This document shows, one piece after another, positions 1-64,000 of a DNA stretch of 64,000 nt; position 1 is the stretch's first letter; each line of letters begins with the position of its first letter. The DNA comes from Chthoniobacteraceae bacterium (GTDB taxonomy: Bacteria; Verrucomicrobiota; Verrucomicrobiia; Chthoniobacterales; Chthoniobacteraceae), in the NCBI GenBank assembly GCA_947479475.1, contig CANJZW010000003.1, positions 1 through 64,000 of the forward strand, given 5' to 3'. The notes under the pieces were generated by a model. The model was not told the origin of the DNA. It worked only from the letters and a program-made list of their open reading frames with translations, and did not search any database. A program made the position numbers and the translations under genes.

Positions 1-236
1 CAGCGCATCGGCGTTTTCCTTTGCGGAAGGACGTTCGCGGCGCGACTTCGGCGGCATTTCACCGGCGGCGACGCGGTCGTGGACGAGGGCCCATGTTTCG
101 AATTGCGCCCGTGCATCAAACTGCAGCGGGAGCGCTTCGAGATTGAGGCCGCCCTTTTTTGTCGTTGAATCGTGGCAGTCCAAACAGTGCGTCTCCAGAT
201 AGCCGCGCAGGTCCGCATCCGCTGCGTTGAGCGTGG
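1..236. repeat. Direct near-identical repeat, copy A (partner 2725-2960)
   Basis: Bases 1-231 match 2725-2955 with six substitutions (at 130, 142, 160, 166, 181 and 187), about 97% identity; similarity fades within the signal-peptide codons near 236. The repeat is open to the left because the window starts inside it. It corresponds to the first about 80 mature residues of the two tandem DUF1592-type genes. Confidence 0.9.
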
Positions 237-279
237 AGGTGGCGAGAAGCAGGAAAAGAGGGAAGAGCGGGATGCGCAA
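1..279 (-). CDS. DUF1592/PSCyt1-type cytochrome protein, second tandem copy (partial, 3' end outside window)
   Basis: This is the 5' part of a second planctomycete-cytochrome protein, running off the left edge. The best start is a TTG at 277-279, which gives a short hydrophobic signal peptide ending near TLNAADAD; no ATG is available after the upstream stop at 307-309. The mature part carries one CxxCH heme-type motif (HCLDCHDS) and then the same residues as the neighbouring gene, including MPPKSRRERPS. It lies 27 bases downstream of the complete copy in the same frame and direction, so the two are probably co-transcribed. Bases 1-231 differ from 2725-2955 at only six positions, whereas the signal-peptide part is unrelated. 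Family knowledge: such proteins are exported, DUF1587/1592/1588/1585 multidomain proteins of unknown enzymatic role. The start codon is uncertain. Confidence 0.8.
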   Translation of the reverse strand, partial: MRIPLFPLFLLLATSTLNAADADLRGYLETHCLDCHDSTTKKGGLNLEALPLQFDARAQFETWALVHDRVAAGEMPPKSRRERPSAKENADAL

Positions 280-306
280 GGTTGGAGAGAATGGGTAGAT
301 TAGGGC

Positions 307-3015
307 TCACTTCGTGAGGAACAGCTCGCTTCGCACAATGGCGTCGATGAGAGAGTGGAAGCCGTAGTTGTTCGGCTTGGTTTGCGCGAGTATGCGGGCG
401 ATTTCGCGGCGGTCGGAGTAGTGCGGCTCGGAACCGGTGGCATACATGAGGAGCTGGCGGGCGATGTTTGCAGCGAGGGCTTCCGGGTTCCGCAGGACGA
501 GGGATTGGAAGGCGGCGAGGTTCTGGAAGGGCTCGCCGTTTGGGAGCTGGCCTGAAGGGTCCACTGATTGGTTAAGCCGCACGCGTGGGTCCCAGCCGGT
601 GGGGAAGTGGAACTCCATCAGCGGGGAGCCGGTGAAGAGCGAGCGGTAGCGATCGCGAAAGCCGCCGATGACATCGAAGCTCTCCAATGCAAAGCCGGGC
701 GGGTCGATCTTAGCGTGGCAACCGGCGCACCGTGTGTCGGAGCGATGCTTCTCCAACTTTTCGCGGATGGTCGTGGCACCGCGGGTGTCGGGATCGATGG
801 CGGGCACTCCAGCGGGCGGTGGCGGGATGAAGTTGCCGAGGAGACGCTCATTGATCCATACGCCGCGCGTGACGGGCGACGTCGTGGTGCCGTTCGCGGT
901 GACTTTCAAGACAGCGGCCTGGGTGAGGAACGCGCCGCGCGGACTGTCGTGAGGCAAAGGAACTTTGCGGATGGCACAGCCTGTCACGCCAAGGATGCCA
1001 TAGTGAATAGCAAGGCTTTGATTGAGCATTGCAAAGTCCGATTTCACGAGATGCGTGACGCTGAGGTTGTGCGTGATCAACTCGCGCAGATAAGCGCGCG
1101 TCTCATCGATCATGCTGTGCTTCAGATGTTCGCGCGCCTCAGGATACATCCGCAGGTCCGGCTGCGTGGCGTCGATTTTCCGGAGGTCGAGCCATTGGTC
1201 GGCGAAGTCAGCAATGAAACGATCCGAGCGCGCATCTGCGAGTAGGCGGTTGGATTGTTTTTTGAGGTTCTCGGGAAGATGCAAGCGACCTTCGTTGGCG
1301 AGCGCGATGAGCTCTTCATCGGGCAGGCTGTTCCAGAACCATAGGGCGAGGCGCTCGGCGAGGGCACGCTCGGGGAGGGGAGGGCGCGGTGTCTTTGGTT
1401 CCTCGATGGTGTCACCGCCGACAAAAAGAAAATCTGTGGAGCAGAGCGCGGCCTTATACGCTTCCTTCATCGCATCTTCGAAACAGGCATGGCGTTCGAG
1501 TTCGCGCATGACGATCTGCACATAGCCCTGGACTTCGTCGGCAGGCACAGGCCGACGAAACGCGCGCGGAAGGAACTGTGCGAGCAGGCGCGTCGCGTCC
1601 TGCGGCGCATGCTCGGAGAAGGCACTCTCTAAAGGCGGTTCCTGTTCTTCCTTGGGAATTGAAGCATTGCTCGGACGGGCCATGGCCGAGCGCGAGCGCT
1701 GCCTCACGGGAATGCGTTTCGGCGGGATGACGCCGCTGTCTTTGGCAAGCGGGCGAATCGGCAGGTCGCCCAAGATCGCGCTGTGGCTGAGCGGCGGCCA
1801 TTGATCAATAATGGGGCCTTCCACCTCGAACCAATCGAGCGCAATGCCCGGTCCGGTATAGACGGCGCAGGAGCCTTTTCCGTCGCCAGGGAATCGCCCG
1901 GTGGTTTTCTCGTGGCCGTTCAGTGTGCCGATGTCGAAGACCATCTCTTCATTCACTTCAAACCAGTCGTTGTATTCGTGAATGCAGCTCTCCAGCGAGG
2001 AGACATCGAAGAGTCCAAGCCAGCGCGTCGGGGAGTGATGAAAGCGCGGGCCGTCCGAGGGCAGCCACGCCGTCAGAGCGAAGGATTCGTTGCGGCGCGG
2101 CGGCTCCACTTTGCCGCGATCCCACCAGAAGCCCCACGCGGAAGTACGGATGCGATAGTGGCCCGCGTAGATGGGCGAGAATTGCAGCGAAAAGATCATT
2201 GGGCGATGCGTCGCGCCGGTAAAGAACCCCGCGGCGTGCGGGTAGTTGGGGAGCACTTTGCCGAACACGGCAAAGCGGGCCTTCTTGAGTTCCCCGTTTT
2301 GATTGAGGTCATCCCCTGAATCAGGCAGGGGCACGACGGGATCATATTGCTTGTCCCTCAGCGGCACGGCACTGCCATGCGCCATCCATTGCCACGTTTC
2401 CGAGCCAGTGGCCGCGCCATAGCGTTGGCGCAGCAATGGCGGCGGCGTGCTGCGGGTGGCGATTGCCGCGGTGAGTGCGAGGTCTGCCGCGTCCATGAAC
2501 TGGTTCAGATGCACATTCGAGATGTTGAGCGCCTGGCCGACCTTGTTGTAGCCGTGGCGACGTTCATCCTCGGGCAGCATCGCCGTGATCCGCAGACTGG
2601 GAAGATGCAGCAGGTCCCGTAACGCGTTCTCGTATTCCTGCGCAGAGAGGCGGCGGAACAGCGCGCGGCCTGTCTTCGCGATGCGCGCTGCATCTGCCTT
2701 GTGCAAACGGTCATCGAGCAGCGTCAGCGCATCGGCGTTTTCCTTTGCGGAAGGACGTTCGCGGCGCGACTTCGGCGGCATTTCACCGGCGGCGACGCGG
2801 TCGTGGACGAGGGCCCATGTTTCGAATTGCGCCCGTGCATCAAACTGCAGCGGCAGCGCTTCGAGGTTGAGGCCGCCCTTTTTCGTCGTCGAATCGTGGC
2901 AGTCGAAACAATGCGTCTCCAGATAGCCGCGCAGGTCCGCATCCGCTGCGTTGAGGGTGGGCGGTAGGAATGGCAGAAGCGATGCGAGGAGGACAAAAAA
3001 AGCGCTCCGTCTCAT
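307..3015 (-). CDS. DUF1592 domain-containing exported cytochrome-like protein
   Basis: A 902-residue exported protein. The chosen start (MRRSAFFVLL) overlaps the stop of the upstream DUF1552 gene in an ATGA, and a signal peptide ends near residue 24. Visible order: PSCyt1 heme motif C36-x-x-C39-H40; DUF1587 (RRLSAQEYENALRDLL, about 120-185); DUF1595 (FLPRAFRRPV, about 470-535); DUF1592 (about 560-690); DUF1588 with a second heme-type motif CAGCH (about 700-800); DUF1585 at the C terminus. This is the full-length architecture known from Planctomycetes and Verrucomicrobia. The family's chemistry is unproven; association with polysaccharide or sulfated-glycan degradation and extracytoplasmic electron transfer is inference. 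It is co-transcribed with DUF1552 and with sigma/anti-sigma genes upstream, so expression is probably under that ECF system. Confidence 0.93.
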   Translation of the reverse strand: MRRSAFFVLLASLLPFLPPTLNAADADLRGYLETHCFDCHDSTTKKGGLNLEALPLQFDARAQFETWALVHDRVAAGEMPPKSRRERPSAKENADALTLLDDRLHKADAARIAKTGRALFRRLSAQEYENALRDLLHLPSLRITAMLPEDERRHGYNKVGQALNISNVHLNQFMDAADLALTAAIATRSTPPPLLRQRYGAATGSETWQWMAHGSAVPLRDKQYDPVVPLPDSGDDLNQNGELKKARFAVFGKVLPNYPHAAGFFTGATHRPMIFSLQFSPIYAGHYRIRTSAWGFWWDRGKVEPPRRNESFALTAWLPSDGPRFHHSPTRWLGLFDVSSLESCIHEYNDWFEVNEEMVFDIGTLNGHEKTTGRFPGDGKGSCAVYTGPGIALDWFEVEGPIIDQWPPLSHSAILGDLPIRPLAKDSGVIPPKRIPVRQRSRSAMARPSNASIPKEEQEPPLESAFSEHAPQDATRLLAQFLPRAFRRPVPADEVQGYVQIVMRELERHACFEDAMKEAYKAALCSTDFLFVGGDTIEEPKTPRPPLPERALAERLALWFWNSLPDEELIALANEGRLHLPENLKKQSNRLLADARSDRFIADFADQWLDLRKIDATQPDLRMYPEAREHLKHSMIDETRAYLRELITHNLSVTHLVKSDFAMLNQSLAIHYGILGVTGCAIRKVPLPHDSPRGAFLTQAAVLKVTANGTTTSPVTRGVWINERLLGNFIPPPPAGVPAIDPDTRGATTIREKLEKHRSDTRCAGCHAKIDPPGFALESFDVIGGFRDRYRSLFTGSPLMEFHFPTGWDPRVRLNQSVDPSGQLPNGEPFQNLAAFQSLVLRNPEALAANIARQLLMYATGSEPHYSDRREIARILAQTKPNNYGFHSLIDAIVRSELFLTK
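2725..2960. repeat. Direct near-identical repeat, copy B (partner 1-236)
   Basis: Counterpart of copy A inside the complete DUF1592 gene, covering its signal-peptide end, the heme motif and the following residues. The distance between copies (2,724 bases) equals one gene plus spacer, consistent with tandem gene duplication followed by partial homogenisation. Confidence 0.9.
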
Positions 3016-4286
3016 GCCAGATCGAGTCCGGTGAGAGTTCCGGTGCTCGTGGAGAAGGCGTCGCGCTCCAGGCCCATGTGCTGGAGCATGGAGACGTAGA
3101 GATTGCACAGCGGCGTGTTGTTCTTCAGGTCGAACTGCAGGTGCTGCCCGTGCTTGAAGCGCCCGCCCGCCAGCAGGACCGGCAGGTTCACGTTCGAGTG
3201 GTTGCTGCCGTTCGACATGTTCGAGCCAAAGAGCACTGCTGTGTCATCGAGCAGGCTGCTGCCGCCTTCATTCACCGCGGCGAGCCCCGCGAGGAAGCGA
3301 CCGAGGTTTTTCAGCCCCGCTTCCTCAACTTTGGCAAGTTGTTCCAGCTTCTCCGGTTCGTTGCCGTGATGCGTAAGCGTGTGCGTGCGGTCGCTCACGC
3401 CCGGCAGCTTCACGAGGACCTCCAGAGGATTCAGATACAGCGTGACTATGCGCGTGCTGTCGCTCTGGAGGGTAAGCAGGGTCATGTCGTACATTAGGCG
3501 CGCTCGATCCACGTCCTGGGTGTTATCTAAGATGTCCTGCGGCGCCGGCGCGGCGACGTGCGGTTTTTCCCGCTGCTGCCACACCCGCGCCTGCTCCAGG
3601 CGCTGCTCCAGCTCGCGCACCGAGGTGAGATACTGCTCGAGACGAGCTCGATCCTCCGCACCGAGATTGCGCGAGAGCCGCTTCGCCTTCGCATTCACAA
3701 AGTCGAGCGTGCTCACCCGCTGGCCTATCTCTCGCATCCGCTGTTCGCTTTCCTCCGCCGTGTCTGGCGTGAAGAGGCGACGATACACCTTCGCAGGGCT
3801 CAACTCCGGCGGGATGAACACGCCATCGCGCGAGACCGAAAGCAGGCCGTCATGCTGGCCGTTCACGCCCAGTGCGAGGAAGGGAAACCGCGTGTGATGG
3901 CCGAGCGACTCCGCCGCGAGCTGATCGACGGAGATGCTGTTTTTGAAAACGGCGGACGACGGAAAGCGCGCGCCGGTGAGGAAGCTCTTCTCCACCACAT
4001 GCCCGCCGGAGTTGTCGGGATGCGAGAGGCCCTTCATTATCGAGTAACGCCCGCGCACCGACTCCAGATGCTCGAGATAGCGCGATGGCGCGTAGCTCGG
4101 CCCCGGCTCCTTCGGCCAGAAGTTCTCGGGCAGCAGCCCGGTGTTTGTCATGATGCATACCATTCGCTTCGGTGGCGGCGCGGATGCTCCTCGAGCCAGA
4201 CGCGGCGCGAGCGCTTCGAGAAACGGCAGTGCTAGCACCGCCGAGCCCGCACGGAGGAACTGGCGGCGATTCAGCAGGTGCGGCAT
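3012..4286 (-). CDS. DUF1552 family protein with Tat signal
   Basis: About 424 residues, starting MPHLLNRRQFLRAGSAVLAL. The twin arginine followed by a hydrophobic stretch is a Tat signal, so a folded, possibly cofactor-bearing protein is exported. The body matches DUF1552 (for example KRMVCIMTNTG, FLTGARFP, LGSNMSNGSNHSNVNLPVLLAGG), a family almost always next to DUF1592 genes in Planctomycetes and Verrucomicrobia and related in fold to DUF1501/alkaline-phosphatase-like proteins; its activity is unknown. A slightly earlier in-frame ATG at 4322 is possible, but neither start has a clear ribosome site. Longer upstream reading runs into the anti-sigma gene and is rejected. Its stop overlaps the next gene's start (ATGA), so the pair is translationally coupled. 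Confidence 0.92.
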   Translation of the reverse strand: MPHLLNRRQFLRAGSAVLALPFLEALAPRLARGASAPPPKRMVCIMTNTGLLPENFWPKEPGPSYAPSRYLEHLESVRGRYSIMKGLSHPDNSGGHVVEKSFLTGARFPSSAVFKNSISVDQLAAESLGHHTRFPFLALGVNGQHDGLLSVSRDGVFIPPELSPAKVYRRLFTPDTAEESEQRMREIGQRVSTLDFVNAKAKRLSRNLGAEDRARLEQYLTSVRELEQRLEQARVWQQREKPHVAAPAPQDILDNTQDVDRARLMYDMTLLTLQSDSTRIVTLYLNPLEVLVKLPGVSDRTHTLTHHGNEPEKLEQLAKVEEAGLKNLGRFLAGLAAVNEGGSSLLDDTAVLFGSNMSNGSNHSNVNLPVLLAGGRFKHGQHLQFDLKNNTPLCNLYVSMLQHMGLERDAFSTSTGTLTGLDLA

Positions 4287-4320
4287 GGAGGAGGTGTCGT
4301 GGGATGGATCGGGGTGGGAC

Positions 4321-4377
4321 ATGCGGTGGTGGGAAAATGCGGTGGTGGGAAAATGCGGTGGTGGGAAAATGCGGTGG
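4321..4377. repeat. 16-bp tandem repeat, 3.5 copies, just upstream of the DUF1552 gene
   Basis: The unit ATGCGGTGGTGGGAAA is repeated exactly at 4321-4336, 4337-4352 and 4353-4368, with a partial fourth copy (9 bases) to 4377. It fills about 40% of the 146-base gap between the anti-sigma gene and the DUF1552 start and lies in the leader of the latter, so copy-number change could alter spacing or mRNA structure. On the coding strand it reads CCACC-rich and supplies no Shine-Dalgarno sequence. Confidence 0.95.
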
Positions 4378-4432
4378 ATCGTAAAATGATGCGTCGTTGT
4401 GTTGGGGAGGGCGGAATGGGCGATGCGGCCGC

Positions 4433-5386
4433 TCAAGGCCGCGTGAGCAGCTCCATCTTCACGTCGTCCATGAAATGACCGGGGAACTGGACAACCCCGG
4501 ATTTGAGTGTGGGCTGCTCCTGAACCACAGCGAGATGCAGGACCACAAAACGCGTCTCTCGCGTAATCGGCAGCTCGACGGAAACGTCCTGCCACCGGCC
4601 GGTGCCCTTCAGTGCGGCTCTCCGGGAACCGGTCGCGCTGTTGTTTTGCTGCAGCCACGTATGGCTCATGGGCGATGGCAGCGTGCTTAGATCCTGATCC
4701 AGTGCATAAGCTCCAACCCTACAGGCGAACTTTTCCTCTCCCGTCACCACGCCCTGCGTAAAACTTGCCGAAACCCGCGCTACCGTGCTACCCACTCCGG
4801 CCAGCCCGCGCACGTCCACGATGCGATACACATCCCCCCACTGACTGCGGGGCGAGTTCTCTCCTGGATGGGTCGCACTGAGGAAGCGCAGCATCTTCGC
4901 GCCGCCATGAGCCTTCACGGCCGTTGTCGCATTCACCACGTGCGCCTCATCGCCACCCCATTGTCCGACCTCGCGTGGCAGGCCAGGTTCGGTCTTTGTC
5001 ACGCTTGATTCAAAGCCTTCGCTAAACACCGCCTTCATCTTCTCCACCACACGCGGCCCCACATAACCGAACACCATCGAGGTGCAGAACATCCCGAACA
5101 CAATGCCTGCCGCAGCGGCAACGGCAGCCAGTGGACGCCAGACGAACCAGCGCTTGGGAGCAGAGTGGGCCTCGAAATGGGGCAAGCGGGTGCTGCCGAG
5201 GGAATCCGTCCAGAGGCTTTCGTCCACCGCGAGGCAGGAGTGCGTGTCGGCCAGTTGGAGATATAAGTCGCGCGCCGCCGCGTCCCCTCTAAGCCGTGAG
5301 TTCAGAAGGGATGCCTGCACGTCTGTGGCCTGGCCATCCAGGCATGCGTGAATTAGTTGGATAAGTTCCTCGTGGTCCGTGTTCAT
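4433..5386 (-). CDS. Anti-sigma factor-like single-pass membrane protein
   Basis: 317 residues from the ATG that overlaps the sigma gene's stop (ATGA at 5383-5386). The cytoplasmic N terminus (about 1-55, EELIQLIHACLDGQATD...LQLADTHSCL) resembles the short helical sigma-binding region of PVC FecR-like anti-sigma factors. One membrane segment lies at about 84-107 (PLAAVAAAAGIVFGMF), followed by an extracytoplasmic domain of about 200 residues that looks beta-rich (VVLHLAVVQ, GVQFPGHFMDDVKMELL) and may sense a ligand. The tight overlap with the ECF sigma gene is the strongest evidence for the role. The sensed signal is unknown; control of the downstream DUF1552/DUF1592 genes is inference from the operon. 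Confidence 0.75.
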   Translation of the reverse strand: MNTDHEELIQLIHACLDGQATDVQASLLNSRLRGDAAARDLYLQLADTHSCLAVDESLWTDSLGSTRLPHFEAHSAPKRWFVWRPLAAVAAAAGIVFGMFCTSMVFGYVGPRVVEKMKAVFSEGFESSVTKTEPGLPREVGQWGGDEAHVVNATTAVKAHGGAKMLRFLSATHPGENSPRSQWGDVYRIVDVRGLAGVGSTVARVSASFTQGVVTGEEKFACRVGAYALDQDLSTLPSPMSHTWLQQNNSATGSRRAALKGTGRWQDVSVELPITRETRFVVLHLAVVQEQPTLKSGVVQFPGHFMDDVKMELLTRP

Positions 5387-5928
5387 GGCTCTGTCTGAAG
5401 TTTCCGCTCGATACACTGTTGCAGGACCTGCCTGGTCCGTTGGAGCGACTTGTAAACCGCCTCCGCACCCCGATTGAAGCTCGCGGCGAGAGCTTCGATG
5501 CTTTCTTCCTCAAAGTAATAGCCGCGCACAAGCCGGCGCTGGTCCTCGGTCAACCGGCGGAGGCAATCCCGCAGATGTTCGCGGCGGGCATCCAGCGGCG
5601 CGGCCATTTCCACGCGCCGCTCGTCCAGCATTGCGGCGACATCCTCCTCGATGAGACGCCTTCGGCGTAATTCTGTGCGCAGATGCAGTCGCGCCTCGTT
5701 TAGAGCGAAACGGCAGGCCCACGGCACGAAAGGCTTGGACGGGTCATATTTTTCGCTCGCCCGCCAGAGCGCGACTGCCGTTTCTTGCACCACATCCCGC
5801 GCATCACTAACATTCGGCACCAACGCCATGACGTATCGCAACAGCTCGCGCTCGGCAGCCAAAAACAGCCGCATGAATTGCTCATGCGTCAATGGTTGGG
5901 CTGGGGTGTTGGATTCGGCGAAGTCCAT
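5383..5928 (-). CDS. ECF RNA polymerase sigma factor (Rhodopirellula/Verrucomicrobium type)
   Basis: 181 residues, the usual size of an ECF sigma factor. Region sigma-2 is seen at about 22-85 (LFLAAERELLRYVMALVPN, DVVQETAVALWRASEKYDP, FVPWACRFALNEAR) and sigma-4 at about 120-175 (LRRLTEDQRRLVRGYYFEE, then the recognition helix GAEAVYKSLQRTRQVL). Both ends match the PVC-specific ECF group. A purine-rich ribosome site (AGAGAG) precedes the ATG. It is the first gene of a leftward operon with its anti-sigma factor and cytochrome-type exported proteins, so it probably drives its own operon when the anti-sigma factor is relieved. No autoregulatory promoter could be assigned by eye. Confidence 0.92.
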   Translation of the reverse strand: MDFAESNTPAQPLTHEQFMRLFLAAERELLRYVMALVPNVSDARDVVQETAVALWRASEKYDPSKPFVPWACRFALNEARLHLRTELRRRRLIEEDVAAMLDERRVEMAAPLDARREHLRDCLRRLTEDQRRLVRGYYFEEESIEALAASFNRGAEAVYKSLQRTRQVLQQCIERKLQTEP

Positions 5929-6027
5929 TTCTCTCTATTCTCTGCCGGTGGAGGCTGTTTTTGGACAAAAAACTTAGAGCGCGCGTCATTGTCTAGGGGC
6001 CTGCTTAATTGCGGTTGGATGGCGAAG

Positions 6028-6057
6028 GCTGAGGCGGTGCGGTTGCTCCGCTTCAGC
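6028..6057. terminator. Hairpin between ubiD and the sigma-factor operon
   Basis: A 10-bp stem (6028-6037 with 6048-6057, one G-T wobble) around a 10-base loop, starting GCTGAGGCGG. It lies in the otherwise featureless 240-base gap (5929-6168) after the leftward ubiD gene. There is no T-run on either side, so it would be an atypical terminator or a processing hairpin. Confidence 0.4.
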
Positions 6058-6168
6058 GTGAATTCACCCCGGGCTTGCTTGCATGATTGGCTCTGTTTGG
6101 AGCCGGTAATTGAGCGTACTCGGGAGAGCGATATCGACGGGCTCAGCGAGGGAAACCAATTCGCCAAA

Positions 6169-7686
6169 TCAATGCGGCGCCTTTGGGTTGAGTTTCTCCC
6201 AGTCTGCGCGCATGGCGTCCACGCGTGTTTGGACTTCTGTGGGCATCTTCACGAGATCAGGCCAGGTGCGGTGGTAGCCTTCGCCCGGGATTTTTTGGGT
6301 GGCGTCCAGGCCCATATGGGTGCCGAGGTTGGCGATGCTCGGGGCGTGGTCGAGGGCGTCGCTCGGGTTTTTGGTGAGGATGCTGTCGCGCTGGGGATCG
6401 GTGTTGGCGCACATGCGGAAGAGGACCTCGCTTGTGTTGTGGACGTCGCAGTCGGCGTCGACGACGACGATGTACTTGGCAAACATCATCTGCCCCATGC
6501 CCCAGAGGCCGTGCATGATTTTGTAGGCTTGCCAGGGATACTGCTTCCGGATGGAGACAAAAACGAGGTTGTGGAAGGCGCCCTCGGCCGGGAGGGCGAT
6601 GTCCACGATTTCCGGGAAGTTCATCTGGAACACGGGCAGGAAGATCCGCGCGCTGGCGGTGCCCATGTAAAAGTCCTCCATGGGTGGGATGCCGACGATG
6701 GTGCAGGGATAAACGGCATCCCGCCGGTGTGTGATGGCGGTGATGTGCAGGACCGGGTAGGCGTCGATGGGTGTGTAGAAGCCGGTGTGGTCGCCGAAAG
6801 GGCCCTCGTCGCGGAGTTCCCCGGGCTGCACGAACCCCTCGATGACGAAGTCGACGTCCGCCGGGACGTCCAGCGGGACGGTGAGGCAGGGGGCGAGGTC
6901 GACGGGTTTTTTGCGTAGAAAACCTGCGAAAAGGATTTCATCCAGCCCGTCTGGCAGGGGCGCTGTGGCGGCGAACGCATACGCGGGATCGCCCCCGATC
7001 GTGATCGCCACCGGCATCGCCTCGCCCTTTTCGTAATAGCGTTTTCCGTGGCGCGCCGCGACCTTGTGGACCTGCCAGTGAACGCCGGTTGTTTGTCCGT
7101 CGTAGATCTGGATGCGGTACATTCCCAGGTTGCGTTCGCCGGTGTCGGGGTCCTTGGTGTGGACGCAGGGCAGGGTGATAAAGCGGCCGCCGTCATCGGG
7201 CCAGCACTGGAGGATGGGAAGGTCGAGAAGCGTGGGGAACTGGCGGGCGAGGGCGTCGGGGGTGACGGGTTTTTCGAAACGGTGCACCACCTCCTGCGCG
7301 GGGCCCGTACGCACGTGGTTGGGTTTTGCGTTCAGGAGTCCGAGCCCCTGCATTGCCAGGTTCCAGGCGGCGCGCAGGTTGGTGGGGGGCTTGGCCTTGA
7401 GGATGAGGCGCATCTGGTTCATCAGGTCGTCGATGTGGTCGATGCCGAGGGCCAGAGCCATTCGTTTGCGGGAACCCATCGTATTAATGGCGAGAGGGAA
7501 GGATGAGGGGACGCCGTGGACGGTGGGCTGTTCGAAAAGAAGCGCTTTTCCGCCGTCTGCCGATTTCATCTCGCGGTCGGCCCAGGCGGTGATTTCCAAC
7601 TCCGTTGCGACGGGGAAGGGGATGCGCACGAGTTCGCCCGCTTTTTCCAAAGCGGCGATAAATTCAGCGGTGGAGCGGTAGGCCAT
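6169..7686 (-). CDS. ubiD: UbiD-family prenylated-FMN decarboxylase
   Basis: 505 residues, normal for the UbiD family, which decarboxylates aromatic or alpha,beta-unsaturated acids with prenylated FMN. The prFMN/metal-binding region ERNLGMYRIQIYDG is at about 184-197 (N186, R191), and the acidic catalytic stretch PGELRDEGPFGDHTGFY at about 288-304 supplies the glutamates expected of the Glu-Arg-Glu triad. Family knowledge: members act in ubiquinone or menaquinone (futalosine) synthesis or in aromatic degradation, and need prFMN from UbiX. No ubiX or quinone gene is adjacent, so the exact substrate is open; a menaquinone-type decarboxylase is my preference. The start ATG gives the family N terminus directly. 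It is divergent from nagB across 144 bases. Confidence 0.9.
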   Translation of the reverse strand: MAYRSTAEFIAALEKAGELVRIPFPVATELEITAWADREMKSADGGKALLFEQPTVHGVPSSFPLAINTMGSRKRMALALGIDHIDDLMNQMRLILKAKPPTNLRAAWNLAMQGLGLLNAKPNHVRTGPAQEVVHRFEKPVTPDALARQFPTLLDLPILQCWPDDGGRFITLPCVHTKDPDTGERNLGMYRIQIYDGQTTGVHWQVHKVAARHGKRYYEKGEAMPVAITIGGDPAYAFAATAPLPDGLDEILFAGFLRKKPVDLAPCLTVPLDVPADVDFVIEGFVQPGELRDEGPFGDHTGFYTPIDAYPVLHITAITHRRDAVYPCTIVGIPPMEDFYMGTASARIFLPVFQMNFPEIVDIALPAEGAFHNLVFVSIRKQYPWQAYKIMHGLWGMGQMMFAKYIVVVDADCDVHNTSEVLFRMCANTDPQRDSILTKNPSDALDHAPSIANLGTHMGLDATQKIPGEGYHRTWPDLVKMPTEVQTRVDAMRADWEKLNPKAPH

Positions 7687-7830
7687 TCCGCGAGTTTAGC
7701 GGTCCGGAAAGGAGAAGAAAGACGTACGGCGTAAAATCGGGTGTGAAGTTTGGGCGTGACGTGGGAGCTTCTGGGGCGCAAAGGATCTGCTGATAGCGCG
7801 AAGTGTGCTGCCTCCCTTTTTTTTGTCGTT

Positions 7831-8613
7831 ATGGAAGTCATTATCAACACCACCCCCGAGGCCGCCTCCCAGTTGGCGGCGCGAAAAATTGCGGCCCAGG
7901 TCCGCAAAAAATCCGACTCCGTCCTTGGGCTGGCGACCGGAGGCTCGCCCGTGGCGGTCTACCGTGAACTGATTCGGATGCATCAGCAGGAAGGACTGGA
8001 TTTCAGCCGGGTAACGACCTTCAACCTGGACGAATACCTTGGGCTCGGGCCGGAGCATCCCGCCTCGTATTTTAACTTCATGTGGACCAACTTGTTTCAG
8101 CACATCAACGTGCGTCCCGAGCGGGTCCATCTCCCTGACGGGCTGGCGCAGAATGTTCCGGCCAGTTGTCTCGCGTACGAGAGCGCGATCCGCGAGGCGG
8201 GGGGCATCGACCTGCAGTTGCTGGGGATTGGAAGCGACGGGCACATTGCGTTTAACGAGCCGGCCTCCTCGTTGTCCTCGCGCACCCGGATCAAAACCCT
8301 CACTGAGAGGACCCGCAGAGACAACGCGTCCTTTTTTGCAGAGGGCGAAGAAGTCCCGCAGCATGTGATTACCATGGGGGTGGGGACGATCATGGAGGCG
8401 AGGGAGGTTGTGCTTTTGGGGTTTGGCAAGGGCAAGGCGGATGCCATGGCGGCTGCGATCGAGGGAGCAGTGACGCAGATGGTGCCGGCCTCGGCCCTGC
8501 AGTTTCACGAGAAGGCGTGTTTCCTTTTGGACGAGGCGTCCGCCTCTAAATTGCAGCGCTCTGAATACTACCGGCACGTGTTTGCTAACAAACCGGCCTG
8601 GCAGCGGGTTTGA
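7831..8613 (+). CDS. nagB: Glucosamine-6-phosphate deaminase
   Basis: 260 residues, close to the usual 266. The enzyme converts glucosamine-6-phosphate to fructose-6-phosphate and ammonia in the cytoplasm. Family signatures are present: LATGGSPVAVYREL (phosphate binding), TFNLDEYLGL with the proton-relay Asp, and GIGSDGHIAFNEP with the catalytic Asp-His pair and Glu. The start MEVIINTT is chosen because it matches the family N terminus; an upstream in-frame extension to 7750 reads non-homologous sequence. nagA and a transporter are not adjacent. The following AraC regulator, 56 bases downstream on the same strand, may belong to the same amino-sugar/sugar response. Confidence 0.95.
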   Translation: MEVIINTTPEAASQLAARKIAAQVRKKSDSVLGLATGGSPVAVYRELIRMHQQEGLDFSRVTTFNLDEYLGLGPEHPASYFNFMWTNLFQHINVRPERVHLPDGLAQNVPASCLAYESAIREAGGIDLQLLGIGSDGHIAFNEPASSLSSRTRIKTLTERTRRDNASFFAEGEEVPQHVITMGVGTIMEAREVVLLGFGKGKADAMAAAIEGAVTQMVPASALQFHEKACFLLDEASASKLQRSEYYRHVFANKPAWQRV

Positions 8614-8669
8614 AAGGGTGGGGCCCTTGGTGAAAACAGCCCTGAAGCCCCCCGTTTCCGCCGCCCCGC

Positions 8670-9560
8670 ATGGAACTTGACCTCAATAGCACCCCAGAAA
8701 GGACCATCCTCGACCTCCGAGGGCTTGGGATTCCCCATCTCAGGGTGCTTGGGCGCTACCGCTACCTCCGGGCTCATCCTCCGCTGGCCGACCACGCCCA
8801 CCCCGGGATGATGGAAATCTCTTACCTCGCCCGCGGCACCCAAAATTACTGGATGGGTGAGGATTGCTATCGCATGACCGGCGGCGACCTCTTCGTCACC
8901 TTTCCAGACGAACCGCACAGCACCGGGCCGGACCCTGAACACTGCGGGCTGATGTACTGGTTCATTGTGGATTTGCCCCCGCGGGCGCAGGGTTTTTTGG
9001 GAATGCCCGATCCCCTGGCGCAGGCCTATTGGGAGGGGTTGCGTCATTTTCCGCACCGACACTGCTGCGCGGGGCCCAGTTTGCAGCCGGTTGTGGACCG
9101 GGTCTTCCGGGCGGCGGAGGCGCTGGACGGGCCTCTGCGCGGAGCCCGGATGCACCTCGCTCTTTTGGAATACCTGTACGAGATCCTCGCGCTCTCCCAG
9201 CGCGCCCCGGTGCGGGCGCTTTCCGGAGTGATGGCTAATGTTCTCGAATACATCGACTTGAAGATCGACGACGCGCTTTCGGTGGAAGTGCTGGCCCGGG
9301 AGTCCGGTCTTTCGGTGCCTCGGTTCAAGGCGCGCTTCCGGTCGGAGACGGGCTTTCCTCCGGCGGAATTTGTGTTGCGCCGGAGGATTGAGCGGGCCAG
9401 CCACCTGCTGGCAACCACGCCGAGAAGCGTGCTTGAGGTTGCGATGGAGGTGGGTTTTTGCAGCTCCCAATATTTTGCCAGTGCCTTCAGGAGGATCACA
9501 GGGATGACGCCGACGGCCTTCCGTGAAAAGCTGGCGGGCTGCGCGCCCGAGTGTGTTTGA
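8670..9560 (+). CDS. AraC-family transcriptional regulator with cupin-type sensor domain
   Basis: 296 residues. The N-terminal half carries a cupin-like ligand-binding fold (HAHPGMMEISYLARGTQ-like region near residues 45-60, YRMTGGDLFVTFPDEPH). The C-terminal about 100 residues form two helix-turn-helix units (LSVEVLARESGLSVPRFKAR and VLEVAMEVGFCSSQYFASAF), ending in the standard GMTPTAFREKL. It sits between nagB and a gene set for Tat-exported sugar oxidoreductases, all on the same strand, so a sugar or glycoside is the likely inducer and those genes the likely targets; this is inference from position. An inverted repeat followed by seven T overlaps its stop codon. Confidence 0.9.
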   Translation: MELDLNSTPERTILDLRGLGIPHLRVLGRYRYLRAHPPLADHAHPGMMEISYLARGTQNYWMGEDCYRMTGGDLFVTFPDEPHSTGPDPEHCGLMYWFIVDLPPRAQGFLGMPDPLAQAYWEGLRHFPHRHCCAGPSLQPVVDRVFRAAEALDGPLRGARMHLALLEYLYEILALSQRAPVRALSGVMANVLEYIDLKIDDALSVEVLARESGLSVPRFKARFRSETGFPPAEFVLRRRIERASHLLATTPRSVLEVAMEVGFCSSQYFASAFRRITGMTPTAFREKLAGCAPECV

Positions 9561-9602
9561 TTTTGTATTGCGATATCGTAGAGAACGACAAAATCTTTTT
9601 TT
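9559..9602 (+). terminator. Rho-independent terminator after the AraC gene
   Basis: A perfect 8-bp inverted repeat GATTTTGT (9559-9566) / ACAAAATC (9588-9595), with an inner 4-bp stem TCGT/ACGA (9576-9579, 9585-9588), runs straight into seven T (9596-9602). It overlaps the stop codon of the AraC gene and separates it from the next gene. The AT-rich outer stem makes it moderate in strength; it could alternatively act as an operator. Confidence 0.5.
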
Positions 9603-9652
9603 CCCTGCAAAGTCGTAAATAGTCCCCCCACTTTTTTAATCCCCTAACCCCT

Positions 9653-10939
9653 ATGAATCCCAACTCTACAGAAGTATCACGCCGAGATTTCCTGAAAGCC
9701 TCGTCGATGGCTGCCGGTGTCGCCGCGTTTCCCTCGATTGCAAGCGCCCAGCACAAGAAAGACCGCATCCGGATCGGACTAGTCGGTTGCGGGGGCCGGG
9801 GTTCTGGAGCGGCCAACAACGCGTTGGAAGCGGATCCGGGCGTGCAGCTTGTGGCAATGGCGGATGCGTTTCCCGAGAAGCTGGAGGCCAGCCTGGCGGG
9901 GCTGAGCGCGAAGTACGCCGGGTCCCCCGGCCGCATCGACGTGCCAAAGGAGCGGCAGTTTGTGGGGCTGGATGCCTACAAGCAGTTGCTTGCCACTGAC
10001 ATTGACGTCGTTTTGCTGGCGGCGCCTCCCGGGTTTCGCCCGCTGCATTTCGCGGCGTCGGTGGAAGCTAACAAACACATTTTCTGCGAAAAGCCGATGG
10101 GCACTGACGCAGTTCACTGCCGCAGTCTGCTGGACTCGGCGCGTTTGGCCAAACAGAAGAAGCTTAGCGTGGTGGCCGGCTTTTGCTGGCGCTACAGCAA
10201 CCGGCGCTCGATGTTTGATAAAATCCACGACGGCGCGATCGGCGATGTGCGCGGGCTCTACCACACTTACCTCACTGGGCCGGTCAAGCCGATGCCCGCG
10301 CCTGAAACGCGCAAGGAAGGAATGAGCGATGTGGAATGGCAGTTGCGGAACTGGATGAACTTTGTGTGGCTCTCCGGCGACGGCCTTGTCGAGCAGGCCT
10401 GCCACAGCGTGGACAAGATGCTTTGGGCGATGAAGGACGTTCCCCCGCTGCGTTGCACTGCCAACGGCGGTCGGCAGGTGCCCAATCCCGGCGGCAATAT
10501 TTTCGACCACATGACCGTCCACTATGAATGGGCGAACGGCGTGCGCGGCGTCATGGCGCAGCGCCAGATTGGGGGCTGTTTCAACGACAACAGCGACTAC
10601 ATCACCGGTGAAAAGGGAATGGCCACGACAAAGGGCGGCCTGATCATCACGGGCGCCAACCCCTGGAAATACGACGGACAGAACTTTGAAATGTACGTCC
10701 ACGAACACAAGGAGTTGTACGCCTCCGTGCGCAGCGGTGCCGCGCACAACGACGGGGAATGGATGTGTCAGAGTACGCTGACGGCGATCATGGGCCGCAT
10801 GGCCGCCGCCACGGGCGCGGAAGTGACTTGGGAACACATGCTCAAATCCCAGGACAACATCTGGCCTGAAAACCTGCGCATGGACATGGACCTGCCCGTC
10901 GCGCCGATCGCTTCGCCGGGCAAAACGAAACTGGTGTAA
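9653..10939 (+). CDS. Tat-exported Gfo/Idh/MocA family oxidoreductase
   Basis: 428 residues. A Tat signal is visible at the start (SRRDFLKASSMAAGVAAFPS), followed by the Rossmann motif GLVGCGGRGSGAANNA near 41-56 and the EKP motif (FCEKPMG) near 147. The C-terminal substrate domain contains GDGLVEQACHSVDKMLWAM, typical of PVC sugar dehydrogenases. Family knowledge: NAD(P)-dependent oxidation or reduction of sugars or cyclitols; export by Tat implies the nicotinamide cofactor is bound before translocation and acts on periplasmic sugars. The next gene encodes a DUF1080 protein, a family that includes 3-keto-glycoside hydrolases/lyases, so oxidation of a glycoside at C3 is the favoured role by context. 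Confidence 0.9.
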   Translation: MNPNSTEVSRRDFLKASSMAAGVAAFPSIASAQHKKDRIRIGLVGCGGRGSGAANNALEADPGVQLVAMADAFPEKLEASLAGLSAKYAGSPGRIDVPKERQFVGLDAYKQLLATDIDVVLLAAPPGFRPLHFAASVEANKHIFCEKPMGTDAVHCRSLLDSARLAKQKKLSVVAGFCWRYSNRRSMFDKIHDGAIGDVRGLYHTYLTGPVKPMPAPETRKEGMSDVEWQLRNWMNFVWLSGDGLVEQACHSVDKMLWAMKDVPPLRCTANGGRQVPNPGGNIFDHMTVHYEWANGVRGVMAQRQIGGCFNDNSDYITGEKGMATTKGGLIITGANPWKYDGQNFEMYVHEHKELYASVRSGAAHNDGEWMCQSTLTAIMGRMAAATGAEVTWEHMLKSQDNIWPENLRMDMDLPVAPIASPGKTKLV

Positions 10940-10969
10940 CTGTTTCGTTTTAAATTAGTAAGCTTAGTT

Positions 10970-11016
10970 CCGCCGCCGTGCTTCCGGGATTCAAACCCCG
11001 GCGGCCCGGCGGCCTT
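10970..11016 (+). promoter_or_regulatory. GC-rich hairpin in the leader of the DUF1080 gene
   Basis: GCCGCCG (10972-10978) can pair with CGGCGGC (10999-11005); an alternative inner stem CCGGG/CCCGG (10984-10988, 10997-11001) competes. A short TTTT follows at 11014. The element lies 30-65 bases before the DUF1080 start, so it could be an attenuating terminator or only GC-rich leader sequence. Confidence 0.3.
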
Positions 11017-11034
11017 TTCAATCTCCTTCTCCCC

Positions 11035-12369
11035 ATGAAAAAACTCGCCCTCGGAACCCTCTGTTTTGTTCTCGGTGTTTCCTGCCTGCAGGCCGCTCCA
11101 CAACCGCCGCCCGGATACAGCGCCCTTTACAACGGGCTGAACCTCGAGGGCTGGCGCGGAGGATCCACCTTCGACCACCGCGCACTTCTGTCGATGTCCG
11201 AAGAGGACCGTGCCGCGAAGATCGCGAAATGGAACGAGGAACTCGGCGGCCATTGGGTGGTGGAGGGCGACGAATTGGTCAATGACGGGAAGGGCAGCTA
11301 CCTGACTACTCTCAAGGACTACGGCGACTTTGAATTAAAGCTGGAATATAAAACCGTGCCGAAGGCGGATTCCGGCGTCTATCTGCGTGGCGTGCCGCAG
11401 GTGCAGATCTGGGATCCGACTGACCCGGATGAAAAGGGGTTGGGCCGGGCGAAGGGCTCGGGCGGGCTGTGGAACAACCCGGCGGGTTCGCCTGGGAAAG
11501 ATCCCCTTGTGCTGGCAGACAAGCCGTTTGGCGAATGGAATCAGTTGCGGGTGGTGATGGTCGGCTCGCGGGTTTCGGTGTGGTTGAACGGGAAAATGAC
11601 CGTCGACCACGCGATCCTGGAAAACTATTACGACCGCAATTCAAAGGATCCCGCCATCAAGGCCAATCCGCGGCCGATCCCCCGCGTCGGGCCGATCCAG
11701 TTGCAGACACACGGCGCGGAGATTCGGTGGAAAAATGTGTTTGTGCGTGAAATCGAGGGCACGGAAGCCAACCAGATCCTCTCCAAACATGGGGAAGGGC
11801 CTGATTGGAAGCCCATCTTTAATGGAACGGATCTCACAGGCTGGCAGGGGCCCGTGGACCAGTACGAGGCGCGCGACGGGGCCATCTACTGCCTCAAGGG
11901 CAAGGGTGGAACGCTTTACACTACGGAGGAGTTTTCCGACTTCAAGGTCCGCTCGGAAATCCAGATTCCGCCTGGGGGTAACAACGGGTTTGCGATCCGG
12001 TATCCGGGCACGGGCGACACGGCCTATGTGGGAATGTGCGAACTCCAGGTTCTGGATGATTCGGCGGAAAAATACGCCACGCTGGATCCGCGCCAGTACC
12101 ACGGTTCGGTGTACGGCATTGTAGCGGCGCACCGTGGATACCAGAGGCCAGTGGGCGAGTGGAACTTTGAGGAGGTCACCGTGCAGGGTTCGCGCATCCG
12201 CGTGGAGTTGAATGGAACCGTCATTGTGGACGCGGACGTTGCGACGGTGAACGAATACATGGCGAACTCGGCGCACCCTGGGAAAGACCGCACCAGCGGA
12301 CATTTCGGGTTCGCGGGGCATGGTTATCCGGTGGGATTCAAGGCGCTGCGCGTGTTGCCCTTGAAGTAG
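11035..12369 (+). CDS. Exported protein with two DUF1080 (3-keto-disaccharide hydrolase-like) domains
   Basis: 444 residues from MKKLALGTLCFVLGVSCLQA, a clear signal peptide cleaved after AQA/AAP-like sequence near residue 20. Two tandem concanavalin-like DUF1080 domains are evident: the first from GYSALYNGLNLEGWRG (about 25-240, with DFELKLEYKTVPKADSGVYL), the second from DWKPIFNGTDLTGWQG (about 255-440, with DFKVRSEIQIPPGGNNGFAI). Each shows the hallmark FNGxDLxGW opening and GxNNGxxxR-like core. Some members cleave 3-keto-glycosides made by Gfo/Idh/MocA dehydrogenases; here such genes lie on both sides on the same strand. The two domains presumably arose by internal duplication. The start is chosen over an upstream in-frame codon at 10978 because of the signal peptide. 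Confidence 0.92.
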   Translation: MKKLALGTLCFVLGVSCLQAAPQPPPGYSALYNGLNLEGWRGGSTFDHRALLSMSEEDRAAKIAKWNEELGGHWVVEGDELVNDGKGSYLTTLKDYGDFELKLEYKTVPKADSGVYLRGVPQVQIWDPTDPDEKGLGRAKGSGGLWNNPAGSPGKDPLVLADKPFGEWNQLRVVMVGSRVSVWLNGKMTVDHAILENYYDRNSKDPAIKANPRPIPRVGPIQLQTHGAEIRWKNVFVREIEGTEANQILSKHGEGPDWKPIFNGTDLTGWQGPVDQYEARDGAIYCLKGKGGTLYTTEEFSDFKVRSEIQIPPGGNNGFAIRYPGTGDTAYVGMCELQVLDDSAEKYATLDPRQYHGSVYGIVAAHRGYQRPVGEWNFEEVTVQGSRIRVELNGTVIVDADVATVNEYMANSAHPGKDRTSGHFGFAGHGYPVGFKALRVLPLK

Positions 12370-12466
12370 TCGCCGGCCGACCATTCCGGGTTGCTGCTGC
12401 GTAGGAGGGGAGAGTTCAGGCGTGCAGAAAATGCGCTTGGAAAAACAAACGCTTTTCGTCCCTGCG

Positions 12467-12495
12467 TTGGCTTGCAGCTCATCCTGTGGTATCTT
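12467..12495 (+). promoter_or_regulatory. Possible sigma-70 promoter before the second Gfo/Idh/MocA gene
   Basis: TTGGCT (12467-12472) and TATCTT (12490-12495) are separated by exactly 17 bases and lie about 21 bases before the ATG at 12517. The match to TTGACA/TATAAT is partial. It suggests that this gene has its own transcription start despite sharing strand with the DUF1080 gene. Confidence 0.4.
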
Positions 12496-12516
12496 TTTTC
12501 AACCCCTTTTTAGAAC

Positions 12517-13872
12517 ATGAAAACACTCCCGACTCTCCCGACTCTGGCGACTCGCCGCAGTTTTCTGCGCCACCTTGGAACCGCGGGGCTGGTTGCTCCT
12601 GCTTTTATCCGGCACCTTATTTCTGCGCCGCCCTCGGGCAAAGTCCGGCTCGCCGCCTTTGGCGCCAATGGAATGGCTTGGTCTGATTTGAATTCGCACC
12701 TGGCGCACCCGAACATCGAACTCGTGGCGGTGGCGGAGGTGGACTTGGACCGGTTGGGGAAACTGACTCAGCGGTTTCCCGACAACACGGTGCGCATTTA
12801 TCAGGACTGGCGCCAGTTGCTCGACAACGAGGCCAAGAACATCGACGCGGTGACGGTGGGCACGCCCGACCACATGCACGCGCCCATCGGTCTTTCGGCG
12901 ATGGACCTGGGGCTGCACGCCTATGTGCAGAAGCCGCTTGCCCACGACGTTTTTGAGGCGCGCCGCATGGCCACCGTGGCGCGGGAAAAGAAGCTGCACA
13001 CCCAGATGGGCATCCAGATCCACTCCTCCGGACAGTACCGCACGGCCGCGCAGCTGATCCAGAAAGGGACGATCGGGAAGGTGCGCGAAGTCCACACTTG
13101 GAGCAGCAAAAAGTGGGGGGACGCCTCACCTGCGCCAACGCAGGAAGATCCGGTGCCGACGGGGCTGGACTGGAACACTTGGCTGGGCGTGGTTGGGGAG
13201 CGGCCCTTTGTCAAAGGGGCCTACCATCCCGGCAACTGGCGCAAGCGGTTGGATTTTGGAACGGGTACGTTTGGGGACATGGGTTGTCATATTTACGATC
13301 CTGTCGTGGACGCCCTTCGGTTGGGGTCGCCGTTGACCGTCCGGAGCGAGGGGCCGGCCCCGAATGACTGGAGCTGGGCCATCAACGCGGTGATCCATTA
13401 CGTCTTTCCCGGTACGGATTTTACGGAGGGCAAGACGGTGAAGGTGACGTGGTACGACGGGGACGCGCGCCCGCCTGAGGAAGTGAAAGCGCTGTTGGAA
13501 GGGCAGCCGCTTCCGGAGCAGGGTTCCGTGTTCATCGGGACCAAGGGCACGATGATCCTGCCCCACATCGACTGGCCGAAATTTTTTCCGGTGGCGGATT
13601 TCAAGGACTTCCAGTACCAGCGGCTTGAGCCGGGAAACCACTACGGGCTTTTCACCGACGCGATTTTGGGCGGGGCGCCGACTACGGCGGGGTTTGACTA
13701 TTCTGGGCCCCTGACTGAGACGGTGCTTTTAGGGGGGCTGGCCACGTTTTACCCGAAGACGACTTTGGAATGGGATGGAGCGGCGCTACAGTTCAAAAAC
13801 ATGCCGGAGGCTAACGCCAAGGTGCGCCGCCGCTACCGCAAGGGTTGGGAAATTGCGGCGATGAATATTTAG
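12517..13872 (+). CDS. Tat-exported Gfo/Idh/MocA family oxidoreductase, second copy
   Basis: 451 residues. The N terminus has the Tat motif ATRRSFLRHLGTAGLVAPAF, then the nucleotide-binding domain (VRLAAFGANGMAWSDLNSH), with QKP in place of the usual EKP (HAYVQKPLAHDVFEARRM near 145), a substitution common in this exported subgroup. The C-terminal half (GTFGDMGCHIYDPVVDALRLGSP, GTKGTMILPH) fits PVC sugar dehydrogenases. It differs clearly from the copy at 9653-10939, so the two probably handle different sugars or different steps around the DUF1080 protein between them. A strong hairpin plus T-run ends the unit. Confidence 0.9.
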   Translation: MKTLPTLPTLATRRSFLRHLGTAGLVAPAFIRHLISAPPSGKVRLAAFGANGMAWSDLNSHLAHPNIELVAVAEVDLDRLGKLTQRFPDNTVRIYQDWRQLLDNEAKNIDAVTVGTPDHMHAPIGLSAMDLGLHAYVQKPLAHDVFEARRMATVAREKKLHTQMGIQIHSSGQYRTAAQLIQKGTIGKVREVHTWSSKKWGDASPAPTQEDPVPTGLDWNTWLGVVGERPFVKGAYHPGNWRKRLDFGTGTFGDMGCHIYDPVVDALRLGSPLTVRSEGPAPNDWSWAINAVIHYVFPGTDFTEGKTVKVTWYDGDARPPEEVKALLEGQPLPEQGSVFIGTKGTMILPHIDWPKFFPVADFKDFQYQRLEPGNHYGLFTDAILGGAPTTAGFDYSGPLTETVLLGGLATFYPKTTLEWDGAALQFKNMPEANAKVRRRYRKGWEIAAMNI

Positions 13873-13892
13873 GCTTAATAAATGGGGTTCAG

Positions 13893-13935
13893 GCGCAGGC
13901 GTTTGTAGAATTCGGGATGGACCTGCGCGTTTTTT
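13893..13935 (+). terminator. Rho-independent terminator after the sugar-oxidation module
   Basis: Perfect 7-bp stem GCGCAGG (13893-13899) / CCTGCGC (13922-13928), 22-base loop, followed by G and six T (13930-13935). It lies 20 bases after the stop of the Gfo/Idh/MocA gene and faces a convergent gene. Confidence 0.6.
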
Positions 13936-14077
13936 GAAAGTCGTTCTCGAGTCCAATGCCGATGACACCCGGCAATTTTGGCGCGCCTTCCGGCGCCGTA
14001 TGCGAGCCGTCCGGATCAAAAGTTGCTGGGGCTGCGCGCGGCGGGGTGAGCGTGCAAAAAATACGCCGTAACTGGGG

Positions 14078-14130
14078 ACGTCTATTCGTTGACGTCTATT
14101 CGTTGACGTCTTTCGTTGACGTCTATTCGG
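14078..14130. repeat. 14-bp tandem repeat with GACGTC core crossing a stop codon
   Basis: The unit CGTTGACGTCTATT occurs at 14087-14100 and 14114-14127, a 13-base variant at 14101-14113, and a partial copy at 14078-14086. Each unit has the palindrome GACGTC. The array covers the last codons and TAG stop (14123-14125) of the leftward gene. In another reading frame the repeat would add a repeated RIDVNERRQ-like tail, so unit changes would shift the C terminus. Confidence 0.95.
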
Positions 14131-14770
14131 AGGCGGCCGTTCTCTTCTTGCTGGCAACGCCTCGCTCGAGTGCGGCGCGAGCAGCGTCCGGGACCGGTTG
14201 GCTTGCGAGTTCGCCCTGGCGCGCCCGGGCGAGCCGAATGGAGGCCTCCAAGTTGCGTGCGTAAAAGAGGGCGAGCGTCTTTTTGTCCGTTCTTATCTCG
14301 GCGTTGTAGAGGTCCCTGAAAATCTGGCAGGCACCGTCGGTTTCGCTCGTCCACATATCCGGCGAGGAGGATTCCAGACGGAGCGTGTAGGCGGCGTAGT
14401 AGAGGGCCAGGCCGAGGGTGGATTTGGCCTCGGTCACAAGAGAACCAGGCAGGGGCTGCCCAGGTCGGGGCTCGAGGAGGATGTCCATTTGCTCGGCGGC
14501 TTCCAGGGGAGAGCCTTCCAGCGTCAGGGCGCGCGCCGCGTCAATGCGCAGACGCGTGCGCAGAACCACATCCTTGGGGTGTGCCGCGTTTTCCGCCGAC
14601 AGATAAAAGCGCACCGCTTTTTTATGGTTTCCTGCGAGCTCGGAAGTTTTACCAAGCAGGCGCAGTTGAATGGATTTTTCGGCAAACAAGAGGCGCTGGC
14701 CTGCGGTGAAATGGAATAAAATCACGCCAAGGGGAAGGAGGCACCAGGCGATTCGGGCGTGTTTTCTCAT
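14123..14770 (-). CDS. Hypothetical membrane-anchored helical (TPR-like) protein
   Basis: 215 residues; not recognised by name. An N-terminal hydrophobic segment (RIAWCLLPLGVILFHFTAG, about 6-25) would anchor or export it. The rest is strongly helical with alternating Ala/Leu pairs (LLGKTSELAGNHKKAVRFYLSAENA, LRIDAARALTLEGSPLEAAEQM, FYARNLEASIRLARARQGEL), as in TPR/SEL1-type repeats. Its ATG overlaps the stop of the upstream membrane-protein gene (ATGA at 14767-14770), and it is last in the operon headed by the beta-propeller and FHA-kinase genes, so it may be an accessory of that signalling system. The stop lies inside a 14-bp tandem repeat. Confidence 0.75.
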   Translation of the reverse strand: MRKHARIAWCLLPLGVILFHFTAGQRLLFAEKSIQLRLLGKTSELAGNHKKAVRFYLSAENAAHPKDVVLRTRLRIDAARALTLEGSPLEAAEQMDILLEPRPGQPLPGSLVTEAKSTLGLALYYAAYTLRLESSSPDMWTSETDGACQIFRDLYNAEIRTDKKTLALFYARNLEASIRLARARQGELASQPVPDAARAALERGVASKKRTAASE

Positions 14771-15756
14771 GCCTGAAAATGGGGTGAGGCGGTTTCGAAT
14801 TCGGCCGGGACTTGCTCGGGAGTCTGCCTAGGGCCTGAGGGGAGCGTGATGTAGGCTTCGAGCGAGGCGTTGATTTCCTCGGGGGTGATGAGGGAGTCGG
14901 GCTGGTAAAGCCAGCGTTCAATGGTGCGCAGAAGTGAACCTGCCTCAGGGTGTTCCATGATGCGACGGAGCTGTTCGAGGCTGTCCAGGTGGTCGAGTTC
15001 AAGTTCCTTCCCCCAATGTTCAAAGAGGATCTGTTCGAGGCGCCCTTTTTCGGCGAGGGAAATGGATTTGTTGGCGGCCTTTTCCACGAGAGGCCGCAGA
15101 AGGTCTGCCAATGTTCGCGGGCTGTCGGAATCGGGCGCGTCGTCTTGGGCGTACTGGGGAGACTCTTCGGGGTCGGGGTTTGTGGCGGCTTGTTTTTTGG
15201 GAGGCCAGAACAGAAAGACGCCACAGCCCGCCCAAAGGAGAGTGCCGAGGAGCAGGAGTAGGCGATAGGGAACAGCCCTGCTTTGAAAAGGGGGATCTGT
15301 GTAGACGGCGGCGTAGCGAGCGGTGGGCGGGATTGCGCTGCTAACGGTCACGGTGGCGACAGGCTCCCTGAGGCGTTCCCCAGTTGGTTTTACGAGAAAA
15401 TCCGTGAGGTTAAAAACGCCGGCTTCCAAGCCGGTGTAGGAAAGGCGGTAAGAGAAAGCGCCGCTTTCGCCGGGTTCGATGGCAGTGATTCGGACTAGCA
15501 GCGGCGTGTTTGGAGTGTGCTCGGCGACGGTGTACGTCCTTTGGTCGAGGACGAGCGTTTCGGCGGCCTCGGTGCCGATGGTGGGTAGGCTTGGAAGGGT
15601 GGCCGCAGGCGTGGGCGCCTGGTTTGGGCTGAACAGAAAAAGTCCGCCTACGAGGACAAAAAGCGTTGCAGTCACGGCGGCCGTTTTGATCACAAGCGGC
15701 CTGGGAGCGGGACGCAGGGAGCGCAAGTAAAGTTGAATGTCGGCGACGAGACGCAT
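14767..15756 (-). CDS. Hypothetical two-span membrane protein in the kinase operon
   Basis: 329 residues, function not recognised. One membrane segment lies at about 24-44 (TAAVTATLFVLVGGLFLF) and another at about 165-185 (YRLLLLLGTLLWAGCGVFLF). Between them is a periplasmic beta-rich domain of about 120 residues (TPLLVRITAIEPGESGAFSYRL-like region, FNLTDFLVKPTGERLREP). After the second span comes an acidic, helical cytoplasmic tail (SLAEKGRLEQILFEHWGKEL). This layout, outside domain plus inside tail, fits a signalling or assembly partner of the Ser/Thr kinase encoded 36 bases upstream. BatD-like proteins share a general plan, but I cannot show homology. Confidence 0.75.
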   Translation of the reverse strand: MRLVADIQLYLRSLRPAPRPLVIKTAAVTATLFVLVGGLFLFSPNQAPTPAATLPSLPTIGTEAAETLVLDQRTYTVAEHTPNTPLLVRITAIEPGESGAFSYRLSYTGLEAGVFNLTDFLVKPTGERLREPVATVTVSSAIPPTARYAAVYTDPPFQSRAVPYRLLLLLGTLLWAGCGVFLFWPPKKQAATNPDPEESPQYAQDDAPDSDSPRTLADLLRPLVEKAANKSISLAEKGRLEQILFEHWGKELELDHLDSLEQLRRIMEHPEAGSLLRTIERWLYQPDSLITPEEINASLEAYITLPSGPRQTPEQVPAEFETASPHFQA

Positions 15757-15792
15757 GTCAAAGGAGGCTTGGCGTGGAAGGCCAGAGGGGAT

Positions 15793-18306
15793 TCACCGGC
15801 CTGCTTCGGCTCCGCCCGCCTTCCAGAAGTCGGCGGCGCTCTGGTCTGGGGAGCCGCTGTCGAGTTCTTTGCGGGAGATGCGTTTGAGGGTGGGGCTGGC
15901 TCTCAACGGTTCAATATTCCGGAACGTTTTTGGAAGGACGAGTTCCGCGAGGAGCGGGCACAAGGCGAGAGGGGCAAGGTCTTCCACAGGAGTTTCGCGC
16001 AGGTTGAGTTTGAAAAGCGGGAGCTTTTTGAGGGGCGCGAGGTCTGTAATTGGGTTGTTGGAAAGCACGAGGTTTTCCACCTGTGAGCCCTCAAGGAAGG
16101 CGAGGGTGGTGAGGTTGCATCCGCGCATGCTTAGGGATTTCAGGGGGAGTGTGGAAAGTTTTTGGAGGAGTTCCGGATTAAGGGAAGAGGCGCAGCCGTT
16201 GAGCTGCAAATCGGAGACCGGCATGCCGTCGAGGTAGTCCAGGGAGTCGAATTTGAGCAACGAGAAATCGATGATAAACGTGCCTTCTGGAGTCTTCTTG
16301 AGGCGGCGCGGTTCCCAGCCTGGCAGCGACTGCAGTCGTTGTTCCAGCAGCGGGGTGAGCTCGGTGGCGCGCTTTTTGAGGTCCGCTACGAGCCAATACG
16401 TGTCTGTTTCGCGTCCTTGGCGCTGCATGGTGTGGACGAGGGTTGCCATCGCGCTTGGGGGGAGTTCCCCGGCCTCGGTGAGGGAGGGAAGTAACTGCGA
16501 GCAGATGTCCAGATTTTCGGTTGCCGTGGGATCTTTGCGCAATTCCAGGACGTGCTGGAAGGCTGCGATGGCCTTTTGGAGGAGACCTTGGCTCTGGAGA
16601 AGGCGGGCTTTGAGAAGGTGGTAGTCGGCATTGGTCGGATCGACCTCGACCGCGAATGACGCTTTTTCCAAGGCATCCTCCAAGCGGCCTTCCCCGAGGT
16701 GGACCCAGGCGCGTTCGACAAACGTGGGCGCCGCCTTGCGAAGGTGGGCAAGTGCTTTTGAGGAGCGGTCTGCCTCGCGGGCCAGGGACAAGGCGAAACC
16801 AAGGGTGACGAAAAAGATCACCCCGGCGGCCCCGGAAACGGTCCTGTGCCGTTTGAGGAGAAGGGAGAGGCGTTTAAAAACACCGGCGTGTTCAGCCTCG
16901 GTGGCGTAACCGAGGCGATAAGCGGCCAACTCCTTTTGGAAGGCGTCCACAGACTGGTAGCGGTCTGTCTGGTCATGGGCCATGGCCTTGAGGACGACGG
17001 CTTCGAGGGAGCTTGGGATTCGGCCCGCCGGAAGATGAGGCAGTGCCCCGGAGGATGGGGTGGGTTGTTCTTCTATGGAGATTTTGAGGGTGACTTCTTC
17101 CAGCTCTTTCCGATCTGAGGAGTGTTTTGTGGCACCACTCACAGCGGCGGTAGGGGTCACAATTTCGCCGCGGATGACTTTGCCCAGCATCTGTTCGGCC
17201 GTTCCGGAATCCACCGGCGGCCGGAGGGTGAGAATGTGGTAGAGGATGGCTCCGAGGGAATAGATGTCGGCCCGCTCGTTGATACTTTCGATATCTCCGA
17301 GAGCCTGTTCGGGAGGCATGTACTGCGGGGTTCCCAGAACCGCTCCGGTCTGCGTGTTTACGCCCGCTTTGTAATTAAACTCGTCGTACTCCTCGTCTGA
17401 AGGCGGTGGGGGCTCTTCTTCCGGAGTGAGGAGCTCGGGTGTGTTGCAGGTTTTAGCCAGGCCCCAATCCATGACGAGCACTTCGCCGAAGTCCCCGATC
17501 ATGATGTTGTCGGGTTTAAGGTCCCGATGGATCACGTTCTGGCTGTGAGAGAAGCGGAGTGCGTCGCAGACCTTTTGGAAAATAGTCAACAGTTCCAGGA
17601 GCGGGTAGCTGCGGATGGCGTCCTCTTCGCCCCGGGCGAGACCGTTGAGGATTTGTTTGAGGGTCACGCCCCGCACCAGCTTCATGGTGTAGAAAGGCTG
17701 GCCGTGTTCGTCTGCTCCGAGGGTATGGACGGGGACGATGTTGGGATGCTCGAGCTGTCCTGTGATCCGGGCTTCGTGGATGAAGCGGAGGACATCTTTA
17801 GGAGAATCCCCGTGGAGGACCACCTTCATGGCGACCTGGCGCTGGATGGATTCATCTTCCGCCTGCAGCACGGCGCCCATGCCGCCCCTGCCGATGAGCT
17901 GGCCGATTTTGTAGCCGCTGTGCTGGAAGGCCATGTCTTCCGGCAGGGATTCAAGCACCGCGGCTTGCGACGGGGCGAGAGAGCCGCCCATATCGATGTC
18001 GGTGCAGATTTTGCGCAACTCCACGCAAACGTTGCCGACTTGAATTTTCTGCCCGTGCCAGATCTGGGTTTTTCCGGTGATTCGGCCGCCGTTGAGGGTG
18101 GTGCCGTTGAAGCTGCCCAAGTCCTCGAGGAAGAGGTTGCTGAAGTTTACTGTGAGCCTCGCGTGTTTGCGGGAGACGGTGGTGGAGGGAACGCAGAGAT
18201 CACACGCGGTGGAGCGGCCCATCACGTATTCCCCGGGCCGCAACGTGCGGCGCAGAAGTTCCTCGCCGTCGAGGCTGATAAGGATTTCTGTTTCCGGGGC
18301 GATCAT
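15793..18306 (-). CDS. FHA-domain receptor-type Ser/Thr protein kinase with TPR and leucine-rich tail
   Basis: 837 residues. FHA domain at about 10-95 (GEYVMGRSTACDLCVPS, SRKHARL, DLGSFNGTTLNGG), which binds phosphothreonine. Kinase at about 132-465: Gly loop GRGGMG 139-144, Lys161 (VAMKV), catalytic HRDLKPDN 260-267, metal-binding DWG 280-282 in place of DFG, and TPQYMPPEQ. One membrane span at about 493-509 (GAAGVIFFVTLGFALSLA). Outside: TPR-like helices (about 525-640), then leucine-rich repeats (about 690-805; LKSLSMRGCNLTTLAFLEG, VENLVLSNNPITDLAPLKK). All key catalytic residues are present, so it is probably active. Most Pkn2-type kinases lack the N-terminal FHA plus C-terminal LRR pairing. 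It lies 15 bases after a beta-propeller gene and is followed by two membrane-linked proteins; substrates are unknown. Confidence 0.93.
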   Translation of the reverse strand: MIAPETEILISLDGEELLRRTLRPGEYVMGRSTACDLCVPSTTVSRKHARLTVNFSNLFLEDLGSFNGTTLNGGRITGKTQIWHGQKIQVGNVCVELRKICTDIDMGGSLAPSQAAVLESLPEDMAFQHSGYKIGQLIGRGGMGAVLQAEDESIQRQVAMKVVLHGDSPKDVLRFIHEARITGQLEHPNIVPVHTLGADEHGQPFYTMKLVRGVTLKQILNGLARGEEDAIRSYPLLELLTIFQKVCDALRFSHSQNVIHRDLKPDNIMIGDFGEVLVMDWGLAKTCNTPELLTPEEEPPPPSDEEYDEFNYKAGVNTQTGAVLGTPQYMPPEQALGDIESINERADIYSLGAILYHILTLRPPVDSGTAEQMLGKVIRGEIVTPTAAVSGATKHSSDRKELEEVTLKISIEEQPTPSSGALPHLPAGRIPSSLEAVVLKAMAHDQTDRYQSVDAFQKELAAYRLGYATEAEHAGVFKRLSLLLKRHRTVSGAAGVIFFVTLGFALSLAREADRSSKALAHLRKAAPTFVERAWVHLGEGRLEDALEKASFAVEVDPTNADYHLLKARLLQSQGLLQKAIAAFQHVLELRKDPTATENLDICSQLLPSLTEAGELPPSAMATLVHTMQRQGRETDTYWLVADLKKRATELTPLLEQRLQSLPGWEPRRLKKTPEGTFIIDFSLLKFDSLDYLDGMPVSDLQLNGCASSLNPELLQKLSTLPLKSLSMRGCNLTTLAFLEGSQVENLVLSNNPITDLAPLKKLPLFKLNLRETPVEDLAPLALCPLLAELVLPKTFRNIEPLRASPTLKRISRKELDSGSPDQSAADFWKAGGAEAGR

Positions 18307-18321
18307 AAAAAGAAGGGGGTG

Positions 18322-19722
18322 TTATTTGGAACCGACTGGGCCCGCCCAGTCGAGGCAGAGAAGGAGGCCTTCGTCCCGGAGGTACAATTTCCGGTTGGCA
18401 AGGACCGGGCCGGTCCAGCAGGGATAGGAGAGGCCGGGGACTTGCCACTGGCCGATTTCAACAACCTTGCCGGGGTCTGTTTCGAACAGACCGAGTCTGC
18501 CCGCTTCGCCCAAGGCGACGAGCTTTTTATCCGCGAGAATGAGAGAGCCGCGGCCGTAAAACTCCGGGGCTTTTTCACCTTCGCGCAACTTGGAATGGCC
18601 CGCGTTTGGCCAGCCCTCAAAGCGGTCCCAGCGCAGGGTGCCGTCCGCCCAGTCGACGCACCGGAAGCGGGCGTCGGGCTCGTTGCGGCCGCTGAATGCG
18701 AAGAGCCGTCCGCCTTCCAGGACGGGCCGGCTCCAATGCATTTCCAACTGGGTGCCGCGCCAGACTTCGTCGACCGCGGCGCCGTCCGGGCGCACACGAA
18801 GAAGGACCGAACCGTTGCGGAAATAAGCGGAAGAAATAAGAACGCAGTCGTTGTCGACGATGGGTGTCATCGCGTTGACGGAGGAGTCCTGGCGGGCACG
18901 GAACCAGAATGCGAAGTGGCGTTTGCCGGTTTCCGGGTCGAGGGAGAGGAGGCCCTGGCGGGTGCAGCAGAGCACGTGGCGTTTTCCGTGGATGGTGGCG
19001 AGAACGGGGGAGCAGTAGCTGGCCTGTTTTTGAAACGCGGGATCGGCAATGTTCCACTGGATGGTGCGCTCGCCGGGCCAACCGGTCATGGGAACACCGC
19101 TCCAGGTGGATTCGCCGCCGTTTTCCCAGAGGGTCTTTCCGGTGCGTGCGTCAAAGGCGACGACGGCGGAGTTGGGTTGGCCGCCGACCAGCACGATGAG
19201 GCGAGAGCCGTCGAGGATGGGGGTGCTGCCGACGCCGAAAAACGCCTCAGGGACTTCGAAGTCTTTGCGAGTGTCGCGGGACCAGAGGACGCTGCCGTCT
19301 TTGAGGTGAAGGCAAAGGAGAAGTCCTTCGGCTCCGAAGGTGTAACAGAAATCGGGGGTGAGAAGGGGGCTGCAGCGTGGGCCGTTGTTGTAACCGAACG
19401 GGTCGATGAATCGGGTGGGGTAGGAATGACGCCAAAGCGGCTTGCCGGTGCCAGCGTCAAAGGCTTCGATGATTTCCTCGTCGCCAAGGCGGTGATGCAG
19501 CACCAGGGAATTTCCGAGGATGCTCGGAGCGCTGTAGCCGGTGCCGATTTTTTTTTGCCAGAGGATGGGAGCGCCGTCGGCGGAGAGGGTCTGGCGGAGG
19601 CCTGTTTCGGGGCTGCGATTGTCGCGGGAGGGGCCTAGGAATTCAGGCCAGTCAGCCGCACTCGCAAAGAGGGAAAGGGCGGCAAGCAGCAGGGTTGGGA
19701 GGAAGACGCGTGGCATGGTCAT
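18322..19722 (-). CDS. Exported PQQ-like beta-propeller protein
   Basis: 466 residues with a signal peptide (MPRVFLPTLLLAALSLFASA); the ATG two codons later (19716) is an equally good start. The mature protein starts DWPEFLGPSRDNRSPETGL, the typical opening of PVC outer-membrane quinoprotein-like propellers, and carries repeated blades such as GTGKPLWRHSYPT, DGSVLWSRDTRKDF, DARTGKTLWENGGES and ETGKRHFAFWF. Family knowledge: BamB/PQQ-like eight-bladed propellers act as scaffolds or, with PQQ, as dehydrogenases; no PQQ-binding Cys pair could be confirmed, so a scaffold or ligand-binding role is as likely. It precedes the receptor kinase by 15 bases in the same operon and could supply the extracytoplasmic ligand-binding partner. 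Confidence 0.88.
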   Translation of the reverse strand: MTMPRVFLPTLLLAALSLFASAADWPEFLGPSRDNRSPETGLRQTLSADGAPILWQKKIGTGYSAPSILGNSLVLHHRLGDEEIIEAFDAGTGKPLWRHSYPTRFIDPFGYNNGPRCSPLLTPDFCYTFGAEGLLLCLHLKDGSVLWSRDTRKDFEVPEAFFGVGSTPILDGSRLIVLVGGQPNSAVVAFDARTGKTLWENGGESTWSGVPMTGWPGERTIQWNIADPAFQKQASYCSPVLATIHGKRHVLCCTRQGLLSLDPETGKRHFAFWFRARQDSSVNAMTPIVDNDCVLISSAYFRNGSVLLRVRPDGAAVDEVWRGTQLEMHWSRPVLEGGRLFAFSGRNEPDARFRCVDWADGTLRWDRFEGWPNAGHSKLREGEKAPEFYGRGSLILADKKLVALGEAGRLGLFETDPGKVVEIGQWQVPGLSYPCWTGPVLANRKLYLRDEGLLLCLDWAGPVGSK

Positions 19723-19834
19723 GGGAGGAGGGGTGGATTCGTAACTGATGAGACGTAATCAATGGGATAAAGACTTTGAAAGCAGCCCTTGTTTTGGGCC
19801 GGCGATGGGATTGTCTTCCGCGGCGCTTCCCATT

Positions 19835-20641
19835 CTACCTTGCGCCCTTGAGCAAACTAGCTACTGCTTTTTCAAAATCACCCGGCTCCAAAAGCCGCGC
19901 ATCCGAGGGCTTCGCCCACACTTGAGAGGCGAGCTCCTTGGTGAAGTCCAGCTTGTCGACCCTCAAAACGAGCGACTGTTTGGGCAAACGCACCCCCGCC
20001 CGGACGGGTTTGCCTTCCGCATTGAGCCAGAGGCGCATCGACCAACCGCTGGCCTCGGGCGGGAGGAGCTTTGCAATTTCCGGCCTTGTGCGGACGTCGA
20101 GCACGCGGCAATTTGCGCCGTCCAAGGGGGCGGTGCCTTTGTCGAGCACTTCCAGGAGAACCGGCAGGATTGCCAGTTGTTTGCCCGAAAACGGCAGCTG
20201 CATGGGTGGGAACGTTTGTTCTTTGGCGGGCTGTCCGTCCGAAGGCGGCAGCCAGGCGCCGGGCGCCACCCAGGCTTTTTGGCCGTCGCGACAGGCTGCG
20301 ATGACGGATTCGCCGGTTTGGAGTTTGAGCAGGAGCCTGCCCGGGGGCTGGAGGGCAAATTCAAAGACGGGGAGCTTGTCCTCTGTAAATTGGACGTCAC
20401 CAAGGGATTCCACCCTGCAAATGAGGCGGCAGGCGCGCGCCTCGCCGGCGGGCGGGGAGGTGAGAAGGTCGAGGAAAGGCAGGAGGACGTTCTCCGCCTG
20501 CTGGTCGGGGGTCGCGGCGAGAAGCCGGGGAGAGGGGATACTCAGGGTTGACAGGGCGCTGAAAGCGGCAAGTGTGACTAATCTGCAAGACCGAGCTAGA
20601 ATCGAGCGGAAATCTAATGCAAAGTATGGTTTGTTTATCAT
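19835..20641 (-). CDS. Exported protein, LolA/DUF2092-like fold suspected
   Basis: 268 residues from MINKPYFALDFRSILARS, chosen because it yields a signal peptide (LVTLAAFSALSTLSIPSPRLLAA) and because longer reading overlaps the divergent exbB gene. The mature part (QQAENVLLPFLDLL, ACRLICRVESLGDVQFTEDK, GRLLLKLQTGESVIAACRDG, KAWVAPGA) has the alternating strands, conserved opening helix and KxxVxxG pattern of LolA-like lipid carriers or DUF2092 proteins; this assignment is by eye only. It is 112 bases upstream of the beta-propeller gene on the same strand and divergent from the TonB system, with only 52 bases for both promoters. Confidence 0.7.
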   Translation of the reverse strand: MINKPYFALDFRSILARSCRLVTLAAFSALSTLSIPSPRLLAATPDQQAENVLLPFLDLLTSPPAGEARACRLICRVESLGDVQFTEDKLPVFEFALQPPGRLLLKLQTGESVIAACRDGQKAWVAPGAWLPPSDGQPAKEQTFPPMQLPFSGKQLAILPVLLEVLDKGTAPLDGANCRVLDVRTRPEIAKLLPPEASGWSMRLWLNAEGKPVRAGVRLPKQSLVLRVDKLDFTKELASQVWAKPSDARLLEPGDFEKAVASLLKGAR

Positions 20642-20693
20642 GGGCTTTGACCTTTGACGATTTGGACTCCCTGCACTAACGAACCTCAGACGC

Positions 20694-21470
20694 ATGGCGG
20701 CAACGCTTTTCTCTAACTTGATCCTCGCTAATAGCGATGGTGGATTAATTTTCGCCTTCGAGCAATCCACGCTGCCGGGGAAGGTGGTGCTGGGTGTTTT
20801 GTTTCTTGGCTCGGTTTTTTCCTGGTCAGTCATGATGAGCAAACTCCTCACTCTGAGGGTCGCGAAGCGGCAGCGGGAGATGTTTCTGGATCTTTTTCGG
20901 CAGGACAGGCAGCCCTTGCGGTTGTACGCGGAGGGGCTTACTTTTGACGGGGCGCCCGTTTTCGCCGTCTATGAGGCGGGATGCGTTGAGTTATCCTATC
21001 AACTGTTGGGTTCCACCGAACTGGATGAAACGTTTGCCGCCAGATTGGAGACGGCCGGCCGGATTACCCCGTCCCAAATGAGGGTGGTGGCGGTTGCTTT
21101 GGAGCGCGCCGTTGGGGAATCTTCCTTAAAGTTGGAGTCTCAAATGATTGTTCTGGCCACTGCGGTTAGTGGCGCGCCTTTCGTGGGGCTGTTGGGGACG
21201 GTGTGGGGCGTGATGGAAACGTTTGCCGACGTGGCCAAGGCAGGGTCGGCGAGCCTGGCGGCGATGGCGCCCGGGGTCTCCGCGGCGTTGATTACGACGG
21301 TGACCGGCCTGCTGGTGGCGATCCCGGCGATGTTCGGGTACAACTATCTGGTGACTTCGGTGCGGGGGATGATTGTGGAAATGGACAATTTTGCGGCTGA
21401 ACTCACCAGCGCTTTCGAACACCGCTATGTGGATCACCGGCCGGAGAGTTCCGAGGGACGCAGAAACTAG
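20694..21470 (+). CDS. exbB: ExbB/TolQ/MotA-family proton channel subunit
   Basis: 258 residues. Three membrane segments are apparent: about 25-45 (GKVVLGVLFLGSVFSWSVMM), about 150-175 (VSGAPFVGLLGTVWGVMETF) and about 185-215 (APGVSAALITTVTGLLVAIPAMFGY). The family signature AxAPFVGLLGTVWGVMxxF followed by the AxGVSxALxTTxxGLxxAIPA motif is intact. With ExbD it forms the proton-driven stator that energises TonB at the inner membrane. First gene of a three-gene operon (exbD after 36 bases, tonB after a further 17). A 13-base palindrome TCGCTAATAGCGA lies at 20725-20737, inside codons 11-15. Confidence 0.93.
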   Translation: MAATLFSNLILANSDGGLIFAFEQSTLPGKVVLGVLFLGSVFSWSVMMSKLLTLRVAKRQREMFLDLFRQDRQPLRLYAEGLTFDGAPVFAVYEAGCVELSYQLLGSTELDETFAARLETAGRITPSQMRVVAVALERAVGESSLKLESQMIVLATAVSGAPFVGLLGTVWGVMETFADVAKAGSASLAAMAPGVSAALITTVTGLLVAIPAMFGYNYLVTSVRGMIVEMDNFAAELTSAFEHRYVDHRPESSEGRRN

Positions 21471-21506
21471 GCGCCGGGGTTCAGGTGTTTATCAGAACAG
21501 ATTGTT

Positions 21507-21923
21507 ATGCGCCGCTTCTCTGACAAGCACAGCTTGCACACGCTCAATGAATTGAACGTGACGCCGCTCTTGGACCTGGCCTTCGTTCTCCTGCTGATCT
21601 TCATGATCACCACCCCTCTCATGGAAAATAGCACCGACCTGATTCTGCCTTCCGGCCAGAAGGACGGCGTTTCGGTGGATCCCAACAGCGTGATCAACGT
21701 GTCTATCTTTCGTGAAAACAAGATCATGCTCAACACGGAGGTCGTGCCGATCGAGGAACTGACGGTGCGTCTGGTTGCCTTGCGCGTGGCGAAGCCCGAG
21801 GTAGCGGTGGTCGTGCGCTCTCACAAGGAGCTGCCCGTGCAACGGTTGATGGAAATTTTGGACGCGGTTAAAGCTGCTAAAATCACCAAGGTGGGGCTCG
21901 CGAAAGTCGCCGAGGGCCAATAA
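21507..21923 (+). CDS. exbD: ExbD/TolR-family biopolymer transport protein
   Basis: 138 residues, the usual length. The N-terminal [23 protein letters not shown] has the essential membrane aspartate (within [11 protein letters not shown]) that carries protons in ExbD/TolR. The periplasmic domain follows ([60 protein letters not shown]). It works with ExbB and TonB encoded on either side. Spacing and strand indicate one transcript. Confidence 0.94.
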
Positions 21924-21940
21924 CCAAGGATCTTTGGCTA

Positions 21941-23176
21941 ATGTCGGACGAATCGTTTTTCCGCAAAAACTTCCTCCTTGTAGCGCTGCTGCATGTCGTG
22001 GTGCTGGGTGGTATTTGGTTTTTCAACGCGGCACGCAAGATTCAAAAGCCTGTGGAAGTGATGTGGCTCGATGGAGGGGCTGGCGGTTCCGCCGGCGCTC
22101 CCGAGGGCGGTCCCGCCCCAGCTGCCCCCCCAGAGTCCGCCGATACGCTGCCTGAGTTGCCCGCCCCCGCGCTCCCAAAGGTTCCAGCTCCCAGGCCCTC
22201 GCCCAAGCCGGAACCCGCCGTGCCCAAGCCTGAGCCCGTGGCCCCCAAGCCTGAGCCCAAAGACGAGCCGCCCAGCGAGATTTCCTTACAGACTCAAAAG
22301 CCGAAGCCCGAACCCAAACCGGCACCCAAACCCGAGCCGAAGCCCGAACCCAAACCGGCGCCCAAGCCTGAGCCGAAGCCCGAACCCAAACCGGTACCCA
22401 AACCGGCACCCAAACCCGAGCCGAAGCCTGAACCCAAACCGGCGCCGAAGCCCGAGCCGAAGCCCGAGCCGAAGCCCGAACCCAAACAGACACCCAAACC
22501 GGCACCCAAACCCGAGCCAAAGCCTGAACCCAAACCGGCACCAAAGCCCGAGCCGAAGGCGGAACCAAAACCCGCGGCCAAGTCGGACGCCTCCGCCAAA
22601 GCCCCGCCCAAAGCGGAGCCGAAACCGGCCGGACCGGTCAAAGTGGAGGCTGTCGCGGGAGGTCAGTCTGGCGAAAAGGGGCCGCCCTCCGTGGTGCCGG
22701 TGCGGGTTGAAGCCGTGGGGGGGACAGGAAATGGCGGGGGCAATCCCGGGGGTGGGATGGGGACTGGCTCGGCGCAGGGGCGCGGCGGATCCGGCGGGGG
22801 CGGCGGGGGAACGGGGGCTGGAGGGGGCGGAGCCGGCAACGGATCAGGGAGCGGGTCTGGCCGGGCGGGCGGGGGGCCGAGTGCGGCGGATCTGGGGCGT
22901 TACGGGCGCACGATTTACGAGCGTTTTTACAGCGTGTGGGAGCAGCCCATGTCGGTGGTGCGTTCCAATCAGGACTTCGTGACCGTTCTTAAAATCCGGA
23001 TTCGCAAGGACGGAACCATCGCGGGGAGGGAAATCGTCACCTCCTCGGGAAACCCGGCGATGGATGAATCCGTGCAGCGCGCTGCAGAAAAGGTGCATCG
23101 GATCGAGGCGCCTCCCCAGGGGATTGTCACCGACCCGTACGAAGTCCGCATTGCCTTCAAACTGGATCAGAACTAG
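21941..23176 (+). CDS. tonB: TonB-family energy transducer with very long Pro/Lys/Glu linker
   Basis: 411 residues. One N-terminal membrane anchor ([18 protein letters not shown], about 11-28), then a proline-rich spacer of about 155 residues (75-230) built of EPKP/APKP units, a glycine-rich stretch (about 255-315), and a C-terminal TonB/TolA-like domain (about 317-411; [48 protein letters not shown]). The domain couples the ExbB-ExbD proton channel to outer-membrane receptors. E. coli TonB has 239 residues; here the spacer is far longer. No TonB-dependent receptor is encoded nearby, so the partner is elsewhere. Confidence 0.9.
22295..22575. repeat. Degenerate PKPEP-coding tandem repeat in tonB
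   Basis: More than 25 imperfect 12-base units coding Pro-Lys-Pro-Glu/Ala are arranged in tandem; several longer blocks (such as the GAACCCAAACCGGCACCC-type unit) recur exactly, so slippage or recombination could change the spacer length in frame in multiples of 6 or 12. Confidence 0.9.
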
Positions 23177-23229
23177 CGCCTGTGGGTGAATAGCCGTTTT
23201 TCATAAACATTCTATCCTCCCGGTTTGCA

Positions 23230-23258
23230 GAGCGCGTTTTTCCGGGATTTGGGCGCTC
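23230..23258. terminator. Possible bidirectional hairpin between convergent genes
   Basis: GAGCGC (23230-23235) pairs with GCGCTC (23253-23258) around a 17-base loop, between the end of tonB and the end of the convergent transposase-domain gene. No T-run follows on either strand; an overlapping CCCGG/CCGGG pair offers an alternative fold. Confidence 0.3.
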
Positions 23259-23328
23259 CTCACCGACCTCAAGCAGCGTGGGTGAAAAACAGCGATTCAC
23301 GAACAGGCTCGAACGGGGACGGGCGGGA

Positions 23329-24582
23329 TCAGCTTTTGAGGCCGAACATTTTCGGGTCAAACTTTTCGCCAAAGGAATTGGCACCTTTTTGGGAGGATGT
23401 TCCTTTTTTGATGAAAAAAGTGCGGCTGATGATCCCCTGTGGCGCTGCATGATTGAAGACCCTGCACTGGAAGGCGAGCATGCCGTCCTCCGGTTCCAGA
23501 GCGACGGTGAGGGAGGCTTCGATGCAGCCTTCGATGGGGGTGGAAACGCTTTTGATGTCGTCGAACTGCTCCCATTGATAACGCAGAGGCAAGTCGCCGG
23601 ACACGCTGACTTCCATGCGGATAGGCTCGCCCGGTGGGACGCGCAAAACGAGGGGGGCGGTGGTGTCGAACTGCGGGGAGCCCAATTCCTGGACGGGTTT
23701 TGTCTCCGAAACCGGGGCGCCGAAGGCGTTTGAATTGGACTTGGACTTGGCCTTTGAAATCTCTGTGGGAACGAAGCCCTTGCGCTTGAACATCTGGGCG
23801 TAAGTCTGCACCGACATGGGTTCTTGCGTTTGTTGGAGGAGGCTTTCCGGCGGCGCGGGGCTGTCTGTTTTTGCCGATGCGTTTTGAGGCGAAGACGGGC
23901 CGCTTGCAGCAATTTCGCTGCCCTTGGGATCGGCCGGGTTTTTGGCGGTTTCCTTTGGATTGGCAGGCGCGCCGGACGGCGGTGTGGCCCCGGGGGAAGA
24001 GGAGGGCTCCGTAGAGGTCTCTGCGGGTTGGTCGGGCTGGGGAGCGGCTGCGGACTTCGCGTAGGTGTGCTTGATGCTGGATTGGAAGTCTGGCCTGGGC
24101 GGGGCCTTGTAAGGGGCGGCCGGCAGGGGGTTGGAAAAGTGGATCTGGCGCAGGGCGAGAGTCTCGTCGCCGGAGGTTCCCGCATCCTGGGGCACGGGTG
24201 CCGTAACCTCCCCCTTGATGGGCTTGGAGTTGCGGAGGGAGTTTGTGATCAGGGCCAACCGGGCCGCCCGCTTCGGGTTGACAAAACGTCTGAAGGCGAT
24301 GCATTCGGCCGGCGAAACGGGGATTTGCCACTGGAACTGCTCAAAGCCGGAAAATGCCTGCCAATAGGGGTTTTCCGGCCAGCGGGCCAGGACTTCCCCC
24401 TCTGAAAGCCCTGTCAATTCCCCCAAAACGACTAGGGAGGCCAGAATCCAGATCTTGGCCGCGCTCATCCCCTCTTGATGCGCTTCGGGAAACAGGCCCA
24501 CCACTTCTGTCCAGTCAAAGTCGCGCGCGGCCTTTGCAAGAGGCCGGTTGAGGTCCAGAATATCGAAGAGCCTGACTTTCAT
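23329..24582 (-). CDS. IS5-type transposase N-terminal domain fused to a disordered linker and an Ig-like domain (domesticated)
   Basis: 417 residues. Residues about 10-105 match the DUF772/InsH N-terminal domain of IS5/IS1182-type transposases: LNRPLAKAARDFDW, then ILASLVVLGELTGLSEGEVL and the hallmark ARWPENPYWQAFSG (E70-Q75). There is no catalytic DDE domain; instead a Pro/Ala/Ser/Lys-rich, probably unfolded stretch (about 120-300) leads to a C-terminal Ig-like beta domain (about 310-395: PLVLRVPPGEPIRMEVSVSG, LPLRYQWEQF, FQCRVFNHA). No signal peptide, inverted repeats or target duplications are visible, and the frame is intact, so this appears to be a host gene that took over a transposase DNA-binding/dimerisation module rather than an insertion-sequence remnant. 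Function unknown. It converges on tonB and diverges from bioA. Confidence 0.8.
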   Translation of the reverse strand: MKVRLFDILDLNRPLAKAARDFDWTEVVGLFPEAHQEGMSAAKIWILASLVVLGELTGLSEGEVLARWPENPYWQAFSGFEQFQWQIPVSPAECIAFRRFVNPKRAARLALITNSLRNSKPIKGEVTAPVPQDAGTSGDETLALRQIHFSNPLPAAPYKAPPRPDFQSSIKHTYAKSAAAPQPDQPAETSTEPSSSPGATPPSGAPANPKETAKNPADPKGSEIAASGPSSPQNASAKTDSPAPPESLLQQTQEPMSVQTYAQMFKRKGFVPTEISKAKSKSNSNAFGAPVSETKPVQELGSPQFDTTAPLVLRVPPGEPIRMEVSVSGDLPLRYQWEQFDDIKSVSTPIEGCIEASLTVALEPEDGMLAFQCRVFNHAAPQGIISRTFFIKKGTSSQKGANSFGEKFDPKMFGLKS

Positions 24583-24707
24583 CGAGGAGGATAGGTTACA
24601 CCACTTATCTAGCGGAGGGGAATGCCGACGCTTGTTTTTTTAAAACCAGCATTTCAAGGCGACTCTGCCGCTTGCTGCGCTGCATGGATTAAGCGAATAT
24701 TCAATGA

Positions 24708-26039
24708 ATGCCCCGTGTGATTCATTTCCCGACCCTTGAAAATTCCCTGCCCCCCCTGGGAACTCCCATGGATTGGGAGAGGGCCCACGTCTGGCATCCC
24801 TTCACACAGATGCGCGACTGGTGCGCAACGGAGCCGGTCATGCTGGTGGATGCTCTGGGCGCCTCGGTGCAGGATTCCCACGGCCGCTGGTACATTGACG
24901 GAAACTCGTCCATCTGGACCAACATTCACGGGCATCGACATCCGCGACTGGACGCCGCCTTGCAGTCGCAGCTCAAGCACTTCGCGCACACCTCCTTTCT
25001 CGGGTTGACGCATCCCGGCGCGGCTCAATTGAGCGCGGAACTGGTGGCGCTTTGGCCCGAAAACACGCTTTCCCGCGTTTTTTTATCTGACAACGGGTCG
25101 ACGGCCATTGAGGTCGCCTTGAAAATGGCGGCCCAGTACTGGCAGATCAAGGGGCGCCCTGAAAAGCAGCGGTTGGTGGCGTTTGAGGGAGCCTATCACG
25201 GCGACACGCTGGGGGCGTCCAGTTTGGGCGGGGTGTCGACGTTTACCGAGCGGTTTGCGGCCTGGCATCTTCCGGTCGACCATGTGGACTCGATTTCCGC
25301 GCTCGAGGCGCTCTCTGCGGATGGGGTGGCGGCGGTGGTCATCGAACCCCTGGTGCAGGGGGCCAATCAAATGCGCCTCTGGCCCTCCGGCCTGCTCGCC
25401 CAGGTTCGGCAGTGGTGCGATTGGCACGGGGTTTTTCTGATCGCGGACGAGGTCATGACGGGTTTTGGGCGCACTGGCACCCTGTTCGCCTGTGAGCAGG
25501 AGGGTGTCGTTCCTGACTTTGTGGCGCTCGCAAAGGGCCTCACCGGGGGGTACATGCCACTCGCCGCCACGCTCACCACCGAACGCGTCTTCGAGGCGTT
25601 TCTCGGCGGGGCGGATAAAACTCTTTATTACGGACACTCTTACGCTGGGCATGCGCTCGGCTGTGCCGTGGCTTTGGAAAACCTGGCGATCTTCCGGGAG
25701 GAGGGCGTGCTAAGCCGGTTGCAACTTCAGATTCAGCGGCTGGCCGCCCTTTTAGAACAGCACTTGCGACCGTCGCCGTTTGTTTATGAAATCCGGCAGC
25801 GCGGTTTTCTGGCGGGGATCGAGCTGCGGGCTGCGGGGGGCGCGCCCTTTGTTGCTGGTGCCGCTGGCCTTGGGATGGGCGCGCGGGTGTGTGTGGCGGC
25901 GCGGAAGTATGGTCTGTTGACCCGGCCCGTGAGGGACACTGTTGTGCTGATGCCCCCGTATTGTATAACAGACTTGGAATTGGAGCGGGCTGTGTGTGCT
26001 GTTGCCGCCGGCATAGAAGAGTGCTGCACTAAACCCTGA
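24708..26039 (+). CDS. bioA: Adenosylmethionine-8-amino-7-oxononanoate aminotransferase
   Basis: 443 residues, normal for BioA. This PLP enzyme converts 7-keto-8-aminopelargonate to 7,8-diaminopelargonate using S-adenosylmethionine as amino donor in biotin synthesis. Signatures: HVWHPFTQM near the N terminus, GSTAIEVALKMAAQYW, YHGDTLGASSLGG, IEPLVQGANQM, DEVMTGFGRTGTLFACEQ, and the PLP lysine in ALAKGLTGGYMPLAATLTTE (near residue 274). Start at 24708 is provisional: no clear ribosome site; the in-frame ATG at 24768 (MDWERAHVWHPF) is also possible. Other bio genes are not in the window. A nested hairpin with T-run follows the stop. Confidence 0.93.
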   Translation: MPRVIHFPTLENSLPPLGTPMDWERAHVWHPFTQMRDWCATEPVMLVDALGASVQDSHGRWYIDGNSSIWTNIHGHRHPRLDAALQSQLKHFAHTSFLGLTHPGAAQLSAELVALWPENTLSRVFLSDNGSTAIEVALKMAAQYWQIKGRPEKQRLVAFEGAYHGDTLGASSLGGVSTFTERFAAWHLPVDHVDSISALEALSADGVAAVVIEPLVQGANQMRLWPSGLLAQVRQWCDWHGVFLIADEVMTGFGRTGTLFACEQEGVVPDFVALAKGLTGGYMPLAATLTTERVFEAFLGGADKTLYYGHSYAGHALGCAVALENLAIFREEGVLSRLQLQIQRLAALLEQHLRPSPFVYEIRQRGFLAGIELRAAGGAPFVAGAAGLGMGARVCVAARKYGLLTRPVRDTVVLMPPYCITDLELERAVCAVAAGIEECCTKP

Positions 26040-26042
26040 TCT

Positions 26043-26080
26043 TCGCCAATAAGGGCCGAGGCAGACGGCTTTTTTGGCGA
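26043..26080 (+). terminator. Nested-hairpin terminator after bioA
   Basis: An inner stem (AAGGGCCG at 26051-26058 with CGGCTTTT at 26066-26073, two G-T pairs) runs into six T (26070-26075). An outer perfect 7-bp repeat TCGCCAA (26043-26049) / TTGGCGA (26074-26080) encloses it, so two mutually exclusive folds are possible. Confidence 0.5.
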
Positions 26081-26111
26081 CCCCCCCGAATCTTTTTTAG
26101 AAACCTTTGAT

Positions 26112-26846
26112 ATGGCAGACCAATGGACAGCACTGAAAGCTCCTGCGCGTGCGGCGCTTTCTCAACGCAATTACGCCGCCGGCACTCTGGTGGAGCGGCT
26201 TGGAACCTCGGGAGTGGCCGCGGCGGAGATCCTTTCTGCGGACCCAGCGGTGCTTGCGGCTGGCTGGATTCCGGGAGTGGAGTTTGTCCCGAGGCGTGTG
26301 TTTAGGCAGAGGCACCGGGGTTTTTTCGGCGAATTCGTCCGCGAGGGGCACGGGGTGACGGGCAAACTGGGGCTGTGGCCGAGGCAGTGGGCCACCGCGA
26401 CGATGTTCGCCGGTTCGGCCAAGGGGTTTCACATCCACCCGCCCCATATTCCGGCGGATACCGATCCTGCGGCCTGGTTTGAGCATTTGTTTGGGGCAGC
26501 CCCCGCGGCCGTGAGCGAGCGTCCCTATGAGAAAGAGCAGTGGGACATCATGTTTTTTGTGCGGGGGAATGTGGAGATGCTTTTGGTGGACGAGCGCGCC
26601 GGGCTTCCCAGGCGGGTCATGCGGTTTATCCTCGAGGGAGATGACAGCGGGGGCAGCGGTCACGCCGGGATTGTGATTCCAGCGGGGGTGGCGCATGCGC
26701 TGCGCGTGGAGGGTTCCACGGACGCGATTATGGTTTACGGCACGAGCACCGTGTTTGATCCGGCCGCCGAGGGGCGCATCGCCGACGATGTTGAGCGTGC
26801 GCCCTTGCCCAGCGAGTGGCAGGCTTATCTCGAGGGCGCACAGTAA
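26112..26846 (+). CDS. RmlC-like cupin (dTDP-4-dehydrorhamnose 3,5-epimerase-related) protein
   Basis: 244 residues. The second half has the RmlC-like jelly-roll pattern: ATMFAGSAKGFHIHPPHI (counterpart of the KGVIRGLHFQ segment), WDIMFFVRGNVEMLLVDERA (counterpart of the GxVxDVAVDLR strand), and IVIPAGVAHALRVEGSTDAI with MVYGTSTVFDPAAEGRI (counterpart of the YxPxxEGGI tail). The first 50 residues are an extra, poorly matching segment. The His that RmlC uses as base is matched by FHIHPP, but no other dTDP-rhamnose gene is nearby, so it may act on another sugar nucleotide or be a non-enzymatic cupin. It lies between bioA and an FmdB protein without an obvious operon link. Confidence 0.65.
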   Translation: MADQWTALKAPARAALSQRNYAAGTLVERLGTSGVAAAEILSADPAVLAAGWIPGVEFVPRRVFRQRHRGFFGEFVREGHGVTGKLGLWPRQWATATMFAGSAKGFHIHPPHIPADTDPAAWFEHLFGAAPAAVSERPYEKEQWDIMFFVRGNVEMLLVDERAGLPRRVMRFILEGDDSGGSGHAGIVIPAGVAHALRVEGSTDAIMVYGTSTVFDPAAEGRIADDVERAPLPSEWQAYLEGAQ

Positions 26847-26872
26847 CCGGCCCTGCCGCCCTCTTCTTTGCT

Positions 26873-27118
26873 ATGCCCATTTACGAATACGAACCCTGCT
26901 CGGGCGAATGTCGGATTTGCAAAAAGGGGTTCACGCTGAATCGGCCCCTGAGCGCGCCTCCCTTGGAGAAGTGCCCTTTGTGCCGGGTGCCTGTGCGCAA
27001 GTTGATCAGCACGTTTTCCACCCCGACGTTTTTGAAGCCGCTCTCCACGGCGCAGGCAAAAAACGCCGGGTTCAAGATCTACAAAAAAGTGGGTCAGGGC
27101 GAATACGAGAGACAATAA
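26873..27118 (+). CDS. FmdB-family zinc ribbon protein
   Basis: 81 residues from MPIYEYEP, the invariant family N terminus, 26 bases after the cupin gene's stop. Two Cys pairs, C13-x-x-C16 and C34-x-x-C37, form the predicted zinc ribbon, with KLISTFSTPTF following as in the family. FmdB proteins are widespread and were named from a formamidase regulator, but their function is not settled. A longer in-frame reading from 26816 overlaps the upstream gene and is rejected. It is followed 15 bases later by a thioesterase gene on the same strand. Confidence 0.9.
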   Translation: MPIYEYEPCSGECRICKKGFTLNRPLSAPPLEKCPLCRVPVRKLISTFSTPTFLKPLSTAQAKNAGFKIYKKVGQGEYERQ

Positions 27119-27133
27119 AACCGCGTCTGTTTC

Positions 27134-27592
27134 ATGCTATCCACCCAAGAACCGGTGACTCCGACGGTGCGCACGGAGGTGCACGTCATGTTTTTCGACA
27201 CGGACTGCGCCGCCGTCGTGCACAACATGGCCTATTTGCGTTTCATTGAAACGGCGCGCACTTATCTGGCCGAGCAGCTTGGAATGGGGCTTGCGGAGAT
27301 GGCCAAAAGCAGCCTTTTCCCGGTCGTGGCGCGCACGGAGATCGACTACAAAAAGCCGGCGGTTCTGGGGGATAAATTGGTCGTTAAAGGCTGGTTGGAG
27401 TCTTTTGACCGGAGCCGGTTCTGGTGCGGCTTTGAGATCCGCCGGGAAGGGGACGATGCCTTGATTGTGAGGTCGCGGCAGATGCTGGCCCTGGTGCAAA
27501 TGCCTGCGGGCCGCCCAGTCCGGCTGCCCTTGGAATGGCAGGAGAGCTACCCCCACTTGATGCGCAGCGCCGGAGGGCGCGCCGGGGAATAA
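27134..27592 (+). CDS. Acyl-CoA thioesterase, hotdog fold (YbgC/FadM-like)
   Basis: 152 residues. The hotdog signature VHVMFFDTDCAAVVHNMAYLRFIETART carries the catalytic Asp region (DTD) and the central helix of the 4-hydroxybenzoyl-CoA thioesterase/YbgC family. The C-terminal strands (FGFEIRREGDDALIVRSRQM-like region) complete the fold. Members hydrolyse acyl-CoA or acyl-ACP esters in the cytoplasm; YbgC elsewhere is linked to the Tol system, and an ExbB/ExbD/TonB operon lies 4 kb upstream, though not adjacent. Substrate cannot be deduced here. Spacing of 15 bases from fmdB suggests co-transcription. Confidence 0.87.
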   Translation: MLSTQEPVTPTVRTEVHVMFFDTDCAAVVHNMAYLRFIETARTYLAEQLGMGLAEMAKSSLFPVVARTEIDYKKPAVLGDKLVVKGWLESFDRSRFWCGFEIRREGDDALIVRSRQMLALVQMPAGRPVRLPLEWQESYPHLMRSAGGRAGE

Positions 27593-27708
27593 CGCATGTT
27601 TTTCACTCAAGCTCCTGGAGCCCTCTTGGGAGGTGTAAAAGCCAAGGAATATTCTTCCTGCTGGGTTGTCTTGGGGCTAACCAAGGTCGAGAATGTTTTC
27701 ACACCCCT

Positions 27709-28758
27709 ATGAGCACTAAAAAATTCAATGTTGCCGTCATCGGTTACGGTTGGGCCGCCACCGCCCACATCGACGCCATCAATGCCACCAACGAAGCCCA
27801 GGTGACGGCGGTCTGGAGTTCGCGACCGCTGGATTCTGCGACGTTAAGCGCCAAACATGGCTCGCCCATTGAGGCCTATTCGGATCTGTCTGCGATGCTG
27901 GCGAGCCCGGACATCGATGTGGTCGATATTACGAGTTATCCCAACCAGCATGCCGCCCAGTTCGTGGCTGCGGCCCGGGCTGGAAAACACATCATTGTGG
28001 AAAAGCCGCTGGCCATTGAATGGAGTGAAATTCTGGAAATGAAGCGCGCGGCTGAAGAGGCCGGAACGAAGGTGTGCGTGTGTTTTGAATGCCGCTTTTC
28101 TTCCCAGTTTCTGGCTACAAAGTCCGTCATCGACCAGGGGCTTTTGGGCAGTCTTCATTACGGGGAGGTGGATTATTACCACGGCATCGGGCCCTGGTAC
28201 GGCCAGTATCGCTGGAATACGAAGCGCGAATTGGGCGGCAGCGCCCTGCTCACCGCCGGTTGCCATGCGCTGGACGCCCTGCTGCTTTGCATGAACTCGG
28301 AGGTGGAAGAAGTCACCTCCTACGCCACCCAGAGCGCCAACCCGGTGTTCGCCGCCTACGAATACCAGACCAGTTCGACGACCCTCCTGCGTTTCACCAA
28401 CGGCGCCGTTGGAAAAAGTGCCGCCGTTGTGGACTGCCTCCAGCCCTACTATTTCCACACGCATTTGGTGGGAAGCGAAGGCTCCCTGCTGGACAGCAAG
28501 TTTCATTCACAGCGTCTCGGAGGGCTCGACAAGGGCGCCTGGAGCCAGCTCTCCATGAAGATGCTCGACAGCGGCGACGTGCACGACCACCCCTATCAGA
28601 CCCAGTTTCAGGCGTTTTTCCAGTCGCTCCGGGCCGGGCACGATATGCCGATGACCAGCTTTCAGGACGCATTCAAAACGCACCGCGTCATTGCCGCGGC
28701 GGACCGTTCCGCGGCCGAACGCCGGTCGGTTAAATTGTCCGAGATCCCGGTGGCCTAG
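27709..28758 (+). CDS. Cytosolic Gfo/Idh/MocA family oxidoreductase
   Basis: 349 residues from MSTKKFNVAVIGYGWAATAH, which is the Rossmann nucleotide-binding motif. The start is chosen because upstream in-frame sequence from 27535 overlaps the thioesterase gene. The EKP motif is intact (IIVEKPLAIEWSEI), followed by the substrate domain (YHGIGPWYGQYRWNTKRELG, GSALLTAGCHALDALLLCM). There is no Tat signal, unlike the two homologues at 9.6 and 12.5 kb, so it works on an intracellular sugar or cyclitol. A 116-base gap to the preceding gene and a 7-bp hairpin after its stop suggest a monocistronic unit. Confidence 0.92.
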   Translation: MSTKKFNVAVIGYGWAATAHIDAINATNEAQVTAVWSSRPLDSATLSAKHGSPIEAYSDLSAMLASPDIDVVDITSYPNQHAAQFVAAARAGKHIIVEKPLAIEWSEILEMKRAAEEAGTKVCVCFECRFSSQFLATKSVIDQGLLGSLHYGEVDYYHGIGPWYGQYRWNTKRELGGSALLTAGCHALDALLLCMNSEVEEVTSYATQSANPVFAAYEYQTSSTTLLRFTNGAVGKSAAVVDCLQPYYFHTHLVGSEGSLLDSKFHSQRLGGLDKGAWSQLSMKMLDSGDVHDHPYQTQFQAFFQSLRAGHDMPMTSFQDAFKTHRVIAAADRSAAERRSVKLSEIPVA

Positions 28759-28832
28759 GGGCGTGTTAGCCTTGTGGGAGTAGGCATGGGAGGCGAATAG
28801 GCCGTCAGCTAACGTGTCGGACGTCTTTCTCG

Positions 28833-28851
28833 GCGCCTCGTGTTGAGGCGC
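28833..28851. terminator. Short strong hairpin between convergent genes
   Basis: Perfect 7-bp stem GCGCCTC (28833-28839) / GAGGCGC (28845-28851) with a 5-base loop, placed in the 140-base gap between the ends of the convergent Gfo/Idh/MocA and pyruvyl-transferase-like genes. No T-run on either strand, so a shared, factor-assisted terminator is the best reading. Confidence 0.45.
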
Positions 28852-28898
28852 GCGGGAGGGGCTTTAGAGCGAACCGAAATTTTGTGGGATTTTGGGTG

Positions 28899-30263
28899 CT
28901 AGGGTAATGCCCGACACACCCGGCCCACGGTTTCCACCATGCGCTTCTGCTCGCGCTCCACATTCGCCATGATGGCACGAGCTTTAGCACGGGCGGCGGC
29001 GGGGTCTTTGGCCACCACGGAGAGGGCCGACCACAATTGGGGGCCGCTTGTTTCGTCCACTTCAAACAACCAGTCAGCCGCTCCGAAATCGCGGTACATT
29101 TGTCCTTTGCAGGTGTCGGTGGGCTGGCGCACGTAAAAAGTCGGAGTGCCCTGGTGCAGGGCAATGAGAGGCGAATGACATTCCAGGCTGACCACGCACT
29201 GCGCTTTGGAATAAATTGAGGCTGCTTCGTCTGGCAGCCAGTAGGAGTCGCGCCACACCACTTTGTGTTTGAGTTCCTCAGGCAGCGGGTCGAGGAGCAC
29301 CTCCTTGCCCATGTCCACCTGGTAGGTCATTTCCGCGCACACCAACACTTTGTTGCCCGTCGCTTTGATATAGGCGATCAGCATCTCGCGCAGTTTGGCG
29401 TGGTCCTGTTCCGTTGTGCGCGCGTTCAGGGCCTCCTTTGCGAGGTCCACCTCTTTTGGAACGGTTTTGTGGATTTTGTGATAAGGGGTGTAGCGGAGCC
29501 GCGGGATGACGCAGATAAACTTGCCCTCCTCCAGCCCATGTTCCTTGAGCCAGGCAAACCCTTTTGCATCATCACGCAAAGGCATCCCGAGCTGCGCGTC
29601 CGGCCCAAATTCCACCAGGGGAGTCCGCACCTCCTGCGCCTTGAGATAATCCCGGGTGATCGTGTCTCGACAGAAGAAAAAAGCGGCATTGTCGATGGTG
29701 TAGCGCAGGTCAGCCGCGAGGTGGTTGGGGGGCAGTAAAAGAGCCCGCTCCCGGAGCTTGAGCAGCGTGCCACCTTCGGGATCGCACCCTTCGCCGAACC
29801 CCGATACCGGGTCGGCGCTGACGCCAAACACGCCCAACGGCTTGCCCGTGGCCTTTCGGAAAGCCAAGGCGTGATGGCTTGCGGGAAAACCCGAACCGGA
29901 GCCGCTCAAATACAAGTCAGCCGAATCCCACGCCTGGGCCAACGCTGGAGTGGTCGGTTTTCCATCTTTGCCAAGGCTGCCTTCCACGATCTTCAGGCGT
30001 GGATAGGCTGCGCTCAAAAACTCGCGCGTCCCATGCCCCAGATTGCCCGGCCAAAGCGAGATCTCCAAGTCCGGGAGATATTTCCAAAGCAGGGAAAGCG
30101 CTCCGGGAGTGTGCCCGATATCGCCAATGTTCACGCTCTGCCACGAACTGCGCAGTAAAATTCGACCCGGCCGCCCGGATTGGGCGCGCAGGGAGGCACT
30201 GGCAGCAAAAGGCACGGTGGCGGCGGCACGGGTGATTTTGGAAAGGAATTGGCGGCGGTTCAT
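28899..30263 (-). CDS. Tat-exported polysaccharide pyruvyl transferase-like protein
   Basis: 454 residues from MNRRQFLSKITRAAATVPFA, a Tat signal; the upstream in-frame ATG at 30380 would bury it and is rejected. The mature protein opens RILLRSSWQSVNIGDIGHTPG, the typical NxGD start of the polysaccharide pyruvyl transferase family, and continues with LYLSGSGSGFPASHHALAFR, YTIDNAAFFFCRDTITRDYL and KAQCVVSLECHSPLIALHQG (family-like C-terminal Rossmann-type half). The family normally transfers pyruvate from PEP to sugars in the cytoplasm, where PEP is available; a Tat-exported member is odd and suggests a diverged role. Stands alone. Confidence 0.82.
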   Translation of the reverse strand: MNRRQFLSKITRAAATVPFAASASLRAQSGRPGRILLRSSWQSVNIGDIGHTPGALSLLWKYLPDLEISLWPGNLGHGTREFLSAAYPRLKIVEGSLGKDGKPTTPALAQAWDSADLYLSGSGSGFPASHHALAFRKATGKPLGVFGVSADPVSGFGEGCDPEGGTLLKLRERALLLPPNHLAADLRYTIDNAAFFFCRDTITRDYLKAQEVRTPLVEFGPDAQLGMPLRDDAKGFAWLKEHGLEEGKFICVIPRLRYTPYHKIHKTVPKEVDLAKEALNARTTEQDHAKLREMLIAYIKATGNKVLVCAEMTYQVDMGKEVLLDPLPEELKHKVVWRDSYWLPDEAASIYSKAQCVVSLECHSPLIALHQGTPTFYVRQPTDTCKGQMYRDFGAADWLFEVDETSGPQLWSALSVVAKDPAAARAKARAIMANVEREQKRMVETVGRVCRALP

Positions 30264-30294
30264 GGGCGGGCGGCTATTGTAAAAAGGAGGAGTA

Positions 30295-30452
30295 AAAGAG
30301 CAAACCGTGAGTTTCTGCCGAGGACAGCATGGAGCCTGTTCAATGCGGTGATCGAGGTCCACAAACGGGTGAATCCCCACACTGCCTGTCGACGTGGAGA
30401 AGCCTTGTACGGACTATTCGACGCCGAGGCCAACATGCACGGGAGGAACTAA
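30295..30452 (+). pseudogene. C-terminal remnant of a DUF932-like plasmid-type gene
   Basis: An open frame without a plausible start reads ...FLPRTAWSLFNAVIEVHKRV then NPHTACRRGEALYGLFDAEA and ends at TAA 30450-30452. The RTAWxLFNAVxE pattern is like the C-terminal end of DUF932-type proteins found on plasmids and mobile elements. Upstream of about 30290 the frame runs antisense to the pyruvyl-transferase-like gene, so the 5' part has been lost. The stop is one base before the ATG of a small ORF with a good ribosome site, the spacing expected of an original operon. The family assignment is by eye and tentative. Confidence 0.45.
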
Positions 30453-30453
30453 A

Positions 30454-30642
30454 ATGAGCCGCTTATTAAACCAAGCCACGATGAAACGCTATCTCCTCGA
30501 CCGGGCACAAATGCTGCGACCTGCGTTGGGAATGAAGCGAGTGTCGGATGAAGCTCTGCAAAACTTGGAGAGCAGGTTGCACAATATGGCCGATGATATG
30601 ATCCGTAGGCTTCCGTGCACGGGCAGGACCATCAAGCCGTAG
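30454..30642 (+). CDS. Small basic protein, possible truncated histone-fold protein
   Basis: 62 residues from MSRLLNQATMKRYLLDRAQM, preceded by GGGAGGAAC, a strong ribosome site 5 bases before the ATG. The segment MKRVSDEALQNLESRLHNMA...RRLPCTGRTIKP resembles the histone fold of small bacterial/archaeal histones (RVS entering the long central helix, then GRTxKP in the second loop), but the protein stops where the last helix should begin. It follows directly on the DUF932-like remnant, as if both came from one mobile-element operon. Function uncertain; it could be a decayed gene. Confidence 0.55.
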   Translation: MSRLLNQATMKRYLLDRAQMLRPALGMKRVSDEALQNLESRLHNMADDMIRRLPCTGRTIKP

Positions 30643-31052
30643 CGATGCTGCTGGTTTGATGGAATAGCAGATGGAGCCGTCCAGTGTGCGAGTCAGGGAT
30701 GCTGCGGTGTCCTTGGCGGAAAGGGGGCTTCGGCGTGGGCCTCTTTTTTAGGGATCAGACGCTTGAGTCGCCGCCCCCATCGAGAGTGCTCCATTGCCTA
30801 AATTGACGATAAAACTGAGGCTCGGAACTGATGGTCAAGTTGAACGATACGAGCTTTGAACCGAAGCCGGTGTTTTGCCGGAAACCAAACTTCTTTTTCC
30901 AGCCCAATGCCGGGTGCCGGGTGAAAATAAGACAGCGGCGGAGTGGCTGATTTTGGGCGCGGTGCCGCCGCTCTGGCGATAGGCGCGAGATAATAACTTT
31001 TGTCACGCCCAAGGGTGATGTTTGATACGGTGTCACCCACCCCCCGCCCGTT
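30643..31052. other. 410-base region without a recognisable gene
   Basis: No convincing coding frame, RNA gene or terminator was found. A leftward frame (30755-31213) contains stretches such as KKFGFRQNTGFGSKLVSFNL but overlaps the 5' end of the DUF2061 gene and has no ribosome site or recognisable family; it may be eroded sequence linked to the adjacent remnant. The region is less GC-rich in patches than its neighbours. Confidence 0.5.
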
Positions 31053-31649
31053 TTGAATCCGCCCCTTTCCACCAGCCCGGAACCCGCCGCCGATCCCGCT
31101 TCCCCCGAGCATGAGGCGCTGGCGCAGCGCCGCGCCGCACTGTCTCTGCGCGACTCGCACCTGCGGAGCGTGATCAAGGCGGTGAGCTGGCGGTTGATCG
31201 GGACCATCGACACGATGGTGATTTCCTATGCGTGGACCGGTCAGGGAGGCAAAGCGATTGCCATCGGCGGCTCCGAGGTGCTCACGAAAATTGGGCTGTA
31301 TTACCTTCACGAACGCGTCTGGGCGCGGGTCCCGTTGGGGACGATGCGCCAGATCAGCACTTTTTCTCAGGACCAGGCCATGCCCGCCGCGGAGTTGAGA
31401 GACTCAAACCTGCGGAGCCTTCTGAAGGCCTTCAGCTGGCGTGTGGTTGGAACGATCGACACCATTCTGGTCTCCTACTTTTGGACCAAGGACGTCCGGA
31501 AAGCCCTTATCATCGGCGGCACCGATGTGCTGACGAAGGTTTTTCTCTATTACCTCCATGAGCGCGCTTGGGCGCGGATTCCGCTTGGCACCATCCGCCG
31601 CTATTTTCGCCGTGACGAGAGCGTTCCAGAAGTCGCCGGGTCTCGTTGA
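31053..31649 (+). CDS. Membrane protein with two tandem DUF2061 domains
   Basis: 198 residues. The only start before the conserved part is a TTG at 31053, without a clear ribosome site. Two copies of DUF2061 are obvious: HLRSVIKAVSWRLIGTIDTM...KIGLYYLHERVWARVPLG (about 35-100) and NLRSLLKAFSWRVVGTIDTI...KVFLYYLHERAWARIPLG (about 115-180). Most DUF2061 proteins are a single domain of 60-90 residues with two short membrane helices; the duplication makes a four-helix protein. In some bacteria DUF2061 is fused to sulfate-assimilation (CysC/CysN-like) or sits near it; no such gene is here, so the role is unknown. It stands alone. Confidence 0.85.
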   Translation: MNPPLSTSPEPAADPASPEHEALAQRRAALSLRDSHLRSVIKAVSWRLIGTIDTMVISYAWTGQGGKAIAIGGSEVLTKIGLYYLHERVWARVPLGTMRQISTFSQDQAMPAAELRDSNLRSLLKAFSWRVVGTIDTILVSYFWTKDVRKALIIGGTDVLTKVFLYYLHERAWARIPLGTIRRYFRRDESVPEVAGSR

Positions 31650-31735
31650 GGCGGCGCGAGGAGCCGGGTGGCTTTGAAACGGGCGGGTTGGAGCCGTAGC
31701 GCAGCGAGGAGGGTTTTAAAAGACAGCCTCAAGCG

Positions 31736-33115
31736 TCAGCGTTTGGCCGAGGCCTGGGAGGCGGGGCTGTAGCCTGGGGAGGCGTTGAAATGGGTCGCCT
31801 GTTTGCCGTCGCCCAGATTCCACACCGTGACGTTTCCATCGTAGGAGCCTGCGGCAAGACGCTGGGTGTTGGGGTCGAGGGTGAGGGAGTAAATCCAGTC
31901 GGTGCTGCCCTCAAAGCCGCGTCCCGGTTTGAGGTCGGCCGCGCCGGCTTGGGAGAGCTTTTTGGCGCTGCCCGCCAGATAGATTTGGTCTCCGTTCGGG
32001 AGGAGTTTTAAAATATCGCCCAAGCCCCCCAGTTCGCGCTGTTTTTTGCCTTCGGCCACGTTCCATTGATGGGCGGCCTTGTCGCGTCCTGCGCTGAGGA
32101 CCTCCTTGCCATCCTGTGTGAAGGCCACCGTGTAAAGGGGCGCCTGATGGTCCCGGTACGTGGTGACAAGTTTGCCGGTGGCTGCGTTGAAAACTTTGGC
32201 GCCGCGGTCCAGGCTTACGGAGGCGACCAGGGTGCCATCGGGGCTGAAGGCGACGGCGGTGACGGCGTCTGAGTGCACCAAAAGCTTGTGCCTGCGCCGG
32301 CCTGATGGGAGCTCGAAAATGGAGAGGCTGTGGTCTGCGCCGGCCACGGCAAGGAGGGTGCCGTCGGGGCTGAACTTGACGTCCAGAAGCGTGTCCGTGC
32401 TGCTGAGCAGTTGCCTGAGCATCGCGCCGGATTTTGGATCAAAAAGTCTAAGCTCACCAAACTCGCCCGGTTCGCCACTCGCGGCCGCGAGGGAGGAACC
32501 GTCCGGGCTGAAGCAGAGGTGGTAGGTTCTGGGGGCGATATTTGGGATGCGCCGCAGGAGTTTGCCATCGGCTGGGTTCCAGACGCTCAGTTCGCGCAGG
32601 CCGCTTGCGAAGAGCTCCGAGCCGTCGGGACTAAAGGTGAGGGCCGTGACTGGGAGCGGCAGGGAATAGGCCTCGGGCGCTTTGGGGTGCAGGCGCGCGG
32701 GAATGATTTCGACCAAGGATGCCGTCGCTTCGCCGCCGTCGTAGGAGGCGCCTTCTGCAATCCAGCGTTTGATGAGCTCGACTTGGGCCTTGGGAAGCGG
32801 TTCGGCTTTTTTGGGCATGCGCTCGTCTGCGTCTTCGGCGATCAGGAGGTTGTAGAGCGCGCTTTTGTCGGGGTGGCTTGGCGTCAGGGCGGGGTCGGCA
32901 GGTGTTTCGTTGCGGGAAAGGAAATCAAAGCTGTCGACCCGGTAGCCGCCTTTTTGTTCGGTGGGACCGTGGCATGTCTGGCATTGGGAGAGGAGAAGGG
33001 GTGCGATTTGCGCGCGGAAACTCACGGGAGGCTGGGCCGCGCGCAGGCCGGCGGGTTGGATTGCCGCGGCGAGGGTCAGGCCGAGAAGGAACCAGAGGTT
33101 TGAGGCGGGTTTCAT
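31736..33115 (-). CDS. Exported cytochrome-like (PSCyt1) protein with WD40 propeller
   Basis: 459 residues with signal peptide (ending near RAAQPP). A PSCyt1-type heme motif C45-x-x-C48-H49 sits in LLSQCQTCHGPTEQKGGY, followed by RMPKKAEPLPKAQVELIKRW, the usual C-terminal part of this cytochrome domain. From about residue 145 comes a WD40-type propeller with repeated FSPDGSxL...xxWN/xxFxxxxG units (ALTFSPDGSELFASG, CFSPDGSSLAAASG, KFSPDGTLLAVAGA, AFSPDGTLVASVSL, TLDPNTQRLAAGSYDG). Electron transfer or a scaffold in the periplasm is likely. Last gene of the leftward DUF1501 / pre-peptidase / DUF1549-DUF1553 operon, 8 bases after the previous stop. Confidence 0.92.
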   Translation of the reverse strand: MKPASNLWFLLGLTLAAAIQPAGLRAAQPPVSFRAQIAPLLLSQCQTCHGPTEQKGGYRVDSFDFLSRNETPADPALTPSHPDKSALYNLLIAEDADERMPKKAEPLPKAQVELIKRWIAEGASYDGGEATASLVEIIPARLHPKAPEAYSLPLPVTALTFSPDGSELFASGLRELSVWNPADGKLLRRIPNIAPRTYHLCFSPDGSSLAAASGEPGEFGELRLFDPKSGAMLRQLLSSTDTLLDVKFSPDGTLLAVAGADHSLSIFELPSGRRRHKLLVHSDAVTAVAFSPDGTLVASVSLDRGAKVFNAATGKLVTTYRDHQAPLYTVAFTQDGKEVLSAGRDKAAHQWNVAEGKKQRELGGLGDILKLLPNGDQIYLAGSAKKLSQAGAADLKPGRGFEGSTDWIYSLTLDPNTQRLAAGSYDGNVTVWNLGDGKQATHFNASPGYSPASQASAKR

Positions 33116-33123
33116 GCCGTGGC

Positions 33124-35613
33124 TTAGTGGCGGAAGACAAATTCGCGCAGGTTGAGAACCGTCCAGGCGATGTCTTCCAGGGCGGCCCCCCGGTCGGTGC
33201 GGGCGGCGAGATAGGCCTTGGCCTTGGTGAGTTCGATTTCCTTGGGCATCCGGCAGAGCGCGGCCAGATACAGCCCTTCGAGGATTTCGGTGTCGGACTT
33301 GTTTTGGGCGGTGAGGCTGCGGATGAACTGGCCCCCTCCGTTTTTGAGGCGGGTTTCCACGGTTTGACTGTTGGAGAGCTGAAGCGCCTGGGTGAGGCTG
33401 GGTTGGTTTTGCCGCTCGCAGGCGCAGGAGCTCTGGCGGGTGGGTTGGCCGAAGGCGACCAGGAAGGTGTTGTTGGGCTGGGGGGCGGGCAACTGGGTGG
33501 CAGGCGTGCCCAGCGGCATGTTTCCAAACCGCTCGGGCTGGCCGGTCACCTGGCAGACCGCATCCAGGAGCTGTTCGGCACTCAGGATTTGCTGGCGGGC
33601 GCGCGAGAAGTTTTTTTCGTCCTCCTTGTTGAAGGGGCCGGGTTGGGAACCTGCCTGGTAAGTGCGGCTGTTGAGGATGGTGCGCAGGATGTGGCGCCGG
33701 TCGAATTGATGGGCGACGAAGTCCTTGGCGAGGGCGTTGAGCAGCTCGGGGTTTTCGGGGGGATTGGAGTCTCGGAAATCGTCGAGGGGTTCGACGATGC
33801 CCTGCCCCATGAGTTGTCCCCAGAGCCGGTTGACTTCGACCCTGGCAAAGAAAGGATTGGCGGGACCGGTGAGCCAGTTTGCAAAGGCCTCGAGCCGGTC
33901 TGCCTCAGGCGCCAATTTCATGTCGCCCGCGCCCGGAGCCCAGGGTGGCATCTGCTTGCCCGTGCGAGGCTGGGTGATTTCTCCGTGGCGCGCGGTGAAA
34001 ATGAGCATCTCCTCCGGGCGCGGCCCTTTTTTACGTTGGACCCGTTCGAAAAAGGCGCCCAAGCCGTAGTAGTTGTCTTGAGTCCAGCGATCCAGGGGAT
34101 GGTTGTGGCACTTGGCGCATTGGACCCTGGAGCCGAGAAAGATTTGCGCCGCCATTTCCGTCGCCTCCGAGGTGTTGGCCGTGGTGCGGAAGAAATTTGC
34201 GGCCGGCACCTCGAGGGTGCTGCCCTGGGTGGTGAGCAGTTCGCGGGCGAACCGGTCGTAGGGGAGGTTTTTCTCCCAAGCGTTCACCAGCCACGTATTG
34301 TATTTGTGGGTGCCGGGTTCCTTGACCGTGGTGGGGCTGATGCGGAGCAGGTCGCCCCATTTGAAGGCCCAGAAGCGCGCAAACTCGGGCCGGTTCAAAA
34401 GCGAGTCGATGAGTTTTGCCCGCTTGTCCGGCGCCGGATCCTGGAGAAAGGCGCGTGTTTCCTCGATTTTCGGGAGAAGCCCCGTGACGTCCAAATACGC
34501 GCGCCGCAAAAAGACCGCGTCCTCGGCGGTGGGCGCGGGCAGGTACTGGAGGAGCTTCAACTTGGCGAAGACGAGTTCGTCCACGTAGTTCGCCGGGGCG
34601 GGCGCCTTCCATGTGAAGCCCTCCACGTTGCGGATGAAGGTGAGGTAGCAGGTTTCCACCTTGTCGAGAAAACGCACGGAGATGCCGACTTGCCCGCGGC
34701 CACTGCCCACCACCAGGCCGTGGGTGCTGACGGTGGCGAGGGCTTCCTGAGAGCTCGAATACATCGCCAAACGGGTGATATCCCGTTCGCTTCCATCGCT
34801 GAAACGTGCGTTGACCCTGAGCTGCTGGGTGTGCGCGGGCCACTGGAGGACCCGGCTTGCCGCGGGGGTGACGCTGATGGCGGTGAGTTTTGGGGCGTCG
34901 GCGGGGTCAAACTGGCAGCCCTGCGCAATCCAGTCCACGAGCAGGCGGAAGGCGTCGTCGTCCTTGCGCAGTTTGAGGCCGCCGCGGTGGGCCACTTGCA
35001 TGAGTGGTTTGCGCAGAAGCAGGCTGGATTCCGGCTCTGGAAGGTTGATGCGCCGGTTCAGGAAGTCCCGGGTCAGCGTGATTTTGTCTGACTCAGGATC
35101 GTAGGCGACCATTGAGAGGGCAAAACCGCCCTTGCCGCTGGGCGCCCCGTGGCAGCCGCCCGAGTTGCAGCCGTTTTTTGAAAGCGCCGCCAGCGTCCCG
35201 TAGGCAAACGAGATTTTCTCCGGTTTGTCCTGCCCTGAAACACGCACGGGCACCTGCACTTCAAGGCCGGCAACGCGCACGCTCAGCCGGGTTTTGCCAT
35301 TGGCGAGGCCGCCGACAAGGGCCGCACTCACCTGCACCACGCCCGCGTCGGCCGGCGTATATTCCGCTACCCTGGTGAGATCCTGCACCGCGCCGTTCGG
35401 GTAGAAGCCGGACACGACGAGTTGCACCTTGTCGAGAGGGGTGGCGAGTTGGATTTCGGGGGGCGAGACCTCCAGGCGCTGCGGTTGGCCGATCTGGATG
35501 GGTTCGAGTGTGGGCGGGGCCTTTTCCGTTTCGCGCTGCTCGCCGCGTGCGGGAGCCCACGCGCCCGGGAGGAGCAATAGCAGGCTGAAAAAGAGGTTAA
35601 ACCGGGTTTTCAT
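33124..35613 (-). CDS. DUF1549/DUF1553 (PSD1-type) exported protein with Ig-like domains
   Basis: 829 residues, signal peptide at 1-24. Two Big2/Ig-like domains (about 45-130 and 240-325, ISVTPAASRVLQWPAHTQQL) flank a motif C149-x4-C154-H155 (NGCNSGGCHGAPSGKGGF) known from this family and thought to bind heme or metal. DUF1549 follows (about 340-560; RRAYLDVTGLLP, QCAKCHNHPLDRWTQDNYYG), then DUF1553 (about 595-820; NRLWGQLMGQGIVEPLDDFR, ILNSRTYQ). Planctomycetes and Verrucomicrobia carry many copies; biochemical activity is unproven. Its ATG overlaps the stop of the upstream pre-peptidase gene (ATGA at 35610-35613), so both are coupled. Confidence 0.93.
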   Translation of the reverse strand: MKTRFNLFFSLLLLLPGAWAPARGEQRETEKAPPTLEPIQIGQPQRLEVSPPEIQLATPLDKVQLVVSGFYPNGAVQDLTRVAEYTPADAGVVQVSAALVGGLANGKTRLSVRVAGLEVQVPVRVSGQDKPEKISFAYGTLAALSKNGCNSGGCHGAPSGKGGFALSMVAYDPESDKITLTRDFLNRRINLPEPESSLLLRKPLMQVAHRGGLKLRKDDDAFRLLVDWIAQGCQFDPADAPKLTAISVTPAASRVLQWPAHTQQLRVNARFSDGSERDITRLAMYSSSQEALATVSTHGLVVGSGRGQVGISVRFLDKVETCYLTFIRNVEGFTWKAPAPANYVDELVFAKLKLLQYLPAPTAEDAVFLRRAYLDVTGLLPKIEETRAFLQDPAPDKRAKLIDSLLNRPEFARFWAFKWGDLLRISPTTVKEPGTHKYNTWLVNAWEKNLPYDRFARELLTTQGSTLEVPAANFFRTTANTSEATEMAAQIFLGSRVQCAKCHNHPLDRWTQDNYYGLGAFFERVQRKKGPRPEEMLIFTARHGEITQPRTGKQMPPWAPGAGDMKLAPEADRLEAFANWLTGPANPFFARVEVNRLWGQLMGQGIVEPLDDFRDSNPPENPELLNALAKDFVAHQFDRRHILRTILNSRTYQAGSQPGPFNKEDEKNFSRARQQILSAEQLLDAVCQVTGQPERFGNMPLGTPATQLPAPQPNNTFLVAFGQPTRQSSCACERQNQPSLTQALQLSNSQTVETRLKNGGGQFIRSLTAQNKSDTEILEGLYLAALCRMPKEIELTKAKAYLAARTDRGAALEDIAWTVLNLREFVFRH

Positions 35614-38036
35614 TTCTTCACCTCCAGTGGGATGGGTTCACTCTGAAGCGAGACTTCGGCGCCGTTGACCCGTGTGGTGGCGGCAAGGCGCAGGGTGCCC
35701 GATTTTCCTTCGGGCGTGTTGGGCTCGGCCGTGAGTTCGAGCTCCGCCTCAGAGCTTTCCGGGGCGATGGTCACTTGTTGCGGGCCGCTGATCCCCTGGG
35801 GCAATTGCAGCAGACTCACCTGGATGGGTTGCGGGTCGGTGAGTTCGTAGCGGGTGGCGGTGATTTTCAAAATGCGCTTGCCCCCGGGAGCCAAGGCGGC
35901 GGGCGGGGCGGCGGCGATCGCGAGGGGTTTGGCCACGCGGAGTTTGACTTTGGAAAGGCGGACTTCCTTGTGGACTCCCTTGAAGTCGCCGCCGGCGAGG
36001 ATCTCAAACACGTGGGAAGCCAGCGGCAGATCGGGCGGCCCCTTGATTTCACAGATAAAGTCCACTTGTCCCGCGATGCGCCCGCCCCGGCCCGCCTCGC
36101 TCTTGATTTCCACGCCCGGAGGCAGGCCGCTGAAGCTGAGCTGCGCGTTGCCATCAAACTTCGGGTCCAGCGAAGTCTGGCGCACCACAAACGAGTTTTT
36201 GCCTACAAGGGTGGGGAGGACGACCTCGCGGTCGGTGACTGCAATGGAGAAAAAGTGAGGGGCTTCCGGGCCCACGCAAACGGGAAAGGTCTCCCCCAGG
36301 AGGCGCGGGGCCAAAGGCATTGATTGGAGCGCCAGCAGAACGGTGTCTGTCGGAGGTTTGTTGGGGTCGGGTTTGGGGGGCGAAACAGCCGCCTGGATTT
36401 GGCGCTCACCCTCCACCGCGCTCCCTAAAATCCGGAGATGGTAGAGAGTCCCTGAGGGGACGTTTTCGGGCACGAAGACCTGGAGTTGGGTGTCGTTTTT
36501 GCCCTTCTCAATGATGTTTTTCTCGCACCGGATGCCTTCTGGCAGCGGGCTCCCGTCATCGGTAGCCAGGCTTAGGGTGATGGGGCCGTTGACGCCCCGG
36601 CGCTGGGCGGTGATTTTGAGGCTGAAATTGCCGCCCAAAGCCGCCACGAAGCGCTCCACGGACGCGGTAAGCTCAAGACCGGGCGTGTTTTGCTCCACGC
36701 GGATTCCGTAAATAAACTCCCTGCCGCCCCGCCGCGCGATATCCTCCACGGCGATTTTGCAGACCCCATCGGCCGGCGCCCGAAATGTCACGGTCACGTC
36801 GTTGGAGGAACTCGTGCCGGCGGCATCGTTGGCGGAGAGAAAGCCGCCTTTGGCGTCCTCTACGCCGACGTACAAGACGGCAGGGGAACCCAGTTCGCGC
36901 GAAAGCGGGGTGAGGGTGAGGCGGTCGTCCTTTTTCACGGACAACAGGAAGGTGTCGCGGGCGCCCGGGGTGAGCAACCGGCCGAAAATGGTGCACGGAA
37001 TGGTGACAGGCAGGGGTTGGGCCGCGTCGGGTGTGTTTTGGTGCAGGTAAACGGGGTTGGCGTCTGTGCGCAGGCGCGCGAAGGCGGCGGGTTTGTCCGG
37101 CGCAAAACGCACGGGGACCGAGGCCACGCCGGTGGGCGACACCGAGGCGCTCACGCGAAGGGGACCGATGCCCTCGACCGCCTCGCCAGCGGCCCGGACC
37201 TCGACGCTTGCGCCGGGCGCCGCCACCGGCGGGAACAGGTTGGAGACCAGGGGGAAGTCACCCACGCGGAGGTGGTAAAAATAGGGGGCGCCGCCCGAGA
37301 AGGAGGAATCGCGGATCTCGAGGGTGAGAACTTCGTCGGTTTTGGCGTGGTGACGCAGGCGGCAGTCGCCGGCGAGGCCGGGGGAGTCGTCAAGGGAGGC
37401 CAGGACATTGCCTTGCGGATCCAGTAAGCGCAATATCGGGTCTAGCTTTGAGCCCAACCGGGCGGCGAAGACTTCCACCGAAAGGGCCTCCCCGGCCTTG
37501 AGTGCGACTTTGTAGTAGTCGGGGCGCCCTGTGTCTGTGGCGCCTTCGAGAGCCACGCCCTGCGGGAGGAGTTGGGCGGCCGGGGTGGAGGCTGTTTTGG
37601 AGTCCTTCAGCACCACGGGCAGATCGTCCACGAGGAAGAGCAGGGGGCCCGAGAGGCCTGTGGCGGTGGGCAACCGGATGAACCCAAGCCCGAGGGGGGC
37701 GTCCGCGGGAAGGGTGAGGCTGCCCTGGATCTGGCGCAGGTCGGGTTTCGCGGGTTTGCCGTCTTTGGTGTCTTTGGCTTCTTTGGCTTCTTTGGGAGGT
37801 GCGGGAGGTGCGGGAGGTGCGGGAGGTGTCCAGAGGGTTTGTGCCCCGAAACTCGTCCAGAGCGGTTGGGGGGCTTGGAGCTGGTTTCCAAGGACGGTGA
37901 CCTGGACCGACTGGCCGGGGCGGGCCGAGTGGGGGGCGATGCTGCTGATCTCCGGGGACTGTGCCCGCGCCCCCGTGAGTAACGCGAGCGCGAGCGCGAG
38001 CGAGAGCGGCGCGAGGGTCTTTTCCAGGCGTGGCAT
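35610..38036 (-). CDS. Exported pre-peptidase C-terminal (PPC)-type beta-domain protein
   Basis: 808 residues with a signal peptide (LAPLSLALALALLTGARA). The start of the mature protein (EISSIAPHSARPGQSVQVTV) is an IPT/Ig-like domain; PPC-like domains follow (about 165-260, DYYKVALKAGEALSVEVFAA; again about 335-450, RDTFLLSVKKDDRLTLTPLS), then several further beta-sandwich segments to the end. Such proteins precede DUF1549/DUF1553 genes in Planctomycetes and Verrucomicrobia and are presumed structural or carbohydrate-binding. A Pro/Ala/Lys/Asp-rich insert (about 75-100) is coded by short repeats. The signal-peptide codons contain a GCGAGC hexamer repeat. Confidence 0.88.
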   Translation of the reverse strand: MPRLEKTLAPLSLALALALLTGARAQSPEISSIAPHSARPGQSVQVTVLGNQLQAPQPLWTSFGAQTLWTPPAPPAPPAPPKEAKEAKDTKDGKPAKPDLRQIQGSLTLPADAPLGLGFIRLPTATGLSGPLLFLVDDLPVVLKDSKTASTPAAQLLPQGVALEGATDTGRPDYYKVALKAGEALSVEVFAARLGSKLDPILRLLDPQGNVLASLDDSPGLAGDCRLRHHAKTDEVLTLEIRDSSFSGGAPYFYHLRVGDFPLVSNLFPPVAAPGASVEVRAAGEAVEGIGPLRVSASVSPTGVASVPVRFAPDKPAAFARLRTDANPVYLHQNTPDAAQPLPVTIPCTIFGRLLTPGARDTFLLSVKKDDRLTLTPLSRELGSPAVLYVGVEDAKGGFLSANDAAGTSSSNDVTVTFRAPADGVCKIAVEDIARRGGREFIYGIRVEQNTPGLELTASVERFVAALGGNFSLKITAQRRGVNGPITLSLATDDGSPLPEGIRCEKNIIEKGKNDTQLQVFVPENVPSGTLYHLRILGSAVEGERQIQAAVSPPKPDPNKPPTDTVLLALQSMPLAPRLLGETFPVCVGPEAPHFFSIAVTDREVVLPTLVGKNSFVVRQTSLDPKFDGNAQLSFSGLPPGVEIKSEAGRGGRIAGQVDFICEIKGPPDLPLASHVFEILAGGDFKGVHKEVRLSKVKLRVAKPLAIAAAPPAALAPGGKRILKITATRYELTDPQPIQVSLLQLPQGISGPQQVTIAPESSEAELELTAEPNTPEGKSGTLRLAATTRVNGAEVSLQSEPIPLEVKK
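37980..38008. repeat. GCGAGC-type hexamer repeat inside a signal peptide
   Basis: Alternating GCGAGC units code for the Leu-Ala run in the hydrophobic core of the pre-peptidase protein's signal peptide. Slippage by whole units would lengthen or shorten the signal core in frame. Confidence 0.6.
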
Positions 38037-38078
38037 GGAGTGGCGTGCTGGTTTTGGCTGGGGGTGGCGTGTGCCGGC

Positions 38079-39527
38079 TCAGATCAGGGCGCGGATCACC
38101 TCGCCTTTTTTCGCCAGGAAAATCGGGCGGCCGTCCGGGGTGAAGAGGGGCTTCTCGCGGTCGATGCCCAGGAACTCGTAGACGGTGGCGGCGTAGTCCT
38201 CGGGGGTGTAGGGCCGCTCGGTGACGTAGCCTCCTTCGCTGTCGGTTTCGCCGATGATTTGTCCGCCGGGAACGCCCGCGCCTGCAAAAACAATGGAGTA
38301 GGCGTTGGGCCAGTGGTCGCGGCCCTTGGTTTTGTTGAGGCGGGGCGTGCGGCCGAATTCGGTGACGAAGCACACGAGGGTGTCTGCGAGAAGGCCGCGC
38401 TGGTCCATGTCCTCGATGAGGGCGCTGAAGGCCTGGTCGGTGGAGCCCATCATCCACCAGGTGCCGATCCCGTAGCGGCCCACGCCGCCCTGGGCGCCGG
38501 CTAGATTGCACGTGCCGTTGGCGTAAATATAATCGTGATGGTCCCAGTTGAGGTTGCTCCCGCCCGGGGTTTTGGAGGAGTCCGGTTCGCGCACATCAAC
38601 AGTGACAAAACGCACGCCGGATTCGATGAGTTTGCGTCCCGCAAGGTAACACTGGCCGCGGTGGCCGCGCCCGTAGCGTTCCCGGGTGGCGTCGGGCTCA
38701 CTTTGGAGGTCGAAGGCCCCCATGGTGTTGGGGTTGGTGAGCAGATTCTCGGCCTGGTCGTAAAAGGTTTTCATCGCCTCCGCTCCGGGGACGCCATCGG
38801 TGGCCAGGCCGATGTCGAGGTTGCTCAAAAGTTCGCGGCGGTCGCGGAACCGGCGCTGGTCGATGCCGGTGGTGAAGCTGAGGTTGGGCACTTTCCACTG
38901 AGGGTCAGCGAGATCTTTGCCGGTGGTTTTGAACGCGGCAAAACTCGGGGGCAGGTAGCCGGTGCGAGTCATGGCGCTTTGCTCATGGTTGCCGGGGATC
39001 ATGATGTAGGGCGGCAAATAGTCGCAACTGCTGCCGGAGCGGTAGGCGACTACGCTGCCGATGTCGGGCATTTCCACCGGCCCTCCCGGCACTTCGCCGG
39101 AGAGGATGTACTGGGTGCCGCGGGGGTGGTCGTCCACCTTGATTTTGTGGCACATGGAGCGCACCACGGCGAGTTTGTCCGCCACCTTGGCTGTTTTGGA
39201 GAGCAGTTCGGTGAAGTGCATCCCGGGGACGTTGGTGCGGATGGGCTTGTAGATGCTCCGGTGTTCGGCTGGGGCGTCAGGCTTTGGATCCCAGGTGTCC
39301 ATGTGCGAGAGACCGCCCTGTTCGAGGATGACCAGCACCTTTTTGGCGCGTCCAAAATGTTTGCCGTGTCCGCCCGAGGCCGCCGCAGCGAGCAGCGAGG
39401 GGTTGCCCAGGCTGGAGAGCATGCCGCCCAGGCCGATGCCGACAAAGCTGCGGGCGCTTCTCTGAAGCAGGCAGCGGCGGGTGAGCCCTTCCCTGAGCGG
39501 AAGATCGGCGGAAGACTGGTGGGGCAT
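38079..39527 (-). CDS. DUF1501 family protein with Tat-like signal
   Basis: 482 residues from MPHQSSADLPLREGLTRRCL. The N terminus (TRRCLLQRSARSFVGIGLGGM) is the family's Tat-like signal, and the body has the DUF1501 (alkaline-phosphatase/sulfatase-like superfamily) landmarks KKVLVILEQGGLSHMDTWDP, MHFTELLSKTAKVADKLAVV, LVCFVTEFGRTPRLNKTKGR and DHWPNAYSIVFAGAGVPGGQ. The long upstream extension to 39827 overlaps unrelated sequence and is rejected. First gene of a leftward operon with pre-peptidase, DUF1549/DUF1553 and cytochrome-WD40 genes. DUF1501 and the DUF1552 protein at 3-4 kb are likely distant relatives, so the window has two parallel systems. Confidence 0.93.
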   Translation of the reverse strand: MPHQSSADLPLREGLTRRCLLQRSARSFVGIGLGGMLSSLGNPSLLAAAASGGHGKHFGRAKKVLVILEQGGLSHMDTWDPKPDAPAEHRSIYKPIRTNVPGMHFTELLSKTAKVADKLAVVRSMCHKIKVDDHPRGTQYILSGEVPGGPVEMPDIGSVVAYRSGSSCDYLPPYIMIPGNHEQSAMTRTGYLPPSFAAFKTTGKDLADPQWKVPNLSFTTGIDQRRFRDRRELLSNLDIGLATDGVPGAEAMKTFYDQAENLLTNPNTMGAFDLQSEPDATRERYGRGHRGQCYLAGRKLIESGVRFVTVDVREPDSSKTPGGSNLNWDHHDYIYANGTCNLAGAQGGVGRYGIGTWWMMGSTDQAFSALIEDMDQRGLLADTLVCFVTEFGRTPRLNKTKGRDHWPNAYSIVFAGAGVPGGQIIGETDSEGGYVTERPYTPEDYAATVYEFLGIDREKPLFTPDGRPIFLAKKGEVIRALI

Positions 39528-39533
39528 ACGAAG

Positions 39534-39557
39534 ATAACCCGGAGCCGGCCCGGTTAT
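39534..39557 (-). promoter_or_regulatory. Inverted repeat just upstream of the DUF1501 start
   Basis: ATAACC (39534-39539) and GGTTAT (39552-39557) form a perfect 6-bp inverted repeat with a GC-rich spacer, ending 7 bases before the DUF1501 start codon. It could be an operator or a leader hairpin that hides the start. No promoter was identified around it. Confidence 0.35.
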
Positions 39558-39646
39558 TGGGGTGAGGAAATGGGGCGCGGCAAATGAGGCGAGGCCCCCG
39601 GGAGGCGGCGGTGCCTTGGAATCTCCGCCGGAGCCAGCGGTTTGGT

Positions 39647-40303
39647 TTAGTGGGGGCCTTTTGGGAGGCGTTCCAGGGCCGTTTGATAGGCCGGCTTCAG
39701 CTCGGGAAGGGAGGCGATGCTGACGTGAAGGTCGCGGATGATGCCGTCCTGAAGGGCGTACACGAGCCCGTGGACGGTGAGGTCCTGGCCGCGCAGCCAG
39801 GCGTCCTGAACGATGGTAGTCTCGCAAACGTTCATGACTTGCTCGATGACATTGAGTTCGCAGAGGCGGTTGGCCTGCGCCTCTGCATCGCCGGCCTCCT
39901 CCAGAAGATGCGCGTGTTTCTGGCGGACGTCTTGGACGTGCCGCAGCCAGTTGTCAATGAGCCCCAGACGCCGCCCCTGAAGGGCCGTGATGACGCCGCC
40001 GCACCCGTAGTGGCCCACCACGAGGATGTGTTTCACAAGCAGGGCGTCAACAGCAAACTGCATGACGCTCAAGCAGTTGAGGTCGGTGTGCACCACGACG
40101 TTCGCCACGTTGCGGTGCACGAAGATCTCGCCGGGAATGAGCCCCACGATTTGGTTGGCGGGCACGCGGCTGTCGGAGCAACCGATCCAGAGGTATTCCG
40201 GGGTTTGCTGGCCGGCGAGGGTGGAAAAAAAGTCGGGGTTGAGGGCGGAGGTTTCGGCCGCCCACTTTTGGTTGTTGGCGAGGAGTTGTGCGATGGCGCT
40301 CAT
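39647..40303 (-). CDS. can: Beta-class carbonic anhydrase
   Basis: 218 residues, standard for the bacterial beta-class enzyme that interconverts CO2 and bicarbonate in the cytoplasm. Zinc ligands are C42 (GCSDSRVPANQI), H98 and C101 (VVGHYGCGGV), and the catalytic D44-R46 dyad is intact. The region VHRNVANVVVHTDLNCLSVM fits the family. It is on the same strand as valS, 96 bases after it, and may be co-transcribed; this neighbour pair suggests only housekeeping. The DUF1501 operon begins 119 bases downstream. Confidence 0.95.
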   Translation of the reverse strand: MSAIAQLLANNQKWAAETSALNPDFFSTLAGQQTPEYLWIGCSDSRVPANQIVGLIPGEIFVHRNVANVVVHTDLNCLSVMQFAVDALLVKHILVVGHYGCGGVITALQGRRLGLIDNWLRHVQDVRQKHAHLLEEAGDAEAQANRLCELNVIEQVMNVCETTIVQDAWLRGQDLTVHGLVYALQDGIIRDLHVSIASLPELKPAYQTALERLPKGPH

Positions 40304-40399
40304 GTGCGGTTTTCTACAAACGTCCTGGAGGGGGTCGGATGGAAGGGGTGGATGAGGCTTTGGGCGGGGCGGTTTTCCGGGCTCGAAATGGTGGCCGGC

Positions 40400-43159
40400 C
40401 TAGCCCGCGAGGGCGTCGGCGACGCGTTTGATTTCGGTGAGTTTTTCCTGCCAGTCGTTTTCACGCTGGCGGTGTTCTGCCACGACGGCCTCGGGCGCGC
40501 CGCTGACAAAGGTTTCGCTGCCGAGCTTGGCCCTCACTTTGGTGAGTTCCAGTTCGATTTTGGCGATCTCTTTCCCCAAACGGTCCCGTTCCGCAGCCAC
40601 GTCCACCAAGCCCTCCAGCGGCAGGTACAACTGGCCCAAGGGAGTGAGCGAGGAGGGCGTTCCGCGGGGCGGCGTCCAGTCGCTCCCGGCGACTTCCAGG
40701 GATTCGGCGTTGAGCAGGAGGCGGATCACCTCGGCGTCGTGCGCGGCGAGCGGCGCCGTGGCTTGGAGCACGAAGGGCACGCGTTTGTTGGAGGGGAGGG
40801 CGAAATCCCGGCGCAGGCCGCGGCCGGCGCCGACGACTTCGAAACGGGTTTGGGCCCGGGCTTCGTCTTCGGGCAGGAGCCCGTAGTGGGTGCGGAAATC
40901 CTCGCCGAGGGGTAGCGGCCAGAGCGCCTGCATGAGGGAGCGTCCCCCTTGGGCTTCGGGCAGATCCGTGTTGAAGCCCAGCCCGTGCCAGAGTTCCTCG
41001 GTGATGAAGGGCATGAACGGGTGGAAGAGGCGGAGCGCATGGGCGAGGACGAAGTCCATCACCGCCAGCGTGTTGTCTCGGGCCGCAGGGTCCTGCCCGT
41101 TGAGCGTCGCCTTGGAGGCCTCCACATACCAGTCGCAGTATTCGCTCCAAAAAAAGCGGTACAGCGCCTGGGCGGCGTCGGAGAAGCGGTACTCGTCGAG
41201 AGCGGCGGAGACTTCGGAGATCGCGGCGTCCAGGCGCAGCAGAATCCACTTGTCGTCGGTGGAGAGGCGGTTGGGCTGGATTTCCCCTTCCGGCGCGCCT
41301 CCCTGCATCTGGCGGAAGCGTGCGGCGTTCCAGAGTTTGGTGCAAAAGTTGCGTCCTAGTTCGACGTTTTTTTCATCAAAAAGAACGTCCTGCCCCAGCG
41401 GCGCGCTGCGCATGACGCCAAACCGCAGGGCGTCCGCACCGAACTTGGCGATGAGATCGAGCGGGTCGGGCGAGTTGCCCAGAGACTTGGACATTTTCCG
41501 GCCCTGTTTGTCCCGGATGATGCCGGTAAAATACACGTTTTTGAAGGGCAGCTGCCCCATGTATTCGAACCCGGCCATGATCATGCGGGCGACCCAGAAA
41601 AAGATGATGTCGGGGCCGGTGACGAGGTCGGTTGTCGGGTAGAAAACGCTGAGCGTGTTGGTTTTCTCAGGCCAGCCCATGGTGGCGAACGGCCACAGCC
41701 AGGAGGAGAACCAAGTGTCCAGCACGTCGCCGTCCTGCTCCCACTGGGAGAGGTCGCCGGGGGCCTCCAGCCCGCAATAGGCGATGGAGCCGTCTTCGAG
41801 GGTTCGCACGGCTTCTTCGGGCACGGCATGCCCCAATGCGGCGCGGGCGGCGGCGAGGTCGGTGCCGTGAAAGTACCAGACGGGAATACGGTGGCCCCAC
41901 CAGAGTTGGCGGGAAATACACCAGTCCTGGAGGTTTTCCATCCAGTGGTCGTACACCTTGCTCCAGCGTTCCGGGTGAAAATGCATCTGCCCCGCGCGCA
42001 CGACCTCCCGCGAGGCGTCTTTGGAGGGATAACGCAGGAACCACTGGCTGCTCAGGCGCGGTTCGACGGGCACGTCGGCGCGTTCTGAATATCCGACGTT
42101 GTTCGGGTGTGGTTCCTCTTTTTCGAGCAGGCCGAGTTCCCCGAGAATGGCCACGGCAACCTTGCGCGCTTCAAAGCGGTCGAGGCCGCAGAGCGCCTCG
42201 CCGGCGAGGGAGTTCATGGTGCCGTCCGGGTGCATGATGTCGACGGCGGGCAGGCCGTGACGCTGGCCGATTTCAAAGTCGGCCTTGTCGTGGGCGGGGG
42301 TGACTTTAAGCACCCCGGTGCCGAAGCTGAACTCGACGTGTTCGTCCCCGATGATGGGGATGAGGCGGTCCTCGCGGGGGAGCTCGCTTGGGAGCGGGCG
42401 CACCGCGTGCAATCCGATGAAGGCGCTGTAGCGCGGATCCTTCGGGTGGACGGCGATGGCGGTGTCGCCCGGAATGGTCTCGGGCCGGGTGGTGGCGATG
42501 GTGAGGAAGGTCCCGGGCCGCTCGGCGATTTCCACGCGGAAATGGTAGAGAAAGCCGTTCTGGGCCTTCATGACGACTTCCTCGTCGGAGAGGGCCGTGC
42601 GGGAGACGGGGCACCAGTTCACCATGCGTTTGCCCCGGTAGATGGCGCCCTTTTGAAAGAGGTCGGCGAAAACGCGCTGCACGCAGGCCGAATATTCGGG
42701 GTCCATGGTGAAGCGTTCCCGACTCCAGTCGCAGGAGGCGCCCAGTTTTTTGAGCTGCTGGATGATGATGCCCCCGTGCTTGTCCTTCCATTCCCAGACT
42801 TTGGCCAGAAATTTGTCCCTTCCCAGATCGTCCCGATGCCGGATTTCACCCGATTTTTTCAGGGTGCGTTCCACGACGGTTTGAGTGGCGATCCCCGCGT
42901 GGTCGGTGCCGGGCAGCCAAAGGACCTCTTTTCCCAGCATCCGCGCGCGGCGTGCGAGGATATCCTGAATCGTGTTGTTGAGAACGTGGCCTAGGGTCAA
43001 CACCCCGGTGACGTTAGGCGGAGGGATGACGATGGAGTAGGCGGGGCGTTCGGGAGAGACGCGCTCGGGGTGGGCGGAAAAACAGCCGTCTGCCAGCCAA
43101 GTGGCATACCATTTCTCTTCAATTGCCTGCGGTTCGTAGGTCTTCGGAAGCTCGGACAT
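40400..43159 (-). CDS. valS: Valyl-tRNA synthetase
   Basis: 919 residues from MSELPKTYEPQAIEEKWYAT, the usual class I synthetase opening; in-frame sequence to 43360 overlaps the divergent aroD region and is rejected. HIGH-type motif in PPPNVTGVLTLGHVLNNT, editing domain in the middle (GTGVLKVTPAHDKADFEIGQ), KMSKS motif intact (GRKMSKSLGNSPDP), anticodon-binding domain (SEYCDWYVEASK) and the valine-specific C-terminal coiled coil (RDRLGKEIAKIELELTKVRA). It charges tRNA-Val with valine and edits threonine. Divergent from aroD across 137 bases, in which no leader structure was recognised. Confidence 0.97.
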   Translation of the reverse strand: MSELPKTYEPQAIEEKWYATWLADGCFSAHPERVSPERPAYSIVIPPPNVTGVLTLGHVLNNTIQDILARRARMLGKEVLWLPGTDHAGIATQTVVERTLKKSGEIRHRDDLGRDKFLAKVWEWKDKHGGIIIQQLKKLGASCDWSRERFTMDPEYSACVQRVFADLFQKGAIYRGKRMVNWCPVSRTALSDEEVVMKAQNGFLYHFRVEIAERPGTFLTIATTRPETIPGDTAIAVHPKDPRYSAFIGLHAVRPLPSELPREDRLIPIIGDEHVEFSFGTGVLKVTPAHDKADFEIGQRHGLPAVDIMHPDGTMNSLAGEALCGLDRFEARKVAVAILGELGLLEKEEPHPNNVGYSERADVPVEPRLSSQWFLRYPSKDASREVVRAGQMHFHPERWSKVYDHWMENLQDWCISRQLWWGHRIPVWYFHGTDLAAARAALGHAVPEEAVRTLEDGSIAYCGLEAPGDLSQWEQDGDVLDTWFSSWLWPFATMGWPEKTNTLSVFYPTTDLVTGPDIIFFWVARMIMAGFEYMGQLPFKNVYFTGIIRDKQGRKMSKSLGNSPDPLDLIAKFGADALRFGVMRSAPLGQDVLFDEKNVELGRNFCTKLWNAARFRQMQGGAPEGEIQPNRLSTDDKWILLRLDAAISEVSAALDEYRFSDAAQALYRFFWSEYCDWYVEASKATLNGQDPAARDNTLAVMDFVLAHALRLFHPFMPFITEELWHGLGFNTDLPEAQGGRSLMQALWPLPLGEDFRTHYGLLPEDEARAQTRFEVVGAGRGLRRDFALPSNKRVPFVLQATAPLAAHDAEVIRLLLNAESLEVAGSDWTPPRGTPSSLTPLGQLYLPLEGLVDVAAERDRLGKEIAKIELELTKVRAKLGSETFVSGAPEAVVAEHRQRENDWQEKLTEIKRVADALAG

Positions 43160-43296
43160 AAAAGCGACTGAGACTGTCTGAGTCCGGAGGCTCATTGGCA
43201 AGCCTGCGTGCGTGGGGTCGCCGGCCCCGGCGCCGGGGTGAAGAGTTTTTCGCGGCGAAGTTGAGTTTTGGCGCCGGGTTGGAAAAGATCGCTGCC

Positions 43297-44007
43297 ATGA
43301 ACCGCCCCGCTTCTTCCCCCCAGCCTTTGGTGGTGGGGACCATTCATTCTCCCGGCGCACTCAAATGCGCGCTGAAACTCAAGGCCGGCCAGGTCGACCT
43401 TCTCGAACTGCGCGTGGACGCCTTCGCAAACGAGCCCGAAGTCCTCGCCAAGGCCGCCCCCAAATTACAAGCGCCGCTCCTGCTTACGGTGCGCCACCCC
43501 GCGGAGGGCGGCATGGCGCCGTACACCCTACAGAGGCGCCGCGAGCTTATCCGGCAATTTTTGCCTCTTGTTCGGTGGGTGGATTTTGAGTTGCGTTCCC
43601 TTGTCCCGCTTAGGGAAGAAATTGCCCAGTCCAAGGAAAGGGGGCTCAAGGTGATTGTTTCGGACCATCATTTTAAAGCGACTCCTTCCCTCGCGGTTTT
43701 GGAGCAACGGTGGGTGCGGGCGCAGGTCTGCAATCCGGATGTGGTCAAGGTCGCCGCCACGGTGCGGACGCCCGAGGAGTTGTCGCGGCTGTTCGTCTTT
43801 TTTAACCGGCAGCAGGCCCGGCGCCCCGGGCGGATGTCGGTCATGGGCATGGGGCCTTTTGGGCAGGTATCGCGCCTTTTGTTTGGAAACTGCGGGTCTG
43901 TACTCAACTACGGCTACCTGGATCAGGCGCAGGTGCCGGGTCAGTGGCCGGCCGAGTTGTTAAAGCGGCGGCTGGTGGAACTGGGGGGAGCGCCTGCAAA
44001 AACCTAA
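43297..44007 (+). CDS. aroD: Type I 3-dehydroquinate dehydratase
   Basis: 236 residues from MNRPASSPQPLVVGTIHSPG; the longer frame from 43195 lies in the valS promoter region. Type I signatures: LLELRVDAF (substrate binding), LLTVRHPAEGG, VSDHHFKATPS with the catalytic His, and VVKVAATVRTPEELSRLF with the Schiff-base Lys. The end VMGMGPFGQVSRLLFGNCGS is typical. The enzyme dehydrates 3-dehydroquinate in the shikimate pathway. It is somewhat shorter than the 250-residue enterobacterial form. Followed by 135 bases before the flagellar locus. Confidence 0.92.
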   Translation: MNRPASSPQPLVVGTIHSPGALKCALKLKAGQVDLLELRVDAFANEPEVLAKAAPKLQAPLLLTVRHPAEGGMAPYTLQRRRELIRQFLPLVRWVDFELRSLVPLREEIAQSKERGLKVIVSDHHFKATPSLAVLEQRWVRAQVCNPDVVKVAATVRTPEELSRLFVFFNRQQARRPGRMSVMGMGPFGQVSRLLFGNCGSVLNYGYLDQAQVPGQWPAELLKRRLVELGGAPAKT

Positions 44008-44142
44008 AGGTAGCCCGGGGAAATGCCGAAATGTAGAAGGGGCGTACTCTGTGGCCGGACGAAGTTTGAGGAAAAACTCAACAAGGGTCTGTTTTAGGGT
44101 ACGTTTCTTGCTCAACAAAAGCGGTACACACGTCTTAATCTT

Positions 44143-45948
44143 ATGGCTGGCATTCAACTTACAGGCTTGGCTTCGGGAATGGATTGGAAGACTACGGTCG
44201 ACCAGTTGATGAAGATTGAGCAAATCCCACAGGATGCGCTCAAGGCCAAGCAAGCTGCCGGGACCAAGGTGCAGTCGGCCTACGACACGCTCAAAACGAA
44301 CCTGACAGCGCTGCAAACGGCAGCCGTGGGCCTGCAAACGGGAGTTTCTGGTTATCCCAGGAGCGCCACGGTGAGTGGCGACTACGATGCAACCTCCAAG
44401 GCCTACTCCTCGGCTTCAGGGGCCTCCGTTTCGACGGCCAGTGGCGCGACGCTGGGAACGTTCCAGTTTGAGGTCACTTCCATGGGGAAAGCGTCCACCC
44501 TCACGGGGCTGAGCGACAGCCTGCGGGCTAGCGTCGCCTCGGCTGGGGACTTGAAATTGTCCGATTATGGGGTTTCAGAGGGGGTTTTCACTCTGAATGG
44601 GACAAAATACACGCTGACCTCCGAGGATCTGGACAAGAGCGTGAAGGACTTCTTTGGCCTCTCAGACGACGGGGCGGGCGGGTTGACCGGGAATTCTGTC
44701 AACGGAACTGCGGTTGACGGGCTCACCGTGACCATCGATGCTCTCACGCGCTCCTTGAAGTTGTCTGCTGAGACTTCCTTGGGCGCCGCAGGAGACACCA
44801 GCAGTTTTCTGGCCGCTCTTGGGCTTGAATACACCGCCGATGCCGGCACGCCGGACACGGTTTTCAAGCAGTTCATGCCAGCCTCAACCCTCGGGCGTGT
44901 CACGCTCGGGGGGCTCTCGGGCGGGGCGGGTCTCGGCGCGGCGATGGATCTGGATCTGACCATCAACGGAGTCAGTGTAGGCCAGTTTGGGCAGGATTCG
45001 ACTCTGGGATCGGTGGTTTCCGCGATCAACGGGAACTCTGCGACCGGGGTGACTGCTTCCATTGATTCGGTGAATGGAAAGCTGCGTCTGACGGCAAACT
45101 CGATCGGCGCAATGGGGATTAGTGTCAATGCGGGCGATGGTCTGGCTGCAGCCCTTGGGATAGACGGGCCGTCGGTGGATCGCGGCACGGGCGTTCTCTA
45201 CAATCTCACGCATAACGGCACGACGGTCGCTCTCACGAGTGATTCAGCCACCCTGGACATTTCGAAATATGGATACGGCGCCACGCAGCTGACCGTCTCG
45301 AACAAGGGAACCTATAGCGTCCAGGTGACGGGAAGCGGGGCGAGTTACAAGTCGAAGATCAACACGTTCATCACGGCTTACAACTCTCTGAAGCAGATGT
45401 TGGACGATTCCACCAAGATCACGGTGGGTGCGGACGGGAAGGTGCAGGCCAGCGTGTTTTCAAGCCGCGCCGACATCAACAGCTTGTTGTCTACGATCCG
45501 CGCCAAGATTTACACGCCGCTCACGGATGCATCGATCAGTTCGACTTACAATACGGCTTCCAAGATTGGCTTGGGGTTTGACTCTTCGGGGGTGCTTTCG
45601 ATTACGGATTCTGCGAAATTAGATTCCGCCCTGGCCAACAGCCCGAGCAGCGTGGACGCGCTCTTGAACCTGAACGCAAACGCCGTCTCGTCTACGCCCT
45701 CTGGACAGCAGGGCATCGCCACCCGGATCAACAATCTGATGAAGGCGATGACCGCGACGGGCGGCTTGGTTGCCGCGGCCAAAACGTCGCTCACTTCTCA
45801 AAACAAGCGGTTGCAGTCGCAGATTGATGCGATGACTCGTTCTCTGACTCAGACGCGTGCTTCTTTGGAGCGCGGGTTTATTGCGATGGAGCAGGCGCAG
45901 TCGAAATACCAGTCCATGACCCAGCAGCTCACTGCGGCATTCAAATGA
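44143..45948 (+). CDS. fliD: Flagellar filament cap protein FliD (HAP2)
   Basis: 601 residues. The N-terminal helix region MAGIQLTGLASGMDWKTTVD with QLMKIEQIPQDALKAKQAAG and the C-terminal coiled coil (SLTSQNKRLQSQIDAMTRSL, ERGFIAMEQAQSKYQSMTQQ) match FliD, which caps the growing filament and helps flagellin fold. The middle domains (TLGTFQFEVTSMGKASTL; DLDLTINGVSVGQFGQDS) are larger than in E. coli (468 residues). First gene of the flagellar locus; its TGA overlaps the ATG of a lipoprotein gene (ATGA). No flagellin gene is in the window. Confidence 0.93.
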   Translation: MAGIQLTGLASGMDWKTTVDQLMKIEQIPQDALKAKQAAGTKVQSAYDTLKTNLTALQTAAVGLQTGVSGYPRSATVSGDYDATSKAYSSASGASVSTASGATLGTFQFEVTSMGKASTLTGLSDSLRASVASAGDLKLSDYGVSEGVFTLNGTKYTLTSEDLDKSVKDFFGLSDDGAGGLTGNSVNGTAVDGLTVTIDALTRSLKLSAETSLGAAGDTSSFLAALGLEYTADAGTPDTVFKQFMPASTLGRVTLGGLSGGAGLGAAMDLDLTINGVSVGQFGQDSTLGSVVSAINGNSATGVTASIDSVNGKLRLTANSIGAMGISVNAGDGLAAALGIDGPSVDRGTGVLYNLTHNGTTVALTSDSATLDISKYGYGATQLTVSNKGTYSVQVTGSGASYKSKINTFITAYNSLKQMLDDSTKITVGADGKVQASVFSSRADINSLLSTIRAKIYTPLTDASISSTYNTASKIGLGFDSSGVLSITDSAKLDSALANSPSSVDALLNLNANAVSSTPSGQQGIATRINNLMKAMTATGGLVAAAKTSLTSQNKRLQSQIDAMTRSLTQTRASLERGFIAMEQAQSKYQSMTQQLTAAFK

Positions 45949-46595
45949 AGCAATTGAAATTTATTATTCTTCTGGGGGCGGCAGCTCTGGCGGCAACTGG
46001 CTGCCAGACGCGTCGAAAGGCGACCGTCTCCCAGCGGCCTGATGCTCCTCAAAACTGGTTTTTGCCCACCAATCCCGGTCGCTTGATCCGGCGCGTTGCA
46101 ATGTTGCCGGTCTATCACGCCCGGATTCCGGGCGAAACGCTCAAGGATATTGATGTGGCGTTGGGGGCGGAGCTTTCCAAAAAGGCGGTATTTGAAGTGG
46201 TGCCTCTTTCACGCACAGAGATGGAGGGGTTGATCGGCCTTCGGGAAGTCTCTTCGGTGGAGCGTATTCCCGGGGATCTTTTCCGCAAGCTCCAGGAGCA
46301 GTACGGAGTGGACGGCGTGATGCTTACCGATTTGACCCACTATTCTCCCTACCGGCCGGTCTCCATCGGGGTCCGTTCGAAGCTGGTCGATATCGAAAGC
46401 GGCCGCATCCACTGGGCGAGCGACGTGCTTTTGGACTCCAGCAATGCGGGGGTGGCGGTGGCCGCGCGGGAATACCAGAAGATTCTGTGTCGGGATAATT
46501 TTCCGATTCAGGGCGATGGCGGCACGGTCTTGATGAGCCCTCGAATGTTCGTGAAGTTTGCGGCGTTCAGCAACTACGCCAGTTTGCAAAAATAG
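45945..46595 (+). CDS. Outer-membrane-type lipoprotein of unknown function in the flagellar locus
   Basis: 216 residues. A signal peptide with a lipobox-like AATGC (LGAAALAATGCQTRRKATVS) predicts lipidation at Cys20. The body, RRVAMLPVYHARIPGETLKD, AELSKKAVFEVVPLSRTEME, QYGVDGVMLTDLTHYSPYRP and SKLVDIESGRIHWASDVLLD, has the CsgG/LPP20-like pattern of lipoproteins (a GTP/ATP-free Rossmann-like half). Translationally coupled to fliD by ATGA overlap, so it is probably produced with the flagellum; a P/L-ring or flagellar-sheath role is speculation. Confidence 0.8.
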   Translation: MKQLKFIILLGAAALAATGCQTRRKATVSQRPDAPQNWFLPTNPGRLIRRVAMLPVYHARIPGETLKDIDVALGAELSKKAVFEVVPLSRTEMEGLIGLREVSSVERIPGDLFRKLQEQYGVDGVMLTDLTHYSPYRPVSIGVRSKLVDIESGRIHWASDVLLDSSNAGVAVAAREYQKILCRDNFPIQGDGGTVLMSPRMFVKFAAFSNYASLQK

Positions 46596-46649
46596 CGCTT
46601 TTGTGGCACTTTCGCTAAAGTATCCGCAGCTTCTGCCGACTAAGAGAGT

Positions 46650-46946
46650 ATGAGCATCCAATCTATCCGTTCCGTAGCTGTGGGTCTTCCCGCCGCTCCT
46701 GCCGTTCAGCCTGCCGCCCAACCCTCAGTGCGTACGCCGCTTCAGGCGAGAAAGTCCCGTTCTTCAGATGACGGAAACGTTTTTGCCGCTCCCGGCGTCA
46801 TGTCCCGCCTGATTCGGTCGATGCGCTCCGATGAAGTGATGCGTGTCGAAGCCGTGTCCCGTGGGAGTGAATTGTCCGCCTCCAAAGGGTATCCCTCCGA
46901 TACGGTGGTGACCTCTGTGGTGCAGCAGATGATGGGCGGGCGCTAG
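46650..46946 (+). CDS. Small hypothetical protein between fliD and fliS (possible FlgM-like)
   Basis: 98 residues; a purine-rich AAGAGAG precedes the ATG closely. The N-terminal half is low-complexity (Ala/Pro/Ser), and the C-terminal helix-rich segment RVEAVSRGSELSASKGYPSD plus TVVTSVVQQMMGG superficially resembles the C-terminal end of anti-sigma-28 FlgM (G-x-Y-x-x-D-x-VA-x-x-L). The resemblance is weak. Location between fliD and fliS and the compact spacing make a flagellar role likely. Confidence 0.6.
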   Translation: MSIQSIRSVAVGLPAAPAVQPAAQPSVRTPLQARKSRSSDDGNVFAAPGVMSRLIRSMRSDEVMRVEAVSRGSELSASKGYPSDTVVTSVVQQMMGGR

Positions 46947-46973
46947 TTTTTAGGGGCCGCACAAGTTTTGCTG

Positions 46974-47375
46974 ATGCAGGAGACCCAGTTCGCGCAGTTA
47001 TACAAAGAGGCGTCCGTAAACACGGCCAGTCCGGGTGTCCTCGTTCTTATGCTGTATGACGGTGCGCTCCAGGGCTTGCACAAGGCTGAGTATGGATTCA
47101 CTCTTGAGAGCCCGGTCAAACGGAACGAAGAAATCCATAACGGGTTAATGCGTTCCCACGGCATTCTTCGCGAGCTTCAGCAGTCTCTGGATTTGGAGCA
47201 AGGGGACGAATTTGGCGATCGCATGTACGCGTTGTACGGCTTCTGGTTGGACAAGATCTTTGAAGCGAACGTCAAAAAGGACAGGGGCGCGCTTCCAGAG
47301 GTCATGTCCATGCTTCAGGATCTGCGAGATTCTTGGGAGGAAATGCTCCGAAGTTCCCCAGACCTGAAGGTTTGA
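46974..47375 (+). CDS. fliS: Flagellar export chaperone FliS
   Basis: 133 residues from the ATG at 46974; a TTG two codons earlier is possible. FliS landmarks are clear: YKEASVNTASPGVLVLMLYD near the start, then helices HKAEYGFTLESPVKRNEEIH and LDLEQGDEFGDRMYALYGFW with the amphipathic four-helix pattern. FliS binds flagellin C termini and prevents premature polymerisation. It directly follows the small ORF and precedes a 10-bp tandem repeat. The usual pairing with fliD upstream is present. Confidence 0.9.
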   Translation: MQETQFAQLYKEASVNTASPGVLVLMLYDGALQGLHKAEYGFTLESPVKRNEEIHNGLMRSHGILRELQQSLDLEQGDEFGDRMYALYGFWLDKIFEANVKKDRGALPEVMSMLQDLRDSWEEMLRSSPDLKV

Positions 47376-47390
47376 GTCCCTCTTTTTGGC

Positions 47391-47456
47391 TCTGGATCGC
47401 TCTGGATCGCTCTGGATCGCTCTGGATCGCTCTGGATCGCTCTGGATCGCTCTGGA
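47391..47456. repeat. 10-bp tandem repeat TCTGGATCGC, six copies plus a partial
   Basis: Six exact copies occupy 47391-47450, followed by TCTGGA. Each contains GATC. It lies in the otherwise empty 219-base gap (47376-47594) between fliS and the FlgN-like gene; as a perfect repeat it is expected to vary in length by slippage. Confidence 0.97.
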
Positions 47457-47594
47457 GTTGCCTACCTTGAGAAGTTGGACTCTGGTTTTTGCGGTTGGCT
47501 CGTTTTTTTGACAGTCGCCAGAGTCTGGGATACTGCCCCTGCTTTTCGAGCATCACTTCCCTGAGGGTCGGCTGAGAATTCTCTCAAAAACTTT

Positions 47595-47987
47595 ATGCCT
47601 GAACTTCGGAGGCCCCGCCCGTCGGGAATGGTTGTTTTTTGGGGGCTCTTATCGTCGATAGAGCGGATCACCTCCCTGGAGTTGGAGGCCGTGCGCGCCA
47701 GGGATTTTCCGACGATGGAAACCCTCTATGAGGCGAAGAAGGTGGATCTGGCCCGTCTGGTTGCCCTAGCTGGGCGCCTTGGGGTGACCCGGCAGAACCC
47801 TGAATTTCAGCAGCGCTGGGTTGCCTTGGAGCGTGCCTGTGCCAAGTTGGCGGAGGCTGCGGGTCTGGAGGTGCAGGCCCTGCGCGGCGAGTGGCAGGGG
47901 GCGGACTTTGAAAATCAACGGTTGCGCTCCTTGAAGCGAGCCTATGTTTCGGATACATCAGACTCAGAATTCCATGCGGAAGGCTGA
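47595..47987 (+). CDS. FlgN/FliT-like flagellar chaperone candidate
   Basis: 130 residues, all-helical. The segment LLSSIERITSLELEAVRARD, FPTMETLYEAKKVDLARLVA and WVALERACAKLAEAAGLEVQ has the heptad-like spacing and the conserved K(xx)DL of FlgN-type export chaperones, which escort hook-associated proteins FlgK and FlgL. The assignment is by pattern only. No ribosome site is clear, and the in-frame ATG 11 codons later (MVVFWG) could be the true start. Followed by the response-regulator gene 23 bases later. Confidence 0.6.
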   Translation: MPELRRPRPSGMVVFWGLLSSIERITSLELEAVRARDFPTMETLYEAKKVDLARLVALAGRLGVTRQNPEFQQRWVALERACAKLAEAAGLEVQALRGEWQGADFENQRLRSLKRAYVSDTSDSEFHAEG

Positions 47988-48010
47988 TTTCTGTGTAGCC
48001 CGTTACCATT

Positions 48011-49279
48011 ATGACTCATTGCGATCCCTTCAAGCGCTCTATTTTAATTGTTGATGATGAAGCGGATGTGCTCGCTGCACTCTCGGAGACAATCTCCAGC
48101 GATGCCTATCGCATCGTCACCTGCCTGAACGCGGCGGAGGCGTTGGCGGCGATCCAAAAGGAGGCCTTTGCCGTGGTGATCAGCGACCAAAACATGCCTG
48201 AGATGACTGGGCTGCAGCTTTTGGAAAAGGTGAGTGAAGCCCAGCCGCACTGTTCCAGAGTGTTGATTACCGGCATGCTGGTGGTCGACACCTTGATTGG
48301 CGCGATCAATTCGGGGGAGATCTACCGTTTTATTGCTAAACCTTGGAAGCGGGGGGAGGTGGTTGCGACGGTCGAAAATGCGGTGCACCGGTACGATCTG
48401 CTCTTGGAAAACCAGCGACTCCAGGCGGAAACCCAGGCGCTGAACGCGAGTCTGGAGGCCGCCAACGCGACGTTGCGCGAAAATCTGGGGCTGGTGACGG
48501 AACAGAAGTCGGCGATTGACCGTGCGCACGACGCGTTGCGGCAGAATTTCGAGCACTCTCTCGGCCTCTGCTTCCGGCTGATGAGCACGTTTTATCCTCT
48601 GCTGGGAAAACAGGCGCAGGCGGTTGTGGAAATCTGCCGGGCGATGGCGGACACGGAATATTTCACAGAAGTCGAGCGTCATGTGCTGATGACCAGCGCC
48701 TGGATTTACGATATTGGCCTGGTGGCCCTGGACCGGCCGCTCTTGCACAAGCTTTTCACTCGCCCTGAAGCGTGTACGCCGGAGGAGCACGCCCTGCTGC
48801 GCCACCACACCATCATTGGGCAGACCCTGGCTGCGTTCGTGGACCAGTTGCAGGAAGTTGGCACCACCATTCGCGCCCATCATGAGCGATTTGATGGCTC
48901 TGGTTACCCCGACGGGCATGCGGGTGAAAACCTTCCCTGGACGGCCCGCTGTCTGGCAGTGGCGGTCGCTTTTGTGCAGTCCGGGATGCCGAAGGAGCAG
49001 GCTTGCGAGTTTTTGCTGGAAGAATCAGGCAAGGGTTTTGACCCGGAGGCTGTGCGGCTGTTTTTTAGGACCAACCGGATGTCCAACCTGCCTCGCAACG
49101 TGAAGGAGGTCCTCATGGCGGAACTCAAGCCCGGCATGGAGTTGGCCCGCGGGATTGTCACCCCCTCTGGAATGTTGCTCGTGCCGGAAGGGCAGGTTCT
49201 CAACGAGTATTCCATTTCCAAGCTGACGAACCACGGCAGGCTCAATCTGGTGACGGAACGCCTGATGATTTTCGGCTGA
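48011..49279 (+). CDS. Response regulator with degenerate HD-GYP output domain
   Basis: 422 residues. REC domain at about 10-125: acidic pair D15-D16, phospho-acceptor D59 (VVISDQNMPEMTG), T87 and K110 (IAKPW). A coiled coil follows (about 130-185). The HD-GYP domain (about 190-355) keeps HHERFDGSGYPDG (H290-P300) but has Tyr233-Asp234 in place of the His-Asp metal pair (IYDIG instead of HDIGK) and Gln where the first metal His is expected (GKQAQAVVEIC). So it probably cannot cleave c-di-GMP as a classic phosphodiesterase and may instead bind or sense it. The last about 60 residues (ELKPGMELARGIVTPSG) form a PilZ-unrelated tail found in many HD-GYP response regulators. Located among flagellar chaperone genes. 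Confidence 0.9.
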   Translation: MTHCDPFKRSILIVDDEADVLAALSETISSDAYRIVTCLNAAEALAAIQKEAFAVVISDQNMPEMTGLQLLEKVSEAQPHCSRVLITGMLVVDTLIGAINSGEIYRFIAKPWKRGEVVATVENAVHRYDLLLENQRLQAETQALNASLEAANATLRENLGLVTEQKSAIDRAHDALRQNFEHSLGLCFRLMSTFYPLLGKQAQAVVEICRAMADTEYFTEVERHVLMTSAWIYDIGLVALDRPLLHKLFTRPEACTPEEHALLRHHTIIGQTLAAFVDQLQEVGTTIRAHHERFDGSGYPDGHAGENLPWTARCLAVAVAFVQSGMPKEQACEFLLEESGKGFDPEAVRLFFRTNRMSNLPRNVKEVLMAELKPGMELARGIVTPSGMLLVPEGQVLNEYSISKLTNHGRLNLVTERLMIFG

Positions 49280-49389
49280 AAGCCGCCGGCCGGCCGCCTC
49301 CATTTTGGAACCCCGGCCCGCTAGGTTGAATTTCTGAGGGAGACGCCCACAAAGGGTGGAATGGCACGGTCCTTGCTACCAGAGGACGC

Positions 49390-49845
49390 ATGATTCCGCT
49401 TCTTGCTTCCGGAGCTGCCTCCCTTGCCAGTGTGCTAGTGAACCGCGCCGCCGGTTCCTCTTCCTCCGCCGGGGGAAACGTCACCTTGGACGCCAAGGCT
49501 TTCGAGCGCGCCCTGAGCAAAGTGACGGCCAACCGCTCCACGCTTTCGCCTGCCGAACAGCAGGCGGCGGCTCTTAACCAGCGCTTGATGCAGTCCCCGG
49601 AAGTCGAAGCCGCTCTAACGGCGCACCCCGTGGGGAGCGTCGGAGCCGTCGAAGTGCGCCAGGACGGGTCGGTTTTTCTTCAGACGGCCCAGGGGCCCGT
49701 GGCGGTACAGCTTTCGATGGAAGGCCGGGATCTAGCCCGGCAGGCCTACGCCGCCTCTGTGGCGACGGGGGTTTCCTTCGCCAACCCTGCGGGGGGCGTT
49801 CAGGCCAGCCTTCGCATTCCCGTACAGGGGGCGGGCCTTCGTTAA
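49390..49845 (+). CDS. Hypothetical protein upstream of flgB
   Basis: 151 residues, preceded by AGAGGA as ribosome site. Sequence features: a hydrophobic opening (MIPLLASGAASLASVLVNRA) without a clear cleavage site, Ser/Ala-rich part, helical SPAEQQAAALNQRLMQSPEV, and a strand-rich end (VGAVEVRQDGSVFLQTAQGP). No family is recognised; FlgJ-type rod scaffolds occupy similar positions in other flagellar loci, but similarity is not visible. Ends exactly where a TCGCTA motif begins. Confidence 0.65.
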   Translation: MIPLLASGAASLASVLVNRAAGSSSSAGGNVTLDAKAFERALSKVTANRSTLSPAEQQAAALNQRLMQSPEVEAALTAHPVGSVGAVEVRQDGSVFLQTAQGPVAVQLSMEGRDLARQAYAASVATGVSFANPAGGVQASLRIPVQGAGLR

Positions 49846-49913
49846 TCGCTAATTTTCCAAAAGGCGCAGGTGACTTTCCCCGCTTTATCGCTAGTTTTGC
49901 TGACCATTAGCGA
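49846..49913 (+). promoter_or_regulatory. TCGCTA motifs upstream of flgB, two direct and one inverted
   Basis: TCGCTA at 49846-49851 and 49888-49893, and its complement TAGCGA at 49908-49913. The last two form a 6-bp inverted repeat with 14-base spacing. The 98-base gap otherwise shows no coding frame. The same sequence occurs as TCGCTAATAGCGA at 20725-20737 in exbB, so it may be a regulator box for the class-II flagellar unit; no sigma-28 or sigma-54 promoter was recognised. Confidence 0.45.
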
Positions 49914-49943
49914 ATGTTTCACGCTTCGATCCACTGAATCCCA

Positions 49944-50324
49944 ATGATTGACAAAATCTTCTCCAGTCCCAGTTACGACGGGTCCAAGGTCATGATGGAC
50001 GTCGCGATCACGCGGCAGGAAATCTTTTCCTCCAATCTGGGTAATATCGAAACGCCCGGCTTCAAACGGCTGGAGCTCAGCAAGGATTTCACCAAAGTTT
50101 TCGCGGAAGCCATGAAGGCAGGAAAACCCGGCTCGGTTCAGAAGCCTTCAGTCGCCACCGATCTGTTTTCGCCATCACAGAGGAAGGATGGCAACAATGT
50201 CATCCTTCAGGATGAGTTGCTTGCGATGAATAAAAACGGCGCCGAATACGAGACGATGGTGGATTTCATCAACGGATCCATGCGCACGCTGCGGATGGCT
50301 ATTCAGGGCCGGTCCCAGGCTTAA
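49944..50324 (+). CDS. flgB: Flagellar basal-body rod protein FlgB
   Basis: 126 residues. Contains VAITRQEIFSSNLGNIETPG (the conserved N-terminal rod motif) and the C-terminal helix region DELLAMNKNGAEYETMVDFI that ends in LRMAIQGRS. FlgB is the proximal rod subunit. It begins the compact rod/export cluster flgB-flgC-fliE, with flgC starting 27 bases later. Sequence is somewhat shorter than E. coli FlgB (138). Confidence 0.93.
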   Translation: MIDKIFSSPSYDGSKVMMDVAITRQEIFSSNLGNIETPGFKRLELSKDFTKVFAEAMKAGKPGSVQKPSVATDLFSPSQRKDGNNVILQDELLAMNKNGAEYETMVDFINGSMRTLRMAIQGRSQA

Positions 50325-50350
50325 GCGGCTAATCTTTAACGCTTTCACTT

Positions 50351-50758
50351 ATGAACTTTCTCAGTGGCATTCACGCAACGTCCAGCGCCCTCGCGGCAGA
50401 GCAGGTGCGCATGGACATCGTCGCCCAGAACATCGCCAACGCCTACACAACCAAGGACGCCGACGGCGGCCCTTACCAGCGCCGGACCGTCTCCTTCGAG
50501 ACCATCATGGGCGGAATGCAGAAGGCGGAGCGCGGTGTGCGGGTTTCGGGCATCAAAAACGACAAGACGCCCGGGGAAATGATCTACAATCCTGGCCATC
50601 CGCACGCGGACGCCAACGGCATGGTGAAGATGCCAAACGTCCAACTCGCCACGGAAATGGTGGACTTGATGAGCGCCTCGCGCGCTTACGAGGCCAATCT
50701 CACCGTGGCCCGCAACTCTCGAACCCTCGCCACCAAGGCGTTGGGCATAGGCAAATAA
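50351..50758 (+). CDS. flgC: Flagellar basal-body rod protein FlgC
   Basis: 135 residues, normal length. Shows GIHATSSALAAEQVRMDIVA, NIANAYTTKDADGGPYQRRT and the C-terminal MVDLMSASRAYEANLTVARN, the signatures of FlgC. It forms the proximal rod with FlgB and FlgF. It is followed 4 bases later by fliE, consistent with a single transcript. Confidence 0.95.
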   Translation: MNFLSGIHATSSALAAEQVRMDIVAQNIANAYTTKDADGGPYQRRTVSFETIMGGMQKAERGVRVSGIKNDKTPGEMIYNPGHPHADANGMVKMPNVQLATEMVDLMSASRAYEANLTVARNSRTLATKALGIGK

Positions 50759-50761
50759 TTT

Positions 50762-51142
50762 ATGCGCATCGGTTCTATTCCATCTGTTTTGTCTGCCGAG
50801 GTGAACCCCTTACAGAAACTTGAAGAAATGTCTGGTGCTCTCTCTGCAGGGTTGACGTCCGGAGTCAAAGGGCCCGGTCTCGGCAACGTCTCCCCTTCTC
50901 TGGGGGTTGGCGGAGTGATGCGTTCGGAGTTTTCGTCCTTTTTGAACAAGGCGGTTACGGAGGTGGAGGGCAAGATGCGCTCTGCTGAAGTCGAAAAGCA
51001 GAAGGTCCTCACGGGTGAAACCAACAACCTGCACCAGGCGACGATCGCATCTTCCGAAGCGGGTATCGCTTTTTCTCTGATGGTCGAAGTCCGTAACAAA
51101 CTGGTGGAATCCTACCAGGAAATCATGCGGATGCAGGTGTGA
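50762..51142 (+). CDS. fliE: Flagellar hook-basal body protein FliE
   Basis: 126 residues. The C-terminal two thirds match FliE: SEFSSFLNKAVTEVEGKMRS, QKVLTGETNNLHQATIASSE and MVEVRNKLVESYQEIMRMQV. FliE joins the MS ring to the rod. The gene begins 4 bases after flgC and is 65 bases before fliF. The N-terminal 40 residues are poorly conserved and Gly/Ser-rich. Confidence 0.93.
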   Translation: MRIGSIPSVLSAEVNPLQKLEEMSGALSAGLTSGVKGPGLGNVSPSLGVGGVMRSEFSSFLNKAVTEVEGKMRSAEVEKQKVLTGETNNLHQATIASSEAGIAFSLMVEVRNKLVESYQEIMRMQV

Positions 51143-51207
51143 TGAGCGTTCCTAGTGTATGAGAGTTCCTGCGTAACGGGCGTGGTGTGAGTGCAAACGA
51201 TTGACTG

Positions 51208-52812
51208 ATGAATTCAATTCTCCAACAAATTAGGCAGCTTTGGTCCCAACTGGGGATTAACCAGCGGGTGACGCTGGCGGTGACGGGCAGTGCCGTGATC
51301 GCGGGCATGATTGCTCTCGTCGCCTGGTCCCAGCGCCCCCAGATGCAGCTGCTTTACGGTCGCCTGAGTCCAAAGGATATTTCCACGGTCATGGCCTCGA
51401 TCCAGGAACTCGGGATCAAAAGCGACATGGGGGCCAACGGCACTGCCGTCTACGTCCCGTCCGACCAGGTGCACAAGGTCCGCATGGCTCTGGCCGCGAA
51501 GGGGATTCCTTCCGGTGAAGGCGTCGGCTTTGAAATCTTCGATCGCGCCAACTTCGGGGTGTCGGATTTCATCCAGCGCACCAACTACAGCCGGGCCCTT
51601 CAAGGGGAGCTTTCCCGCACCATCTCGCAGCTGCAGGGCGTCCGTTCTGCTCGCGTGATGGTGGTAACTCCTGAGAACAGGCTCCTTTTCACGGACGCTC
51701 GCACGAAGCCCACGGCCTCCGTCTTCATCGAAGGGGCCATCAACGCAGAGCAGGTTAATTCCATCCGGTTTCTGGTGGCGAATTCCGTGGAAGGACTTAA
51801 GGCTGAAGACGTTTCAGTCGTCGATAACCGTGGTCAAAACCTGACCGAAGGACTCAAGGAAGACTCCGTCATGGGACAGGCTTCCGGGCAGATGCGCCTC
51901 CGTCGGAATGTGGAGGATTACTTCGCCAACAAGGTCGACACCATGCTCGTCAAGGTTCTTGGACCGGGCAACTCCGTGGTGCGTGTTTCCGCAGAACTCG
52001 AAACGGAAGCACTTTCCAAAAACGAAGAGCGATTCGACCCAGAAGGCCAGGTGGTTCGCACGGAGACAACAACGGACGACACGACGACGACCAACGAGAC
52101 CGAGGCAGCCCAAGCCGTGACGGGAGCCACAGCCAATGCGCCGGCCCCTGCAGCGGGTGGGGATGCCAACGGCGCGAAAAAGGTCAGCGACTCGAACAAG
52201 AAGAACAAGACGACGCAGTTTGAGATCAACAAGATCATCACCAACGCGGTGAAGGCACCGGGAAGCGTGAAAATGCTGACGGTCGCCGTGTTGGTTGCGC
52301 CCGACCCTGTGGTCGAGCGGGAAAAGGACGCGGCAAGGAAGGAAAAGCTGCGCGAGGACCGCAAAAGCATGCTGCGCGGGGTTGTTGCCAACGCGTTGGG
52401 GGTTGCCCAGAAGGACATCAAGAGCAACGTTTCTATCGAGGAAATGCCCTTCCAGTCCACGCCGAAAGAAGAGCAGGGGATGGTGGAACTTTTGACACGG
52501 AACTCGGATCTCCTGCGTGACGCGGGGGCGATTTTGGTGGCGGTCGTTTTGTTCGTCGCCTTTATGCGGATGCTCAAGCGCACCAAGCCAGACGAAATTC
52601 CGATGGAAATGTTGACCGCCCAAGCCGAGACCGAAGCCATGCAGGCGCTTCCCGGCGGCAGAAGCGGGGGCGGATCTGCGGGTTCGGGGCTCACAATGCC
52701 CCAGCCCATCACGGTGGATTTGATCAACGATATGATTCGCCGGAAGCCCGAAAACGTCGGGGCCGCACTCCGCTCTTGGATGGACTCCGACAAGAAGGAA
52801 GAAAACACCTAG
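51208..52812 (+). CDS. fliF: Flagellar MS-ring protein FliF
   Basis: 534 residues. First membrane span at about 20-40 (VTLAVTGSAVIAGMIALVAW), YscJ/FliF domain (LLYGRLSPKDISTVMASIQE, YSRALQGELSRTISQLQGVR, ARVMVVTPE), C-terminal ring domain, second span at about 432-452 (DAGAILVAVVLFVAFMRM), and a short cytoplasmic tail (ITVDLINDMIRRKPENVGAA) that would bind FliG. A Thr/Asn/Ala-rich loop near 285-320 is low complexity. It makes the ring to which the switch complex attaches. Confidence 0.95.
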   Translation: MNSILQQIRQLWSQLGINQRVTLAVTGSAVIAGMIALVAWSQRPQMQLLYGRLSPKDISTVMASIQELGIKSDMGANGTAVYVPSDQVHKVRMALAAKGIPSGEGVGFEIFDRANFGVSDFIQRTNYSRALQGELSRTISQLQGVRSARVMVVTPENRLLFTDARTKPTASVFIEGAINAEQVNSIRFLVANSVEGLKAEDVSVVDNRGQNLTEGLKEDSVMGQASGQMRLRRNVEDYFANKVDTMLVKVLGPGNSVVRVSAELETEALSKNEERFDPEGQVVRTETTTDDTTTTNETEAAQAVTGATANAPAPAAGGDANGAKKVSDSNKKNKTTQFEINKIITNAVKAPGSVKMLTVAVLVAPDPVVEREKDAARKEKLREDRKSMLRGVVANALGVAQKDIKSNVSIEEMPFQSTPKEEQGMVELLTRNSDLLRDAGAILVAVVLFVAFMRMLKRTKPDEIPMEMLTAQAETEAMQALPGGRSGGGSAGSGLTMPQPITVDLINDMIRRKPENVGAALRSWMDSDKKEENT

Positions 52813-52879
52813 GTTCCCCGGAGCGCGCACCAGCGCCGCCGCCTCGGGATCGATTTAAACCTCACAGCCTCCGGGCCTC

Positions 52880-53869
52880 ATGACCGCCAATTATTCTACC
52901 CTCAACCGGACCCAAAAACTGGCCGCCTTTCTGATTCTTCTCGGACCTGACTCCGCGGGAGAGTTGCTGCGCCATTTCAGTCCGACCCAGTTGGAGGCGG
53001 TGGCCCGCGAAATGGTCGCCATTCCTTATGTGGACCCGTCCATGCGGGATTCCATCCTGGAAGAGTTCTCCGCCGTTGTGTTCGAGGGGATCCAGGCCGC
53101 GCTCGGCGGTTCCTATTTTGCGCAATCCTCTCTGGAAGTTGCCAAGGGCGATTACCACGCGGACAAACTCATGTCCCGCGTCGCGCCGCGTTCGCCGCTG
53201 GACGAGGGCATCGCTGAAATGGACGGCCGCCAGGTGTTCAACCTTCTCCGCGCCGAACAGATGCAGACCATCGCGTTCATTCTTTCCTTCATGGAGCCGA
53301 AGAAGGCCGGGGACGTGATTCGCCTGCTCTCCCCTGAACAGCGCGAAGAGGTTGTGGAACGCCTTGGAACCATGGAACCCACCTCCCGCGAGTGGGTGAA
53401 AAAAGTTTCCTCCAATTTGCAGCGTTACTTCGACCGCCGCACCCAGCAGGGCATCCAAAAGGCTGGCGGCGTCGACGCCTGCGCGGACATTCTCAACTCT
53501 CTGGACAAGGAAACCAAGAACGGCCTTCTCGCCGCGATGGACGTCCGCAACGCCAACCTCGGTGGCCAGATCCGCAAGCGCGTTTTCGGCTTCGACGATC
53601 TCGCCCGCCTCATCCCGGGAGACCTCCAGAAGGTGCTCAAGGGGGTCGAAATCTCCGATCTCGCCAAGGCGCTCAAGGGTGCAAAGCCAGAAACGATGGC
53701 TTCCTTCTACAAGATCATGTCCAAACGTCAGGCGGCCGGGGTGCGCGAAGAAGTGGAAATGCTTCCGCCCCAGCGTGCCAAGGACATCGAAAAGGCGCAG
53801 GACCTGGTTATTTCCGTGGCCCGCAAACTGGACGAATCCCAGGAAATTTCCATCGACGGCGGAGAGTAA
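52880..53869 (+). CDS. fliG: Flagellar motor switch protein FliG
   Basis: 329 residues, standard. Identified by TRTQKLAAFLILLGPDSAGE-like opening (LNRTQKLAAFLILLGPD), the middle MEPKKAGDVIRLLSPEQREE, and the C-terminal torque domain with RKRVFGFDDLARLIPGDLQK and KALKGAKPETMASFYKIMSK. FliG couples stator ion flow to rotation and sits on FliF. The charged residues in the torque helix (RKRV...DD) are kept. fliH starts 3 bases later. Confidence 0.95.
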   Translation: MTANYSTLNRTQKLAAFLILLGPDSAGELLRHFSPTQLEAVAREMVAIPYVDPSMRDSILEEFSAVVFEGIQAALGGSYFAQSSLEVAKGDYHADKLMSRVAPRSPLDEGIAEMDGRQVFNLLRAEQMQTIAFILSFMEPKKAGDVIRLLSPEQREEVVERLGTMEPTSREWVKKVSSNLQRYFDRRTQQGIQKAGGVDACADILNSLDKETKNGLLAAMDVRNANLGGQIRKRVFGFDDLARLIPGDLQKVLKGVEISDLAKALKGAKPETMASFYKIMSKRQAAGVREEVEMLPPQRAKDIEKAQDLVISVARKLDESQEISIDGGE

Positions 53870-53872
53870 ACG

Positions 53873-54457
53873 ATGTCCGCTGCCGCACGATCGACTCTCG
53901 TTTTCTCTCAACCGCCGAGGTCCATCCACCTTGTCGGGCAGGCGCCGGTCGTCACATACACGTCCGAAGAATTCGACAAGGCCGTGAAAGAGGCCTACGA
54001 AAAAGGCGCCGAGGAGACCCGGAAATCGCTCGAAGCCGAGTCCGAAAAAAGCCGGGAAGGGGTCAAGTTTGCAGCCGAAGGGGCGCTTTCCAAGCTCGCC
54101 GACCGTCATTCTGAAGCGCTTTCCATGATGCGTTCCCTCGTGCCTAACCTCGTCACGGAGGCCACCGCCCGGGTCGTCGCCGGACTGCCCGTGGACGCCG
54201 AGTTTGTACGCCGCGTCGTGGACGATCTTCTGAATGACGTTGCGCCGGGCGCTGAAAACGTGGAAGTCCAACTCTGTGCGGAAGATGTCGCCAAGGTGGC
54301 GGGCTTCGACCAGGAGCTGCGGCATAAATTTCCTACCCTCCGTGTCGTTGAGAACAGGGATATCAAGCCGGGCGATTGCCTGGTCAAAACACGCTTCGGC
54401 GTGCTGGACGGCCGGATTTCCTCGAAAATGAAGGCTGTGGAAAGCCTTCTCACCTAG
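53873..54457 (+). CDS. fliH: Flagellar assembly protein FliH
   Basis: 194 residues. N-terminal linker, then a long coiled coil (EEFDKAVKEAYEKGAEETRK, SLEAESEKSREGVKFAAEGA) and the C-terminal FliH/V-ATPase E-subunit-like domain (VTEATARVVAGLPVDAEFVR, FGVLDGRISSKMKAVESLL). FliH inhibits and recruits the FliI ATPase to the export gate. The position between fliG and fliI and the tight spacing support the assignment. Confidence 0.88.
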   Translation: MSAAARSTLVFSQPPRSIHLVGQAPVVTYTSEEFDKAVKEAYEKGAEETRKSLEAESEKSREGVKFAAEGALSKLADRHSEALSMMRSLVPNLVTEATARVVAGLPVDAEFVRRVVDDLLNDVAPGAENVEVQLCAEDVAKVAGFDQELRHKFPTLRVVENRDIKPGDCLVKTRFGVLDGRISSKMKAVESLLT

Positions 54458-54469
54458 TCCCAGTCCCTT

Positions 54470-55789
54470 ATGAACGGCGAACTGTGGTCGGGTGACAGAC
54501 TGACGGAACGGTTGCGCGGCGGGCGTATGGCCCAGCGCATCGGGCACATCGTGCAGGTGACCGGCCTGGTCATGGAGTCCGACGGTCCAAACCTTTCTCT
54601 CGGCGAAGTTTGCCAGGTGAACTGTGCGCCAGGGGAACCGCCCATTTTTGCGGAAGTGGTTGGCTTCCGCGGGCATCGTTTGCTGCTAATGCCTCTGGGT
54701 GAGATGGACAATATTCGCGTCGGCTCCGAGGTCCTGGCCTCCAGCTTCGCCTCCGGCGTCCCGGTGGGCCACGCCCTGCGCGGCAGGGTCTTGGACGGTC
54801 TCGCGCGCCCCATCGATGGCAAGGGCCCACTCCCGCCCCTGCCGATGGCCCCGCTGCGCAACAGCCCGCCCCATCCGCTCACCCGGCAGCGTATTCTTGA
54901 ACCCTTTCCCACTGGAGTGAAGGCCCTCGACGTCTTTACGCCCGTCGGCCGGGGCCAGAGGATGGGTATTTTTTCAGGCAGCGGCGTCGGAAAATCGACG
55001 CTCCTCGGGATGATGGCCCGGGGCGCGGAAAGCGACGTCAACGTGATCGCGCTTGTGGGCGAACGCGGCCGCGAGCTGCGCGAGTTTTTGGAAAAGGACC
55101 TTGGTGAGGAGGGGCTGAAACGCTCGGTGATCGTCGTTTCGACCTCTGACCAGCCCGCCTTGGTCCGTCTGAGGGCGGCGTTTACAGCCACTGCCATCGC
55201 GGAATACTTCCGAAACGAGGGCAAGCAGGTCCTTTTTATGATGGATTCCGTCACCCGCTTTGCGATGGCTCAGCGCGAGGTCGGCCTGGCCATCGGGGAG
55301 CCGCCCAGCAGCCGGGGCTACACGCCTTCTGTTTTTGCAATGCTGCCGCGCCTTATGGAGCGCACCGGGGCAGGGGAGTATGGGGCAATCACGGCTTTTT
55401 ACACAGTCCTGGTCGAGGGGGACGACATGAACGAACCCATCGCGGACGCCGCTCGCGGGATCTTGGACGGCCATATCGTGCTGACGCGCGCCCTTGCGAC
55501 GTCCAATCATTTCCCTGCAATTGACGTTCTGGAGAGCGTGAGCCGACTAAATCGCGATCTTTGCTCAGAATCTCAGTATTCTTTAGCCGCCCGGGCGCGG
55601 GACTTGCTGGCAGTATATCGGCGCAACGAGGATCTGATCACGATCGGAGCCTACGCCCGCGGATCTAGCCCCAAGGTGGATCAGGCCATTGAACGGTACG
55701 AACCGCTCATGGAGTTCCTGAAACAGCCGATGGGCGACAAGTCCACCTGGGCGCAGGCCTGGGAGATGATCGCCCCCATTGCGAGATAG
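54470..55789 (+). CDS. fliI: Flagellum-specific export ATPase FliI
   Basis: 439 residues, normal. Walker A GIFSGSGVGKSTLLGMMARG near 163-182, Walker B VLFMMDSVTRFAMAQ, and the catalytic/regulatory stretch GEPPSSRGYTPSVFAMLPRL match the F1-type ATPase FliI. It energises protein export through the flagellar type III apparatus. Starts 12 bases after fliH. The N-terminal OB/beta-barrel domain (RIGHIVQVTGLVMESDGPNL) is present. Confidence 0.97.
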   Translation: MNGELWSGDRLTERLRGGRMAQRIGHIVQVTGLVMESDGPNLSLGEVCQVNCAPGEPPIFAEVVGFRGHRLLLMPLGEMDNIRVGSEVLASSFASGVPVGHALRGRVLDGLARPIDGKGPLPPLPMAPLRNSPPHPLTRQRILEPFPTGVKALDVFTPVGRGQRMGIFSGSGVGKSTLLGMMARGAESDVNVIALVGERGRELREFLEKDLGEEGLKRSVIVVSTSDQPALVRLRAAFTATAIAEYFRNEGKQVLFMMDSVTRFAMAQREVGLAIGEPPSSRGYTPSVFAMLPRLMERTGAGEYGAITAFYTVLVEGDDMNEPIADAARGILDGHIVLTRALATSNHFPAIDVLESVSRLNRDLCSESQYSLAARARDLLAVYRRNEDLITIGAYARGSSPKVDQAIERYEPLMEFLKQPMGDKSTWAQAWEMIAPIAR

Positions 55790-55830
55790 TTTTTGCCCCG
55801 TTTTTTGCCCTGATTGTTGTCATTTTTTGA

Positions 55831-56295
55831 ATGAAGGCCTTTAAGTTCAGCTTGGAGTCAGTCCTAATGCTACGCGTCCGCGAGGAAGAGGTGGCCAAGG
55901 ATTCCTATGCCGAAGCGGTGGCTTTTTACAACCGGACGATGGCCTCCCTTAACGATGGCCTCGGTGATCTGGAGCAGCTTCAGGAAAATCTCGGGGAAAA
56001 ACGGCGGGGAACTTCCTCCAAGGACGACCAATTGATGTATTTGCAGGCCATCCGCCAGCAGCGCAGCTTTTGCGACACGCTCACGCAGCGTCTGGCCCGT
56101 GCCCAGCAACTGCAAGAATTGCGGTTCCGCCTCTGGATGGAGTCCCGGAGCAAAACCCAAATGCTTGAAAAACTGAAAGAGCGTCACAAACAGCGGCACG
56201 ATGCGGAAGCGCAGCGGCACGAAGAAAAAGCTGTGGACGACCTCGTTTCCGCTCGCTGGGGATCCGGCCGGCGTGAGTTGGAATATTCTTTTTGA
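55831..56295 (+). CDS. fliJ: Flagellar export protein FliJ
   Basis: 154 residues, almost entirely coiled coil (KAFKFSLESVLMLRVREEEV, LNDGLGDLEQLQENLGEKRR, LTQRLARAQQLQELRFRLWM). The N-terminal FxLxxVLxLR motif is characteristic of FliJ, which links the FliI hexamer to FlhA. The gene lies 41 bases after fliI and 3 bases before a MotE-like gene. Confidence 0.9.
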   Translation: MKAFKFSLESVLMLRVREEEVAKDSYAEAVAFYNRTMASLNDGLGDLEQLQENLGEKRRGTSSKDDQLMYLQAIRQQRSFCDTLTQRLARAQQLQELRFRLWMESRSKTQMLEKLKERHKQRHDAEAQRHEEKAVDDLVSARWGSGRRELEYSF

Positions 56296-56298
56296 TTT

Positions 56299-56964
56299 AT
56301 GCTGGCTGCTCCCTGGTTTCTGGCTGTTGTGGCGCTCGTCGTAAATGTCGCGCTCTCGTTTGTTTTGCTCAAATCCGAGTCGGGCAAGATCCGCGAGCGT
56401 ATTCAGGCCGAACAGTTGGCGGCTAAAGGCCCCTCCCCGGAGGAAGTTGCCGCACAGCAGGCCGCCGAGGCCGCCGCCGCTGCGCCCCCGCCCCAGATCT
56501 GGAGCTTCAAGACCGCCGCCATCGACGAACTGATCACCGAGCTTAAAACCGAGCGTCAAAGTCTCATCGAGGAGCAAAAGGACCTGGCTTCACTTTCTTC
56601 CCAGGTCACCGCGGAGCGTCAGGAAGTGGAGCGCGTGAAGCAGGAAGTGACGCGCCTGCGCCAGGAACTGGAAGCGCGCATTGTCGAGGTCACGGAAAAC
56701 GAGCGGGACAACCTGAAAAAACTCGTGGCCACCTACACCGTGATGCCGCCCACCAATGCGGTGATGATTTTCCGCGAAACAGATGAGGATACCGTGGTCA
56801 AGATCCTCTCCGCAATGAAGGCCGACCGTGTCGCACTGATCTTGGGCGAAATGGCCAGATTGGTGGACAAGGACCGCATGGACGAACCGCCCTCACGGCG
56901 CGCCGCTCGTATTTCAGACAAACTTCGCCTGATGAAGGCTCTCAAGAAAGAGGTGGCACAATGA
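56299..56964 (+). CDS. MotE-like membrane protein (stator-associated candidate)
   Basis: 221 residues. N-terminal membrane helix (PWFLAVVALVVNVALSFVLL), an Ala/Pro linker, a coiled coil (about 75-145: ELKTERQSLIEEQKDLASLS, VERVKQEVTRLRQELEARIV), then a MgtE-N/MotE-like helical domain (YTVMPPTNAVMIFRETDEDT, KILSAMKADRVALILGEMAR). MotE-type proteins chaperone stator proteins in other bacteria; that role is inference here. Its TGA overlaps the ATG of fliK (ATGA), so both are coupled. Confidence 0.75.
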   Translation: MLAAPWFLAVVALVVNVALSFVLLKSESGKIRERIQAEQLAAKGPSPEEVAAQQAAEAAAAAPPPQIWSFKTAAIDELITELKTERQSLIEEQKDLASLSSQVTAERQEVERVKQEVTRLRQELEARIVEVTENERDNLKKLVATYTVMPPTNAVMIFRETDEDTVVKILSAMKADRVALILGEMARLVDKDRMDEPPSRRAARISDKLRLMKALKKEVAQ

Positions 56965-59141
56965 AGGTTTCCAATCACGCAGAAGCAGCGCCACAAACAC
57001 TTCTCTCAATTCTAGCGCCCAAAGCGGGCGACGCCCAGGCCGTCTCCGGCGCCTCCAAGAAGGACGTCTCCCAAATTGACCCCGCAGACCCGCAGGGATT
57101 CAGCCGCCTTTTGCCGTCGGACCCTACGGACCGCGCCGATCGTTCGGCTCGAACCGCGGCAGGGGATAAGAGTGCCGCCTCCAAAAAGACGTCTGCGGCA
57201 GACAAAACCGGAACCCCTTCACGCAAGAGCCTTGCCGACAAGCCTCAGGCGGGATCCCGCGCGGACAGAGCCGCTGCCTCGGCGCCTTCTAATTCCACGG
57301 CTGCCGATTCAAAGGATCCCGCAGTCGCCGCTCCCTCAGGGACGCCCTCCGCTTCCTCTTCTGATTCGCAGGACGTAACCGGAGGAACGCTCTCCCCGGG
57401 CTCCGAAACGCTCCCGCCCGATCCCCGCTTGGTGCAGACTCCCGGGGAACTCGCGCTGGAAGCTGCTGCGCTTGCCGCGGTTCAGGCGTTGAGCGCCGAA
57501 CCTGTCGTCCAGGCGCCGGTGCCTGATGCCGCGCCCGCGCTTCAAGTGGGTGACGCCACCGGCCAGGGTGGCGCCCAGTCCGAAGCCCAGCAGGGGGCGG
57601 CTGTCTCATTTTTGGATCAACTCACGCTGAGGACGCTCCAGGCATCCTTCCGGCCTACGCTCGCGGCCCAGCCGGAGCAATCAGCCCAGCCGCAGGCAGT
57701 GCAGTCGGCCCAGCCGCAGGCAGTGCAGTCGGCCCAGCCGCAGGCAGTGCAGTCGGCCCAAGTGGCGCCTTCGGTCGCTCTGCCAGCGGCTCCGGTTCAA
57801 AGCGCACCCATCGGTTTAGAGCTGCCCAAGGCGGCGGCGACGGTTGCTCCTGCGATTTCCGCTCCGGTCGAGGCTTTGGCGCCTTTGCCTCTGACTGCTT
57901 CCTTGGTGAGTCTCTCGGCAACCGTTGCTCAAGCAGCGACGCTCGCCGCCTCTGCGAAGTCGCAACAGTCCCTCTCTCCGGTCGGCTCGGACAACGCCGA
58001 GGGTCGTGCGGTTCCATCGCTGCAAAGTTTGGCGGCGCTGGGCGGGGTTGCGAACGAAAGCGTTTTAGCTTCAAATTTCCAAACTGCGGCCTCGGTGCAG
58101 GCCCTTCAGAAAAATGGCGCTTCGGCCGAGGCACCCGCAGCACCCATCGCTCAGGCTCCTGCGATCAACATTAGCGGGGAAAATTTTGCATCGCAGGCCG
58201 TGATCGTGCCTGACAAAACCAACCTCAAGCCCGCTGAAACCGCACCCCAACCCGCCCAAGCTTCCTCTTTGGGCGTCCAGACGGTGATTGTGACCGGTTC
58301 CCAGAATTCCGGAGCGGACGCCTCAGGGAACGGATCTTCCAACAGCTCTGGAGAACAGAAAGCGCAGGATCAGACCCCTTCCTCTCCTTCAATCATCCCG
58401 GTTAAAATTTCTGCCCTTCAGAATACTCGCTCCAGCGCGGCTTTGAGCAAGCCGATGGCTCAATCTGGCACGCTAGGTGCTACTGAACAGTCCGTGTCAA
58501 AAGAAGCCTCAGTTGCCAGCCTGCAAACGCTGGACGAAACTGCCCCTGCCAAAACGCAGGACGCAGTGCTTAATGCTTTCGCCGACAAGGATTCGCTGGC
58601 CCAGGTGCCGGTCGCCTCAGGAAACGCGGCGCGTCCTCTTTCAGAAGTGGCAATGAAGCCCACGGTGCTTCCGCCCGTCTCGGTAAAGGGTAATGAAGTT
58701 TGGAAGGTCGTCAGCGACGCGCTCCAGCGTGCTCGCTCGGAAAACCCCTCGCATCTCGCGGTGGAAGTCCGGATGGAAGACGGTTCGACGCTTGGCCTGG
58801 AAGTTCGCATGAGCAGCACCGGACTGCAGGCCTCCTTCCGGTCCGAATCGCAGACCCTTTTGAAGACTTTAGAAGCGCAATGGGCCGGGTTCGTTGCGAA
58901 GGAACCTTCCGACTCCAAGGTCGCCAGCGCCACGTTCGAGAGCCACGCGGGGCTCGGAAATTTCGGAGAGTCGTCCACGAATGGAGGCGAACGGCGCCGC
59001 CAGATGGAAGACGCCTCGACATCCGCCTCCCTTTCCCGCGGAACCAACGCAGAAAAACCCGCGCCCGCCCCGGGCACGGTTCCCAAGCAAATCACACCGT
59101 CGATCCGCACGCGGGATGGACGCATGGCGGTCTACGCGTAA
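56961..59141 (+). CDS. fliK: Flagellar hook-length control protein FliK
   Basis: 726 residues, far longer than E. coli FliK (375), because of a long Ala/Gln/Ser/Pro-rich ruler region (about 1-560). The C-terminal FliK domain (about 571-650) is seen in KGNEVWKVVSDALQRARSEN, LAVEVRMEDGSTLGLEVRMS and STGLQASFRSESQTLLKTLE. FliK measures hook length and switches export specificity; the longer disordered part would predict a longer hook, in keeping with the enlarged FlgE. A 24-bp triplicated repeat lies inside. Confidence 0.87.
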   Translation: MKVSNHAEAAPQTLLSILAPKAGDAQAVSGASKKDVSQIDPADPQGFSRLLPSDPTDRADRSARTAAGDKSAASKKTSAADKTGTPSRKSLADKPQAGSRADRAAASAPSNSTAADSKDPAVAAPSGTPSASSSDSQDVTGGTLSPGSETLPPDPRLVQTPGELALEAAALAAVQALSAEPVVQAPVPDAAPALQVGDATGQGGAQSEAQQGAAVSFLDQLTLRTLQASFRPTLAAQPEQSAQPQAVQSAQPQAVQSAQPQAVQSAQVAPSVALPAAPVQSAPIGLELPKAAATVAPAISAPVEALAPLPLTASLVSLSATVAQAATLAASAKSQQSLSPVGSDNAEGRAVPSLQSLAALGGVANESVLASNFQTAASVQALQKNGASAEAPAAPIAQAPAINISGENFASQAVIVPDKTNLKPAETAPQPAQASSLGVQTVIVTGSQNSGADASGNGSSNSSGEQKAQDQTPSSPSIIPVKISALQNTRSSAALSKPMAQSGTLGATEQSVSKEASVASLQTLDETAPAKTQDAVLNAFADKDSLAQVPVASGNAARPLSEVAMKPTVLPPVSVKGNEVWKVVSDALQRARSENPSHLAVEVRMEDGSTLGLEVRMSSTGLQASFRSESQTLLKTLEAQWAGFVAKEPSDSKVASATFESHAGLGNFGESSTNGGERRRQMEDASTSASLSRGTNAEKPAPAPGTVPKQITPSIRTRDGRMAVYA
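57687..57758. repeat. 24-bp triplicated repeat in fliK
   Basis: The unit CAGCCGCAGGCAGTGCAGTC+GGCC (24 bases) occurs three times in exact tandem at 57687-57710, 57711-57734 and 57735-57758, coding for repeats of Gln-Pro-Gln-Ala-Val-Gln-Ser-Ala. Being a multiple of three, gain or loss keeps the frame and changes the ruler length. Confidence 0.95.
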
Positions 59142-59160
59142 GCAAACACTCCTCATCTCC

Positions 59161-59613
59161 ATGGCTACTACATCCACTGTCGGAACAACGGGTTCCACCG
59201 ATCTCAGCGCTTACAGCCCAGCGGTGCAGCAGGCTCTCCAAGGCGTGACCATCAAGGGAAACAAATCTTCGCTTACGCAGGATGATTTCCTGAAATTGCT
59301 GACCGTCCAGCTTCAGAATCAGGATCCGCTCAAGCCGATGGAAGATGCCCAGTTCATGGGGCAGATGGCGCAGTTTGCTTCCCTCGAACAAACCAAGGAA
59401 TTAAACGCCACCGTATCAACCCTCTCCACTTCGATCGGGTTTACTTCGGCGCAGCAGTTCCTGGGCAAAAATGTGACCCTCAACGATGCTGGCACGGATG
59501 TGACCGGCACTGTCAGTGGCGTAATGCTGGTGAAAGGGGTGCCGCAGATCATGGTGAATGATAAGGCTTACACTACGGACAAGGTTGTCGCCGTGACCTT
59601 GCCAACCCCCTAA
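59161..59613 (+). CDS. flgD: Flagellar hook capping protein FlgD
   Basis: 150 residues from MATTSTVGTTGSTDLSAYSP; upstream in-frame reading overlaps fliK and is rejected. FlgD signatures: LTQDDFLKLLTVQLQNQDPL and KPMEDAQFMGQMAQFASLEQ. It forms the scaffold on which FlgE assembles. Shorter than E. coli FlgD (231), since the C-terminal tudor/Fn-type domains are reduced to one. Nineteen bases separate it from fliK and 47 from flgE. Confidence 0.94.
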   Translation: MATTSTVGTTGSTDLSAYSPAVQQALQGVTIKGNKSSLTQDDFLKLLTVQLQNQDPLKPMEDAQFMGQMAQFASLEQTKELNATVSTLSTSIGFTSAQQFLGKNVTLNDAGTDVTGTVSGVMLVKGVPQIMVNDKAYTTDKVVAVTLPTP

Positions 59614-59660
59614 TTCTTTTAATTTAAACTTAACGACCAACCCCTAACCTCATCTAACTT

Positions 59661-61625
59661 ATGTCTCTTGCTTCCAGTCTCAACGTCGGCGTCAGCGCCC
59701 TCCGCGCCTACTCCGAGGGGATCCAGGTGGTCTCCAACAACATCGCCAACGTAAACACCGTTGGATACAAGGTTTCCCACGCTCAATATTCGGATACCTT
59801 TTCGAATATTTTGCGTCCCATGGTGCCGAATGAGAATAATACGGCGGTGAAAATCGCGCCGACTCAGGTGGGCGGAGGCGTTCAGGTCGAATCCGTCGCT
59901 CCCGTTTTTTCACAGGGCACGATCCAGATTACAAACTCCAACAGCGATCTGGCGATCGCAGGGAACGGTTTCTTCCGTGTTAAAAACCCTCAGACCGGGC
60001 AAAACTACGTCACGCGCGCAGGAAACTTTCGCGTCGACGCAGACGGTTACATGGTCACGCAGCAAGGTTACCGCGTGCAGGGTTCAATTGGCGCAAACAC
60101 CAAGGTGGTTTATGACCCTGTCAACATCAGTTACGATGTGAAGGGGACTCAAGACAACGTCAAAATCTCCATCCCTCCAGGAACCCGTACTCAGACTCTC
60201 GCTACCGCTTCTTTGGTTGCGAACAGTGATGTGTTGACGGTGACTGCACCGACAGACCTGGCCGCGTTGAAAGTCGGGATGCCGATTTCGGGTGGGTCCC
60301 TACCCAGCGGCACTTACATTAAATCAATGGTGGGTGGCAAGGTGACGCTTAGCAGCAAGGCGAGTTCTATTTTCACGACAAGCACAACGGCTTTACCTCC
60401 AGTAGTGCTAACGCTAGCCCTTCTCAATGTCGATTCTGAGTCACTGAATCTGACATTTCCCCCAGATTATTTGAGACCTGAACTGGTTCAGGGAATGGTT
60501 ATCTCAGGGCCTGGGATTGAGCCTGGAACCACGGTTCAAAGCGCTTATGGCAATTTAAAAAAATCCATCCCCGCCTCTGCTTCCTCCGTCACCTTGACCG
60601 GAGTCAACATGACCCCGACGGCGGCACCTCAGGCTATCACTGTCGATAGCGTCGCCGGTCTTTCGATAGGGATGGTTCTTTCCCTTTCTACGGGTTTCGC
60701 TTCGGGTGCAAAGGTCAAAATCGCGACTATCGATTCAGCCACCAATCCACCGACAATCACGGTGGATCAGGCGGGCACGGTTGCTCTTACCAATACAACG
60801 GCAGTGGCGTCTGGGGACAAGACTCTGGAGGCTGGATTGTCTTCCATTTCTCTTTCGGACTACACCGGAATTATCCCAGATATGAAGGTTTCCGGAAGTG
60901 GAATTCCGGCAGGGGCTTATGTCAAGGCGGTGTCAGCCGTCGACGCCTTTGGAAATTACACAGTTTCACTTAGGGATGCCGCAGGTAAAGATCTCTACAT
61001 AAACACCTCGTCGTACAGCCCCGTTGATCTGTCGTTTGGTGAGCAGACCGTTGTGTTGAATAAGCGTCCGAATGCGAACACGTTCAACACGGCGGAATTG
61101 TCCGTATCCACAGAGTACACTCCCGCCTCCCACATCGGTGATGTGAAAGTCAGTTTCACTGAAGGTTCCGATTTTAGTTACTACGGGACCGACGGTGTGA
61201 AACTGGAGGGGATTCCTTTGGAGGCGGCTCGCTCCAATGGGCCTAAAATTCGCACTTTCAACGTCGGCACTAATGGGCAAATCAACGTTATCCTTTCTAA
61301 TGGTCAGACGTTTAGTGGCGGATCCGTACTTCTGCAGTCATTTAGAGATCCCGGCGCACTGACTCGGGAAGGCGATAATCTCTTCTCTGGCCTCTACACT
61401 GCTGGGCCTTACAATGGCACCTGGGATGAAGGCAATATTAACGGCTTAACTCCATCCAACGGCGGTCTTGGTGCCATCAACGGCGGTTCGCTGGAACTCT
61501 CCAATGTCGACCTTGGTGAAGAGTTTTCGACGATGATCACCACGCAGCGCGCCTTCCAGGCGGGTTCGCGCGTGATCACGACGACCGATCAGATGCTTGA
61601 AGAAGCCGTCAATCTCAAGCGCTAA
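59661..61625 (+). CDS. flgE: Flagellar hook protein FlgE with large repeat insertion
   Basis: 654 residues, against about 400 in E. coli. The N-terminal hook motif (SALRAYSEGIQVVSNNIANV, NTVGYKVSHAQYSDTFSNIL) and the C-terminal helix (NVDLGEEFSTMITTQRAFQA, ITTTDQMLEEAVNLKR) are typical, so the protein should polymerise. The middle (about 185-455) holds four repeats around GMPISGGSLPSGTYIKSM, GMVISGPGIEPGTTVQSA, GMVLSLSTGFASGAKVK and DMKVSGSGIPAGAYVKAV, presumably extra surface domains. Such Gly-Met-x-SG-x-G-I-P-x-GT repeats are known from surface-exposed adhesin-like proteins in this group. FlgE forms the universal joint of the flagellum. Confidence 0.92.
   Translation: MSLASSLNVGVSALRAYSEGIQVVSNNIANVNTVGYKVSHAQYSDTFSNILRPMVPNENNTAVKIAPTQVGGGVQVESVAPVFSQGTIQITNSNSDLAIAGNGFFRVKNPQTGQNYVTRAGNFRVDADGYMVTQQGYRVQGSIGANTKVVYDPVNISYDVKGTQDNVKISIPPGTRTQTLATASLVANSDVLTVTAPTDLAALKVGMPISGGSLPSGTYIKSMVGGKVTLSSKASSIFTTSTTALPPVVLTLALLNVDSESLNLTFPPDYLRPELVQGMVISGPGIEPGTTVQSAYGNLKKSIPASASSVTLTGVNMTPTAAPQAITVDSVAGLSIGMVLSLSTGFASGAKVKIATIDSATNPPTITVDQAGTVALTNTTAVASGDKTLEAGLSSISLSDYTGIIPDMKVSGSGIPAGAYVKAVSAVDAFGNYTVSLRDAAGKDLYINTSSYSPVDLSFGEQTVVLNKRPNANTFNTAELSVSTEYTPASHIGDVKVSFTEGSDFSYYGTDGVKLEGIPLEAARSNGPKIRTFNVGTNGQINVILSNGQTFSGGSVLLQSFRDPGALTREGDNLFSGLYTAGPYNGTWDEGNINGLTPSNGGLGAINGGSLELSNVDLGEEFSTMITTQRAFQAGSRVITTTDQMLEEAVNLKR
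60230..61000. repeat. Four diverged protein repeats inserted in flgE
   Basis: The repeated protein motif G-M-x-(I/V/L)-S-G-x-G-(I/L)-P-x-G-(T/A)-x-V occurs near 60276, 60495, 60672 and 60885, spaced about 180-220 bases. DNA identity is low, so the duplication is old and selection has kept the protein pattern. Confidence 0.75.
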
Positions 61626-61677
61626 GCTCCGTTAGCCGCCTAGTCTAGTTCCGCCCCCCTCAACCCGCTCTCTACTC

Positions 61678-62418
61678 ATGTCCGAAGAAGCTGCAGAACC
61701 CTCACAAGATCCTTCCGCCGAAGGTGCCGCACCCGCCAAGAAAGGGGGGAGTCCCATGATTCCTCTCATCATCGCGGTGGTTGCCAGCACGGCGATCTCT
61801 TTTGTGATGGTGAAGTTTGTCTTTGCCCCGGCCGTGGAGAAAAAGATCAGGGCGGAACTGGCTCCGGCTGAAGAGCCCGCAGAAGGCGCAGCCGCGGCGG
61901 AACCCGCCAAGGACGCCCATGGCGCACCGGCGGCCCCTGCGAAAGGCGCACCGGCGAAGGACGCCCACGGCGCACCCGCAGCTCCTGCGAAAGACGCCCA
62001 CGGCGCTCCCGCGAAGGATGCTCACGGCGCGCCAGCCGCTCCTGCCGCCAAAGACGCCCACGGCGCTCCGGCCGGCGAGAAAAGTGGCAAGGAAGCTGGT
62101 CCCAAGCAGACCAAGGGTGGCTGGGAATACGGTTTCCCGAATGTGGTCTCCAATCTGACCGGTTCCCTCGGAACCAAATACGTGAAGGTTTCCTTCACCG
62201 TATTGAGTGACGACAAAAACATCGGGGACATCGTGGAAGAAAACAAAAGCAAGCTGAAGGACGCGGCTATCCGTGTGTTGGGTTCGCGTTCGCTGGCCGA
62301 CATGGAATCCTCCGGTGCCAAAAACGTGCTCTGCAGCGAGATCGCCGCAAATTTCAACAAAGCCCTTGATTCCAACTCCGTGAAGCAGATTTTTCTGACT
62401 GAGTTTCTGATCCAATGA
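61678..62418 (+). CDS. fliL: Flagellar basal-body-associated protein FliL with long His/Ala/Pro linker
   Basis: 246 residues, longer than the usual 155-180. One membrane segment at about 27-48 (MIPLIIAVVASTAISFVMVK), then an insert (about 60-145) that repeats KDAHGAPA five times with PAKG/AAP spacers, and a periplasmic FliL domain (about 150-246; GSLGTKYVKVSFTVLSDDKN, LCSEIAANFNKALDSNSVKQ, IFLTEFLIQ). FliL strengthens stator-rotor coupling. TGA overlaps fliM's ATG (62415-62418). Confidence 0.9.
   Translation: MSEEAAEPSQDPSAEGAAPAKKGGSPMIPLIIAVVASTAISFVMVKFVFAPAVEKKIRAELAPAEEPAEGAAAAEPAKDAHGAPAAPAKGAPAKDAHGAPAAPAKDAHGAPAKDAHGAPAAPAAKDAHGAPAGEKSGKEAGPKQTKGGWEYGFPNVVSNLTGSLGTKYVKVSFTVLSDDKNIGDIVEENKSKLKDAAIRVLGSRSLADMESSGAKNVLCSEIAANFNKALDSNSVKQIFLTEFLIQ
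61906..62075. repeat. KDAHGAPA-coding tandem repeat in fliL
   Basis: Five GACGCCCA(C/T)GGCGC-type units, each coding Asp-Ala-His-Gly-Ala-Pro, are separated by short Ala/Pro/Lys spacers. The regularly spaced histidines are the notable feature. Confidence 0.9.
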
Positions 62419-63404
62419 GTGACGTCGATGACGAACCGCAGGTGGAAGATTTGGCGACCGCAGTCACTGCGACCGGCAAACTGGTATCCGTGATTTCCCC
62501 GGAGGGGCTTTCTCGGACTGTCGACGCCTCTGCGGTGACTTCCTACAATTTTCGCCAGCCTGGGTTCCTTTCCCAAAAGGACACCACTCAACTGGCGGCT
62601 CTCCACCAGAAGTACGTGGCGAGTCTGGTGGCCAAACTGGCGACGTTTTTGCGCATGGACATTTCGTGCGAGAAAAAGTCGGTCCGTTGCGCAAGCCTGC
62701 CGTTCAAGGCATTTTGCGAAAGCGTTCAGCAGCCCACGCACCTTTCTGTGTTCCAGATTTCCGGTCTGGATGGAGCGGGTGTTTTGGAGGTGCGTCCGAA
62801 AACGAGTGTGGCCATTGCGAACCGACTCTTAGGCGGGCAGGGCGTGGTGACCGATGCCGAACGGAATCCGACTGAGATCGAGATCGCGCTTTTGGACGAC
62901 GTGGTGATGATGGTTTTGCGCGAATGGTGCTCGATGTTCGAGCGCACTCCCGCTCTGACTCCGACTATTGTCGGCCACGAAACGGGCACGCGGTTTCTCC
63001 AAATCGCTGCCGATGACACGCCCTGTTTTGTTTTCAAAGCGGATATCACCGTCGGCCCGCTCAAGGAGCAGCTTCAAATCGGCGTGCCGTTCTCTTTGAT
63101 GGACGGAATCACGCATGAAACCGGGTTGGGCGGCAAAACGACGCCTGAAATCAAGCAGAAGCCGCTCCACTGGCGGTCGCCTTACGCGGCGATCGAGGTG
63201 CCGATCACGGCGGAGTGGGATATCCGTGAGATCACTTTGGGCGAGGCGGCTGCGATTGCGCCGGGGGATTTGATTCAGGTTCCCCAGGACCTGATCGATC
63301 AGACGCGGCTCAGGGTCTCTGAGACAGAAGAATTTTTTGGCACGATTGGGGTCGAGGAAGGCCGCCTGGCAGTGCACCTAAACGAAAGAATCACAAAGGA
63401 ATAG
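62415..63404 (+). CDS. fliM: Flagellar motor switch protein FliM
   Basis: 329 residues. Seen: SYNFRQPGFLSQKDTTQLAA (middle-domain start), VAIANRLLGGQGVVTDAERN (the GGxG loop that contacts FliG), and a C-terminal SpoA-type domain (EVPITAEWDIREITLGEAAA, IAPGDLIQVPQDLIDQTRLR). The N-terminal LSQxEIDxLL CheY-binding peptide is not seen in its classic form; the first 35 residues (MSDVDDEPQVEDLATAV...) are acidic instead, so CheY coupling may differ. fliN starts 4 bases later. Confidence 0.92.
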   Translation: MSDVDDEPQVEDLATAVTATGKLVSVISPEGLSRTVDASAVTSYNFRQPGFLSQKDTTQLAALHQKYVASLVAKLATFLRMDISCEKKSVRCASLPFKAFCESVQQPTHLSVFQISGLDGAGVLEVRPKTSVAIANRLLGGQGVVTDAERNPTEIEIALLDDVVMMVLREWCSMFERTPALTPTIVGHETGTRFLQIAADDTPCFVFKADITVGPLKEQLQIGVPFSLMDGITHETGLGGKTTPEIKQKPLHWRSPYAAIEVPITAEWDIREITLGEAAAIAPGDLIQVPQDLIDQTRLRVSETEEFFGTIGVEEGRLAVHLNERITKE

Positions 63405-63407
63405 GTT

Positions 63408-63668
63408 ATGGTCAACACTCTCGATGATTCCAGACTGAGCACAGTCTTGGATGTAAAGGTGCAGCTCTCAGTCAGACTTGGCTCCTGCCAGATGGCGATG
63501 CGCGACGTTCTCGAACTTCAGCCCGGCACCGTGGTGCAACTGGGCCAGCGCGCAGACGATCCCGTCGGTTTGTACATCAACGACAAGCTCATCGCGTTGG
63601 GCGAAGTGGTGGTGGTGGAGGAAAAGTTCGCCATCAAGGTGACGACCATGGTTGGCGGTCCGGCGTAA
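63408..63668 (+). CDS. fliN: Flagellar motor switch protein FliN
   Basis: 86 residues consisting almost solely of the SpoA domain: LDVKVQLSVRLGSCQMAMRD, VLELQPGTVVQLGQRADDPV, GLYINDKLIALGEVVVVEEK, FAIKVTTM. FliN completes the C ring with FliM. It lacks the N-terminal extension seen in E. coli FliN (137 residues). Separated from fliO by a 20-bp triple repeat. Confidence 0.95.
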   Translation: MVNTLDDSRLSTVLDVKVQLSVRLGSCQMAMRDVLELQPGTVVQLGQRADDPVGLYINDKLIALGEVVVVEEKFAIKVTTMVGGPA

Positions 63669-63680
63669 GGCCGCGCGCCT

Positions 63681-63740
63681 TATGGCTCCAGCCATCGTCC
63701 TATGGCTCCAGCCCCCGTCCTATGGCTTTAGCCTTCCGGT
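63681..63740. repeat. 20-bp triple direct repeat at the fliO start
   Basis: Three diverging units (TATGGCTCCAGCCATCGTCC at 63681, TATGGCTCCAGCCCCCGTCC at 63701, TATGGCTTTAGCCTTCCGGT at 63721). Each carries an ATG, but 20-base spacing puts them in three different frames; only the last (63722) opens the fliO frame. Each unit has a GGCTxxAGCC inverted pair, as in short dispersed repeats of this group. Confidence 0.9.
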
Positions 63741-64000
63741 TTCGTTCTGCTTTTTACGCCTGCCTTTTTGCGGTGGGTGAGATCGCGGCGCGTGCCCAGG
63801 AGGCGGTGCATTCGACAGCGGGGACGCTTGCCGCGGCTCCCGTCTCTCCAAACGGAGCGGCGACTGTTTTAAATGGAGCCACGACCCTTTCGGGTGGGAG
63901 TGGCATTTCCATATTGGGCTACGTTTTCACCGTGATCATCCTCGCGGTGGCCGCGGCCGTCGTGTTGTTTCGGGGCGGCTTTCTGGGCGTGTTCTCGGGG
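63722..64000 (+). CDS. fliO: FliO-like flagellar protein (partial, runs off right edge)
   Basis: 93 codons to the edge. Start at 63722 is the only ATG that opens a long frame. Visible: a signal-peptide-like start (MALAFRFRSAFYACLFAVGE, then AARAQEA), a Ser/Ala/Gly-rich stretch, and a membrane helix ISILGYVFTVIILAVAAAVV followed by LFRGGF, the short N-terminal membrane domain plus basic flank typical of FliO. FliO helps assemble the FliP export gate. Position after fliN fits the usual fliL-M-N-O-P order; the rest is outside the window. Confidence 0.8.
   Translation, partial: MALAFRFRSAFYACLFAVGEIAARAQEAVHSTAGTLAAAPVSPNGAATVLNGATTLSGGSGISILGYVFTVIILAVAAAVVLFRGGFLGVFSG

Follow-up and report, generated by a model that had tools for sequence, protein, structure and literature searches.

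The gene at positions 23329–24582 on the minus strand of the window (the whole 64,000-nucleotide stretch of Chthoniobacteraceae DNA analysed here) raises the question of whether the N-terminal domain of an IS5-type transposase has been taken over by a bacterial host protein, and what such a domain would do there. In the window sequence, the open reading frame runs for 417 codons without interruption, and the gene is present as a single copy in the window genome (G000). A first-pass annotation of this DNA had described an intact frame free of flanking inverted repeats. Its coordinates and frame are correct, and we found no convincing inverted repeats, the sole pair spanning the gene being 13 nt long (85%). 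The gene and its parts are arranged as follows.

23329–24582, minus strand: fusion gene of 417 aa, composed of an IS5 transposase N-domain, a disordered linker and an Ig-like domain (intact frame, orthologues, dN/dS)
24223–24582, minus strand: DUF772/IS5-type transposase N-terminal domain, all-helical, residues 1–120 (NF033578, PF05598, AlphaFold2 pLDDT about 90)
23686–24222, minus strand: low-complexity Pro/Ala/Ser/Thr-rich linker, residues 121–299 (low pLDDT, composition, alignment)
24049–24174, minus strand: conserved linker motif SGDETLALRQIHF..PYKAPPRPDF.S.IK..YAK.A, residues 137–178 (nearly invariant columns in the alignment of orthologues)
23770–23814, minus strand: second short linker motif QTYAQMFKRK, residues 257–271 (alignment of orthologues)
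23404–23685, minus strand: Ig-like domain, residues 300–393 (AlphaFold2 pLDDT 89–97, Foldseek Ig matches, family profile)
23329–23403, minus strand: C-terminal tail and stop codon with the conserved motif NSFGEKFDP, residues 394–417 (alignment of orthologues)
24596–24603, minus strand: TGGTGTAA block a short way before the start codon, putative promoter element (upstream alignment of orthologues)

The TGGTGTA block immediately upstream of the start is common to most orthologues in the upstream alignment and may form part of the promoter.

The N-terminal domain is homologous to IS5 transposases. In the whole protein, residues 3–123 align with positions 7–130 of NF033578, an IS5 transposase model of 419 positions, at an E-value of 6.9e-18, and residues 1–111 alone match the same model with an E-value of 1.2e-18. 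The Pfam model PF05598 (DUF772) scores 25.1 bits on residues 1–111 and 21.9 bits on the whole protein, the former above and the latter just below its cut-off of 23.1 bits. By Pfam alone the DUF772 assignment is borderline, because the whole-protein score lies under the cut-off. The assignment is backed by the agreement of NF033578 and of nine of the ten family members, which match PF05598 at E ≤ 0.1. No DDE family was matched by the 417-aa protein in our profile searches, which return one for a control full transposase (L074). These results are in line with the DUF772/InsH pattern and the missing DDE catalytic part noted earlier from the letters of the DNA. Full DDE transposases are only distant relatives of the fusion protein, at about 30% identity, as expected for the donor family.

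In the AlphaFold2 model, which was computed on an alignment of 16 sequences, residues 1–120 form a confident helical domain with pLDDT values mostly of 84–94 by blocks. The region from about 123 to 299 is of low confidence, save for a weak helix near residues 140–150, and a confident beta-sandwich is formed by residues from about 300 to 393. Modelled by itself, the helical domain reaches a pLDDT of 90.8 and a pTM of 0.83. It has no convincing match in the PDB or in the viral BFVD (best VIA Z of 3.1, among tied rows), nor a convincing match to a helix-turn-helix, and these searches turned up no experimental IS5 N-domain structure for comparison. The fold therefore neither indicates a biochemical role nor speaks against one. 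Foldseek places the beta-sandwich among Ig domains with E-values of 1e-5 to 1e-3. The Pfam model Ig_3 gives only a marginal match, at E 0.089 and 13.8 bits against a cut-off of 30 bits, and reaches E 0.0072 for the best family member. The canonical disulphide pair between the B- and F-strands is absent from this domain, the B-strand position being occupied by V325 and the F-strand C373 being kept. Many bacterial Ig repeats likewise lack this pair. The disordered linker of about 180 residues and the Ig-like domain proposed in the first-pass annotation are thus both recovered in the predicted structure.

The fusion was traced by a family-profile sweep that covered the 12 genomes of the genus, 40 of the family and 213 of the order, together with samples of 384 genomes from the class and 388 from the phylum. 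In addition, peptide patterns were scanned over a collection of 84,980 species. Intact orthologues are present in nine of the 12 genus members (G000, G007, G001, G011, G004, G009, G005, G003 and G010), with identities of 46–77% among the nine frames and linkers of 164–267 aa. A tenth genome, G006, carries a diverged, minimal fusion of 273 aa with a linker of 39 aa and no linker motifs. This copy has moved to another place, L046:8327–9148 (minus strand), between genes that read, by sequence, as a flagellin and an FeoB-type GTPase. Of the remaining two members, G002 has only an Ig-like protein and G008 has neither this protein nor the fusion. Neither the profile sweep up to the phylum sample nor the peptide patterns in the 84,980 species revealed a transposase–Ig fusion outside the genus, and the pattern scan of IMG/VR gave no relative. 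The matches outside the genus are to the N-domain only and are nearly always transposases or their remnants.

Most orthologues occupy the same neighbourhood between tonB and bioA. In seven genomes the fusion gene and tonB are convergent, and in five the fusion gene and bioA are divergent. We did not find the bioA gene (24708–26039 in the window) in G001, and in G011 it has another location; the fusion gene is retained in both. A regulator of bioA was considered and rejected for this reason. In G003 and G010, a gene reading as an FKBP-type isomerase lies downstream of the fusion gene. Given the absence or relocation of bioA and this FKBP-type neighbour, the neighbourhood points to no functional partner. 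The neighbouring TonB (window 21941–23176) has a long (KPEPKP)n linker, whose length varies among relatives and inside which contigs often break.

Purifying selection was assessed by Nei–Gojobori dN/dS on the three closest pairs, G000–G007, G009–G005 and G010–G003. In this order, the N-domain has ratios of 0.08, 0.07 and 0.03 and the Ig domain has ratios of 0.10, 0.08 and 0.04. Those of the linker core (residues 176–299) are 0.25, 0.37 and 0.15, and residues 121–175 give 0.09–0.16; all are approximate, as dS is 0.6–1.4 in the folded parts and more distant pairs are saturated. The N-domain and the Ig domain are under similar, strong purifying constraint, a pattern that a transposase fragment in decay would not be expected to show. 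A non-functional remnant or an artefact of ORF calling is therefore the least probable reading of all, and we regard it as highly improbable: the gene is single-copy and restricted to one genus, and it is known from draft genomes only, those of the relatives being mostly recorded as metagenome-assembled, but the frame is intact in nine assemblies at 46–77% identity and, in the closest pairs, all regions have a dN/dS far under 1. The evidence supports a domesticated host gene that purifying selection has maintained and that lacks both a catalytic part and any sign of mobility. This conclusion agrees with the domestication suggested in the first-pass annotation, as the relatives in the genus carry the same fusion, mostly at one locus, with no DDE domain and no frameshifts.

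The distribution of the two halves suggests how the gene arose. In a tree of ExbB, ExbD and two neighbouring genes, built on partial data for some genomes, the ten fusion-bearing genomes are set apart from G002, G008 and the outgroups with 95% support. The fusion N-domains, including that of G006, are monophyletic with respect to the transposases (SH-aLRT 94.1, UFBoot 80). Most simply, a single fusion of an IS5-type N-domain with an Ig-like domain took place in the common ancestor of these ten genomes. An empty site is seen in G006 and G008, where tonB adjoins bioA with no gene between them. The basal species G002 encodes a small stand-alone Ig-like protein with no evident signal sequence (L047:7393–7776, plus strand). 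It is the closest relative of the Ig half of the fusion, scoring 54.9 bits against the fusion Ig profile, far closer than any Ig repeat of the large Verrucomicrobiota ORFs in the loci compared (at most 23.5 bits). This single sequence may resemble the partner before fusion, so that an Ig gene would have predated the joining, or alternatively it may have lost its N-domain secondarily in G002.

Between the stop codons of tonB and the fusion gene, the window contains a MITE-like element of about 134 bp (23177–23310) with 26-bp terminal inverted repeats, which lies 18 bp beyond the fusion-gene stop codon and had been missed in the first-pass annotation. At about 80% identity, it matches the left end of an IS that is multicopy in the window genome; this IS is collapsed on contig C194 and carries an IS5-like transposase. 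The element is absent from the orthologous loci. A recent insertion of the gene by way of this MITE was rejected, as the element is specific to the window genome and belongs to another IS.

The nine orthologues were compared with about two dozen transposase N-domains. Core residues W24, W68, Y73, Q75, F77, G79, P88 and R98 are the same in both groups. Three basic positions conserved in 88–100% of the transposases have changed in the nine orthologues: R45 has become W, K54 is mostly G, and R100 is F, Y or H. The fusion N-domain has a net charge near zero; the transposase N-domains are not more basic, so that charge alone is not decisive. The loss of conserved basic residues argues against a simple retention of inverted-repeat binding, and sequence-specific recognition of the old transposon ends has probably been lost.

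These changes also bear on the idea of a transposition inhibitor, in which a catalytically dead fragment would silence IS5 elements by binding their ends or their transposase. The N-domain is homologous to the IS5_1 transposases, of which the genus holds only fragments and contig-cut or decayed copies (G005, G001, G011 and G008). However, the end-binding basic residues are changed, identity to any transposase found is only about 30%, and the transposase of the multicopy IS in the window genome has a different N-terminus that is not matched by the fusion protein. In addition, the constraint on the Ig domain would be left unexplained. We consider an inhibitor improbable.

We favour a two-headed cytoplasmic adaptor, in which the transposase domain serves as an interaction or oligomerisation module, and give this reading a probability of about one half. 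The helical domain would act as the compact module and the Ig domain would bind a partner, while the disordered linker, which carries short conserved motifs, would tether both domains and recruit further partners. A cytoplasmic location is suggested by the lack of an evident signal peptide on reading the protein sequence, together with the lack of a canonical Ig disulphide. The retained core residues, the replacement of R45, K54 and R100 and the near-zero charge would favour the adaptor over a binder of transposon ends. Against it, arginines 98, 99 and 105 and the basic residues 108 and 120 could form a new nucleic-acid surface, and the diverged G006 copy retains R45.

An exported or surface protein would place the Ig domain outside the cell and use helix 41–57 of the N-domain as a membrane anchor. 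Ig repeats of the same broad type do occur in large ORFs of the genus genomes, and helix 41–57 is more hydrophobic in the alignment than its counterpart in transposases. Nevertheless, this helix is too short for an anchor, its aligned counterpart in the transposases is a soluble core helix, and no N-terminal signal sequence is evident, which makes export even less probable than the inhibitor. The large-ORF repeats of Verrucomicrobiota share the Ig fold and the PL.YQW core with the fusion protein, which differs from them in its single Ig domain and in lacking an evident signal sequence.

The main rival of the adaptor is a DNA-binding regulator or nucleoid protein, whose N-domain would bind DNA at new sites while the Ig domain and the linker recruit partners, in the manner of the vertebrate transcription factors that arose as host–transposase fusions. 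IS903 is an IS5-family element whose N-terminal part has been reported to bind the inverted repeat. The fold of the N-domain is under strong constraint, and in the nine orthologues arginines 98, 99 and 105 are fixed and positions 108 and 120 are basic in nearly all, these residues being located in and before the last helix of the domain. The divergent orientation to bioA in five genomes would also suit a regulator, and tetrapod host–transposase fusions often bind DNA (PMC12062965). On the other side stand the loss of R45, K54 and R100, the neutral net charge, the lack of a convincing helix-turn-helix match, the lack of an obvious palindromic operator in the upstream alignment of orthologues, and the persistence of the gene where bioA is missing (G001) or moved (G011). 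We hold the regulator as a possible, tentative reading. A bolder version, which we consider only slightly less likely, is that the IS5 N-domain gained a nucleic-acid surface anew (R98, R99, R105 and R108) and brings an intracellular Ig domain to DNA. The protein would then define a new class of regulator or nucleoid factor, and the transposase module would have been domesticated a second time, independently, as a stand-alone protein of another genus.

Eukaryotes provide well-documented cases of host genes that have taken up transposase domains. TldR proteins, exapted from the transposon nuclease TnpB, offer a bacterial parallel, being likewise domesticated from a mobile-element protein with catalysis lost. 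They are RNA-guided transcription factors (PMC13418256) and correspond to a whole TnpB-like protein, whereas the fusion retains the transposase N-domain only, within a chimera. The eukaryotic host–transposase fusion genes include SETMAR, CSB-PGBD3, KRABINER and the F-box A2 genes of worms (PMC12062965). In these, as here, a host domain acquired a transposase domain in frame, and the fusion was kept; the present case differs in being bacterial, in using an IS5/DUF772 domain instead of one from a eukaryotic transposable element, and in its Ig partner. In-frame joining, retention across species and purifying selection, which define a host–transposase fusion, are all observed. The worm F-box A2 proteins with a captured Mariner helix-turn-helix show no detectable binding to transposon repeats (PMC12062965), so that, with the DNA-binding tetrapod fusions, adaptor and DNA-binding outcomes both have precedent. 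Compared with IS5 family transposases (NF033578; PF05598 DUF772 plus PF01609 DDE_Tnp_1), the fusion shares the homologous N-domain with its ENPYWQ.F.G core, and has an Ig domain instead of the DDE domain and no terminal inverted repeats. Unlike mobile IS5 elements, it is a single-copy gene with the same neighbourhood in most orthologues, G006 being the exception.

In the open-access full text searched, we found no described DUF772 domestication or transposase–Ig fusion in bacteria, and nothing relevant on Ig and transposase in Verrucomicrobia. On this basis, a host–transposase fusion with a DUF772 module appears to be undescribed for bacteria. For this one gene, the donor family can be seen together with empty sites, ten descendants and a candidate for the Ig partner before fusion, which makes the origin and later adaptation of a bacterial fusion gene traceable and testable.

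The phylum sweep also revealed a stand-alone DUF772 protein in G651 and G716, two species of another Verrucomicrobiota genus (L228:8289–8894, plus strand, and L229:2213–2791, minus strand). It has 176–201 aa depending on the start, scores 48.6 bits for DUF772, has no DDE part, and ends its basic C-terminal tail in DAESDELLLPLQ. It lies in a syntenic block with 86% DNA identity over 2.6 kb, and its dN/dS is 0.15. Like the fusion gene, it combines a DUF772 domain that lacks a DDE part with purifying selection and a syntenic position; it differs in lacking an Ig domain and in keeping the R and K that the fusion has lost. In the tree it branches inside a different transposase clade from the fusion N-domains, and is therefore independent of the fusion gene. 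These two sequences, a small sample, would represent a second, independent DUF772 domestication, which suggests that the module is repeatedly useful. Other short DUF772 ORFs were considered as DDE-less proteins and rejected, most being full, frame-broken or contig-cut transposases or remnants. In G556, an ORF at L221:1–1989 (minus strand) joins a DUF772-type transposase part in frame with FtsK alpha and motor domains, for which a remnant, an IS fusion and a functional chimera are candidate readings.
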